A DNA stretch of 40,942 nucleotides from Porphyromonadaceae bacterium (GTDB taxonomy: Bacteria > Bacteroidota > Bacteroidia > Bacteroidales > UBA12481), in the NCBI GenBank assembly GCA_007280905.1, contig QYQM01000018.1, forward strand, positions 1-40,942, written 5' to 3'. A program made the translations under genes and the position numbers. Under the pieces are notes generated by a model. It did not search any database, was not told the origin of the DNA, and was given only the letters and a program-made list of their open reading frames with translations. Below, one piece after another: positions 1-40,942 of this stretch. Positions within the stretch are counted from its first letter, which is position 1. Each line of letters starts with the position of its first letter.

Positions 1-23
1 AATCAATTTTGTTACTTTGTGTG

Positions 24-91
24 AGCATAAGTCAGAGTTTTATTGTTTATACCGTGGTAGTCTAAATTTAATAAATCCGAAGACTTATGCT
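24..91. repeat. 10-bp inverted repeat flanking the end of the broken ATPase gene
   Basis: AGCATAAGTC at 24-33 is matched by its reverse complement at 82-91, abutting the stop codon of the minus-strand pseudogene. The 48-nt gap between the arms and the lack of a T tract make a simple intrinsic terminator unlikely. It could be chance or the trace of a mobile end. Confidence 0.3.
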
Positions 92-1424
92 TCATTTTAC
101 AAACATAGGACCTTTCGGACTTAATACGGGTATCAGGCACACCCAAATGATTATTATGGCACCAGCTTGTACACTTGCTATGGCACTCACGGTAATTTCA
201 GCATATTTTACATCGACATAAGCAATTAATTTATCAAGTATTTCATCAATGCCTGCAGGGGATAAGATTATCAGTTCTTTCGGAAGCGGAAAAGGTGGTT
301 TTTGCTTAAATTTTTCATGGATTGGTAATGTTACCTGAAACCAGGTCCGCTCATCATCAAAATCGAATAGAGCTTCTGGGGAGTTATGTTGCTGCATTGC
401 CTTCTTGATCGCAGGCAAGCCGGTTGCATTTCCCTCAGTTAACTTAAGTTCTTTTAAAAAATCACCCAGCCGCCGGTTTCGGTAACGCTTGGGAATCGCC
501 CTGCCAGTTGTAAAATCTTCTCTCTTAATGGAGCGGTCGGGGCCACCGGAATTGTACAACAAAATAGCATTGGGTTCAATCCTTATTTTAACCGGCTCCC
601 GTTCCAGGTAATTGCGATGAAACAGGCAGTTGGCCACGGCTTCCTCTAAGGCTATATAGGGATAGTTCCATACCCTTACCGCTTCAGCCTGCATGGGTAC
701 CTTTATAACTTTTTCCTGTAAGATGTTTGTTTTCAACCAGGAGAGAGAGTCAGTTATTTGTTGTTGAACGGGACCTTCGATTGTTTTCTCGATAAATTCT
801 TTGGAATCTGCACCGTTGGGGAAGTACACTATCTCTGCATAAGTGTATGGGAAAGCGGAGATGGTCTTGAACCAGAAGCATTGAAAGATCGTTGATGGCG
901 GCGTGTGTGTTAACCCGGTCGTCAAACGGAATATTGTTGGCTAAAGCAATTAATTCTTCCCTGTCTGTTCCTTTGGCTTCGATCGAACTGGCATATTTAC
1001 GTATAAAGTATTTCCAGATTTTATGTTTGGCTGTAATGGTTTCAGGTACTTCATAGGGTCTTTCGTTACCGGCAAGCACCCATAAAACAATTATGCGCTT
1101 ACCCTCTGCATCCTCTATAAATAACCTGGGAGCATAATAAGGTTTGACAAGGTTATTAAAACCTATCATGTCCTTCTGAATTTCACCGATCTCATTGGTA
1201 GTAAGTCCTTTAATAGGACGAGAAGCAGTTTTTGTTACAGGATCTTCAGCTACCCCAAAAAGAATATAGCCACCACCGGTATTGTCATAGTCATTGGCAA
1301 AAGCACAAATGCTACGATAGGTTGCATCCGGGTTCCAGCCTTCTTTAAACTCGATGCGGTCAGATTCAACCGTTCGTGCGGATAGTAAATCCTCTAAGTT
1401 AATGTGAAGTGCCATTGAATTCAA
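92..1424 (-). pseudogene. Broken Schlafen/AlbA_2-type ATP-binding protein (putative transcriptional regulator family)
   Basis: The N-terminal half (from 1424) reads as an AlbA_2/Schlafen DNA-binding domain, with the hallmark stretch SDRIEFKEGW followed by GGGYILFGV. The C-terminal half (down to 92) reads as the family's HATPase_c_4-like domain, with EAVANCLFHRNY and an ATP-lid-like GNATGLPAIKKAM. The halves lie in different frames. The junction is near 870-890, where the family-like INDLSMLLVQDHL is followed, one frame over, by FPYTYAEIVYFP. From memory of the family about 40-60 residues normally separate these blocks, so an out-of-frame internal deletion is more likely than a single-base error. 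Start ATG at 1424. The hydrophobic tail of the last 30 residues is unusual. Family assignment is good; exact function is unknown. Confidence 0.75.
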
Positions 1425-1588
1425 TCTTTTTCATTGTCTCAACTTGTTCGTGGTTTGCCATGGTACGAAGTTAATGATGTTAGCTAATCCTGGCAATCTG
1501 AATTTTCAGTGTCTAATTCAGCGTTACTTCAGATTGAGCAGCTCACTTGCCATTTTCTCCATTCATAAGGCGGAATTAAAAAGAATGG

Positions 1589-1596
1589 TAATTTTG
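1589..1596 (+). promoter_or_regulatory. Possible -7 element of the AraC-family gene
   Basis: TAATTTTG matches the Bacteroidota -7 consensus TAnnTTTG and ends 5 nt before the ATG at 1602. If used, the transcript would be leaderless or nearly so. No convincing -33 TTTG is present, so this is tentative. Confidence 0.35.
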
Positions 1597-1601
1597 TATA
1601 T

Positions 1602-2732
1602 ATGAAATTCATCTTCCTGATAGCAGCATTTAATGCAATCTTTTTTACGGTTTTACTACTTCAGAAAAGACCCAAGGCTCTTCATGATAAAATATTGATT
1701 TTCTGGTTAATATTTTTGGGACTTTACATCGGAGTGTACGCTTTTTACTCACACGAACTGTTCACCCATTTTCATTTACTGTCGATCAGTCTGATTTCTC
1801 TCCTGATGTTGTTTGGGCCCTTTTTGTACTACTATATTTTAACCTTGGTATCTGATAAACGGCAGGTCCAAAAGAAAGACCTGCTACATGTCGTCCCCTT
1901 TGTGTTGTTCAACCTTTATATACTGATGGCTTCTTTTTCTCCCGGCTTATCGGAAAAGTTAAACATAGAAAAGATTGCTCCGGAGAACAATCCTCCGCTA
2001 CTATTTTTATTCTTTTTGATCATGACCGCTATTTCCGGCACTGTATATTTTTTACTGACCATTAAACTCTTCAAAAAACTCGACATACAGATTTTCAACC
2101 ATTTCTCCAATGCCACAGACATCGATCTTAATTGGATCAGAAAGCTGGTACTTGTTTTTGGTGTCGTATGGACTGCCTTGATTTCAGTTACAGTGATACA
2201 CCATGTTTTTCATATGTTTTCGATGGTCTTTTGTACGGATGGCTTATTCCTGTCGTTATCTGTTTTTGTGCTTCTGATCGGATATTTTGGGCTAAAGCAG
2301 AAAATCATTTATGGCACTGAGGGTGTCATGGTGCCCGGTGATATCACCAAGGTCCAGACCAAATACTCCAGATCCAGGCTCAGTGATCCGGAGGCAAAAC
2401 AACTTGCGGAACAGCTAAAAAAACACATTGAGTCATCAAAATCATACCTGAACCCGGATTTGACTCTTTCTCAATTAGCCACCGAAACAAATATGTCAAG
2501 TCATTTGCTGTCGCAGGTGATCAATGAACAGGTCAAACTCAATTTTTTTGATTTTATCAATCAGTACCGGGTTGAGGAGTTCAAAATAAGAATGGTCGAT
2601 CCCAACTATACACATTTTTCACTCCTGGGCATTGCTTTGGAATGTGGCTTCAACTCAAAATCGGCCTATAACAGGATATTCAAGAAAGTTACCGGTCTTA
2701 CCCCCACTCAATATAAAGGAACCGCCATATAA
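1602..2732 (+). CDS. AraC-family transcriptional regulator with N-terminal multi-TM sensor domain
   Basis: This 376-residue protein has two parts. Residues 1 to about 235 are very hydrophobic, with about seven predicted transmembrane helices starting MKFIFLIAAFNAIFF. Residues about 265-376 form an AraC/XylS double helix-turn-helix domain: LTLSQLATETNMSSHLLSQVIN (first HTH), then the family signature from IALECGFNSKSAYNRIFKKVTGLTPTQYK (second HTH). This architecture is common in Bacteroidota and is thought to sense a membrane-soluble or periplasmic signal. The ligand is unknown. The next gene on the same strand starts 180 bp downstream and is preceded by direct repeats that could be an AraC-type target. 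The start was chosen because the first TM begins right at this ATG. Confidence 0.9.
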   Translation: MKFIFLIAAFNAIFFTVLLLQKRPKALHDKILIFWLIFLGLYIGVYAFYSHELFTHFHLLSISLISLLMLFGPFLYYYILTLVSDKRQVQKKDLLHVVPFVLFNLYILMASFSPGLSEKLNIEKIAPENNPPLLFLFFLIMTAISGTVYFLLTIKLFKKLDIQIFNHFSNATDIDLNWIRKLVLVFGVVWTALISVTVIHHVFHMFSMVFCTDGLFLSLSVFVLLIGYFGLKQKIIYGTEGVMVPGDITKVQTKYSRSRLSDPEAKQLAEQLKKHIESSKSYLNPDLTLSQLATETNMSSHLLSQVINEQVKLNFFDFINQYRVEEFKIRMVDPNYTHFSLLGIALECGFNSKSAYNRIFKKVTGLTPTQYKGTAI

Positions 2733-2766
2733 GGGTTTTTACATACCTCGCTTCATAAATCCGCGC

Positions 2767-2820
2767 GTCCCACTTTATGAACCGGGTACTATGAATACGA
2801 TCTGACAAGTCCCACTTTAT
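2767..2820 (+). repeat. Two 12-bp direct repeats 42 bp apart upstream of the DUF6448 gene
   Basis: GTCCCACTTTAT occurs at 2767-2778 and again at 2809-2820, an offset of 42 bp (about four helical turns). The second copy also forms an imperfect hairpin with the AAGTTGGGG that follows. Direct repeats on one face of the helix fit AraC-family operators, and such a regulator is encoded just upstream. The link to that regulator is inference. Confidence 0.5.
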
Positions 2821-2851
2821 AAGTTGGGGCGATTGCTCCTGTTTCACGCTG

Positions 2852-2859
2852 TAATTTTG
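2852..2859 (+). promoter_or_regulatory. Predicted -7 promoter element for the DUF6448 gene
   Basis: TAATTTTG matches TAnnTTTG and would start a transcript about 50 nt before the ATG at 2914, directly downstream of the direct repeats at 2767-2820. The -33 region has only a weak TTG. Confidence 0.45.
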
Positions 2860-2913
2860 ACCCCGGATTCATTGATGATCCATTTATTAAAAACTAATTG
2901 AAAAATTTATTTT

Positions 2914-3567
2914 ATGAAAACATGTGAAATGAACATGGTGACTGACCACTCAAAAAGCAGTCAAAAAAGGAAAAGTTCTCTAAGAATCGGATTAGCGTCC
3001 TTATTCATTTTCTCATTGTTGAATCTTTCAACAAATGTGACACTCGCTCATTGCGATACAATGGATGGCCCGTTAATTGCAGATGCCAGGAAAGCAATCG
3101 TGCAAAACAATGTAAACTATGCCCTCAAATGGGTTCAGGTTGAAAATGAAACAGAGATTAAAGATGCTTTTACCCTTATGATGAAAGTCAGGGGATTCAG
3201 CCCTGATGCAAAGGCGCTTGCGGAAAAGTACTTTTTTGAAACGCTGGTCAGAATTCACAGAAGTGGAGAAGGAGTACCTTTTACCGGAGTGAAACCATCA
3301 GGAACGCCTATCGATGAAAAAGTACTGGCTGCTGACAAATCAATAGAAGTAGGGAACCTATCTCCACTTAAAGGCCTGGTGTCAGAAAAGGACATGCCGG
3401 AATTGACAGAACGATTTGAAAAAGTGATGTCGTTGAAGAATTTCAATGTCAACAATGTTGAGGCAGGAAGAGAATATATTGAAGCATATGTACAATTTTT
3501 CAAGTTCGCAGAAGGGGAGGTAGAAGGACATGCTGCCCATGGCCATGGAAGTGATTGTCAGAATTAA
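2914..3567 (+). CDS. DUF6448 family exported protein
   Basis: This is a 217-residue protein. Residues about 22-46 form a signal peptide (IGLASLFIFSLLNLSTNVTLA). The mature part opens with HCDTMDGPLI, the signature of DUF6448, and ends in a His-rich tail (HAAHGHGSDC) that may bind a metal. Other family-like blocks are NVNYALKWVQVENE, YFFETLVRIHRSGEG and FNVNNVEAGREYIEAYVQF. The family has no established biochemical role that I know of. It converges with a hemerythrin-like gene and sits near an NO-reductase-like operon, so a role in metal, NO or oxidative stress is possible but only inferred. The first ATG is accepted; later ATGs would shorten the N-region of the signal peptide. Confidence 0.8.
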   Translation: MKTCEMNMVTDHSKSSQKRKSSLRIGLASLFIFSLLNLSTNVTLAHCDTMDGPLIADARKAIVQNNVNYALKWVQVENETEIKDAFTLMMKVRGFSPDAKALAEKYFFETLVRIHRSGEGVPFTGVKPSGTPIDEKVLAADKSIEVGNLSPLKGLVSEKDMPELTERFEKVMSLKNFNVNNVEAGREYIEAYVQFFKFAEGEVEGHAAHGHGSDCQN

Positions 3568-3576
3568 CTAAGATAT

Positions 3577-4017
3577 TTACTTTTCAGTCAATACTCTGTT
3601 GGCCATTGGAAAAAGAACATTCTCTTCCTTTTGAATGTGATTCTGTAGCAGGTTTACATAATTTACCAAGCCCTTTGCGAGAACCTGTTTTGACGATATG
3701 GTGTCCGTATTACATTTTTCCACCGCATCACTAATCTCTTTAATATAACCCCTACCAATGGTGTGCTCATGAAGCATAACCCCTATCGGGCCATTTTCCT
3801 TGGGAATTCCAGCTAATACGAGTGCAGGAAACAGGGATGTTTCTTCCTTACCGTGATGGCATTTATCTGCAAATGTTTTTAGGAAATCAACAATCTCCCC
3901 GATATCTTTTGTATCAAAATCTTTACCTGCTTGAATGTTGTCAGCAATTTTACTCATAATGCCGAGCATTATTTTAATCGCTTTGTGTTCATTGATTAAA
4001 TCTTCTGTTGGTATCAT
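3577..4017 (-). CDS. Hemerythrin-like diiron domain protein
   Basis: This is a 146-residue single-domain protein with the hemerythrin ligand pattern: H11 in INEHKAIKIM, the HHGKEE group near residue 55, H83/H85 in MLHEHTIG, and HIQKEENVLFP near the C-terminus. There is no signal peptide, so it is cytosolic. Hemerythrin domains bind a non-heme diiron centre; relatives carry O2 or respond to NO and oxidative stress. A clear promoter lies upstream (4087-4115). It is transcribed in the same direction as the Rrf2/heme-copper operon but is separated from it by a terminator and has its own promoter. The specific ligand (O2, NO or iron-repair function) cannot be told from sequence. Confidence 0.88.
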   Translation of the reverse strand: MIPTEDLINEHKAIKIMLGIMSKIADNIQAGKDFDTKDIGEIVDFLKTFADKCHHGKEETSLFPALVLAGIPKENGPIGVMLHEHTIGRGYIKEISDAVEKCNTDTISSKQVLAKGLVNYVNLLQNHIQKEENVLFPMANRVLTEK

Positions 4018-4086
4018 AATTCTGATGATTTAAGTTTATCGACAATTGATTTTACATGCTCAATACAAGATTAAATGCCGGTTACC

Positions 4087-4115
4087 CAAAGATAACCTTT
4101 TTAAGCGGAAACAAA
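4087..4115 (-). promoter_or_regulatory. Predicted Bacteroidota promoter of the hemerythrin-like gene
   Basis: On the minus strand TTTG (4112-4115) and TATCTTTG (4087-4094) match the -33 and -7 elements with a 17-bp spacer. The leader would be about 60 nt. Confidence 0.5.
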
Positions 4116-4142
4116 ACGTCTCTTCGATGCATTAAAACGAAA

Positions 4143-4167
4143 AAGCCCGGACCTGGGATCCGGGCTT
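4143..4167 (-). terminator. Intrinsic terminator of the Rrf2-heme-copper operon
   Basis: There is a 9-bp GC-rich inverted repeat (AAGCCCGGA / TCCGGGCTT) with a 7-nt loop. Read on the minus strand it is followed by a run of five T, 29 bp past the stop codon of the heme-copper subunit I gene. Confidence 0.85.
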
Positions 4168-4195
4168 AATCCGATAACAAAACTCTACTGAATTT

Positions 4196-5836
4196 TTATT
4201 TTGCTTCTGTCGGTAACAGCTCTTTCTTGTCCAATCTGGATGGGGTAAAGATTCCGATTACCCCTTTTATTCCTACACTCATAACTATATTGTAAAAGAA
4301 GGCGAGAAATGCCAATAGCAGGAGCGATCCGCATATTGCTGCCAATATCATGTAGAGGTTAAATTCGCCATTGAAATATAGGGTACGCCTGAGCATGCCT
4401 TTCAATCCGGCCATTCCCATGAATGCTCCCATTCCAATTCCTCCGATCAGGTGAGCCCAAAAGTGAAAATTGGCCAGTTTCTGGCTGTACAGCTTGGCGC
4501 CATTGGTAAGTATCGGGAAAAGGAAATAAATGGCAGAGTATAGAGTCATGGTTAATCCAACCAGGATAGCTACATGAACATGAGGCCCGACAATCCACTG
4601 GGTATTGTGCAAGATCCGGTTTAATCCGATATCAGCCTGCATGATTCCGGCTGGAACGGCCAGAGCAAAACCGAGAAGACCCCCGAGTAAAAATTTAAGC
4701 GGATTGGTCATTTTCAGCGGACGGGCGCTCCACAAGGTCGCCAGAGTAATGAAGAATGCTAAGCCTTGTGTGATCAATTCAAAAGCCGTGACTAATTCAC
4801 CGGATACTATCTTGAGCATATTCGGCTGTGCCTGATCGGAGAGCAGGTGATGTGACCAAACTGTCCAGGAAACGACCAGCTCAACCAAGAGTGCCGCCCG
4901 GGCAATATTTTGCATAAACAGTTGCTTCCCCGTGATCAGCGTTGCTAAAAGATACCACGTTCCCGCAACAAAGATGAGCACCAATCCGTCAGCAATCAGA
5001 TCAAGACCCCACCAAAACCAGTTTTTGTACAACAAAGCATCCACAGCGCTGTTTTTCAGATCGAATCCCAATAAATGACCGATCAGGTATACTAAAATCA
5101 GAACTCCGGTAAATAAAATAATACCGGCATTCAGTGCGGTATCAATACTTCCCCGCGCAATGGCTGCAACCGGCAAAGGCACGAGATGTTCCTGTTGTTC
5201 ATCCTTCTTTCTGAATAAATTGGAAAGTCCGGTGACTCCCAGGGCTGAACCCAGCAATGCACCGGATGGCTGTTTTGTCCAGCCATCCGGAGTATAGGTG
5301 ATTGTTTTAAATACGTTGATAACAAAAAACGCAGTTCCTGTCATGACGAGGGCTATCCCGGCAACAAAAAAGGTCCCCCCCAATGGATTGAACTGGGAGA
5401 AATCAGCCGGTAGCGGCCAGTAAAGCGTATATAATGGTGCATAATGCGAGAGAAATCCTGAAAGCCAAAAAACGAAAGTGCCCGAAGCAATCAGGATAAA
5501 GGTCCAGTTAGCCAGTTTAAAGCTCCATAAGGGTTTCTTCATCAGGAACGGAACGAGGAATAGGAAGGCGCCAAACACAATTGAATAGGTGGAACCAAAA
5601 ATCCCAACCAGCGGATGTGCAGTCAGGATGGCAAAATACTGCGGACTGGGAATGGATGAAATGGGTTCAACCTGGTATATCCTCATGATCATTCCTTCGA
5701 TCACCACAATACCGTAATACAGCAAGCCGAAAACTACAAACCGGAGAACCAGCTTTTGCATCGGGGTTAAACCACCAGCCTTAAACAAGCCCTGCTCACC
5801 ATTGAGAAAAGTATCTTTAAAACTCATGTTATTCAA
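4196..5836 (-). CDS. Heme-copper oxidase superfamily subunit I, nitric-oxide-reductase-like variant
   Basis: This is a 546-residue integral membrane protein with about 12 or more TM helices. Superfamily landmarks are the low-spin heme His H74 (LTAHPLVGIFG), the His pair H329-H330 (WSHHLLSD) expected to bind the active-site metal, and H419/H421 (GPHVHVAIL) for high- and low-spin hemes. In the helix-VI motif, oxidases have H-P-E-V-Y and cNOR has W-V-V-H-L-W-V-E-G. Here the sequence is W-W-G-L-D279-L-I-A-D283-G, so Asp replaces the third metal-ligand His and a second Asp replaces the Glu/Tyr position. No candidate cross-linked Tyr is visible in helix VI or VII. Absence of that Tyr is a known trait of NO reductases. 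The gene follows subunit II by 37 bp in an operon led by an Rrf2 regulator. NO reduction is the favoured role; O2 reduction is not excluded. Confidence 0.8.
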   Translation of the reverse strand: MNNMSFKDTFLNGEQGLFKAGGLTPMQKLVLRFVVFGLLYYGIVVIEGMIMRIYQVEPISSIPSPQYFAILTAHPLVGIFGSTYSIVFGAFLFLVPFLMKKPLWSFKLANWTFILIASGTFVFWLSGFLSHYAPLYTLYWPLPADFSQFNPLGGTFFVAGIALVMTGTAFFVINVFKTITYTPDGWTKQPSGALLGSALGVTGLSNLFRKKDEQQEHLVPLPVAAIARGSIDTALNAGIILFTGVLILVYLIGHLLGFDLKNSAVDALLYKNWFWWGLDLIADGLVLIFVAGTWYLLATLITGKQLFMQNIARAALLVELVVSWTVWSHHLLSDQAQPNMLKIVSGELVTAFELITQGLAFFITLATLWSARPLKMTNPLKFLLGGLLGFALAVPAGIMQADIGLNRILHNTQWIVGPHVHVAILVGLTMTLYSAIYFLFPILTNGAKLYSQKLANFHFWAHLIGGIGMGAFMGMAGLKGMLRRTLYFNGEFNLYMILAAICGSLLLLAFLAFFYNIVMSVGIKGVIGIFTPSRLDKKELLPTEAK

Positions 5837-5873
5837 TTTTAAGATTTTAATTATTTATCAGATATTCTGCCTG

Positions 5874-6425
5874 TTACCGGGCAACAACTTTCACAGCATC
5901 TTTCAGGATCATAGCGGCCCCTTTAGGTCCTGAATATTCGGTCGACCGGATCGTATACACCCCCGGTTTACTGAATTGCCAGAGAATATCGTTCCGGTGC
6001 CCGGGAACAACCTGCATTTGAAAGAGCATGGAATTATCGGTCCGGAATAATCCGAAACCATAGGTCAGATCAGCCGAGGTCACATTAAAAAGGACCTTGT
6101 CGTCAACATTTACGACCAGTTTTTCGGATGGCAACCTGAACTGATGATTTTCAACCGAGATATCAAATACCTTATCCGGTTTGATCCCATCGCGGTTTAT
6201 GTCCATCGATGCCCACGGAATAGTGTTAAAGGTTATGATATGAAGGGAAACACCCAATACCACCAGAAGCCCCGTGAAAGAATAGAATAGAGCGTGGCTC
6301 ACTTTGTTACCCCTGCCGGTCCGGGTGACTCTAAAGCCAAACCAGCCGACCAGCAGGATCATTACAATTGCATAGCATGTATAGGCAATTGTTTGTCCGT
6401 TTAGTACAACCTGAGAATCTACCAT
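5874..6425 (-). CDS. Cytochrome oxidase subunit II-like cupredoxin protein lacking CuA ligands
   Basis: This 183-residue protein has two N-terminal TM helices (about 12-32 and 46-66) followed by a cupredoxin-like periplasmic domain (about 85-183). It aligns with COX2 through DLTYGFGLF and STEYSGPKGAAM. In COX2 the CuA site is His, Cys, Glu, Cys, His, Met. Here those positions are Y122, S161, E163, S165, G169 and M172, so only Glu and Met remain and CuA cannot form. Loss of CuA means electrons would not enter through the classical cytochrome-c-to-CuA route; several NO-reductase-type complexes have such a CuA-free subunit II. It lies between the regulator (18-bp gap) and subunit I (37-bp gap) and is surely co-transcribed with both. 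Confidence 0.82.
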   Translation of the reverse strand: MVDSQVVLNGQTIAYTCYAIVMILLVGWFGFRVTRTGRGNKVSHALFYSFTGLLVVLGVSLHIITFNTIPWASMDINRDGIKPDKVFDISVENHQFRLPSEKLVVNVDDKVLFNVTSADLTYGFGLFRTDNSMLFQMQVVPGHRNDILWQFSKPGVYTIRSTEYSGPKGAAMILKDAVKVVAR

Positions 6426-6443
6426 AGCTTTAAGTTTAAGTTA

Positions 6444-6881
6444 TTATTGTTGGTTTGAAATTTCGTAGGATCCCTTATCGGGCGGATTCTTAATCATATC
6501 TGCCAGACTGGTCGTTCGCAGGATTTTTAAAATATTTTCCCTTGCCTCTGCCCATTGTTCATGCATTGCACATGGATTGTCGCGGATACAATTTTCCAAT
6601 CCGAAGATGCAGGAATTCAGAAGCTCCTTTTTTTCAGTCGCAGCCAGGATGTCTATGATATAAATGGAGCCGGCGGTTTTTGCTAGCTTAAACCCTCCAC
6701 CCTTGCCCTTGTCGCTGTTTAATAACCCCGCCTTTGACAAGTTGGTTAACAACCTTCGCAAGTATTGTGGCGGGATATTCAATACTGTGGAGATCTGTTC
6801 TGAAATATATAATGCACTTTCATCCAATGCCATAAATCCCAGGACCCGCAAAGCATATTGACTTGTTTTACTTAAATCCAT
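6444..6881 (-). CDS. Rrf2-family transcriptional repressor with Fe-S ligand cysteines
   Basis: This is a 145-residue Rrf2 protein. The N-terminal winged helix (residues 1-65) has the typical start MDLSKTSQYALRVL and the wing KGKGGGFKLAK. The cluster-binding loop holds C91, C98 and C104 (C-x6-C-x5-C), like the three-Cys sets of IscR and NsrR. Members of this family sense NO, Fe-S status or redox. It is the first gene of a minus-strand operon with the two heme-copper subunits, and its start codon lies next to a palindrome (6887-6900) placed just downstream of a strong promoter. Autoregulated repression relieved by NO or cluster damage is the likely logic. Whether it is a true NsrR equivalent is not proven. 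Confidence 0.9.
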   Translation of the reverse strand: MDLSKTSQYALRVLGFMALDESALYISEQISTVLNIPPQYLRRLLTNLSKAGLLNSDKGKGGGFKLAKTAGSIYIIDILAATEKKELLNSCIFGLENCIRDNPCAMHEQWAEARENILKILRTTSLADMIKNPPDKGSYEISNQQ

Positions 6882-6886
6882 AAATG

Positions 6887-6900
6887 ATACCTCTTGGTAT
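6887..6900. promoter_or_regulatory. Palindromic operator, likely bound by the Rrf2 regulator
   Basis: ATACC-TCTT-GGTAT is a perfect inverted repeat with a 4-nt spacer, 5 bp upstream of the Rrf2 start codon and just downstream of the -7 box at 6911-6918. A repressor bound here would block initiation or clearance. That Rrf2 binds it is inference. Confidence 0.6.
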
Positions 6901-6910
6901 TATTATATCT

Positions 6911-6941
6911 CAAATATAGTTGTTGTTAATTAAAAAACAAA
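6911..6941 (-). promoter_or_regulatory. Predicted promoter of the Rrf2-heme-copper operon
   Basis: On the minus strand TTTG (6938-6941) and TATATTTG (6911-6918) are exact matches to the Bacteroidota -33 and -7 elements with a 19-bp spacer. This is the best promoter in the window. Confidence 0.75.
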
Positions 6942-7049
6942 CAGGAGAGGATCTTATTTGGCGGGTCAGAGGAAAAGCGTTAAGAAAGACAACGGTGGAG
7001 ATTGGTTTGCTCAAGTGATTTCTGCAACAGAATTTCTTACCTTTGCCTT

Positions 7050-7352
7050 ATGAGCATTATTGAAAAAAAACATTGACATCATTCATGATTTGTGCAGAAG
7101 ACACAATGTAATGCGGCTATACGTTTTTGGTTCTGTTCTGACTGATAGATTTCAAATCAATAGTGATATAGATTTTGTCGTTGATTTCACCGGGGTGGAT
7201 TTGTTTGATTATGCTGATAACTATTTTGATTTAAAATATTCCTTGGAGCTTTTATTTAAAAGAGAGATAGAGATTTACTAGAAGAAAAAGCTATAAATAA
7301 TCCATACTTACGACAATCCATTGATTCATCAAAACAGCTTATCTATGGATAA
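7050..7352 (+). pseudogene. MNT-type nucleotidyltransferase antitoxin (MntA-like), broken by two frameshifts
   Basis: The minimal nucleotidyltransferase motif G-S-x10-D-x-D is intact in the central frame (GSVLTDRFQINSDIDFVVD). The natural start appears to be ATG 7050 (MSIIEK), which leaves the MNT frame because of a run of eight A at 7063-7070 where seven would keep it open. Near 7268-7272 a 2-nt surplus in a GAGA repeat ends the frame early. Skipping it restores a family-typical tail, LLEEKAINNPYLRQSID, ending at TAA 7352. The restored gene overlaps the following HEPN start by 8 nt, as is usual for MNT/HEPN pairs. TACCTTTG at 7038-7045 could be a -7 element giving a leaderless mRNA. Confidence 0.7.
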
Positions 7353-7590
7353 TGAAATAAATACCTGGTTGTACGACATTTTGCAATCGGCAAAAGAAAT
7401 TGAGAGTTATTTTGATGACAAAGCGAAGATTTTCGAGGATTACAAAAAAGATATTAAAACAAAACGGGCTGTCGAGCGAAATCTGGAGATTATTGGGGAG
7501 GCAATTAATCGTATATTAAAGAAAGATTTTACAAGCATCAGACGGCATATTAATCGGATTGATGGGTATGGGCTGAAGCTACCTCCTTAA
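7345..7590 (+). pseudogene. Truncated HEPN-domain toxin (HepT-like, DUF86)
   Basis: The start is ATG 7345 (MDNEINTWLYDILQSAKEIESYF), overlapping the restored MNT gene. The central signature KRAVERNLEIIGEAINRILK is family-typical. HEPN RNases need R-x4-6-H, usually written R-N-x-I-x-H-G-Y. Here the sequence reads INRIDGYG and stops after 81 residues, so the catalytic His is missing and the last helix is lost. A normal member has about 110-120 residues. The toxin is therefore expected to be inactive, which fits the broken antitoxin beside it. Confidence 0.7.
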
Positions 7591-7647
7591 AAGAAAAAAC
7601 CCCGACTAACGCAAAAACTCCGGTACCCTTGATTAATTGGCATCCGG

Positions 7648-8997
7648 TTACAGGTATTCCTTCGGGAATTTCCAGGGTGAGCGGTATTCCGGTAGTGCTA
7701 GTTCAGAAGCTTCTTTATCTCCGATGATTGTTTCTTTTTCTGGATCGAACCGGATCGAACGTCCAAGTTTGAGGGATAATATACTGAGTGCCAGGGGAAC
7801 ATCAACCCGGACATGGTAACCCGGGTTGCATGAAGGTTGCTTTTCTGACTGGATACATTCGAGCCATTCGAGTTCATGACCAGGTGATGGCGGGATAGAT
7901 TTCGGCGGAGTCTGCATTCCATTCATCCGGTCACCTTCCGGCAAAATTACATGATTGTCGTAGTCGGTATGCAGTGTGCCGTTGACGCCATGGAAATAAA
8001 TTCCCAGCCTGCGCCTGCTCTCCTGACCACGTAAAAAGTCGAACCCATAACTGTTCGTCGAAGATTGCATCCAACTCATAGTAAGGTTAGGATAGCGCAT
8101 GATAACCTCATGGTTATCGTAAGCATCACCGTCATCTTTGATGATGAAACGTCCGCCTGATGCACTGACCTCTGTTGGGAATCCCAGATCAAGCGCCCAT
8201 ATTGGCAAATCAATGATGTGCGGAGCCATGCCGGGCGTCCAGCCACCGCTGAAATCCATCCAGAAACAATGGAAGAAGGCATCTTTGACCAGATTAGGGT
8301 TGAAGGGTTGCATCCGTGCCGGTCCCACCCACATATCCCAGTCCATTCCATTGGGTACCTTATTAGTGTTATTACCCAAGCCAATACCATCAGGAGCTTC
8401 GTTCATAACAAAAAATGTTCGCACAGTACCAATGTCGCCGAGATTTCCGGAGCGGATTAACTCAACAACACGACGGTAATTCTCGCTGGCGTGAATCTGC
8501 GTACCGATCTGACAGATGATATTGTGCTTTTTAACCGCATTACGCACCGCAAGGCTTTCTCCCAGGTGCATCGTCATCGGCTTCTGCAGGTATATGTCCT
8601 TGCCTGCCTCGCAAGCGGCGATGGCCATGATGGCATGCCAATGTGCCGGTGTAGCAATAATCACTGCATCAAGATCTTTTTGGAGAAGCATTTCCCTGAA
8701 ATCAGTATAACCGGTGCAAGTATCCTTGAATTTTTCAACGACGGGATCTAATCGTTCTTTCCAAACATCGCACGCAGCGGTCACTACAACATCAGGTTGA
8801 GATGCACAGACGTTCAAACTCGCATTGCCCAGACCGCCACATCCAATAACCCCAAGATTAATACGATCACTGGGTGCGACGTTCTGTCCGTTAAGAAAAG
8901 AAGATTGCATAATAATGGGTGCTGCGATGGCTGCGGTACCTGTGGTTTTTAGGAACTGGCGACGTGTTAAGGGTGGTTTGGTCGTATTCGTTTTCAT
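7648..8997 (-). CDS. Gfo/Idh/MocA family oxidoreductase, Tat-exported
   Basis: This 449-residue protein opens with a twin-arginine signal (TRRQFLKTTGTAAIAAPI, residues 11-28). The Rossmann fold follows, with NLGVIGCGGLGNASLN (about 47-62), then the family EKP-like motif QKPM and the catalytic-region GGWTPGMAPHIIDLP. These proteins use NAD(P) to oxidise or epimerise sugars and related polyols, and the Bacteroidota periplasmic forms often act on glycans. The substrate is not readable here. It lies 64 bp downstream of a DUF6807 gene on the same strand; this pair recurs in carbohydrate gene clusters, so co-transcription with the DUF6807 and PorV-like genes is likely. Confidence 0.9.
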   Translation of the reverse strand: MKTNTTKPPLTRRQFLKTTGTAAIAAPIIMQSSFLNGQNVAPSDRINLGVIGCGGLGNASLNVCASQPDVVVTAACDVWKERLDPVVEKFKDTCTGYTDFREMLLQKDLDAVIIATPAHWHAIMAIAACEAGKDIYLQKPMTMHLGESLAVRNAVKKHNIICQIGTQIHASENYRRVVELIRSGNLGDIGTVRTFFVMNEAPDGIGLGNNTNKVPNGMDWDMWVGPARMQPFNPNLVKDAFFHCFWMDFSGGWTPGMAPHIIDLPIWALDLGFPTEVSASGGRFIIKDDGDAYDNHEVIMRYPNLTMSWMQSSTNSYGFDFLRGQESRRRLGIYFHGVNGTLHTDYDNHVILPEGDRMNGMQTPPKSIPPSPGHELEWLECIQSEKQPSCNPGYHVRVDVPLALSILSLKLGRSIRFDPEKETIIGDKEASELALPEYRSPWKFPKEYL

Positions 8998-9061
8998 AAC
9001 TTTGGTTTTAGTGATGATGGATTAGTATGGTTTGTTTTCACAAATAGGGACATAGTTAATG

Positions 9062-10108
9062 CTATTTTGTCGGTTCCGATTCCGGAAATGTGAAAGTCGG
9101 CTGAAGCGTCACCTCTGAATTAAAGGCATCCCACAACTTTGAGGGCAGATTACGGTCAGGTTTGATCCCGGCATGGATAAAAAGTCGGTAACGCAGTATC
9201 AGTGGCTTGCCGCGAACCAAGTTGTAACGCGTGCCAGTAGCTGGAAAAGTCGGTTGACACCAGGATAGTTCAGGATACTGAACCCATTGGCCCGGATAGT
9301 CGGGATTTTGTTTATGCTGTAAAACCATGAGCCCGGACGTTGTGTCGGCTCCGGCAAATAATCCGCTCAAGTCCGACCATGCACGCCTGGGGACCACATT
9401 TGACGAATCGGAAAAAACGGAAATTTCCTGTAGTTTAGGTGTCTGCATTCGCACGTTCAGACCTCCGTATAAAGAAGTTTCACGACGGGCAATTGTAATG
9501 CTATCCTTTAGTGCAACAAACCGGAACGCAAGATCAATGATTCTGCCCTGCGCCGTTGAGCGATAGGCCCGGATGACTGCCACCTCCCGCACGATTGGTT
9601 CACGATCTTCCCACATCCATAGGTTTTCTGCCTCTATTTGGGCAAATACTGGTCCGTTTTGAAGTTCTATCTTGCCGGTAGGCCGGGCAAAAACGATCTG
9701 CAACGCGTGAAGATCGCCACGTTTGCTACCGAAATTCACCTCAGGCCAGGCCCAATAAATACCACGATGATGGGGATGATCCTTGGACCAATCACGTGTT
9801 AAAACCTCCCCACCCGGTCCGTAAAGCGGGTGGATGTAGTTGCTGCGCGGGACAGCATAAATGCTTGGATTCGCCATAAAAGTGTCATTAGGTGCAACAA
9901 TGTAGCGGTTCGCAGCTAACGTATCAAAAGCGTCTTTCTCGCAGACGGTCTTGTAGTTGTAGCGAAGCACCGGCTTGCCTTTATCGGATATGGTAATCTG
10001 CCCGCTTACCGGGTCTTGGTTTGCCTGCATGGCAGTCCCGAATCTGGATTCACATGATGCACATGCGGCTACTCCTAAGAGGAGGATATAAAACTGTGAC
10101 TTTTTCAT
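9062..10108 (-). CDS. DUF6807 (PmoA-like) family exported protein
   Basis: This 348-residue protein has an N-terminal signal ending in a lipobox-like LLGVAACASC (C16 or C19 could be lipidated). The core carries the family hallmark HPLYGPGGEVLTRDW plus HPHHRGIYWAWPEVN near residues 92-125. Members are annotated as PmoA-like by historical name only; there is no sign of methane monooxygenase function. They usually accompany Gfo/Idh/MocA oxidoreductases in sugar catabolism, as here. The start codon overlaps the stop codon of the upstream PorV-like gene by one base (TGATG), indicating translational coupling. Confidence 0.85.
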   Translation of the reverse strand: MKKSQFYILLLGVAACASCESRFGTAMQANQDPVSGQITISDKGKPVLRYNYKTVCEKDAFDTLAANRYIVAPNDTFMANPSIYAVPRSNYIHPLYGPGGEVLTRDWSKDHPHHRGIYWAWPEVNFGSKRGDLHALQIVFARPTGKIELQNGPVFAQIEAENLWMWEDREPIVREVAVIRAYRSTAQGRIIDLAFRFVALKDSITIARRETSLYGGLNVRMQTPKLQEISVFSDSSNVVPRRAWSDLSGLFAGADTTSGLMVLQHKQNPDYPGQWVQYPELSWCQPTFPATGTRYNLVRGKPLILRYRLFIHAGIKPDRNLPSKLWDAFNSEVTLQPTFTFPESEPTK

Positions 10109-11274
10109 CAGATAGATAAGTTGATTTCAAACTGAATGGTATTACCCGACTTCGGATACTTATTGACAGGTATCAGGTAGGAAATGCTGATCCGGCACTG
10201 GTTAGTATCAGCCGGGCCGATTTTAACCCTGCCTGACAAACCAGCTGTAAAGAATTGGTGATTTCCCTTGGTGGGTTGCTGCCTGAAATAACCTAGTCCG
10301 GCTGAAATAAAATGATACTTGTACACAATACCAACTGAATGGGTTATTTCATTGAACTCCTCTTGATAACCTCCCGGGCCATCGTAAAAAGATTGTATCA
10401 TCCCTCTGAAAACACCGACATTTGGATCGTATCCTGCCTGAATAACAGGATCGCCATTGAGGTCAACCGAGTCAGAATAATACACAGGCGGGGTAGGAAC
10501 CAGGAGTTTAGAAACCTCATAAGAAAGAGAAATACTCTGTTGTTCCTTTAAATTGACCCGAAGGCCATAACCCGCGGTCAGGGTGATCGGGATGAAATCT
10601 TTGTCCGAATTTTGGGTGTAGCTAATTTTGCTGCCTGCGTTTTTTAAGGAGATGCCTAAAAAATGATCCATTTGGCCATTTCGGCCGGGAAATTGTTTGG
10701 CAAAACCCAAATCTATGGCAATTGCCCTAACAGGATGTGTTGAAATACTGCCGACGTTTTGTCCACCAACCAGGTCGCTGGATATATACTTAATACCAAT
10801 TCCGATACCGGTTAGCCGATCAATATTATACGTATAGAAAATGGTACCTGCAAACTCCGATGGGCTAAAATGCCGGGTAGTATTGCCAACAACCGCTGTA
10901 TAAGAACCCAATGAAAAAAAGCGGAAGTTCATGCCGATAGAATGCTTGCCATTCAACCTGTAACACCCTCCCAGACCATAAAGGTTCATATCGGGAATCC
11001 GGTTTCTTAACCAGGGTACAAAATCAATGGTTGATTGGAACCTGGCATGATCCAATGCTAAAAGACCCGGGTTCCCGTAAATTCCCGGCCCTGACGTACC
11101 ATCGGGAACCGAAGTGATAACACCATTGATAGATGGACTTTGAGGGATCGTGAGGAAGGGTACGGCAACTGTTAGGAGATTGATGGTTCCGGATAGATCA
11201 TGAGTCGTAATCTGACCCATAGTGATTTGCATGGATGCAAAAAACAAAACCGTTGTTATTGTTTTGTGCTGCAT
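10108..11274 (-). CDS. PorV-like type IX secretion outer-membrane protein
   Basis: This is a 388-residue beta-barrel with a signal peptide (cleavage near MTMGQ). It resembles PorV/LptO of the FadL-like group: LTVAVPFLTIPQSP near the N-terminus, NFRFFSLGSYTAV, FSPSEFAGTIFYTYNIDRLTG and IGIKYISSDLVGG all match the PorV layout. PorV normally shuttles T9SS cargo to the attachment complex. This copy lacks the conserved glycine-rich segment that usually follows the PFL motif; it reads SINGVITSVPDGTSGPG instead. It heads an apparent operon with DUF6807 and oxidoreductase genes instead of secretion genes, so it may be a paralogue with a specialised role. Confidence 0.75.
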   Translation of the reverse strand: MQHKTITTVLFFASMQITMGQITTHDLSGTINLLTVAVPFLTIPQSPSINGVITSVPDGTSGPGIYGNPGLLALDHARFQSTIDFVPWLRNRIPDMNLYGLGGCYRLNGKHSIGMNFRFFSLGSYTAVVGNTTRHFSPSEFAGTIFYTYNIDRLTGIGIGIKYISSDLVGGQNVGSISTHPVRAIAIDLGFAKQFPGRNGQMDHFLGISLKNAGSKISYTQNSDKDFIPITLTAGYGLRVNLKEQQSISLSYEVSKLLVPTPPVYYSDSVDLNGDPVIQAGYDPNVGVFRGMIQSFYDGPGGYQEEFNEITHSVGIVYKYHFISAGLGYFRQQPTKGNHQFFTAGLSGRVKIGPADTNQCRISISYLIPVNKYPKSGNTIQFEINLSI

Positions 11275-11471
11275 AATTCAGGTGTTAAAGATCAAAGAAT
11301 TGCTTATTTACATGACAATCTGTATTGTTAACGTATCTGCTAAAAATAAATTGTCCGTCGTTGCCTCTTTGGAGTAGGTCGATTCAGGAACCTGTAAAAA
11401 TTTTGGTGCAAACGGATAACTGGCTAATACGTTGTTCAATTACCTTTAATCCGGATAATAAAAAAATAGCC

Positions 11472-12185
11472 ATGGAAGAAAAAATTCATAAACTCGAGAA
11501 ACAAGTTAAGGCGCTGGCCGGCTTGTCCATGATCTTATTGGTAGCCGTTGTGCTGGCACTGGTGGCAAATCCGTCAAAAGTTGACGATAAGGGCATCCTG
11601 CGTGTGAAAGGTATTATTGTTGAGGATTCAGCTGGTCATGAGAGGATACTGATCGGTGCACCAGTGCCCGCTGCGTCGAACCGGGTCAGAACCGATATCT
11701 CCCGGGTTAAAGCGATCTGGGGCCCTCATTTCCCAAAGAAATACATGGAATGGTACAAGGGATACAACCACTCGGCCAACGGGATCATCATTCTGGATGA
11801 CAACGGCTTCGACCGGATCGCCATCGGTAACCCGACCCCGGATCCCAATATAGGCAAGCGAATCGGTCCGGCAACCGGAATTGAGATCAATGATGAACAG
11901 GGCTTTGAACGAACCGGTTATGGTGTTCTTAACGTGGATGGATTCAACCGGATTGTCCTGGGCCTCGACGGGAAAAACGGGACCGAGGCAGCTACCCTGT
12001 CGGTTGATGATGCCGATGGCAGTGCAGGGTTATCCGTCAATAAGGGTAAAAACCTGATTTACATCGGACAAGTCGATGCATCCGGACTGAAGCCGGAAGG
12101 AGGCAAGAATTTCAGCGGCATGATCCTGAAAGACAGCGTGAACGTGCGATTCATTGAAAGCCAACCGGAAAAAGCCGGGAAATGA
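11472..12185 (+). CDS. Unrecognised membrane-anchored protein with short D-x2-G-x2-R-x3-G repeats
   Basis: This is a 237-residue protein. The start is set at ATG 11472 (MEEKIHKLEKQVKALAG) because a short coiled coil is followed directly by one TM helix (about 17-33), and a longer upstream extension has no coding character. The extracytoplasmic part holds at least four related units: IIVEDSAGHERILIGAP, IIILDDNGFDRIAIGNP, IEINDEQGFERTGYG and VDGFNRIVLGLD. They look like beta-strand/turn repeats of a solenoid or propeller. I do not recognise a family. It converges with the sialidase gene and is not obviously part of an operon. Confidence 0.75.
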   Translation: MEEKIHKLEKQVKALAGLSMILLVAVVLALVANPSKVDDKGILRVKGIIVEDSAGHERILIGAPVPAASNRVRTDISRVKAIWGPHFPKKYMEWYKGYNHSANGIIILDDNGFDRIAIGNPTPDPNIGKRIGPATGIEINDEQGFERTGYGVLNVDGFNRIVLGLDGKNGTEAATLSVDDADGSAGLSVNKGKNLIYIGQVDASGLKPEGGKNFSGMILKDSVNVRFIESQPEKAGK

Positions 12186-12223
12186 AAAAAATTCAGGAAG
12201 CGAAACTGAAATAAACCACGTTC

Positions 12224-12255
12224 TTATTTTAGATTATTACCATTTTCTAAAATAA
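12224..12255. terminator. AT-rich hairpin between convergent genes
   Basis: TTATTTTAGA (12224-12233) pairs perfectly with TCTAAAATAA (12246-12255) around a 12-nt loop. It lies between the convergent repeat-protein and sialidase genes and could act in both directions, but it is weak. Confidence 0.35.
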
Positions 12256-12291
12256 CACTTATTTTCAGACCCGATTGAACTGTATCGTTAA

Positions 12292-13785
12292 CTATTTAAC
12301 TATAATTTTTTCGACAGTTCCTCCGATTTTCAAAAAATAGATTCCGGAAGAAAATCCCTGCAGGGAAAGCTGAATGTGGCTTTCAGAGTTTTTAATCCGG
12401 GTTGAGTTCATCAATTCCCCTTGTGGATTGTAAATTTCAACCAGCGTATTCATTTCAAATGTCCCTGAAACATTCACGACTCCTTCGGCCGGATTAGGAT
12501 AAACTGTATAAGCGGAGGGGTTTTCCACAAAACCGGCAAAGGTATTGATGTTGGAGTTTCTTTTATCGATCCAGGTATCGGCGCCGTTGGTCAGCCAATC
12601 CAGTGAGAAACGAACGAAGTACATCTGGTAGGTTTCATATTCTCCCACTTCGTAATATATTCCTATGGTTCCGTCATTAAGAATACAGAGGGAAGAATAG
12701 GCCGATACACCCGGATAAATGGTTTTCTTTACCGGCCATGATCCCCCTTCGTCATAACTAAGCAAAACGCTGATATTACTGCGCGAGTTGGAAAACGGAA
12801 TGGAATGCAGCAACCTGTTTTTATTGTACCCATCGGAAATCGCTGTGTACCGGATCATATCCCCATTACAGAAAGGATCAGTAATAGCAGGTTGAGGGAA
12901 AGGTACACCCCAGGTCATCCCCTGATCTTTGGAAATGTTGAACATTCTTGTTCCCGCATTGCGGATGCTCATGAGCACATTACCATTTTCCAGTCCCACC
13001 AATTTGGCTTCGTTGCCGTTGGTTGCAGCCCGGTTTGCAGTAACTTTCCAGGTCTGACCATTATCATCAGAATAGATTACGAAATTCGAAATGGCTCTTG
13101 CGCTGGTCTCCCTGACCGGCAGAACTGCCATCAAACGGCCGCTTTTCAACTGGGTTGCGGCTCCGGAAGTCACAAATGCGCCCTGCCAGTTTTGGGTTAC
13201 CGGATTGGACGATTCGGCACCGTAAATCTGCGGGGTAATATCCTGCGGAGTACTCCAGGAAATGCCATTATCGGCGCTTTTCGACTGATACACCCGAATC
13301 GGAGCCGAAGCAGTGGAAGAAAAGAATCCCTTATCGGCAGCAAACAGGCAAATGATCTCTCCATTCTTCCGGTTTACCACGAGGGCCGGATCGCCAAATC
13401 CGATGTCGGTTCCCTCACCGGCAATGGTAAGTGCATGGCTCCAGGTCTGGCCTTTGTTAATACTGCACCGGATTACCACATCGATATGCCTGGGCAGGTC
13501 GAATGGGCTGTTCCAACGCTTGTCGGTAGCTGTAACCAGAGAACCATCTCTGGCTGTAACAATGGCCGGTATCCGGTAGTAGTTCGATCCTGCGTCACCA
13601 CCTGAAAAAAGCAACTTATTGGTTAACAAAATCGTACGCGAACCCGGCACGTCGGGCACGAAAACCACAGAGCCATCACCGGTGGTATAGGATATAACCG
13701 AAGCTTGAACCTGGTTACCCTCCCGGGCATGGGAGCTGATATTGGCTGTAATCCAGAAATAGTTTTCGCCTGATGTCAGCTTCAT
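12292..13785 (-). CDS. Sialidase (BNR) catalytic part with T9SS sorting domain, separated from its N-terminus by an in-frame stop
   Basis: The 497 codons from ATG 13785 encode the sialidase propeller: the RIP motif in YYRIPAIV, Asp-box repeats (S/Y-x-D-x-G-x-x-W) including INKGQTW, ADNGISW, SDDNGQTW, KDQGMTW and YDEGGSW, and a C-terminal type IX sorting domain (VYPNPAEGVVNVSG to KIIVK). The protein would cleave terminal sialic acids from host or dietary glycans at the cell surface. The true reading frame continues upstream without interruption for 57 codons (13786-13956, starting SESVKSITVVFSG, like the BNR-associated N domain) up to a TAA at 13957-13959. Beyond it, in the same frame, lies the LamG-like part. 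ATG 13785 falls inside a domain, has no signal peptide and is unlikely to be a real start. Confidence 0.85.
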   Translation of the reverse strand: MKLTSGENYFWITANISSHAREGNQVQASVISYTTGDGSVVFVPDVPGSRTILLTNKLLFSGGDAGSNYYRIPAIVTARDGSLVTATDKRWNSPFDLPRHIDVVIRCSINKGQTWSHALTIAGEGTDIGFGDPALVVNRKNGEIICLFAADKGFFSSTASAPIRVYQSKSADNGISWSTPQDITPQIYGAESSNPVTQNWQGAFVTSGAATQLKSGRLMAVLPVRETSARAISNFVIYSDDNGQTWKVTANRAATNGNEAKLVGLENGNVLMSIRNAGTRMFNISKDQGMTWGVPFPQPAITDPFCNGDMIRYTAISDGYNKNRLLHSIPFSNSRSNISVLLSYDEGGSWPVKKTIYPGVSAYSSLCILNDGTIGIYYEVGEYETYQMYFVRFSLDWLTNGADTWIDKRNSNINTFAGFVENPSAYTVYPNPAEGVVNVSGTFEMNTLVEIYNPQGELMNSTRIKNSESHIQLSLQGFSSGIYFLKIGGTVEKIIVK

Positions 13786-13956
13786 GTCGCCGGTAACGGT
13801 TGTTTTAACTCTGACGGGAGTTGAAAATCCGAACAGCGTGGCCGTTTTCAGATTTAACCTTTCGGATGTACCATTATGGTAGACTTTCAGGGTTGAAACA
13901 TCTGAAACATCACGGGTCCCCGAAAAAACGACAGTAATGCTTTTTACGCTTTCGGA

Positions 13957-14787
13957 TTAAGATTCGGCATTAATCCGGAAAGCAATCAATCGTTCATTAA
14001 CATTGCCAATTCCAACGGGCAGCCGGGTTTTTATTACACGGATTCCATAACCGAAAAGTTGTCCGTTGTGGCCCTTGCCCGATACGTCGGGAACGTTATT
14101 GTTATTTATATTTTCAAAATCGTAAGCTGCTACCAGACCATTGTTGTTGGCCCTGGCAGCGGTGCGGTCAGCCAATACCTCCATACCGGACAATGCCCTC
14201 TTCCATATCCGCAGTTCATCAAACTGGCCAGGCCAGAACTGAAATAAGGTTGGATTGGAAGCATCGGTCCAGCCGCACCCTACTGTTAAATCGTAGAGAT
14301 TTTCCACGGTACGGCGGCCAATGGCAGAGTTGGCAACTGTATTAAGCAACTCCCCATTGATATAGACTTTTGAGTTTTTATCGGCAGCGTTGTAAACCCA
14401 GGCTAAATGAACCCATTTGCCGGCTTCAAGGTTTGTAATGTAAGGGGCTCCCAGATTGGTATTTTCGGCGTTTCGCAAGGTAAGGGCAAAATTGGGGGCT
14501 GAAGCCGTATTGTAGGTAAACAGTTCATATCTGCCACCGGGAATAAGTAAATTCCCCTTTGAAACAATGCTATATTGAGCGTTAAAATCATCCGGGATAA
14601 TACGGCAGGACAGGGTATAACTTTCGCCATTCGCAATATTAAAATCGGAATGATTTGGTATTGCCAGATGCTGGTCAATGCCATTCAACTTGAGAAATTT
14701 CCCTTCCGGCGCAATTTGAGCCAGAGCTAAATGGCCTGGCAAAATACAAATGGCACCTAAAAATGAGAAGAGCAAAAATTTCTTCAT
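13957..14787 (-). CDS. LamG-like N-terminal part of the split sialidase gene
   Basis: The start is placed at ATG 14787 (MKKFLLFSFLGAICILPGHLALAQ), which gives a clean signal peptide; an upstream in-frame ATG at 14847 adds only a poor extension. Residues about 30-230 form a concanavalin/LamG jelly-roll carbohydrate-binding module (WVHLAWVYN, KVYINGEL, FDELRIWKRALSG, VAAYDFE). The reading frame ends at TAA 13957 after VNERLIAFRINAES, in the middle of the linker to the sialidase N domain. The sequence downstream continues in the same frame. Alone it would be a secreted binding module without a T9SS signal. LamG-sialidase fusions are common in Bacteroidota, which supports one original gene of about 830 codons. 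Confidence 0.8.
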   Translation of the reverse strand: MKKFLLFSFLGAICILPGHLALAQIAPEGKFLKLNGIDQHLAIPNHSDFNIANGESYTLSCRIIPDDFNAQYSIVSKGNLLIPGGRYELFTYNTASAPNFALTLRNAENTNLGAPYITNLEAGKWVHLAWVYNAADKNSKVYINGELLNTVANSAIGRRTVENLYDLTVGCGWTDASNPTLFQFWPGQFDELRIWKRALSGMEVLADRTAARANNNGLVAAYDFENINNNNVPDVSGKGHNGQLFGYGIRVIKTRLPVGIGNVNERLIAFRINAES

Positions 14788-14879
14788 AGGTTTAGATTTT
14801 TTGCATCCGCTATAAATATATACATGTATGCATATATATTGCTCCAAATTTGGTCAGATTTTTGAAAAAAAAGACTGGT

Positions 14880-15026
14880 TTATTTTCCGTTTACGAGTGC
14901 ATGTGAAACCTTTTCCATCCGGATCGCCGGGATGCCCGGTTTATTTGGCGCATTGGTGGCAGTGAAGCCATCGAGCAACCGCCCGTCGATCACCATTCGC
15001 CCGGCGGCAGGTAAACCATCCCGCAT
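14880..15026 (-). pseudogene. Short coding-like remnant, probably the C-terminus of a lost gene
   Basis: This 48-codon frame from ATG 15024-15026 has a strongly protein-like composition (GRMVIDGRLLDGF, NKPGIPAIRMEKV) and stays open upstream of the ATG for several more codons. It lies in the 270-bp space between the sialidase locus and the C69 peptidase gene. I do not recognise the family. It lacks an obvious ribosome binding site and is more likely a 3-prime gene fragment than a small protein. Confidence 0.35.
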
Positions 15027-15086
15027 TACTGAAAAACATGCTTGAAAAACTAAGTGGAACTTATTGAATTTGACTAATCAAAAGGT

Positions 15087-15094
15087 TATCTTTG
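15087..15094 (+). promoter_or_regulatory. Predicted -7 element of the C69 peptidase gene
   Basis: TATCTTTG matches TAnnTTTG and would give a leader of roughly 20 nt before ATG 15119. A weak ATTG lies about 20 bp further upstream. Confidence 0.5.
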
Positions 15095-15118
15095 AAAATA
15101 TGCTAAACAGTTGCGAAA

Positions 15119-16588
15119 ATGAATGTTAAGACTTTTTTGACCAGTGTCCTTCTCCTCTCTGCTGTTTTAGTTTCAGCACAGGAAGAGCACAATTGCTTTT
15201 CGGTTCTGGTTGGAAAAAAAGCGACCATGGATGGCTCGGTCCTGTTTGCCCATAATGAAGACGATTATGGTAAGCAGATGGTAAACTGGATTGCGGTTCC
15301 AAAACAGTCCTATCAGAAAGGGACTGAGGTTATTCTGAAAAACGGTGGACAGGTGGAGCAGGTACCTTTTACCAGCAGGTACATCTGGCTTGAAATGCCG
15401 GGGATGGACTTTTCAGATTCGTATCTGAACGAATATGGAGTTTGCATCGGCTCTAATTCCTGCTCCTCAAGAGAGGACCAACCTGAGATTTCCAACGGCG
15501 GAATCGGCTACAATCTCAGGCAGCTCATGGCCGGGAGAGCAGTCAATGCGAAAGACGCGGTAGTTCTTGCCGGCCGACTGATAGAGCAGTTTGGATACAC
15601 CGGTTCCGGCCGGACCTATTGCATCGCCGATCCGAATGAAGCCTGGGCCCTTGCAGTGGTCAACGGCAAACACTGGGTCGCTCAACGGATCCCGGATGAT
15701 GAAGTTATGGTTTTACCCAACAATTATACCATCCGGGAGGTAAACCTCAATGACAGGGAAAACTTCCTGAGTTGTCCTGACCTGATCGATTATGCAATTA
15801 AAAGAAGCTGGTACAAGCCTGATACGGATGACCCTTTTAATTTCAGGAATGCCTATGGTGGTCTCAATAGCATTAAAAATCCAGGTAACGTTAATCGCGC
15901 CTGGGGAGCCTATCACCTTTTAAACACCGGATTTAATATAGATAACGATTTTCCTTTCTCTTTCAAACCTGCAGAAAAGGTATCCAAACAGGATCTGATG
16001 AAATTGCTCAGGGATCATTATGAAGGTACAGTCCTCGATAAAAGTGAAGGTTATACCAAAGGCAGTCCATATAAGCTAAATGGAACCATGATATGCGGCG
16101 GAGCTTCCGTTTATGGCTTCGTTGCGGAACTCAGAAACTGGATGCCGGCTGATATTGGCTGCCTGATGTGGCTTGCGCCTCAATGGCCCGATATTCAGCC
16201 TTTTATTCCACTCTATGCCGGCACAACCCAATTCCCTTCGGCCTATTGTCGCCCGGGTTATCTGAATACTCTGGCTGATCATTATAATCCGCCGACCGAC
16301 ATACATGTGAGAAATGATCAGCATGCTTTCTGGGCTTTTGTTGTTTTCTCCGAGCTGATGGGTAACAATTATGGTGAAAATATTGATGCTGTCAGGAAAA
16401 GTAATTTAAAAATTGAAAGGAAGCTTTTGGCAATACAACCCAGTCTTGAACAAAAGCTCATCAGGCTGCAACAAGAATCACCTGAGAAATGCAGGGAAGC
16501 GGTAACCAGGTTATATGAAAAATGCGCCATGAAAGCTCTTACAACAACCAAAAAATCAATAAAAAAGCTCCGGAAAACACTTGAATAA
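15119..16588 (+). CDS. C69-family dipeptidase (PepD-like Ntn hydrolase), exported
   Basis: This 489-residue protein has a signal peptide (about 1-20, ending VSAQ). The peptidase U34/C69 start follows, with C26 in EEHNCFSVLVGKKATMDGS as the expected N-terminal nucleophile after processing. Further family blocks are FAHNEDD, YGVCIGSNS, RTYCIADPNEAWALAVV and FRNAYGG. The enzyme would hydrolyse dipeptides with broad specificity. An exported form would act on periplasmic or external peptides. It seems to be a single-gene unit with its own promoter; the 170 bp after it hold nothing that I can assign. Confidence 0.9.
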   Translation: MNVKTFLTSVLLLSAVLVSAQEEHNCFSVLVGKKATMDGSVLFAHNEDDYGKQMVNWIAVPKQSYQKGTEVILKNGGQVEQVPFTSRYIWLEMPGMDFSDSYLNEYGVCIGSNSCSSREDQPEISNGGIGYNLRQLMAGRAVNAKDAVVLAGRLIEQFGYTGSGRTYCIADPNEAWALAVVNGKHWVAQRIPDDEVMVLPNNYTIREVNLNDRENFLSCPDLIDYAIKRSWYKPDTDDPFNFRNAYGGLNSIKNPGNVNRAWGAYHLLNTGFNIDNDFPFSFKPAEKVSKQDLMKLLRDHYEGTVLDKSEGYTKGSPYKLNGTMICGGASVYGFVAELRNWMPADIGCLMWLAPQWPDIQPFIPLYAGTTQFPSAYCRPGYLNTLADHYNPPTDIHVRNDQHAFWAFVVFSELMGNNYGENIDAVRKSNLKIERKLLAIQPSLEQKLIRLQQESPEKCREAVTRLYEKCAMKALTTTKKSIKKLRKTLE

Positions 16589-16779
16589 ACTAATGACCAC
16601 CCGCCGGAAAATGAATAGAGTCAATTTCAGAATTTTTGGAAGCATCCCTTTTACTGGGTTGGAGACAGAAGATATTTTATTTATACCCTATGTATTAAGC
16701 CTGGATGTATGTTTTTAACATGAGCAAAAACTCTTAAAAAAAATCTGATCTTTATTTGGTTAAACGAAATTACCCGGTT

Positions 16780-17712
16780 ATGAATCCCGGATCCTTGATA
16801 AAAGCTGTGATCTGTTTGGCCGGTATCAGTCTTTGCACGCTATCACCGGCTAACTGCCAGGATTCTGTCGGCCTTGCACCATCCGAAGGGATCAATAAGA
16901 AAAAGCTTTTTACAGCAATAGCTCTGGAGAGCGCATTTTACGCCGGCGGCATGTCCTACCTACGGTTTATATGGTACAAGGATCACAACAGGGCTCCGTT
17001 CCATTTCGATAACGACAATAAAGCCTATCTCCAGTGTGATAAATTCGGACATGTATATGGCGCATATATTGAAAGCTACATCGGCTATAAACTGCTCAGA
17101 AACGCAGGAGTCAAAAAGGGCCCGGCTCTATTGTACGGAGGTACACTTGGCCTGATCCTCCAGACACCGATCGAGGTGTTTGACGGAATGTATGACGGCT
17201 GGGGATTTTCGTGGGGTGATATGATTGCAAATACGGTGGGAACCTGTTTCGTTATCGGCCAGGAGCTGCTGTTCGACGATCAGCTATTAAAATATAAATT
17301 GAGTGTTGGGCAATCCCCATTTCCATTGTCTGCCAGCGGATATGTAGTGGAAAACCCGTTAGCACGGGCCTTCCTCGATTACAACTCACAAACATACTGG
17401 CTGTCGGTTCCTTTGAATAAAATCATTCCGGTCAGCAAAATACCCTCTTGGCTGGACTTATCCCTGGGCTACGGCGCCAACGGCATGTTTGGCAAATATG
17501 AAAATGAGACTTCTTATAACGGGATACCTATCCCTCCTACCGAAAGATACCGACAGTACCTGCTTTCACTGGATATTGACTGGACAAAGATCAAAACCCG
17601 CTCTAAATTCCTTAAAGCGGTCCTTAATTCTATGGTTTTTATAAAACTTCCCTTCCCGGCAATAGAATTCAACTCATTGGGAAAAATCAGGGGATATTGG
17701 ATGTATTACTAA
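16780..17712 (+). CDS. DUF2279 (YfiM-like) membrane/periplasmic protein
   Basis: The start is set at ATG 16780 (MNPGSLIKAVICLAG), giving 310 residues with an N-terminal signal sequence; an upstream TTG would place a charged stretch before it. The family core lies in the first half: AYLQCDKFGHVYGAY, TPIEVFDGMYDGWGFSWGDMIANTVG, and membrane-embedded glycine-rich helices. DUF2279 proteins are found in envelopes of Proteobacteria and Bacteroidota without a defined role. It is followed after 47 bp by a cyclopropane-fatty-acid synthase on the same strand, suggesting a lipid or envelope connection (inference). Confidence 0.8.
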   Translation: MNPGSLIKAVICLAGISLCTLSPANCQDSVGLAPSEGINKKKLFTAIALESAFYAGGMSYLRFIWYKDHNRAPFHFDNDNKAYLQCDKFGHVYGAYIESYIGYKLLRNAGVKKGPALLYGGTLGLILQTPIEVFDGMYDGWGFSWGDMIANTVGTCFVIGQELLFDDQLLKYKLSVGQSPFPLSASGYVVENPLARAFLDYNSQTYWLSVPLNKIIPVSKIPSWLDLSLGYGANGMFGKYENETSYNGIPIPPTERYRQYLLSLDIDWTKIKTRSKFLKAVLNSMVFIKLPFPAIEFNSLGKIRGYWMYY

Positions 17713-17759
17713 CGGTAATAAATTTGGCGGTTTCACTTAAATTCGTTATATTTCAAGTC

Positions 17760-18893
17760 ATGAAAGGATTAGCCATGAAAAATAGGTACAAAAAAATCGC
17801 AGAAGAAATTTTGGAACTCGCCGATGTGAAAATTAACGGCAGCAACCCATGGGATATTCAGGTTCACAATGATAATTTTTATCAGCGGGCAATTACTGAA
17901 GGCGAATTGGGTATGGGTGAATCTTATATGGCTGATTGGTGGGATGCCGAAAAAGTTGACGAATTAATTTTCAGAATTTTAAGAGCAAAGCTCGATGAAA
18001 AGATACAGCGTAAGTTTTCGATTCTTATCAGGCTTATTCCAGCCGCACTTTTAAATTTACAATCCAGGCGACGGGCATTCATCGTAGGAGAAAAACATTA
18101 TGATTTAGGAAATGATCTTTTTCAACATATGCTCGATAAACGAATGAATTACAGCTGTGCTTATTGGAAAGATGCCCAAAACTTAGATGAAGCCCAGGAA
18201 AACAAGCTTGAATTAATTTGCCGAAAACTGTATCTGAAACCCGGAATGCGTGTGCTCGATATCGGTTGCGGTTGGGGCGCTTTTGGCAAATACGCTGCAG
18301 AGAAATACCATGTTGAAGTTGTCGGAATCACAGTTTCCAAAGAGCAGGTTGAACATGGGAGAAAATTATGTCAAGGACTTCCGGTAGAGTTCCGGCTGTT
18401 GGATTACCGTGGCCTGAATGAAAAATTTGATAGAATTGTAAGTGTTGGAATGATTGAACACGTTGGTTATAAAAATCATAGAACTTTTTTTGAGGTCGCG
18501 AATAGGTGTCTGAACGATGACGGTTTATTTTTACTTCATACTATTGGAAATATTAAATCTGTAAATTCTTTAAGTCTCTTTGAACATAAATATATTTTCC
18601 CTAACGGAATGGTTCCTTCAATTGCTCAGATTGGCAAAGCGATAGAGCATCTTTTCGTGATGGAGGACTGGCACAGTTTCGGAACCGATTATTATAAGAC
18701 GCTGCTTGCCTGGTTTAACAACTTTGATAAAAACTGGGTAAAAATAAGCAGCAAATATCCCTGTCATTTTTACCGAATGTGGAAATACTATTTACTCTCA
18801 GCCGCTGGCGGATTCAAGGCAGTAAGGAATCAGCTCTGGCAGATCGTTCTATCAAAAAATGGAGTATTGGAAGGATACCGATTCGTGCGGTAA
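17760..18893 (+). CDS. cfa: Cyclopropane-fatty-acyl-phospholipid synthase
   Basis: This is a 377-residue SAM-dependent methyltransferase that adds a methylene bridge across the double bond of phospholipid acyl chains. Visible features are the SAM-binding motif VLDIGCGWGAFGKYA, the active-site Cys in MNYSCAYW (C133), IEHVG and LLHTIG as expected for the bicarbonate/substrate site, and length near the usual 380. ATG 17760 (MKGLAM) was chosen; ATG 17775 is also possible, and an earlier in-frame ATG at 17697 overlaps the preceding gene. Cyclopropane lipids typically accompany stationary phase or acid and redox stress. Confidence 0.93.
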   Translation: MKGLAMKNRYKKIAEEILELADVKINGSNPWDIQVHNDNFYQRAITEGELGMGESYMADWWDAEKVDELIFRILRAKLDEKIQRKFSILIRLIPAALLNLQSRRRAFIVGEKHYDLGNDLFQHMLDKRMNYSCAYWKDAQNLDEAQENKLELICRKLYLKPGMRVLDIGCGWGAFGKYAAEKYHVEVVGITVSKEQVEHGRKLCQGLPVEFRLLDYRGLNEKFDRIVSVGMIEHVGYKNHRTFFEVANRCLNDDGLFLLHTIGNIKSVNSLSLFEHKYIFPNGMVPSIAQIGKAIEHLFVMEDWHSFGTDYYKTLLAWFNNFDKNWVKISSKYPCHFYRMWKYYLLSAAGGFKAVRNQLWQIVLSKNGVLEGYRFVR

Positions 18894-18914
18894 AGTTAAG
18901 AGTGCCCAGAGTGC

Positions 18915-19235
18915 CTAGAGTTTTAGTTTTGTGCCAATGGATATAGCCAGAATTTCATTTGCTTCAGTAAGAGTTAGCAGCAATTTTTGATTTTCAGCCC
19001 AATTTAATTCCATAATTATCTCGAGCCAATAGGTTGTCTCACTTGCCTCGCTTTCACAGATTGTAATTTTATTCATGAAATCAGCTTTACTTCGGGATCG
19101 GTTAGCTTCCCTATAATTTGCCCCTATACTAGTTACTGATTTTGTAATCTGATTCCTAATTACTTTACCTTCCTGTGTGTTCGGTAAAGATGCAGATAAA
19201 CCAATAATGCTTATTGCAAAATCCTTCGTTCTCAT
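18915..19235 (-). CDS. Four-helix-bundle protein (TIGR02436 / S23 family)
   Basis: This 106-residue all-helical protein shows the family core SVTSIGANYREANRSRSKADFMNKI and a SEASETTYWLEIIME stretch. Homologues occur widely in Bacteroidota, sometimes inside 23S rRNA intervening sequences, and are not assigned a biochemical role. The start codon overlaps the stop (TGA) of an upstream gene fragment by ATGA. The sequence just past its end carries a 9-bp direct repeat (GAGTGCC units, about 18900-18917). It may be a hitch-hiking or mobile gene; it sits at the edge of a degraded region. Confidence 0.85.
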   Translation of the reverse strand: MRTKDFAISIIGLSASLPNTQEGKVIRNQITKSVTSIGANYREANRSRSKADFMNKITICESEASETTYWLEIIMELNWAENQKLLLTLTEANEILAISIGTKLKL

Positions 19236-19470
19236 TGATAGGAAATGCGTGCATGGTATAAATTAAACCCTTCCTGCCAATTCTGATAGATAGTTGGGTC
19301 TAATTCACCATTATAAACTTTTGCATCCGTATAAATAGCCCATTTTGACTGGTATTCTGTACCTAAACTCACCGTAAAGTTTTTGTTAATTCTTCAGTAG
19401 ATGGTGGCATAAAACCCTGACTCCAATTAGCAAACCCTGTTACAGCATCGGTAAAAGAGTAACTTGCTCA
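19232..19470 (-). pseudogene. C-terminal fragment of an outer-membrane receptor-like protein, frameshifted
   Basis: On the minus strand the text ASYSFTDAVTGFANWSQGF then MPPSTEEL resembles the late barrel of TonB-dependent receptors. A one-base frame change near 19380 links it to SLGTEYQSKWAIYTDAKVYN and NWQEGFNLYHARISYQ, which ends at TGA 19232-19234. No upstream receptor sequence exists; it is fused directly to a different fragment (19440-19592). Assignment to a TonB-dependent receptor is tentative; coding origin is reasonably clear. Confidence 0.4.
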
Positions 19471-19592
19471 TAAACGGCCAGATACTTTTGTGAAATTTTT
19501 TGACGTTTTTGCCAGATCCAAAACCACAGGTAATATCCTCCGATGTCGAACAGAAAGATTAATATTAGTATTACTGAGATGTATTTTCTCAT
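19440..19592 (-). pseudogene. N-terminal fragment of a small single-TM protein
   Basis: This 50-codon frame starts at ATG 19590-19592. It begins with a convincing membrane anchor (MRKYISVILILIFLFDIGGY) followed by a basic, amphipathic stretch (FWIWQKRQKISQKYLAVYEQ). It then runs into sequence belonging to the receptor-like fragment in another frame and stops at TAA 19440. It looks like the start of a small envelope protein whose remainder was deleted. The name of the family is unknown to me. Confidence 0.4.
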
Positions 19593-19724
19593 GGGTATGC
19601 TACTGTATTACCACTTATTGCCGCCAGTATTTTATCTCTTTTTGCATATCACAAATATACACTTTAATGGTTCCTGTAATTCCCAATATTCAATCATGTG
19701 ATTTTAGTAGGATTAAATTTGGTT

Positions 19725-20086
19725 TTAGTTTATGTTATTAGGTTTTATTGTTTTAATCATAATTGTCTTTGTCAAAAAGTATTGTGCAATTATTCCCATC
19801 GTCAGATTAAAAACAGGAAATCCCATAAATAATCCAAACATGCCAATGTTGTAAAACAAATAAATCAATAGGAGAATCCAAATGGGAAGATCCATGCTTT
19901 TTCCAATCCATTTTTTTTAAAAAGCAAGTCTATTATCACTCCTGTCAGAAAACCTGCAGAAACAAAAAATAATACAATGTCATTTTGGAAAAAATAGTAC
20001 CACATAATCACTGACAATGCAGTCAAAAGGATTGGGAAAGCACCTCCCAAAAACAATCCAAATATCATTTTGTCGAATTTAAACAT
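19725..20086 (-). pseudogene. Small multi-TM membrane protein with a homopolymer frameshift
   Basis: From ATG 20086 the frame encodes MFKFDKMIFGLFLGGAFPIL and two TM helices, then shifts at a run of eight T (19911-19918, plus strand) and stops at 19865. With one more A in that run (minus strand), reading continues as WIGKSMDLPIWILLLIYLFY and GMFGLFMGFPVFNLTMGIIAQ to TAA at 19725, giving about 120 residues with four TM helices. The strong coding character on both sides suggests one gene. The break may be a sequencing error. Family unknown. Confidence 0.6.
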
Positions 20087-20113
20087 TCAATAATGCCCGG
20101 GTATTTTACTATT

Positions 20114-21298
20114 TTATCTGAGTACAAATTGTTCAAGTTTCGAGAGTAGTGAACTCTTCGTAAAGGGTTTAGATAAGTAGTCATCACATCCTGCTGCAAG
20201 GCATTTCTCCTGGTCTCCGCTTTGCGCATACGCAGTAAGGGCAATTATCGGCAGGTCATTTCTGAATTTCTTGATCTCGGTTGTAGCATCCAGTCCATTG
20301 ATTTTTGGCATTTTAATATCCATCAATACCAGCGCAATTTCGGGGTGATTCCGGCATAATTCAATTGCTTTTTCACCATCCTCTGCCCTGAATAGAACGT
20401 AGTCAACTTTAAGTATTATTTCAAGATAGAGGAAATTGTACTGTTCATCTTCGGCAATAAGAATGACCGGTCGGTTCGCTTTTGATGGTGTCTTTTCAGA
20501 AGCCTTTTTTTCTATGGGCTTTTCTGAAGGCATTTCGCAGGGAAGAGCGAAAAAGAAGGTGCTGCCTTCACCTTTGATGGATTCAACCCAAACTTTACCT
20601 CCCAGCAAATCAGCTATGCTTTTAACGATAGACAATCCAAGTCCGGAGCGACCAATAACACCAGTATTGGAAACATCATCCGGCATAAAGCGTTCAAAAA
20701 TGATTTCCAGAGCTTCCGGACTGATTCCATTGCCGGTATCTTTTATGGAAAATTCAATAAAGTTGCCATTAATTTCAGCCCTGGCGCAAATACTTCCTTG
20801 TTTAGTAAATTTTATTGCATTATTCAAAAAATGATCAAGCACCTTGCCCACCAATTCCCTGTCAGAATCCAGTTGGATTAAACGGATTTCCGGTTGTATT
20901 TCGGCTGAAAATTCAATATTCCTTTTTAGGCAAAGCGGCCGATATTTTTTAATGAGTTCTTCAATGATTAGTCCAGGAGCAAACCGCTTATTACGGACTT
21001 CCATTTTCCCCGATAAGATCAGAGAAATGTCCATTTTATTCGTAACCTTTTGAATCAGGTTCTCGCCACAGGAGTTTAGTATTTGCAGAAAAGCCTGTTT
21101 TTCATCATCAGTAATATCGGGTTCAACCATCAGGGAGGCAAATCCAAGAATCCCATTTAGCGAAGTTCTTATTTCATGCGAAATAGTATTTAAGAAGGCA
21201 GTTTTAAGCCGGTTGTTTGATTCTTTGTCTTTCCTGCTCCCGGTGATGTTACTTTTTGTATCAGCAGCCGACTTTTTATTGCTTGTTTTAGTTTTCAT
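20114..21298 (-). CDS. Soluble hybrid histidine kinase with C-terminal receiver domain
   Basis: ATG 21298 was chosen because GGAGGAG sits 4 nt upstream as a strong Shine-Dalgarno; a longer frame to 21409 lacks one. The 394-residue protein has a basic N-terminus, a HisKA dimer/phospho-acceptor with H41 (SHEIRTSLNGILGF), a HATPase_c domain with N box NAIKFT, G1 box DTGNGI and G2 box GRSGLGLS, and a receiver domain (277-394) with phospho-acceptor D327 (LMDIKMP) and conserved K377 (SKPF). There is no PAS or TM sensor, so the input is unknown; it may act as a phosphorelay hub for another sensor or via partner proteins. No DNA-binding output domain is present. Confidence 0.92.
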   Translation of the reverse strand: MKTKTSNKKSAADTKSNITGSRKDKESNNRLKTAFLNTISHEIRTSLNGILGFASLMVEPDITDDEKQAFLQILNSCGENLIQKVTNKMDISLILSGKMEVRNKRFAPGLIIEELIKKYRPLCLKRNIEFSAEIQPEIRLIQLDSDRELVGKVLDHFLNNAIKFTKQGSICARAEINGNFIEFSIKDTGNGISPEALEIIFERFMPDDVSNTGVIGRSGLGLSIVKSIADLLGGKVWVESIKGEGSTFFFALPCEMPSEKPIEKKASEKTPSKANRPVILIAEDEQYNFLYLEIILKVDYVLFRAEDGEKAIELCRNHPEIALVLMDIKMPKINGLDATTEIKKFRNDLPIIALTAYAQSGDQEKCLAAGCDDYLSKPFTKSSLLSKLEQFVLR

Positions 21299-21425
21299 TT
21301 GACTCCTCCAAAAGTTTATAGTATGCCGGACATTTTTTTCATAGACATAAGGTAAATATTTTTTTTCAAAAAACCTGGATCTGCCTGGATCTTGTTCTTC
21401 AAAATTCAAAACTCTCTTTTCGAAT

Positions 21426-22097
21426 CTAATAAATCCTCTTGGCCAGCTGTTTGATGTCCTTAACTTCCAGTGCGTTGCTGGAATAACCTGACAAAGCTGA
21501 GTTAATCATGGCTAATCCCAGGTTCTTCAGGGTGGTTATATAGTTTGGCAATAAGAGGCGAATGACCGGAATGAGCCAAACAAAATATTTGTAATAGACA
21601 TGGGTATTCTTTAGGCTACGAGTGGGGATAATGAATGCGGGCCGGAAATTGTATACCTGCTTGAATGGCAGCTTCATCAGGTCGTTTTCAGTTTTACCTT
21701 TCACACGGGCCCACATCATTCTGCCTTGCTCACTGCTATCGGTTCCGGCGCCTGAGACATAGCAAAAGGTCATATCCGGATTCAGACCGGCCAGGGTGGT
21801 GGCAAAACTCATTGTCAGCGTATGCGTTAGCAGGGTATATTCCGGCTTTTTCATGCCAACTGAGGAGACGCCCAGACAGAAAAAGCATGCATTGTATCCG
21901 GCAACTTGCTCCTTCAAAGGGGAAATATCGAAAAAATCGGTGTGAAGGATCTCGGTGAGCTTAGGGTGGGTAACCCCGCAGGTTTTCCGGTTGATCACCA
22001 GGATGGATTCCACACCGGGATGATGCAGGCATTCATGAAGAACTCCTTCACCAACCATGCCCGTTGAGCCAGTAATAATAACTTTTAGTTTGTCCAT
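21426..22097 (-). CDS. Atypical SDR family NAD(P)-binding protein
   Basis: This 223-residue protein has an N-terminal Rossmann motif (VIITGSTGMVGEGVL, residues 6-20), fitting the NAD-dependent epimerase/dehydratase-like atypical short-chain dehydrogenases (HTATIP2/YwnB-type group). The middle block YVSGAGTDSSEQG and the later YNFRPAFIIP agree with that group. A canonical YxxxK catalytic pair is not obvious, so it may bind nucleotide without classical dehydrogenase activity. It lies 128 bp upstream of the kinase gene on the same strand and may be co-transcribed with it; no functional link is evident. Confidence 0.82.
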   Translation of the reverse strand: MDKLKVIITGSTGMVGEGVLHECLHHPGVESILVINRKTCGVTHPKLTEILHTDFFDISPLKEQVAGYNACFFCLGVSSVGMKKPEYTLLTHTLTMSFATTLAGLNPDMTFCYVSGAGTDSSEQGRMMWARVKGKTENDLMKLPFKQVYNFRPAFIIPTRSLKNTHVYYKYFVWLIPVIRLLLPNYITTLKNLGLAMINSALSGYSSNALEVKDIKQLAKRIY

Positions 22098-22271
22098 ATC
22101 ATTTTTTCAGATTATAGTCGAAAAAATGCACAAAATTTTCGGATTTCCAAAATTTTCGATCAGCAATCCCAAGCTTCGGTTGCCATCATTACGCTTCGTT
22201 TCCGGTGGGAGATTGAAAGGAAATGTCGGATTTATGAAAAGCTGTTGCTATATAATCGGTTAACTTTCAAC

Positions 22272-22279
22272 TATATTTG
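22272..22279 (+). promoter_or_regulatory. Predicted -7 element of the OmpA-family gene
   Basis: TATATTTG matches TAnnTTTG; a GTTG lies about 24 bp upstream as a poor -33. The leader before ATG 22347 would be about 60 nt. The rest of the 250-bp intergenic space upstream shows no other assignable feature. Confidence 0.5.
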
Positions 22280-22346
22280 CCCATGTGAAGTCACTGAATT
22301 AAATTATCTTACACCATGATATGGTATTAACTCAAATCAGAAATTT

Positions 22347-23591
22347 ATGAAAACACCTGCCGGTCGTTACCTGTTAATAAGCCTAAGTTTACTGGCTGTC
22401 TGTGCACCAGCCCAAATCCTGGATCTCAGGGGAGCGGTTAGAAATAAAGCTGTCAATCGGGTCAATAATCACATTGATCAGACACTGGATAAGGGATTGG
22501 ATAAAATTGAAAGCTCGATCAAAGACTGTGTTAAAACGAATGAAAAAATAAAGGATGCCCCTGATGCCGGGCAAGATGCCGTTCAATCCAACCAGGCAGC
22601 ATTGCAAACCTACTCTAAGTATGATTTTATCCCTGGTGAAAAGGTCATTTTTTATGATGATTTTTCACAGGATAATATCGGCGATTTCCCTGTTCTGTGG
22701 AATACCAATGCTTCGGGTGAGGTGGTGAATACCAATCTGTTTCCAGGTAAATGGTTCCAGATCAAGGAAGAGGGATTCTATATTCCTGAAACAAAGGGTG
22801 ATTTTCCGGACAATTTTACGGTGGAGTTCGACTGGATTACTTCCATTCAGGAGGATCGGCCAGGAGTTGATATTGGTTTTTATATTGTTTCCGGCAATAT
22901 GAAAGACCCCTCTGAAGGTGGTGCAATACCCGGCGTAGCCGGCAATAAAATTAATATTGGTGAATACTCTTCCGATTATGATACCTATGGTGAAGGAGCG
23001 TATTCATTGAGTGGGTCGAAGGACTTTTTAATCAGCAAAAACACTAAATATCATATTGCTTGCTGGGTTCAGAAGCAACGGCTCCGTTTGTATATCAATG
23101 AAACCAAAGTTTTTGATGTTCCTAAAGGCATTCCGGAGGGTTATAAATATAATATTTTACGGTTTGAGATGGGCGGGGAATCATCTCCCCTGATATCAAA
23201 CTTCAGGGTTGCAACCGGTTTGCCCGATATGCGCAATAAACTGATCACAGAGGGGAAGCTGGTAACCTATGGCATTTATTTCGATGTGAATTCCGATAAA
23301 ATAAAGCCCGAATCTTTTGGCACGCTCAAAGGAATTGCTGCTGTGTTGAATGAGAATCCGGATGTGAAGGTCAGGATTCTCGGCTATACCGATTCCGATG
23401 GCAATGATGCTGCAAACCTCGACCTGTCGAAACGGAGGGCCGCATCTGTTAAAAATGAACTCAGCAAAAACTTTGCGATTGATGCTTCCCGCATGGAGAC
23501 CGATGGCAAAGGCGAGAGCGAACCTGTTGCACCAAACGATAACCCAACCAACAAGGCACTGAACCGTAGGGTTGAATTTATTAAATTATAG
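22347..23591 (+). CDS. OmpA-family protein with central jelly-roll domain
   Basis: This 414-residue protein has a signal peptide (1-20, ending CAPAQ), an amphipathic, Asn/Asp/Lys-rich segment (about 25-75), a concanavalin-like beta-sandwich (about 95-285, with DDFSQDNIGDFP and FTVEFDW), and a C-terminal OmpA peptidoglycan-binding domain (about 305-414: YFDVNSDKIKPES, LGYTDSDG, LSKRRAASVKNEL, NRRVEF). The protein likely tethers to peptidoglycan at the outer membrane and presents a binding domain. Its stop codon is 2 nt before the start of the following lipoprotein gene, so the two form an operon. Confidence 0.9.
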   Translation: MKTPAGRYLLISLSLLAVCAPAQILDLRGAVRNKAVNRVNNHIDQTLDKGLDKIESSIKDCVKTNEKIKDAPDAGQDAVQSNQAALQTYSKYDFIPGEKVIFYDDFSQDNIGDFPVLWNTNASGEVVNTNLFPGKWFQIKEEGFYIPETKGDFPDNFTVEFDWITSIQEDRPGVDIGFYIVSGNMKDPSEGGAIPGVAGNKINIGEYSSDYDTYGEGAYSLSGSKDFLISKNTKYHIACWVQKQRLRLYINETKVFDVPKGIPEGYKYNILRFEMGGESSPLISNFRVATGLPDMRNKLITEGKLVTYGIYFDVNSDKIKPESFGTLKGIAAVLNENPDVKVRILGYTDSDGNDAANLDLSKRRAASVKNELSKNFAIDASRMETDGKGESEPVAPNDNPTNKALNRRVEFIKL

Positions 23592-23593
23592 GA

Positions 23594-24334
23594 ATGAGAA
23601 GGCTGATGTGCCTGCAGACGTTGGTTTTGTCCGCCCTGACCGGATGTATGCTCCTGTTTTCGGGCTGCACAAAGGAACCCGATGTGCCAATATCAGGCAA
23701 GTTTATCGACAGCCGGGATCAGCGGGAATACAAATGGGTCACTATCGGCACCCAAATATGGATGGCAGAGAACCTGGCCTATCTGCCGGCTGTGAGCCCC
23801 CCCCTGGCCGGTTCTGATACTACCCCATACTATTATGTTTTCAGATATGAGGGCACGAATACAGCTGCGGCAAAGGAGTGGGAATATTATTTAGATTATG
23901 GAGTTTTCTATAACTGGCCGGCAGCCCTGGATGGTGCCGACAGCAGCAATACCATTCCCGGCGGTGTTCAGGGGATTTGTCCGGAGGGCTGGCATCTGCC
24001 TTCCGATGGGGAGTGGGATATTCTGGTTAAATTTCTGGGCGGTGAATATGCGGCCGGAAAGAAAATGAAATCGATCAAGGGCTGGAACAACTACAACGGT
24101 GAATCTGGCGAAGGCGATAACTCAAGCGGGTTTAATGCACTTGCTGCGGGTTCCCGGCACAACGGAGGCGGGTTTTATAACCTGGGATTCAATGCACTGT
24201 TCTGGTCATCAACCGGTTATGATGAAAATAGCGCCTGGTATCGCTACCTGGGATACTTTCATAATGGCGTTTACCGATACTATGGCAATAAAAGATACGG
24301 ATTTTCTGTGCGGTGCGTAAGGGATTCATTGTAG
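23594..24334 (+). CDS. Lipoprotein with Fibrobacter succinogenes major paralogous domain (TIGR02145)
   Basis: This 246-residue protein begins with a lipoprotein signal (lipobox LLFSGC). The rest is a C-type-lectin-like fold of the Fib_succ_major type: DSRDQREYKWVTIGTQIWMAENL, YGVFYNWPAA, ICPEGWHLPSDGEWDILVKFLGG, FNALAAGSRHNGG, FWSSTGYDENSAWYRYL and GFSVRCVRD. Proteins of this family are surface lipoproteins of unknown function, expanded in Bacteroidota and Fibrobacter. It is coupled with the preceding OmpA-family gene. Confidence 0.9.
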   Translation: MRRLMCLQTLVLSALTGCMLLFSGCTKEPDVPISGKFIDSRDQREYKWVTIGTQIWMAENLAYLPAVSPPLAGSDTTPYYYVFRYEGTNTAAAKEWEYYLDYGVFYNWPAALDGADSSNTIPGGVQGICPEGWHLPSDGEWDILVKFLGGEYAAGKKMKSIKGWNNYNGESGEGDNSSGFNALAAGSRHNGGGFYNLGFNALFWSSTGYDENSAWYRYLGYFHNGVYRYYGNKRYGFSVRCVRDSL

Positions 24335-24405
24335 AGTCCCGCAATATTCTTTCAATATAGCACCAAAGCCAATAACTTAAAAAGGCACTATTTAGTTAAA
24401 AGATA

Positions 24406-24474
24406 TTTCTCGCAAAGACCCCAAGACGCTATTAGTATAAACAATTTGGCGACTTTGCGCCTTTGCGAGAGAAA
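24406..24474. repeat. Intergenic inverted repeat with TTTGCGAGA-type arms
   Basis: CTCGCAAAG (24409-24417) is matched by CTTTGCGAG (24461-24469), with looser pairing around them. Sequences of this TTTGCG-rich kind recur between genes in Bacteroidota genomes as far as I recall. Only one copy is in the window. Confidence 0.45.
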
Positions 24475-24486
24475 AGGAGTTATATA

Positions 24487-24510
24487 AGAGACGGATCATG
24501 ATCCGTCTCT
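24487..24510. repeat. 24-bp perfect palindrome between lipoprotein and FNR-like genes
   Basis: AGAGACGGATCA is followed without spacer by its exact reverse complement. There is no T tract on either side, so it is not a typical intrinsic terminator. It resembles short palindromic intergenic repeats of Bacteroidota. Confidence 0.6.
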
Positions 24511-24549
24511 ACGGTCTATCGATCTAACGTTCTTTTCGTTCTCCCGTTC

Positions 24550-25245
24550 TTACCCTTTTCGTGAGATGGAGTTCATCTTTTCGAAGTCCAGTATCTCCAC
24601 TTGCCTGTCTTCGATTTCGATCAGGCCTTCTTCTTTGAATTCTTTGAGGATGCGGCTGACGGATTCTTTGGTCATGCCGGTGAATTCGGCCAGTTCCTGA
24701 CGGGTGAGGGTCATTTCGAAAGGGTTTGCTTCGAAAATGGTTTTTTGCAGAGTGAGCAAGGCCTCGGAGATACGGCCGGCCATGTTTTTCTGGTTCAGGC
24801 TGCGGATGCGGTTATAGAGCATAATAGCCTTTTCGCCGACGTTTTTGTAAAACCGTTTGGCAAATTCAGGGTTGGTATCGATCAACCGATGCAACTCCTG
24901 AATTTCCAGATAGCAGGTGTGGCATTCCGAAAGGGCAATCACGGAAAAATGGTAGCGGTTATCAACGAACAAACCCGGACCGGTGAGGACGAAAACCGGT
25001 TTCTCTAACGATATGATAATGTCCTGCTCTCCTGAGGTTTCTAATACCACCTTAACCAGTCCTTTGTTCAGGCTCACCAGGTGAGATATCGGTGCCCCCT
25101 GTTTGGCTATCACTTCACCAGCCCGGTAGGTAGTGTCATATTTGGCATGGTGGAGTATCTCCATCTCACTGTGACTGAGAGCCTGAAATGCATCGCATTT
25201 CTGCAGGCAGTGAAGGCAGGAGTCTGGTGTTTGAGGTTCTGTCAT
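24550..25245 (-). CDS. Crp/Fnr-family regulator with possible Fe-S cysteines
   Basis: This 231-residue protein has an N-terminal Cys group C10-x2-C13-x3-C17 (CLHCLQKC), a cNMP-binding-like beta-roll (about 20-125), a dimer helix, and a C-terminal Crp-type winged HTH (MTLTRQELAEFTGMTKESVSRILKEF, with wing IEIEDRQVEIL). C108 and C111 (ECHTC) lie where FNR has its fourth cluster ligand. FNR itself uses C-x2-C-x5-C plus a distant Cys, so this may be an oxygen- or NO-sensing Fe-S regulator with altered spacing. It is divergent from the multiheme cytochrome cluster and separated from it by three FNR-type boxes, so it probably controls that cluster and itself. Confidence 0.88.
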   Translation of the reverse strand: MTEPQTPDSCLHCLQKCDAFQALSHSEMEILHHAKYDTTYRAGEVIAKQGAPISHLVSLNKGLVKVVLETSGEQDIIISLEKPVFVLTGPGLFVDNRYHFSVIALSECHTCYLEIQELHRLIDTNPEFAKRFYKNVGEKAIMLYNRIRSLNQKNMAGRISEALLTLQKTIFEANPFEMTLTRQELAEFTGMTKESVSRILKEFKEEGLIEIEDRQVEILDFEKMNSISRKG

Positions 25246-25283
25246 CCTTTTTTCATAATTTCAAGGCGCTAATATATAGAATA

Positions 25284-25339
25284 ATGATATATATCAAAGA
25301 ATCGATGATATAAATCAAACCTGTAAAGATATAAATCAG
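25284..25339. promoter_or_regulatory. Three tandem FNR-type boxes at 21-bp period
   Basis: Measured against TTGAT-N4-ATCAA, the sites are ATGATATATATCAA at 25284-25297 (9/10 informative bases), ATGATATAAATCAA at 25305-25318 (9/10) and AAGATATAAATCAG at 25326-25339 (weaker). The starts are exactly 21 bp apart, two turns of B-DNA, so three dimers would bind on one face. They lie between the FNR-like gene and the hexaheme cytochrome gene. A further inverted repeat ACATAT-CA-ATATGT occurs at 25374-25387. Confidence 0.65.
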
Positions 25340-25452
25340 CATATAAATGAAATAATTCAAAGCTTATATGTAAACATATCAATATGTCGAACCCTTCTGT
25401 TTAATTCATAACAGGTACTTTTCAACCAAACTATCAACAAATTTTCAAGTGT

Positions 25453-26529
25453 ATGAAAAAACTAGGTTATTTTTTAAGTATCAGCGCGTTAGCGATTTTT
25501 TCGCTGGTTGTTCTCTTCCCGGCTTGCGAAGGTCCGGCGGGTCCGGCAGGTAAAGATGGATTGAATGGGACAGATGGGAAGGATGTAAATGCATTCTGTG
25601 TTAAGTGTCACAATCAGGCAACTTTTTCTTCAGTAGAAGCTCAGTTTGCTACCTCACTGCATGGTGAAGGCGAAACCTGGGCAGGTGATGGCAACCACAA
25701 TCCTTGCGCCATGTGTCACTCCTATCAGGGTTACAAAGAAACCAAACTGACCGGTCGTGATTCCGTAGCAGTTGTTCCGGCCATCCCGGTTGCCCTGCAG
25801 TGCGATGCTTGTCATGATTTCCACGGAACACTCGATTCCACCGATTTCCCGAACTATGCATTGGGTCACACCGAGCCAATTAGCCTGATTTACAACAATC
25901 ATGCTTCAACTATTGATTTTGGCAACTCTTCCAATCTCTGCGCTTATTGCCACCAGCCACGTCCTCGTGGAACCGACTTCCCGGTACCTACCACAGGTGA
26001 AAAGGAATACAAAGTTACCACCATCCGCTGGGGACCACACTACGGAACACAGTCCATTGTACTGAATGGTACTAACGGATGGGAATATGCCGGTTCAATG
26101 GCTTATACCAGCACCAACCATAAAGGTGTTGCTACCTGTCCAAGCTGCCACATGGCTGCCGGTGTAGGAACTGAAAACGGAGGCCATACCTGGAGAATCA
26201 ACAATGCTGACGACACCAAGGTTAACCTCACCGGTTGCAAAAAATGTCATGCCGATGCTACTTCAACTGATATCAACGGCAGACAGACTGAAATAGAAGG
26301 CCTTCTGAATCAACTGGGAGACCGCCTGATTGCTCTTAAACTTTTGAACGCTGTTGATCACCTTGCCTTGGTTTATAATAAAGAACCTGGCAAAATGACC
26401 CCATGGACAGCCAAAGAAGCCGGTGCTTTCTTCAACTACAAGGTAATCGCAGCCGACCGCAGTATGGGTGTTCATAACTACAAATACACCAAAGCTCTGC
26501 TGGTAAATTCATTGGAAGCTATTCAGTAA
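25453..26529 (+). CDS. Hexaheme c-type cytochrome lipoprotein
   Basis: This 358-residue protein has a lipoprotein signal (lipobox LFPAC, C25) followed by a short collagen-like Gly-x-x tether (about 27-44). Six CXXCH sites occur, at C49, C85, C117, C163, C229 and C262. Extra His residues in the heme region can supply bis-His ligation. The C-terminal 90 residues lack heme sites and look helical. It is probably anchored in the outer membrane or inner-membrane outer leaflet and moves electrons in the periplasm or at the surface. It is the first gene of the cytochrome cluster, directly downstream of the FNR boxes, and is followed by an internal terminator-like hairpin. Confidence 0.92.
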   Translation: MKKLGYFLSISALAIFSLVVLFPACEGPAGPAGKDGLNGTDGKDVNAFCVKCHNQATFSSVEAQFATSLHGEGETWAGDGNHNPCAMCHSYQGYKETKLTGRDSVAVVPAIPVALQCDACHDFHGTLDSTDFPNYALGHTEPISLIYNNHASTIDFGNSSNLCAYCHQPRPRGTDFPVPTTGEKEYKVTTIRWGPHYGTQSIVLNGTNGWEYAGSMAYTSTNHKGVATCPSCHMAAGVGTENGGHTWRINNADDTKVNLTGCKKCHADATSTDINGRQTEIEGLLNQLGDRLIALKLLNAVDHLALVYNKEPGKMTPWTAKEAGAFFNYKVIAADRSMGVHNYKYTKALLVNSLEAIQ

Positions 26530-26544
26530 TTGGATGGTGGTATT

Positions 26545-26585
26545 AAACGAAAGGCTCTAACTTGTTTAGAGCCTTTCGTTTTTTC
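26545..26585 (+). terminator. Intrinsic terminator or attenuator after the first cytochrome gene
   Basis: A 15-bp perfect inverted repeat (AACGAAAGGCTCTAA at 26546-26560 with its complement at 26566-26580) has a 5-nt loop and runs into six T. It would reduce read-through into the following genes, favouring high expression of the first cytochrome. Confidence 0.85.
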
Positions 26586-26617
26586 GTATTTTGCTAAAAA
26601 ATTTAAAGGAGGATAAA

Positions 26618-26989
26618 ATGAAAATCAAACAATTGGCAACCCTTTTCATTGGGGTTCTGATGTTCGGTCTGGTTTCATGCGAATATGTAACCATTCAACC
26701 GAAAGATGTAATAATTCCGGATACTCCGGTTAGTTTTAAAACTGATGTGGAGCCCATTTTCACTCAGTTAAACTGTATTCAGTGTCATCCGGCCCTTCAT
26801 CAACCGGATTTGGCAGTGAATAAAGCTTATGCTTCGCTGACGAGCATGAACCTGGTAGATACCCAGAATCCTGCTGGCAGCAAGTTGATACAATATATTA
26901 ATGCCGGTCATAATACGGCCGCTAATATGACAGGGACTCAAAAAGCCCTGATATTGAAATGGATAACTGAAGGTGCGAAAAACAACTAA
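26618..26989 (+). CDS. Monoheme c-type cytochrome lipoprotein
   Basis: The start is ATG 26618, preceded by a strong AAAGGAGG; an upstream in-frame codon at 26591 lacks a site. The 123-residue protein has a lipobox (GLVSC, C21) and one CXXCH at C53 (LNCIQCH), in a small domain with VEPIFTQLNC and a C-terminal LILKWITEGAKNN. This layout resembles the small cytochrome-c-like domains written PSCyt1-type. It may be an electron shuttle or link between the hexaheme lipoprotein and the barrel encoded next, 15 bp downstream. Confidence 0.88.
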   Translation: MKIKQLATLFIGVLMFGLVSCEYVTIQPKDVIIPDTPVSFKTDVEPIFTQLNCIQCHPALHQPDLAVNKAYASLTSMNLVDTQNPAGSKLIQYINAGHNTAANMTGTQKALILKWITEGAKNN

Positions 26990-27004
26990 ATCGGAGGAAA
27001 TAAC

Positions 27005-27904
27005 ATGAAATCAATACTCAATATCTGGAAATTTGCAGCAGTTATTCTGCTTTTTGCCTTCACTGCTCAATCTTTTGCTCAGGATGCAGCAACCGGTCCT
27101 GACCGCCGTCCGGTCAAAGAGGTTTTCAATTCATCTCTGCTGATCGATCAGCAAACCAATATAGGCCCCTACAAAGGCGGACTTGAACTGCTTATTCACC
27201 ACCGTTTTGGCACCATGGATAAGGGCTTTTCGGACCTGGTTGGGATATATGCTTCTTCCAATATACGATTGGGCTTCAATTACGGTATTACTGAACGGCT
27301 GTCGATCGGCATTGGGACCGAGCGGTATAATGCATTTCAGGATATCTACGCTAAATATTTGATCCTGCAGCAGAAAAGAACCGGCATGCCTGTTTCCCTG
27401 AGTTTTCTGACCCAGGTCGGTCTTGACGCCAGGAGTAAAGAGAATTTCGGTAAAGATTCCGCATTCATCAACCGGTTTTCCTATTTCAACCAATTAATTG
27501 TTTCCAGGAAATTCAGCAGTAAGCTGAGTTTGCAGGTCGCTCCGTCGTTTTCCCATTTCAATGCAGTCGACAGCACGCAATGGAACGATTACCTCGGTAT
27601 TTCAGTTGGCGGGCGCTTTAAGGTCTATCATGAAATGTCCATTATCGCTACCTATGATCAGGGGTTTGCGGTTATGCCTACTTTGTCAGCCAGTTCAAGA
27701 GCTGAAAGAGAAGCCAAATTGATTGCTCCGAAACCAAATTTCGGACTGGGTCTTGAAATCGGTTCACCAACGCATTGTTTTATGATATTTGCTTCCAATT
27801 CCTATAATATCATCCCGCAGAAGAACTTCGCTTATAACAAATACAGTATTTTGGACGGAGCGAAGGGGATACGGATTGGATTTAATCTCACAGTGAGGTT
27901 TTAA
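27005..27904 (+). CDS. DUF5777 family outer-membrane beta-barrel protein
   Basis: This 299-residue protein has a signal peptide (about 1-25, FTAQSFAQ). The remainder shows alternating amphipathic strands and a C-terminal strand ending in aromatic F (IRIGFNLTVRF), as in outer-membrane barrels. Blocks SSLLIDQQTNIGPYKGGLE, HRFGTMDKGFSDLVGIYASS and NIRLGFNYGITERLSIGIG match DUF5777. The family is often next to cytochrome genes in Bacteroidota. Here it sits inside a multiheme cluster (GGAGG site upstream), so a porin-like role that lets a heme protein or substrate cross the outer membrane is plausible but untested. Confidence 0.85.
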   Translation: MKSILNIWKFAAVILLFAFTAQSFAQDAATGPDRRPVKEVFNSSLLIDQQTNIGPYKGGLELLIHHRFGTMDKGFSDLVGIYASSNIRLGFNYGITERLSIGIGTERYNAFQDIYAKYLILQQKRTGMPVSLSFLTQVGLDARSKENFGKDSAFINRFSYFNQLIVSRKFSSKLSLQVAPSFSHFNAVDSTQWNDYLGISVGGRFKVYHEMSIIATYDQGFAVMPTLSASSRAEREAKLIAPKPNFGLGLEIGSPTHCFMIFASNSYNIIPQKNFAYNKYSILDGAKGIRIGFNLTVRF

Positions 27905-27919
27905 ATGAAGTAAAAGTTT

Positions 27920-28053
27920 AGAGATTCGAATTTAGAATTCCGAATTCTGAAGTCAAAGATTCAAGTTTTCTGAAGTGAAAGATTCAATTATTTCGCCTTC
28001 GTGTATCCTTGAATCTCATACCTCTGAATTCGGAACTCTGAATTCGAATCTCT
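27920..28053. repeat. Long intergenic inverted repeat (28-bp arms)
   Basis: Positions 27920-27947 pair with 28026-28053 over 28 bp with one mismatch and one G:T. The 78-nt centre includes two copies of an AAGATTCAA-like word and a CTTGAATCT that can pair with them. The arms are made of GAATTC/CCGAATT words. It fills the space between the DUF5777 and heptaheme genes. It may be a mobile intergenic repeat, an mRNA 3-prime stabiliser or a processing site. Confidence 0.8.
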
Positions 28054-28064
28054 CAATTCAATAA

Positions 28065-29012
28065 ATGATGAATCTGAAACACAAGTTAATCCTGCTGGGT
28101 CTCCTGGCCGGAACAAGCCTTTATGCCCAGGATTCCATCCCGGTAACCGTGAACAACCCTGCAAATATGCTCTGTCTCAGATGCCACGGTAAACGCTGGT
28201 ATACCTATGCCAACCAGGATTCGAGCCAAGTGATCAAGCATAAGATGTTTAAGGACCTGATCATTGATACGCTGGCATTTTATCACAACAATCATAAATC
28301 TTTAGCTTGCTCTGATTGCCATTCCAGTGAATATAGCAATCTGCCGCATAAGTCGGACCTGAAACTTGAGCCTTTGCTGATTTGCGTGGATTGTCATTCA
28401 GATACCGAGGATGTTCCTCCGATAAACTTTACCGGAATCACCGAAGAGTATAAGAAAAGCGTTCATGCCACCCAAAAAGAATCAAATGTTACATGCTGGT
28501 CATGCCACAATCCTCATACTTATAACATTACAACACGAAGCAAGGATAACCTGAGCCATGTGGTTGCCTATGATAATTCCATCTGCCTCGAGTGCCATTC
28601 GGGAATGGGCAAGTTCGACATTCTGTACGGCGATCCGAAATCATCACTGATTGCCAAACATCATTGGCTGCCGGATCCGGTCAAGCATTTCAGAAATGTC
28701 CGGTGCATTGAGTGCCATGCGGAAATCCGGAAGGATGTTCTGGTTGCACATAATATCAGGCCGAAGGAGGAAGCAGTTCGCAAGTGTGCCGCGTGTCACT
28801 CGGCTGATTCGAGGTTGAAATACTCGCTGTACAAATATCAGCTCGCACAGGAGCGATCGGGAAAAGGACTACTTTCCTCCATTATTTCGAACCAGACATT
28901 TGCTATCGGAACCAATCCGAGCCCACTGCTCAACCTGATCAGCCAGATCATATTGGCTCTTGTCGTTATAGGCATTGCAATTCATACCATAATCCGAATA
29001 ATCAAGAAGTAA
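28065..29012 (+). CDS. Heptaheme c-type cytochrome with C-terminal membrane anchor
   Basis: This 315-residue protein has a signal peptide (about 1-21, TSLYAQ). Seven CXXCH sites occur, at C37, C82, C107, C144, C174, C214 and C241, with many additional His (for example FYHNNHKS, KHHWLPDPVKHF) able to act as distal ligands. One TM helix at about 288-309 and a short basic tail anchor it to the inner membrane with hemes in the periplasm. The next gene, a cytochrome b, begins 1 nt after its stop. The pair looks like a quinol:multiheme-cytochrome oxidoreductase module analogous to inner-membrane Cbc-type complexes of metal reducers (inference). Confidence 0.92.
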   Translation: MMNLKHKLILLGLLAGTSLYAQDSIPVTVNNPANMLCLRCHGKRWYTYANQDSSQVIKHKMFKDLIIDTLAFYHNNHKSLACSDCHSSEYSNLPHKSDLKLEPLLICVDCHSDTEDVPPINFTGITEEYKKSVHATQKESNVTCWSCHNPHTYNITTRSKDNLSHVVAYDNSICLECHSGMGKFDILYGDPKSSLIAKHHWLPDPVKHFRNVRCIECHAEIRKDVLVAHNIRPKEEAVRKCAACHSADSRLKYSLYKYQLAQERSGKGLLSSIISNQTFAIGTNPSPLLNLISQIILALVVIGIAIHTIIRIIKK

Positions 29013-29013
29013 T

Positions 29014-29652
29014 ATGAGCGGAAAAGTTTATCTATATCCGATCTGGATCCGGCTGTGGCATGTCACGAATGCACTGCTTTGCCTGATCCTCATCATTTCG
29101 GGAATCAGCATGCACTATGCCAGTCCCGATGCAACCAGAATCCGTTTTGATCTGGCCGTATCAATGCACAACATCTCGGGAATATTACTAACCTTGAGTT
29201 ATTTGATTTTCTTTTTTGGAAACCTGTTTACCGGCAACGGAAGCCATTACCTGATCCAGTTTAAAGGGTTCCGTAAGCGTTTGTGGAAGCAGATGTATTA
29301 TTATACGATCGGGGTTTTTAAAAAGGAGGAGGCTCCTTTTCCGATCGGCAGCGCCAGGAAATTCAATCCCCTGCAGCAGGTCACCTATGCGGTGGTTATG
29401 TATTTCTTCCTTCCGATGCTTTTTGCGACCGGATGGGCACTGTTGTTCCCGGGAATTATCGTGGAAGAGTGGCTGGGGATCAATGGATTTGCAGCTACAG
29501 ATTTTCTGCACATCCTGGGCGGATTTATAGTATCGGTTTTTCTGCTGATTCATCTCTATTTTGCAACAATGGGGAAAAAGCCTGCCGATCATTATAAAGC
29601 AATGCTGACAGGATACCATGAGGATGAATCGGAACCAGAAAGCAGGCAGTAG
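29014..29652 (+). CDS. Cytochrome b (hydrogenase/thiosulfate-reductase b-type family)
   Basis: This 212-residue protein has four TM helices and His placed for two b hemes: RLWH near residue 17, SMHN near 52, DFLH in the third/fourth helix region and LIHLY near 180. It corresponds to the Ni/Fe-hydrogenase or thiosulfate-reductase cytochrome b group. It likely exchanges electrons with the quinone pool and passes them to the heptaheme cytochrome encoded directly upstream (1-nt gap). No hydrogenase or molybdoenzyme gene is in the window, so a direct quinone-to-cytochrome role is preferred. Confidence 0.9.
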   Translation: MSGKVYLYPIWIRLWHVTNALLCLILIISGISMHYASPDATRIRFDLAVSMHNISGILLTLSYLIFFFGNLFTGNGSHYLIQFKGFRKRLWKQMYYYTIGVFKKEEAPFPIGSARKFNPLQQVTYAVVMYFFLPMLFATGWALLFPGIIVEEWLGINGFAATDFLHILGGFIVSVFLLIHLYFATMGKKPADHYKAMLTGYHEDESEPESRQ

Positions 29653-29760
29653 GCAGTAGGACAGTACGTTACCCTCGGAGAAGTGTCATCCCGGCGCAGG
29701 CCGGGACCCCTTCCCTGACCACGAATGCTGACAAGCGGGGACCCCGTCGCTTACTGCGAA
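29653..29760. repeat. Intergenic GC-rich palindromic repeat
   Basis: The region holds a perfect hairpin TCCCGGC-GCAG-GCCGGGA (29689-29706) followed by GGGACCCC-type words at 29703-29710 and 29738-29745. A related arrangement (a TCCC/GGGA hairpin, then GCGGGGACCCC) occurs at 33845-33948, so both may belong to one family of short extragenic elements. It separates the cytochrome b gene from a peptidase remnant. Confidence 0.5.
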
Positions 29761-29818
29761 TGTTCGTTAAACCTATTAATATGAAAATTCCGTCTCCGCA
29801 AATTCCAGGAACCCTTCT

Positions 29819-30306
29819 GACGGCCGCTTTAGCGATGAGGGCCGCGAAATCTGGTCGATTACCTGACCAACAGAGCGATGTATTCCAACTGGAAACCTTA
29901 TAAACACCCGCTATATGGCAATATTGAAATCGGAGGATGGAGTAAATTCAATTCCCGGTTGCCCCAACCCTTTATGCTGATGGACCTCGTACATCGTAAT
30001 GCCATGGCCGTGTTTGTAAGTGCATTCAACCTGCCGCAGATCAGTTTGGAGGTTTTTGAAAAGAAAAAAATCGGAAAGAATCTTTACCGCATTAAGGTCA
30101 GGTTGGCCAATTCCAAAGCGGTTTCATCGATCACTTACCAATCGGTGCACCTAAAAATCAACCCGATGGATTATCTGAAACTGGATGGGAAAAACATCCG
30201 GGTAGTTGCCGGACCCGAAATCCAATTTTTCCAGATCCCCTCCTTCGGACAGGTGGAATATCACTCTGAAAAGGCGACAGATACTACAAAAGAAATTGAA
30301 CTCTGA
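29819..30306 (+). pseudogene. C-terminal remnant of an M14 zinc carboxypeptidase
   Basis: The text YSNWKPYKHPLYGNIEIGGW, followed by FMLMDLVHRNAMAVFV and LPQISLEVFEKK, matches the last part of Bacteroidota M14 carboxypeptidases. No upstream catalytic domain (HxxE Zn site) is present. The homology extends upstream of ATG 29878 as DGRFSDEGREIWSI in a different frame, with a shift near 29866, showing the fragment is not a native small gene. It is an inserted or left-over piece inside the cytochrome cluster, next to a palindromic repeat. Confidence 0.65.
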
Positions 30307-30364
30307 CGCATCAGGGTTTAGTTAGATGATTAACTTTGAACCATAGGTAAATAAATATATAGAT

Positions 30365-33166
30365 ATGTCTGTAATACAGAGGTTCACATATACGGGGAAG
30401 GTACCGATCCTTATTTTTATATTATTCATTGTGAGCCACTTACCCATCTTCGCCCAATCCAATGAAGATTGCCTGATGTGCCACGATGATCCGGGATTAT
30501 CCATTGAGAAGAATGGTAAGAAATTATCTCTGTATGTTACCGCAAAAACGCTGGGCAGTTCAGTGCACAAGGGGCTGACTTGCATTTCCTGCCATGAAGA
30601 TGCAGCAGTCGCGGAGTTTCCGCATCCCGAGGGGCTCAAACCGGTCAGCTGCAGTAAATGCCATCCCGAACCTGAAAAACAATTCGAAGCCGGGGTGCAC
30701 GGACAAGCCAAAAGGCTGAAATCGCTTTACGCGCCAGATTGCAAGGAGTGCCATGGTGATCACCAAATTTTGTCGAGAACAAATCCTCAATCCCGGACCT
30801 ATAAGATGAATATCCCGGTTTTATGCGGCAGATGCCATCGCGAAGGGGCACCGGTTGCCAGGATCTATAATATTTCCGAGCACAATATCCTGGAAAATTA
30901 CAGCTCTGATGTCCATGGAATTGGCTTATTCAAAAAGGGGTTAATTGTATCGGCAACGTGTAATGACTGCCACGGGAATCACTTAATCCTGCCGCATACC
31001 AGTCCGAATTCCACGATTTCGGCCAACAATATTGCCAAAACCTGTATGGCCTGTCATACCAAGATTGAAGAGGTTCACACCAAGATTATTAAAGGGGCAC
31101 TATGGGAAGAGAAGCCTGGATCAATCCCTGCCTGCACCTCTTGTCATATCCCGCATAGAGTTAGTACTCAAAATATTGTAGCCAACATATCAGACCGCGA
31201 ATGCATCAAATGCCATGAAACGACGACTGCTCAGAAGCTTGTCGGGGACTCCCTGGTTTCGATGAAGGTGGACAAGGCTGATCTGGCAAATTCGGTTCAT
31301 AAAAACATTGCTTGCGTAAAATGCCATTCTGATGTATCATCGAATCTGAAGCGGCCTTGTGAAACTGCCAGAAAGATTGATTGTTCTGCCTGTCATGCTG
31401 AGGTATCTACATTGTTTGCCGGGAGCGGACACGGGCAGGCTTATGAGCGGAAAGATAAAAATGCTCCCTATTGCACTAATTGTCACGGAACCCACAAGGC
31501 AAAATCGAGGTATGATGATACGGCCCCCACATACCGCGCCAATATCCCGAAGCTCTGCGGCCAGTGTCACCGCGACAATGGAAAAGCCAACAAGACGGCT
31601 GAATTGCACCAGGTAAATACATTGGTTGATTATTCATCAAGCGTTCATGGCAAAGGGTTGACTGAAAAGGGATTAACGGTAAGTGCAGTATGCACCGATT
31701 GCCACTCGACGCACAATATCTTAAAGGAAACGGATGAACTTTCCACCATCTTCGCGAAGAATGTTCCGGCAACCTGTGCCACTTGCCATAAGGGTATTTA
31801 CGATGAGTACATCAAAAGTGATCATGCCATTACCAAAGACGGCGGTAAGCAAAAGTATCCGACTTGTGTCGACTGTCATACTTCGCATGTGATTGGTTCC
31901 ACCATAGATGATCAGTTCATGAATGAGGTTACACAGCAATGCGGCACCTGTCATGAAGAAACCGCGAAAACCTATATGCTTACCTATCACGGGAAGGCTC
32001 ATTCTCTGGGGTATTCAAAAGCCGCCAAGTGTTCTGACTGTCATGGATCTCACACTATCCTGAATGTCAATAATCCTAAGTCGTCGGTAGGCAGCCTGCA
32101 TATTGTGGCAACCTGCCAAAAATGTCATCCTGATGCAAATACCAGGTTTACAGGTTATTTAACTCATGCAACGCATCATAACAAGGAAAAGTACGGTATC
32201 CTGTATTATACGTTCTGGGCAATGACCGGTTTGCTGATCGGGGTATTTTCGTTTTTTGGAATTCATATTATTCTCTGGTTCCCGCGGTCATTTAAAACCT
32301 TGAGGGAAAAGAAGAAACATAAAGACTCCTTAATCGATAAATACTATATCAAGAGGTTCTCGCGAAGTCAGCGGTTAACGCATATTTTCGTCATCCTCAG
32401 CTTCCTGATACTGGCCTTAACCGGGATGATCCTGAAGTTTTCAAACATGGCATGGGCGAATTATCTGGCTAATTTATTGGGTGGAGCTCATATTGCCGGG
32501 AAAATTCACCGTTTCGGGGCTTTCATCACTTTTTGCTATTTTACCTTCCACCTGTTTTCCTTAATCCGGACTAAGATCAAGAACCGCATTCCTGCCGGCA
32601 AGTTTGTTTTCGGTAAAAATTCGCTGATGTTTAACAAGCAGGATCTGAAAGACTTTGGTGCAACAATCAAGTGGTTTATCGGCAAGGGCCCCAAACCCAA
32701 CTACGGACGGTGGACATACTGGGAAAAATTCGATTACATGGCTGTATTCTGGGGTGTTGCTGTCATCGGATTTTCCGGATTAGTGCTATGGTTCCCTGAA
32801 ATTTTTACCAGGATATTCCCGGGCTGGCTGATCAATGTGGCACAGATTATTCACAGCGATGAAGCATTGCTCGCAGTGGGATTTATTTTTACCATTCACT
32901 TTTTCAATACCCATCTGCGCCCGGATGCTTTCCCGATGGATACAGTCATATTTACGGGACTGGTTCCGCTGGATGAATTCAAGAAAGACAGGCCGCGTGA
33001 ATATGAAGAACTGAAAGAATCCGGCCGTCTTAAAAAGGTTATGGTTAAAAAGGAATCTAAAAGTTGGTATTTCAATACTATTAAAACATTCGGATTTATT
33101 TTCCTGGCCTTTGGACTGACGCTGGTTGGGTTTATTATCTACTCGATGCTGTTCGGATACAAATAG
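30365..33166 (+). CDS. 19-heme cytochrome c fused to a cytochrome b membrane domain
   Basis: This is a 933-residue protein. A signal peptide or anchor lies at about 12-30. The periplasmic part (31-600) holds 19 CXXCH sites with Cys at 36, 73, 96, 126, 154, 199, 227, 257, 280, 317, 340, 370, 398, 443, 471, 501, 526, 556 and 584. Sites 2-9 and 10-17 repeat at offsets of 244 residues (seven times) and 246 (once): a duplicated octaheme module. The last three sites repeat the spacing of sites 3-5 (offset 430). Residues about 610-930 form a cytochrome b-like domain with several TM helices and His in LTHIF, GGAHIAGKIHRF, TFHLF and IHFFNTH. The closest known concept is the Geobacter CbcL fusion (multiheme c plus HydB-like b), a quinol oxidase for external acceptors, but with far fewer hemes there. 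Confidence 0.93.
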   Translation: MSVIQRFTYTGKVPILIFILFIVSHLPIFAQSNEDCLMCHDDPGLSIEKNGKKLSLYVTAKTLGSSVHKGLTCISCHEDAAVAEFPHPEGLKPVSCSKCHPEPEKQFEAGVHGQAKRLKSLYAPDCKECHGDHQILSRTNPQSRTYKMNIPVLCGRCHREGAPVARIYNISEHNILENYSSDVHGIGLFKKGLIVSATCNDCHGNHLILPHTSPNSTISANNIAKTCMACHTKIEEVHTKIIKGALWEEKPGSIPACTSCHIPHRVSTQNIVANISDRECIKCHETTTAQKLVGDSLVSMKVDKADLANSVHKNIACVKCHSDVSSNLKRPCETARKIDCSACHAEVSTLFAGSGHGQAYERKDKNAPYCTNCHGTHKAKSRYDDTAPTYRANIPKLCGQCHRDNGKANKTAELHQVNTLVDYSSSVHGKGLTEKGLTVSAVCTDCHSTHNILKETDELSTIFAKNVPATCATCHKGIYDEYIKSDHAITKDGGKQKYPTCVDCHTSHVIGSTIDDQFMNEVTQQCGTCHEETAKTYMLTYHGKAHSLGYSKAAKCSDCHGSHTILNVNNPKSSVGSLHIVATCQKCHPDANTRFTGYLTHATHHNKEKYGILYYTFWAMTGLLIGVFSFFGIHIILWFPRSFKTLREKKKHKDSLIDKYYIKRFSRSQRLTHIFVILSFLILALTGMILKFSNMAWANYLANLLGGAHIAGKIHRFGAFITFCYFTFHLFSLIRTKIKNRIPAGKFVFGKNSLMFNKQDLKDFGATIKWFIGKGPKPNYGRWTYWEKFDYMAVFWGVAVIGFSGLVLWFPEIFTRIFPGWLINVAQIIHSDEALLAVGFIFTIHFFNTHLRPDAFPMDTVIFTGLVPLDEFKKDRPREYEELKESGRLKKVMVKKESKSWYFNTIKTFGFIFLAFGLTLVGFIIYSMLFGYK

Positions 33167-33178
33167 CCGGCACAATAA

Positions 33179-33210
33179 AAGCTCCTTTGTTATCAGAAAC
33201 AAAGGAGCTT
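33179..33210. terminator. Hairpin terminator between convergent cytochrome genes
   Basis: A 13-bp perfect stem (AAGCTCCTTTGTT and its complement) has a 6-nt loop. The T-rich flank lies on the minus-strand side (CTTTTATTG), so it best serves the tetraheme gene, but it can fold in both transcripts. Confidence 0.8.
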
Positions 33211-33240
33211 GGTAGGTGAGGCTACTTTAACAGAAGAAGA

Positions 33241-33738
33241 TTATTGTCCTTTAGACGGGTTTTTATGAGCAATTTTTGCTGAATAGGTTTTGAAATCAAA
33301 CCCTTTGAAATTCGGGCTATCAGCATTATGACATTTCTTGCAGAGCTTTTCATCAGGCATAATCAAACCAGCAGCCATTGCTTTGGCCATATCTTTCATA
33401 ATGGTCGGTGTCTTGTAAGCACTGCCTGCACCATGACAAGATTCGCATGAAACACCTTCAGCAACCGTAATGGTTTGTGTATCACTTAAAACCAAACCAG
33501 CTGCGGTTGAATGACATTTTAAACACTTCGGATTTTTGGCTTCATCACCCTTCAAAACCTGAAATGCCTTGGCATGCGGGCTTGCAGCCCACTTATTGTA
33601 CTGTTCACCCTGCGGTGGTTTATTGTGACACATTTTGCATTTTGCGGCTCCGATGTACTCTTTCTGCTGAGCACTGGCTGGAGCCACGGCCACAATCAGG
33701 CCACAAACCAGCACCAACGATAAAAATTTAGTTAACAT
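33241..33738 (-). CDS. Tetraheme c-type cytochrome (cytochrome c554-like)
   Basis: This 165-residue soluble periplasmic protein has a signal peptide (about 1-23, APASAQ). Four CXXCH sites occur, at C34, C72, C98 and C133, in an arrangement reminiscent of cytochrome c554-type domains: IGAAKCKMCH, then NKWAASPHAKAF, GVSCESCHGAGSAYK and CKKCHNADSPNFKGFDF. AGGAGG lies 5 nt before the ATG. It converges with the 19-heme gene. Being small and soluble, it is a good candidate for a periplasmic shuttle between the inner-membrane and outer-membrane cytochromes of this cluster. Confidence 0.92.
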   Translation of the reverse strand: MLTKFLSLVLVCGLIVAVAPASAQQKEYIGAAKCKMCHNKPPQGEQYNKWAASPHAKAFQVLKGDEAKNPKCLKCHSTAAGLVLSDTQTITVAEGVSCESCHGAGSAYKTPTIMKDMAKAMAAGLIMPDEKLCKKCHNADSPNFKGFDFKTYSAKIAHKNPSKGQ

Positions 33739-33791
33739 AGAATCCTCCTTATTAAATTAATGTTATATTATTAACAAACAAATTGCTGCCA

Positions 33792-33807
33792 AGATATAAA
33801 AATATCT
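33792..33807. promoter_or_regulatory. Palindrome upstream of the tetraheme cytochrome gene
   Basis: AGATAT-AAAA-ATATCT is a perfect 6-bp inverted repeat with a 4-nt spacer, 54 bp before the minus-strand start at 33738. It could be a regulator site. It does not match the FNR consensus. Confidence 0.4.
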
Positions 33808-33844
33808 GTATACCTAAAACCGTTCATAAATTTTAGCTTTCTGA

Positions 33845-33948
33845 GTAGCGTCAAAAGATTCCCGCTTTCGCGGGAATGACAGGAGCACGATCGTAATTCC
33901 TGCAAGAGCACTGTTATCCACGAGAAGGCGGGGACCCCTTGACGCTAC
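33845..33948. repeat. 104-bp element with 10-bp terminal inverted repeats
   Basis: GTAGCGTCAA (33845-33854) and TTGACGCTAC (33939-33948) are perfect inverted ends. Inside is an 8-bp hairpin ATTCCCGC-TTTC-GCGGGAAT (33858-33877) and GCGGGGACCCC near the right end. No ORF is present. It looks like a non-autonomous (MITE- or REP-like) intergenic element. It lies in the 325-bp gap before the papain-like gene; the remainder of that gap is AT-rich with no assignable gene. Confidence 0.6.
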
Positions 33949-34063
33949 CCCGAGTTAAATTAATGATATATAATATATTACGGCCTTTAAGCCAAATTAT
34001 TCCAACCCAACCAGTACCGAAATAGTCAAAAGGTCTTAATATTACCCTTTTAACGATATTTTT

Positions 34064-36547
34064 ATGAAAACGAGAAGTTTATTCGTTTCATTGGGACTTA
34101 TGGGTGCCTTTACCGGGTTGTTCGGACAACAGGCAGACCTAAGTGCCATCAGTTCTGATGATGCAGCACTGAATAGTTTGCCCAGGCTAACATTGCCGGC
34201 AGGATATGCCAGCAGGCCATTACCGGCGAAGAAGGATAATTCGCGTGTTATTTATTTTTCAGGAATTTACAGTCAGGACGTATGGAACTGTAATCAAGCG
34301 AGTTCCATCTGGACCATGTTCACTTATGAGATCAATTATCTCAGAAACCTGAATTCTTCGTTAACGGAGAATCAATATAGTCCAATGGCGGTGTATAACC
34401 TCCTGAATTACGGAAATTCAATCCAGGGGGTATCGTATTTTGATAGCTGGAACCTGGTGAAATCAAACGGAATCCCGGGAAATCCGGATTTTACAGCATA
34501 CAGCCAGAATTCACAGATCTGGATGACGGGTTACGACAAGTATTACCGGGGGATGAAAAACCGGGTGGATGAGGTTTTTGCCATTGATGTCGGGAATCCC
34601 GGGGGGTTGCTTACCCTTAAGCATTGGATAAACGACCACCTGAACGGTTCACAGGTTGGCGGCCTGGCCAATTTCCAGATCGGATCGGACGGCATGGTTA
34701 TTCCTCAGATCCCGCTGGATAAGGGATTGGAAGAGGAGGGACAGTATATCGTAATCAGGTATGGCCCATGGGTGGGTCATGCCATGACCTTTGTGGGCTG
34801 GAATGATTCAGTCCGGTATGATGTTAATGGTGATGGCCGGTATACGAATAATATCGATATCAACGGTGATGGTGTTGTTGACATGAAGGATTGGGAGATT
34901 GGTGCCATGCTGGTGGTTAACTCCTGGAGCGTGGGTTGGGGTAATGCCGGTAAAGTATGGGTGATGTATCGGTTATTGGCTGAAAATACCAGTGATGGGG
35001 GTATCTGGAACAAGGCCGCTATGGTAGTTAAGCCTAAAAAAACCTATGATCCGTTGCTGACGGTTAAAGCTAAGATACGCTATAACCGGCGTAACCGTAT
35101 AAAAATCCAGGTCGGTGTTTCATCTGATCTAAACGCACATGACCCCGATAGAGTCATGGATTTCCCCTGTTTTAATTATCAGGGAGATACCCTGCCCATG
35201 CAGGGTTTTTCCAGTGTCAACTCGGATCTGATTGAAATCGGGCTGGATATCACCCCCCTGATGAATTATATCCCGGCAAACGGCCAGGCCAAAATTTTCC
35301 TCGAAGTAATTCAGAAATCTCATGATGCTTTGGGTTCCGGTAAAGCGGAGAGTTTTTCGGTAATGGATTATACTAATGGTACCAATGAGTTTGTCAGTTC
35401 CGATGGAATGCTGCCCATTGTTAGGAATGCGGTTACACGGCTTTCGGTGCCAATACATACAAGGGTAAACCGGCCTGTTATCATCACTGAGGAACTGCCA
35501 GATGCTCAGGTCGGGCTTGAATATCGATATCAGATTGAAGCCGATGGAACTATCGGACCATACCGTTATACAAATCCTGCCGATCAATTTGTTGAAAAAC
35601 CGGATACATCAACCATCGATTTTGTTGGAGGTACCGAGGTCTTTACTGAACCCGGTATCACGGCCCGGGTGATGGACCTGCCTTTTTCGTTTCCATTTTA
35701 TGGGGCAAACTATAACCAGATTACCGTTCTTGCTGATGGAGGTATCGTAATGGGGCAGAATCTGGTGACGTATCCTTATGTAATTGACCCTCGCCTGCGG
35801 TTTTACCAGAATAGAGGGGTATTTCCGTTCTTTGGCAACCTTTATTATCCCGATGCGAACAATAAGGTAACCTTTGAGGCTTCAGGTGCTGAGGTGGTTA
35901 TTCGCTGGGTGGCAACTATCGATCCTGAAGGTCTCCAGCCCGTGGAATTTGCCGCAAAGATTCTTCCCGATGGGAAAATCTGGTTTTATTATGGGAATGT
36001 GAATACTACCCCTGATATATCATGGATATCAGGAATATCGGCGGGGAATAACCTGGATTATTATCTGATGAACCATAACAATTCAGTCCTGAAGATAAAC
36101 GCTACTTTCAGCCTTGAATTGCAGGATTGGCCCTCCTGGCTGAGTTTGGGCAGCAACGGTGACCTGCAAGGTACACCTGACAAGTCGGGCACCTATTCTT
36201 TGCCATTGAAAGTCACCGATTGGACCGGTATCAGCAGCTATAAGGAGCTGATGATTACGGTAATGGGTGGCAGTGGGGTGACTATTGGAGAATTTCAAAG
36301 CGCAATTCGGGTGTTCCCCAATCCGGCAACTGATGTGATCTGGTTTCAGGGGTATACTAATCATCCCGGATCCTTGAATTTATCCGTTTATGATCTAACC
36401 GGTAACCAGGTTATTACCAGACCATATAATGTTCCTATAGGTCAGGTTCTGATCCCTTTTGGGGAAATCAAAACCTTACCAGCCGGAGTATATATTTATC
36501 AGCTCAAGGGAATTATTAAGGGCGCCGGAAGAATTATCCGGCAATAA
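34064..36547 (+). CDS. Papain-like (C1-type) secreted protein with T9SS sorting domain
   Basis: This 827-residue protein has a signal peptide (1-21, TGLFGQ). Residues about 60-310 resemble a C1 peptidase: QDVWNCNQASSIWTMFTYE for the Cys region, H239 in VGHAMTFVGW and N286 in VVNSWSVGWGNAG, the His and Asn of the papain triad. The nucleophile is unclear: C76 aligns best with the structural Cys22 of papain, leaving A79 where Cys25 belongs. Two EF-hand-like loops (DVNGDGRY and DINGDGVVDMKDWE, 253-278) are inserted between His and Asn. Later parts hold an Ig-like putative domain (around 665-735) and a T9SS sorting domain (VFPNPATDVIWFQG to end). It may be an inactive binding protein or an unusual peptidase. 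Its stop abuts that of the PorP-like gene. Confidence 0.82.
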   Translation: MKTRSLFVSLGLMGAFTGLFGQQADLSAISSDDAALNSLPRLTLPAGYASRPLPAKKDNSRVIYFSGIYSQDVWNCNQASSIWTMFTYEINYLRNLNSSLTENQYSPMAVYNLLNYGNSIQGVSYFDSWNLVKSNGIPGNPDFTAYSQNSQIWMTGYDKYYRGMKNRVDEVFAIDVGNPGGLLTLKHWINDHLNGSQVGGLANFQIGSDGMVIPQIPLDKGLEEEGQYIVIRYGPWVGHAMTFVGWNDSVRYDVNGDGRYTNNIDINGDGVVDMKDWEIGAMLVVNSWSVGWGNAGKVWVMYRLLAENTSDGGIWNKAAMVVKPKKTYDPLLTVKAKIRYNRRNRIKIQVGVSSDLNAHDPDRVMDFPCFNYQGDTLPMQGFSSVNSDLIEIGLDITPLMNYIPANGQAKIFLEVIQKSHDALGSGKAESFSVMDYTNGTNEFVSSDGMLPIVRNAVTRLSVPIHTRVNRPVIITEELPDAQVGLEYRYQIEADGTIGPYRYTNPADQFVEKPDTSTIDFVGGTEVFTEPGITARVMDLPFSFPFYGANYNQITVLADGGIVMGQNLVTYPYVIDPRLRFYQNRGVFPFFGNLYYPDANNKVTFEASGAEVVIRWVATIDPEGLQPVEFAAKILPDGKIWFYYGNVNTTPDISWISGISAGNNLDYYLMNHNNSVLKINATFSLELQDWPSWLSLGSNGDLQGTPDKSGTYSLPLKVTDWTGISSYKELMITVMGGSGVTIGEFQSAIRVFPNPATDVIWFQGYTNHPGSLNLSVYDLTGNQVITRPYNVPIGQVLIPFGEIKTLPAGVYIYQLKGIIKGAGRIIRQ

Positions 36548-37513
36548 TTATTCAATCGGCTGGCCGATGTTCATAGACAGCTGGATCATATGACTGGTGA
36601 ATTGATGGGGTACATCGGCCGAAATCGGGATCTCAAACAGGTAGCGGATTGAAAGATTATCGAGCCTGACTCCCGTGAATACTGAAAAACCTTCTTTCCA
36701 GCGGTAGGAAAGCCCGGCTTGCAACATATCGCGCAAGTGAAAGGTCGTGCTAAAATCAAATCGGAAACCGTTACGTGCATTGAGTTTGATTACAGCCATA
36801 GGCTCGATCTTCAGATTCATGTTTCGGTTAAGGGTGAAAAAATAACCCCCATAGGCATAGACCGACCGGGCCAGATCGGGATTAAGCGACGGATCTTCGT
36901 TTCCCGGGAATCCGTAATTGCCGAATTTCACTGATGAATTGAACAATTGAACCAGCGAGAATCCTGCATAGCCATTCTTGTTAAAATAGTGGGCGCCAGC
37001 ATTAAAATCAATGAAATAGCTTTTATTGGGATTATCCAGATAAGGATCATTCGGATCGGTCAGAACGATGCTGGTTGATCCGATCTGAAAAAAAGAAGGC
37101 GATAATCCGAGGGATAACCGGCCTTTGCTTAAGAACAGATGATAGGAATAATCCAGGTGTATTCCCGTTAAATGGAAGACACCATACGAATCATGAAAAA
37201 ATCCTCCGCCAACTCCAACCTTGCTGTAGGTGTTTTTCCCTTTATTGACAAATCCCAGGGGATTGAAACGGTCCCTGGCTTTGGTCCATCTTGTTTGATA
37301 GGTAACACTTTGACTGGCTGGCGCTCCATCCCAACCAACCCATTGCTGCCTCGAATTGACGACCAGCGTACCATATTGTCCGGTTCCGGCAATGGCGGGA
37401 TTGAGGAGGAACAGGTTAGCCAGATATTGATCCGAAAAGGAGTTAACCTGAGAAAAACCGGGAAAGGCCGGTGCTAACAGGATCAGTATTAAATATAGAA
37501 GATTATTCCTCAT
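36548..37513 (-). CDS. PorP/SprF-family type IX secretion membrane protein
   Basis: This 321-residue protein has a signal peptide (1-21, FPGFSQ), then the PorP/SprF start (FSDQYLANLFLLNPAIAGTGQYG, SRQQWVGWDGAPASQSVTYQT) and a barrel-like body ending in MIQLSMNIGQPIE. PorP/SprF proteins help deliver large surface proteins such as adhesins and often lie directly downstream of a CHU_C-domain gene. That is the arrangement here, with an ATGA overlap with the upstream giant gene, so the two are translationally coupled and presumably act as carrier and cargo. Confidence 0.92.
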   Translation of the reverse strand: MRNNLLYLILILLAPAFPGFSQVNSFSDQYLANLFLLNPAIAGTGQYGTLVVNSRQQWVGWDGAPASQSVTYQTRWTKARDRFNPLGFVNKGKNTYSKVGVGGGFFHDSYGVFHLTGIHLDYSYHLFLSKGRLSLGLSPSFFQIGSTSIVLTDPNDPYLDNPNKSYFIDFNAGAHYFNKNGYAGFSLVQLFNSSVKFGNYGFPGNEDPSLNPDLARSVYAYGGYFFTLNRNMNLKIEPMAVIKLNARNGFRFDFSTTFHLRDMLQAGLSYRWKEGFSVFTGVRLDNLSIRYLFEIPISADVPHQFTSHMIQLSMNIGQPIE

Positions 37514-40500
37514 CTTAAAATGGAGACGGAGCCTTTTAGTGGTTTTAAATCACTTCGTAACCAAACCAGGTAATAGTAGGATCCCACAGGTAAAATAGTA
37601 CCCGATTTATCGGTTCCATCCCAAGGTACCGGGTATCCGGTTTCCGACCACCAGATCAGCTTGCCCGATCGGTTGAAAATTTTCAATTCGCACTCCGGAA
37701 AGTCTTTGAGCGCAGCAATTTCCCATTTTTCATTGATGCCGTCACCATTCGGGGTAAAAGCGTTGGGAATCTGGAAGGGAGGATAATCAAGAGTGAGATC
37801 GATCAGGGCATTCTCGCGGCATTTCGAGGCATCAGTAACCCAAACCAGATATTTTCCAAGCACCATATTCGATAAATAGGTAATGGTATCATTGGTCGAC
37901 CATTTAACTGAATAGGGTGGAGTTCCCCCTTTGATCGACAGATTGATTTCTCCGTCAGGACAGGTTTCGCAGCTCGGAGAGACCAGATGATAGTTTATCT
38001 GAATGCTATCCGGTTCTTTAAATGTGATCTCTTTGGGATATTTTGTAGTGCAGGCTTTATCTTCCCTGACCACAATCTGAAAGCTATTATTACCATATAA
38101 CCCCTGGAACCATGGACTCGTTGAATAGTTTAAACCATCATCGATGCTGAATTCATAGGAGGATCCTGACCCATGCGAGTAAATCTTCAAACTGCCATCC
38201 CTATTACCCGAACAGGTTACGGGAATAGAGGTAACCGAATCGATTATCAGCAGGCTTGGATCGTTAACCCGGATCATCACCGTATCAGAATTCACGCAGC
38301 CATTTTTAGTGATGGACAGGTCAAACGTCCCTGTTTCGTTGATGGAAATTTCAGGAGTTATCGCACCAGTGCTCCATAAATAGGAGTCACCTGATCCTCC
38401 GGAGAGTACAATTGGGTTTGACTTGCAATAAACGGTATCTCTTCCAAGATCAACTTTTGGCAAAGGATTGATGGTCAGATTAACGGTATCGCTGTTCTCG
38501 CAACCATCGATTTTGATTTTGAGCCAATAAACCCCTGATTGGTTCACATATTTATAACGGGTGGTATCACCAGTGCTCCACAGGTATGTTTCGCCCCTGC
38601 CGCCATTGAGCTCCAGACTGTCCTTTAAGCAAATGGTAGTATCCTGGGGCAGATGCAGATTTACCTCCGGGAGTGGCTTGATCGTAACCTGTACGCTATC
38701 CGTGTTTACGCAGCCGTTTTTTTGGATCGTCAGCTTATAATTATCGGACTCATTCACCTGAATCTTTGCAGTGGTATCGCCGGTACTCCATAAATAGGAG
38801 TCGCCCCAACCGCCGAAGAGTTCAATCGGGCTCCCCTTGCACTGAATGATACTATCATTCCCCAGATTGATTTCCGGAAGAGGCTTGATTAATACTTTGG
38901 TGGTATCCGTGAGGACACATTGGTTCTTATCGGTAACAAAAACGATGAGTTGTTCGATTGATTGGGTGATTTGCACAACCCGGGTGGTTTCATTGTTGCT
39001 CCATTTCCACGCCAGGTATTCGCTTCCCCCGTCAAGTTTGATGGTATCGCCCTGGCATCCTTCCCGGGGAGCGCCAAGTTGGGGAGGGTTATACGGGAAC
39101 ACTTCAACGGTTATCTCACCATAAGCGGAGCAGGTATCCTGGGTAGCCTGTTCGACTGAATAACCCTTAACCCGGTAAGTAGTAGTTTTCCAAGGATATA
39201 CATCTAATGACGGCACCCGAATTCCATTTGGATTTTCCCATAGGTATTCTACCGCACCCTGGGCCGTAAGAGTAACCTTTGATCCGGGGCAGGCTGTTCC
39301 GGTTATAGAGGAGCGAATGCTTACCGCAGGTGCATTTTCTTCAGAAACGCTGAGTTTGCTTGTTAAGGAGCATCCGGTATGGCGGGAGGTAATTTTGACT
39401 TCATATACCCCGAAGGCCAGATTGGTAGCTGTATTTGATGTATTTGCAGAATCATGGGTCCAGGCAAAATCATATTGATCAGGGTCCTCCTCCATAACCA
39501 GTGTGATTGAACCGTTGCCAGCGCCGCATGCCGCAAGAGTGATCAGGGTATCTTTAATAACCGGAAGCGGTTTCTCCACAACCTCGGTAGAATCGGTGCT
39601 GGAACAACCATTGTAATGAGTTACGGTAACTAAATATGTTCGCGGGTTATAAACATTTACGCGCCGCTCAACTTTTAAGTTAGGAAATTCACGCCAGTTA
39701 TAAAAGGCTCCATCGCCGGCATCCAGCAGGGCCGGACTGCCTTTGCATAGAGGGGTGATATCGGGGAGATTGAGATCGGGAAGGGGGTGAATGGTGATTT
39801 CTCTCTCGAAATTACGAACTCCCCCAAATTGTATGATACGCATGTTAACCATATAAACACCAGGAGCCGGAAAAGTATATACTCCTTCCCAGGTGACGGG
39901 GTCGGTCACGGCCTGGCCAACATCGTTTCCATTTTTTTTTATGGTCCAAACAGGAGGAACATTGAGGTCCACACCCGCCCGGGTTGATATGTAAAAGACG
40001 GTTTTATCGCGATAGCAGGTATTCTCAAAATAAAATTCCGCAGCTTTGAAAAAATCGGACAGAAAGGTGGGAAGTCCGAAATAACCTGTTCCTCCCTTTC
40101 CGGTTGAATTATCGATCAGGCTGGCACCGTGTTCGATGTAATTACAATCTTCCTGGATCGGGGAGTTGATAACGCCCAGAAATGGCTGGTTGCCTAGCGA
40201 CAGATATATTTTCCCGTTATAAGCTAACTGAAGTGCGCCGCACAGAATGGACGGATTTTCCCGTAAAATCTTGACACTGTACAAGATAGAATCTTGGTCA
40301 AGTTTAGCAAGATTCCATTGATAGAGTAATCCCCCTTTCCTTGTAGAACCGTAAAGGAAATTACTGGTAGGGGAGAATTCGACTCCGTACGCAGCACCGG
40401 TTTCGGCAAAAGGATTTTGGCTGTCTCCGGCCGGGAGTTTGGCTATCATCCGAATATCTCCGGTTAAATTATTGAAGGTGAATAACTCGAAAAAGTGCAA

Positions 40501-40942
40501 TCCCTCAATTGCTGTGGCTAAAAAATCCCCTTTTGGCGATGATTTCAGGTACCCGAGTGCTCCCCGGTTATCACGATCATTTGGATCAAATTTATGGTAA
40601 CTGCCAGCTCCAATCGCATCATAGAGGGTAAGGCCATCCTTTTCGGTTAAAAGAAACTCATAAAATTCCCAGGTATCAAATTCATGGGCAATAATCCAAT
40701 ACGACTTACCATCTTTATGTTTTACTACAGTAATTTTCTCTGTAAAAAGAACATTGGGAACCCAGGGTAATTTGATATTTCTTTGAATAACCGACCCCAG
40801 CCCTGAGCTGAGGGAAATATCAACAATGCTATAATTCAGCCCGTTACCCGGATTTGAAGGTGTGCCGGCCTGATCAACGGTGAAAATATAGTACTGAGTT
40901 GTTGAACCGGGCTTAGGAACCACAACGGAAGACTGAGTGGAT
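37510..40942 (-). CDS. Giant surface protein with PKD/Ig-like repeats and gliding-motility-type C-terminal domain (5-prime partial)
   Basis: The reading frame is open to the right edge of the window, so the N-terminus and signal peptide are missing; more than 1,140 codons are visible. The visible N-terminal part resembles a beta-propeller (GSTRKGGLLYQWN, NGKIYLSLGN). It is followed by PKD/Ig-like repeats, including at least three close copies around 38.3-38.9 kb, each about 75 residues, with YLWSTGDTT or YLWSTGAIT and NGCVNTDS-type ends. The extreme C-terminus (IPNAFTPNGDGINEKWEI to GSYYYLVWL) is the CHU_C/type B sorting domain. The protein would be exported by T9SS and attached to the surface, possibly as an adhesin; the overlapping downstream PorP/SprF-like gene fits that role. 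Confidence 0.9.
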   Translation of the reverse strand, partial: STQSSVVVPKPGSTTQYYIFTVDQAGTPSNPGNGLNYSIVDISLSSGLGSVIQRNIKLPWVPNVLFTEKITVVKHKDGKSYWIIAHEFDTWEFYEFLLTEKDGLTLYDAIGAGSYHKFDPNDRDNRGALGYLKSSPKGDFLATAIEGLHFFELFTFNNLTGDIRMIAKLPAGDSQNPFAETGAAYGVEFSPTSNFLYGSTRKGGLLYQWNLAKLDQDSILYSVKILRENPSILCGALQLAYNGKIYLSLGNQPFLGVINSPIQEDCNYIEHGASLIDNSTGKGGTGYFGLPTFLSDFFKAAEFYFENTCYRDKTVFYISTRAGVDLNVPPVWTIKKNGNDVGQAVTDPVTWEGVYTFPAPGVYMVNMRIIQFGGVRNFEREITIHPLPDLNLPDITPLCKGSPALLDAGDGAFYNWREFPNLKVERRVNVYNPRTYLVTVTHYNGCSSTDSTEVVEKPLPVIKDTLITLAACGAGNGSITLVMEEDPDQYDFAWTHDSANTSNTATNLAFGVYEVKITSRHTGCSLTSKLSVSEENAPAVSIRSSITGTACPGSKVTLTAQGAVEYLWENPNGIRVPSLDVYPWKTTTYRVKGYSVEQATQDTCSAYGEITVEVFPYNPPQLGAPREGCQGDTIKLDGGSEYLAWKWSNNETTRVVQITQSIEQLIVFVTDKNQCVLTDTTKVLIKPLPEINLGNDSIIQCKGSPIELFGGWGDSYLWSTGDTTAKIQVNESDNYKLTIQKNGCVNTDSVQVTIKPLPEVNLHLPQDTTICLKDSLELNGGRGETYLWSTGDTTRYKYVNQSGVYWLKIKIDGCENSDTVNLTINPLPKVDLGRDTVYCKSNPIVLSGGSGDSYLWSTGAITPEISINETGTFDLSITKNGCVNSDTVMIRVNDPSLLIIDSVTSIPVTCSGNRDGSLKIYSHGSGSSYEFSIDDGLNYSTSPWFQGLYGNNSFQIVVREDKACTTKYPKEITFKEPDSIQINYHLVSPSCETCPDGEINLSIKGGTPPYSVKWSTNDTITYLSNMVLGKYLVWVTDASKCRENALIDLTLDYPPFQIPNAFTPNGDGINEKWEIAALKDFPECELKIFNRSGKLIWWSETGYPVPWDGTDKSGTILPVGSYYYLVWLRSDLKPLKGSVSILR

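Follow-up and report, generated by a model that had tools for sequence, protein, structure and literature searches.

The excerpts of the literature on which we draw describe several nitric oxide (NO) reductases of the haem-copper superfamily. In cNOR and qNOR the FeB ligands are three His and one Glu, and two Glu residues of cNOR, Glu211 and Glu280, are reported to be critical for activity and proton uptake (PMC3431322). A further type, gNOR (NorGH), is a proposed NO reductase of Sulfurimonas, Sulfurovum and Persephonella (PMC8756737), also reported for Methylomirabilis (PMC6094997), and was proposed together with sNOR and nNOR on the basis of phylogenomics and conserved proton channels (PMC11388526). 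It is described as having an Asp as active-site residue and a cupredoxin second subunit in place of haem c, the active-site entries of the same table being Y for the oxygen reductases, E for cNOR and qNOR, and D for gNOR (PMC8756737, Table A4); this table, as available to us, gives no position for the gNOR Asp, which we take to be that of the Tyr or Glu in view of the Y and E entries. gNOR is also described as quinone-oxidising (PMC8906906), and the papers disagree about its protons, with zero channels in one (PMC8756737, Table A4), a non-electrogenic enzyme in another (PMC8906906) and predicted proton translocation in a third (PMC6349771). In the excerpts reached by our literature search, no published ligand set for gNOR was found. 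We assume that gNOR also has an Asp in place of one His.

Here we describe a locus from a bacterial contig labelled Porphyromonadaceae (QYQM01000018.1), of which the whole stretch analysed, 40,942 nucleotides, is called the window. In our view this locus very probably encodes a two-subunit, quinol-oxidising NO reductase of the haem-copper superfamily, most likely gNOR.

The locus and the enzyme family

The genes that concern us lie side by side on the minus strand:

4196..5836, minus strand: haem-copper superfamily subunit I, 546 aa (open frame; Pfam COX1; homology)
5874..6425, minus strand: subunit II, cupredoxin-type, 183 aa (CoxB model E = 5.2e-9, under the curated cut-off; no Pfam match)
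6444..6881, minus strand: Rrf2-family regulator with C-x6-C-x5-C, immediately upstream and co-oriented (PF02082, E = 1.3e-32)
3577..4017, minus strand: hemerythrin-domain protein, downstream, weakly YtfE/Ric-like (iron-sulphur repair), under cut-off (profile matches)

The subunit I frame opens at a TTG, the homologues suggesting that the probable true start is the ATG at residue 4; a plus-strand reading of 4196-5836 was rejected, as it contains many stops. Subunit I matches Pfam COX1 with E = 1.6e-55, which is the only Pfam match of the family, and no NCBIfam model matches the family above its cut-off, so that automatic annotation would likely book a capacity to produce N2O as oxygen respiration.

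We collected a first clade of 91 loci (80 by homologue search, ten by genome search, and the window), which gave 88 distinct subunits I. A second clade was found in the class of genome G790, where 19 of the 249 sampled genomes match at E ≤ 1e-25; we take this class to be Chloroflexota, as the phylum in which it turned up is that of a genome bearing the label Anaerolineae. The second-clade proteins (18 full and 2 partial, not de-duplicated) are the nearest kin found outside the first clade, at just 40-48% identity to the window subunit I. Within the phylum of the window, the family is present in 12 of 395 sampled genomes, the window's own included; at E ≤ 0.001 as many as 148 of the 395 match, those outside the 12 being far weaker, with the best at about 55 bits. 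With these frequencies in the window's phylum and in the G790 class, the family is not rare. Further finds were two among 199 genomes in the phylum of G395 (labelled Acidobacteriota) and one among 149 in the phylum of G397 (labelled Neomarinimicrobiota), each sample including its centre genome. A plasmid search returned 54 records, all below 60% identity, and the 40 listed carry oxidase names or no name; in IMG/VR, a search for the family gave no confirmed match.

The active site of subunit I

The residues that bear on the active site, with roles of the His residues assigned by homology, are the following, A3 being an alignment of 82 sequences that comprises the family and other haem-copper subunits I:

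5615..5617, minus strand: H74, low-spin haem ligand (invariant in A3)
5000..5002, minus strand: D279 in helix VI, in the place of the third metal-ligand His (88/88 close and 19/19 distant homologues; W+4 register)
4988..4990, minus strand: D283, one turn after D279, at the position of the cross-linked Tyr of A- and B-type enzymes or of the FeB-binding Glu of cNOR and qNOR (conservation, alignments, W+8)
4847..4852, minus strand: H329-H330, the helix VII metal-ligand pair (invariant in A3)
4778..4780, minus strand: E353 in helix VIII, lined up with the second Glu conserved in cNOR and qNOR (alignment; 88/88 homologues)
4574..4582, minus strand: H419 (high-spin haem) and H421 (low-spin haem), in GPHVH (invariant in A3)

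All the His residues and both Asp residues in this list, which an earlier note on this DNA had named, are present in the minus-strand translation. The five classical His, D279, D283 and E353 occur in every one of the 88 distinct first-clade subunits I, and the two Asp residues are therefore not a matter of chance. The helix VI sequence of the window protein is W275-W-G-L-D279-L-I-A-D283-G, and all 19 second-clade proteins that cover this helix read WWGLDMVADG.

Counting without gaps from the helix VI Trp, we find Asp at +4 in 32 of 32 family sequences, whereas all 27 other haem-copper subunits compared have His there (8 A-type, 3 B-type, 3 C-type, 3 cNOR/qNOR and 10 untyped rows, with a named source organism only for CyoB, the C. 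necator qNOR and the S. meliloti cNOR). In the same count, the family has Asp at +8 and the three cNOR/qNOR rows have Glu; C-type as well as untyped rows carry Gly, Ala or Asn, and A- and B-type rows Tyr, the last being partly true by definition, since unnamed rows were typed as A, B or C from their helix VI motifs. The reference residue of this register is Trp in 25 of the 27 non-family rows and Tyr or Gly in the remaining two. D279 falls one column off in one gapped MAFFT alignment, and on register in a second alignment and in the ungapped count. The third His and the cross-linkable Tyr of the A- and B-type oxygen reductases are thus both absent, with Asp at both positions in 32 of 32 family rows. 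This confirms the proposal of the earlier note that a metal-ligand His of helix VI is replaced by Asp, and its claim that no cross-linkable Tyr is seen holds for the cross-link position.

We also considered whether another His could act as the third ligand. A 10-sequence alignment that includes one second-clade member shows seven conserved His, namely the classical five, H410 and H458; H410 is also His in 23 of the 27 non-family sequences, and H458 aligns with a His of cbb3. These alignments hence contain no family-specific conserved His that could serve as a replacement, and the candidate was rejected.

In helix VIII, the alignment has Glu at position 353 in all 32 family and all 3 cNOR/qNOR sequences and in none of the 24 others, 14 of which are of A-, B- or C-type, and this Glu is kept in 20 of 20 second-clade proteins. 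We take the corresponding second conserved Glu of cNOR and qNOR to be Glu280 in P. aeruginosa numbering. With regard to the two critical Glu of cNOR, the family has Glu353 at the 280 position and an Asp, not a Glu, at the 211 position. At position 347 the two clades differ, with Glu in the first (18 rows) and Gln in the second (14 rows).

The family has in common with qNOR the helix VI pattern W-W-x-x-[H/D]-L-x-x-[E/D]-G, and with both cNOR and qNOR the Glu at 353 and a cross-link position free of Tyr. In contrast, it has just two His for the non-haem metal and an Asp for the Glu, its subunit II is a cupredoxin where theirs is a cytochrome c, and it stands apart from them in both phylogenetic trees (see below).

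Subunit II and the relation to gNOR

Subunit II adjoins subunit I in 90 of the 91 loci, the exception (L069) being a contig end, and it carries a degenerate CuA site:

5910..6062, minus strand: Y122, S161, E163, S165, G169 and M172 in place of H, C, E, C, H and M (alignment to CyoA and CuA-bearing subunits II)

The first five of these residues are found in 87 of 87 first-clade subunits II and M172 in 86, which means that the CuA ligands H, C, C and H are replaced by Tyr, Ser, Ser and Gly in all 87. The 16 second-clade subunits II that were found have the same Tyr and Ser pair, and keep the last His.

A comparable subunit II is that of the E. coli quinol oxidase cytochrome bo3 (CyoAB), where CyoA also has Ser at both Cys positions of the CuA-bearing subunits II, and where the fold of subunit I is similar as well (8qqk chain A). 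The two differ in helix VI, which in bo3 reads His-Pro-Glu-Val-Tyr, and in the Lys of the bo3 motif IPTGVK, presumably the K-channel Lys, which is absent from the window protein. The B-type (ba3-type) enzymes, represented by unnamed sequences with GHPIVYFW or GHPLVYFW, resemble the family in their short cupredoxin subunit II, which can be aligned apart from the ligands, and in their closeness in the trees, but the two B-type subunits II found (L141 and L146) have the full CuA motif, and the third His and the Tyr are present in the B rows.

The family shares with gNOR an Asp at the Tyr/Glu position (D283 and its equivalents, 88/88 and 19/19) and an adjoining cupredoxin subunit II. A quinone donor, as described for gNOR, would fit the missing CuA ligands and the likeness to CyoA. 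Membership in gNOR is thus likely, the match having been drawn from published descriptions and not from reference gNOR sequences. Since the comparison was made by description, and the nearest kin found are only 40-48% identical, the locus might instead encode a quinol-dependent NO reductase of an unnamed family separate from gNOR; we regard this as unlikely, given that the gNOR features that could be read, namely the Asp, the cupredoxin subunit and the quinone oxidation deduced from the loss of CuA, all fit.

Phylogeny and fold

Two maximum-likelihood trees were built, the first with 59 rows and the second with 56, after three long or odd branches had been dropped. Both place the family next to the A- and B-type oxidases and separate from cNOR, qNOR and the C-type enzymes. 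It joins the A plus B group, not B alone, with support of 98/98 (56 rows) and 100/99 (59 rows, with the long-branch row in), long branches being at play. This placement is a point against the reading as an NO reductase, with the qualification that an AU test did not reject a clade of the family with cNOR and qNOR (p = 0.071).

An AlphaFold2 model of subunit I built from 82 sequences reached a pLDDT of 91.1 and a pTM of 0.92, with residues 412-415 below 50; an earlier one based on 10 similar sequences reached a poor pLDDT of 68.1 and was left unused. Among the matches listed, the top fold is that of the A-type oxidase 8gym_C1 (Z 38.9, rmsd 2.7, 465 aligned), the bo3 structure 8qqk_A scores Z 37.3 (rmsd 2.6, 467 aligned), and the best cbb3 is 8smr_E (Z 36.0, rmsd 2.8, 438 aligned). 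The structure searches thus rank A-type oxidases first, which we also count against the reading as an NO reductase. No NOR structure is among the best 50 matches listed of either fold search, a result that excludes nothing.

The nearest folds and the position in the trees would both suit an oxygen reductase with a rebuilt site, in which Asp stands for the His, and Asp or another residue for the Tyr. We consider this very unlikely, as a common fold does not show function, the cross-link position has no Tyr, and Glu353 has no counterpart in the A-, B- and C-type sequences; in addition, the host has a cytochrome bd, as do 8 of the 12 family genomes tested (host included).

Within the reading as an NO reductase, there is a further and more tentative possibility, to which we lend limited credence: that the enzyme arose independently of cNOR and qNOR on the A/B side, by replacement of the His and the Tyr with two Asp and by the gain of a helix VIII Glu as in cNOR and qNOR. 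Such an enzyme, present in Bacteroidota and in the class labelled as Chloroflexota, and possibly not gNOR, would be a convergent passage from copper-based O2 chemistry to iron-based NO chemistry, with a 2-His-carboxylate iron opposite the haem.

Neighbouring genes and genome context

The Rrf2 regulator is present in at least 50 of the 91 loci, a minimum given that some of the loci are short, and 49 of these 50 proteins have C-x6-C-x5-C, which suggests an Fe-S cluster on the basis of sequence. The window's regulator falls under the cut-off of both the NsrR and the IscR models. In 41 of the 91 loci the regulator was not found, some of them ending too soon to tell, and we count this against the main reading. 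The hemerythrin-domain protein occurs in only 4 of 91 loci, and was rejected as a fixed partner; it is probably just a neighbour.

The host genome is 99.27% complete and has two COX1 matches. The one that is not the window protein (L001, G000:C166:46765-48099) reads WWVVHLWVEG in helix VI and groups with the C. necator qNOR at 100/100. The host therefore already has a qNOR and no obvious need of a second NO reductase, which also argues against the main reading. As an observation on its own, two dissimilar NO reductases seem to coexist in this organism, which, with only two COX1 matches in its genome, would be devoid of a haem-copper oxygen reductase.

No NosZ (E ≤ 1e-60), NrfA or NirK was found over the cut-offs in the host genome. 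The family shows no association with NosZ, which is present in 5 of 12 family genomes and in 123 of 383 others (E ≤ 1e-60), again a point against the main reading. Among 18 family-carrying genomes, NrfA (E < 1e-100) is found in 8, two of them with an internal stop, and NirK over the cut-off in 3.

Taken on the other side, the reading as an NO reductase rests on the Asp at the third-His position, the carboxylate at the FeB-Glu position, E353, the lack of the Tyr and of CuA, and also on the three-Cys Rrf2 neighbour and the occurrence of qNOR and cytochrome bd elsewhere in the genome. The suggestion of the earlier note, an NO-reductase-like enzyme with a His2-Asp type metal site, stands as the best reading, with its activity predicted from sequence. 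An altered ligand set could also belong to an enzyme for other nitrogen or oxygen species on the same scaffold, performing NO dismutation or the reduction of another small oxidant, and relevant amino acid changes are reported for the putative NO dismutases of Methylomirabilis (PMC6094997). We find this very improbable, as the family has its own subunit II and the locus shows no sign of another substrate. Moreover, NO dismutase is a relative of qNOR, from which the family is apart in both trees.

Proposed mechanism

We infer the substrate, product, metal, electron donor and regulator signal of the proposed NO reductase as follows. Since subunit II has lost CuA, quinol would pass electrons directly to the low-spin haem (H74/H421), from where they would reach a binuclear site that pairs the high-spin haem (H419) with a non-haem metal, the ligands of which would be H329, H330, D279 and perhaps D283. 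This metal would most likely be iron, because two His and a carboxylate are a common ligand set among mononuclear non-haem iron enzymes. At the binuclear site two NO would be joined to form N2O, and D283 and E353 would take over the roles that the two critical Glu have in cNOR. The enzyme may be switched on by the Rrf2 regulator, which probably carries an Fe-S cluster and would sense NO as its signal. As NosZ, NirK and NrfA were not found over the cut-offs in its genome, the host would use the enzyme for NO disposal instead of full denitrification.

If the enzyme is an NO reductase, it would convert toxic nitric oxide to nitrous oxide, a greenhouse gas. Through its Asp-Asp-Glu set, the family lends itself directly to testing how the chemistry of a haem-copper scaffold may pass from O2 to NO, and its metal from copper to iron.

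Other features of the window and of related loci

Further observations concern genes outside the enzyme. A DUF6448 protein (window 2914-3567) recurs in 7 of the 91 family loci, and a 455-aa membrane-like protein adjoins a second-clade enzyme (L136:1-1365, minus strand). A single broken gene, presumably for an ATP-binding, AlbA-2-like protein, seems to be split over two overlapping frames of the minus strand (92-925 and 750-1424; window 92-1424). Farther along the window, at 25453-33738, multihaem c-type cytochromes are clustered together with proteins like cytochrome b561; the cluster includes a 933-aa protein combining both haem domains and a cytochrome b part, and a Crp-type regulator lies beside it (24550-25245).
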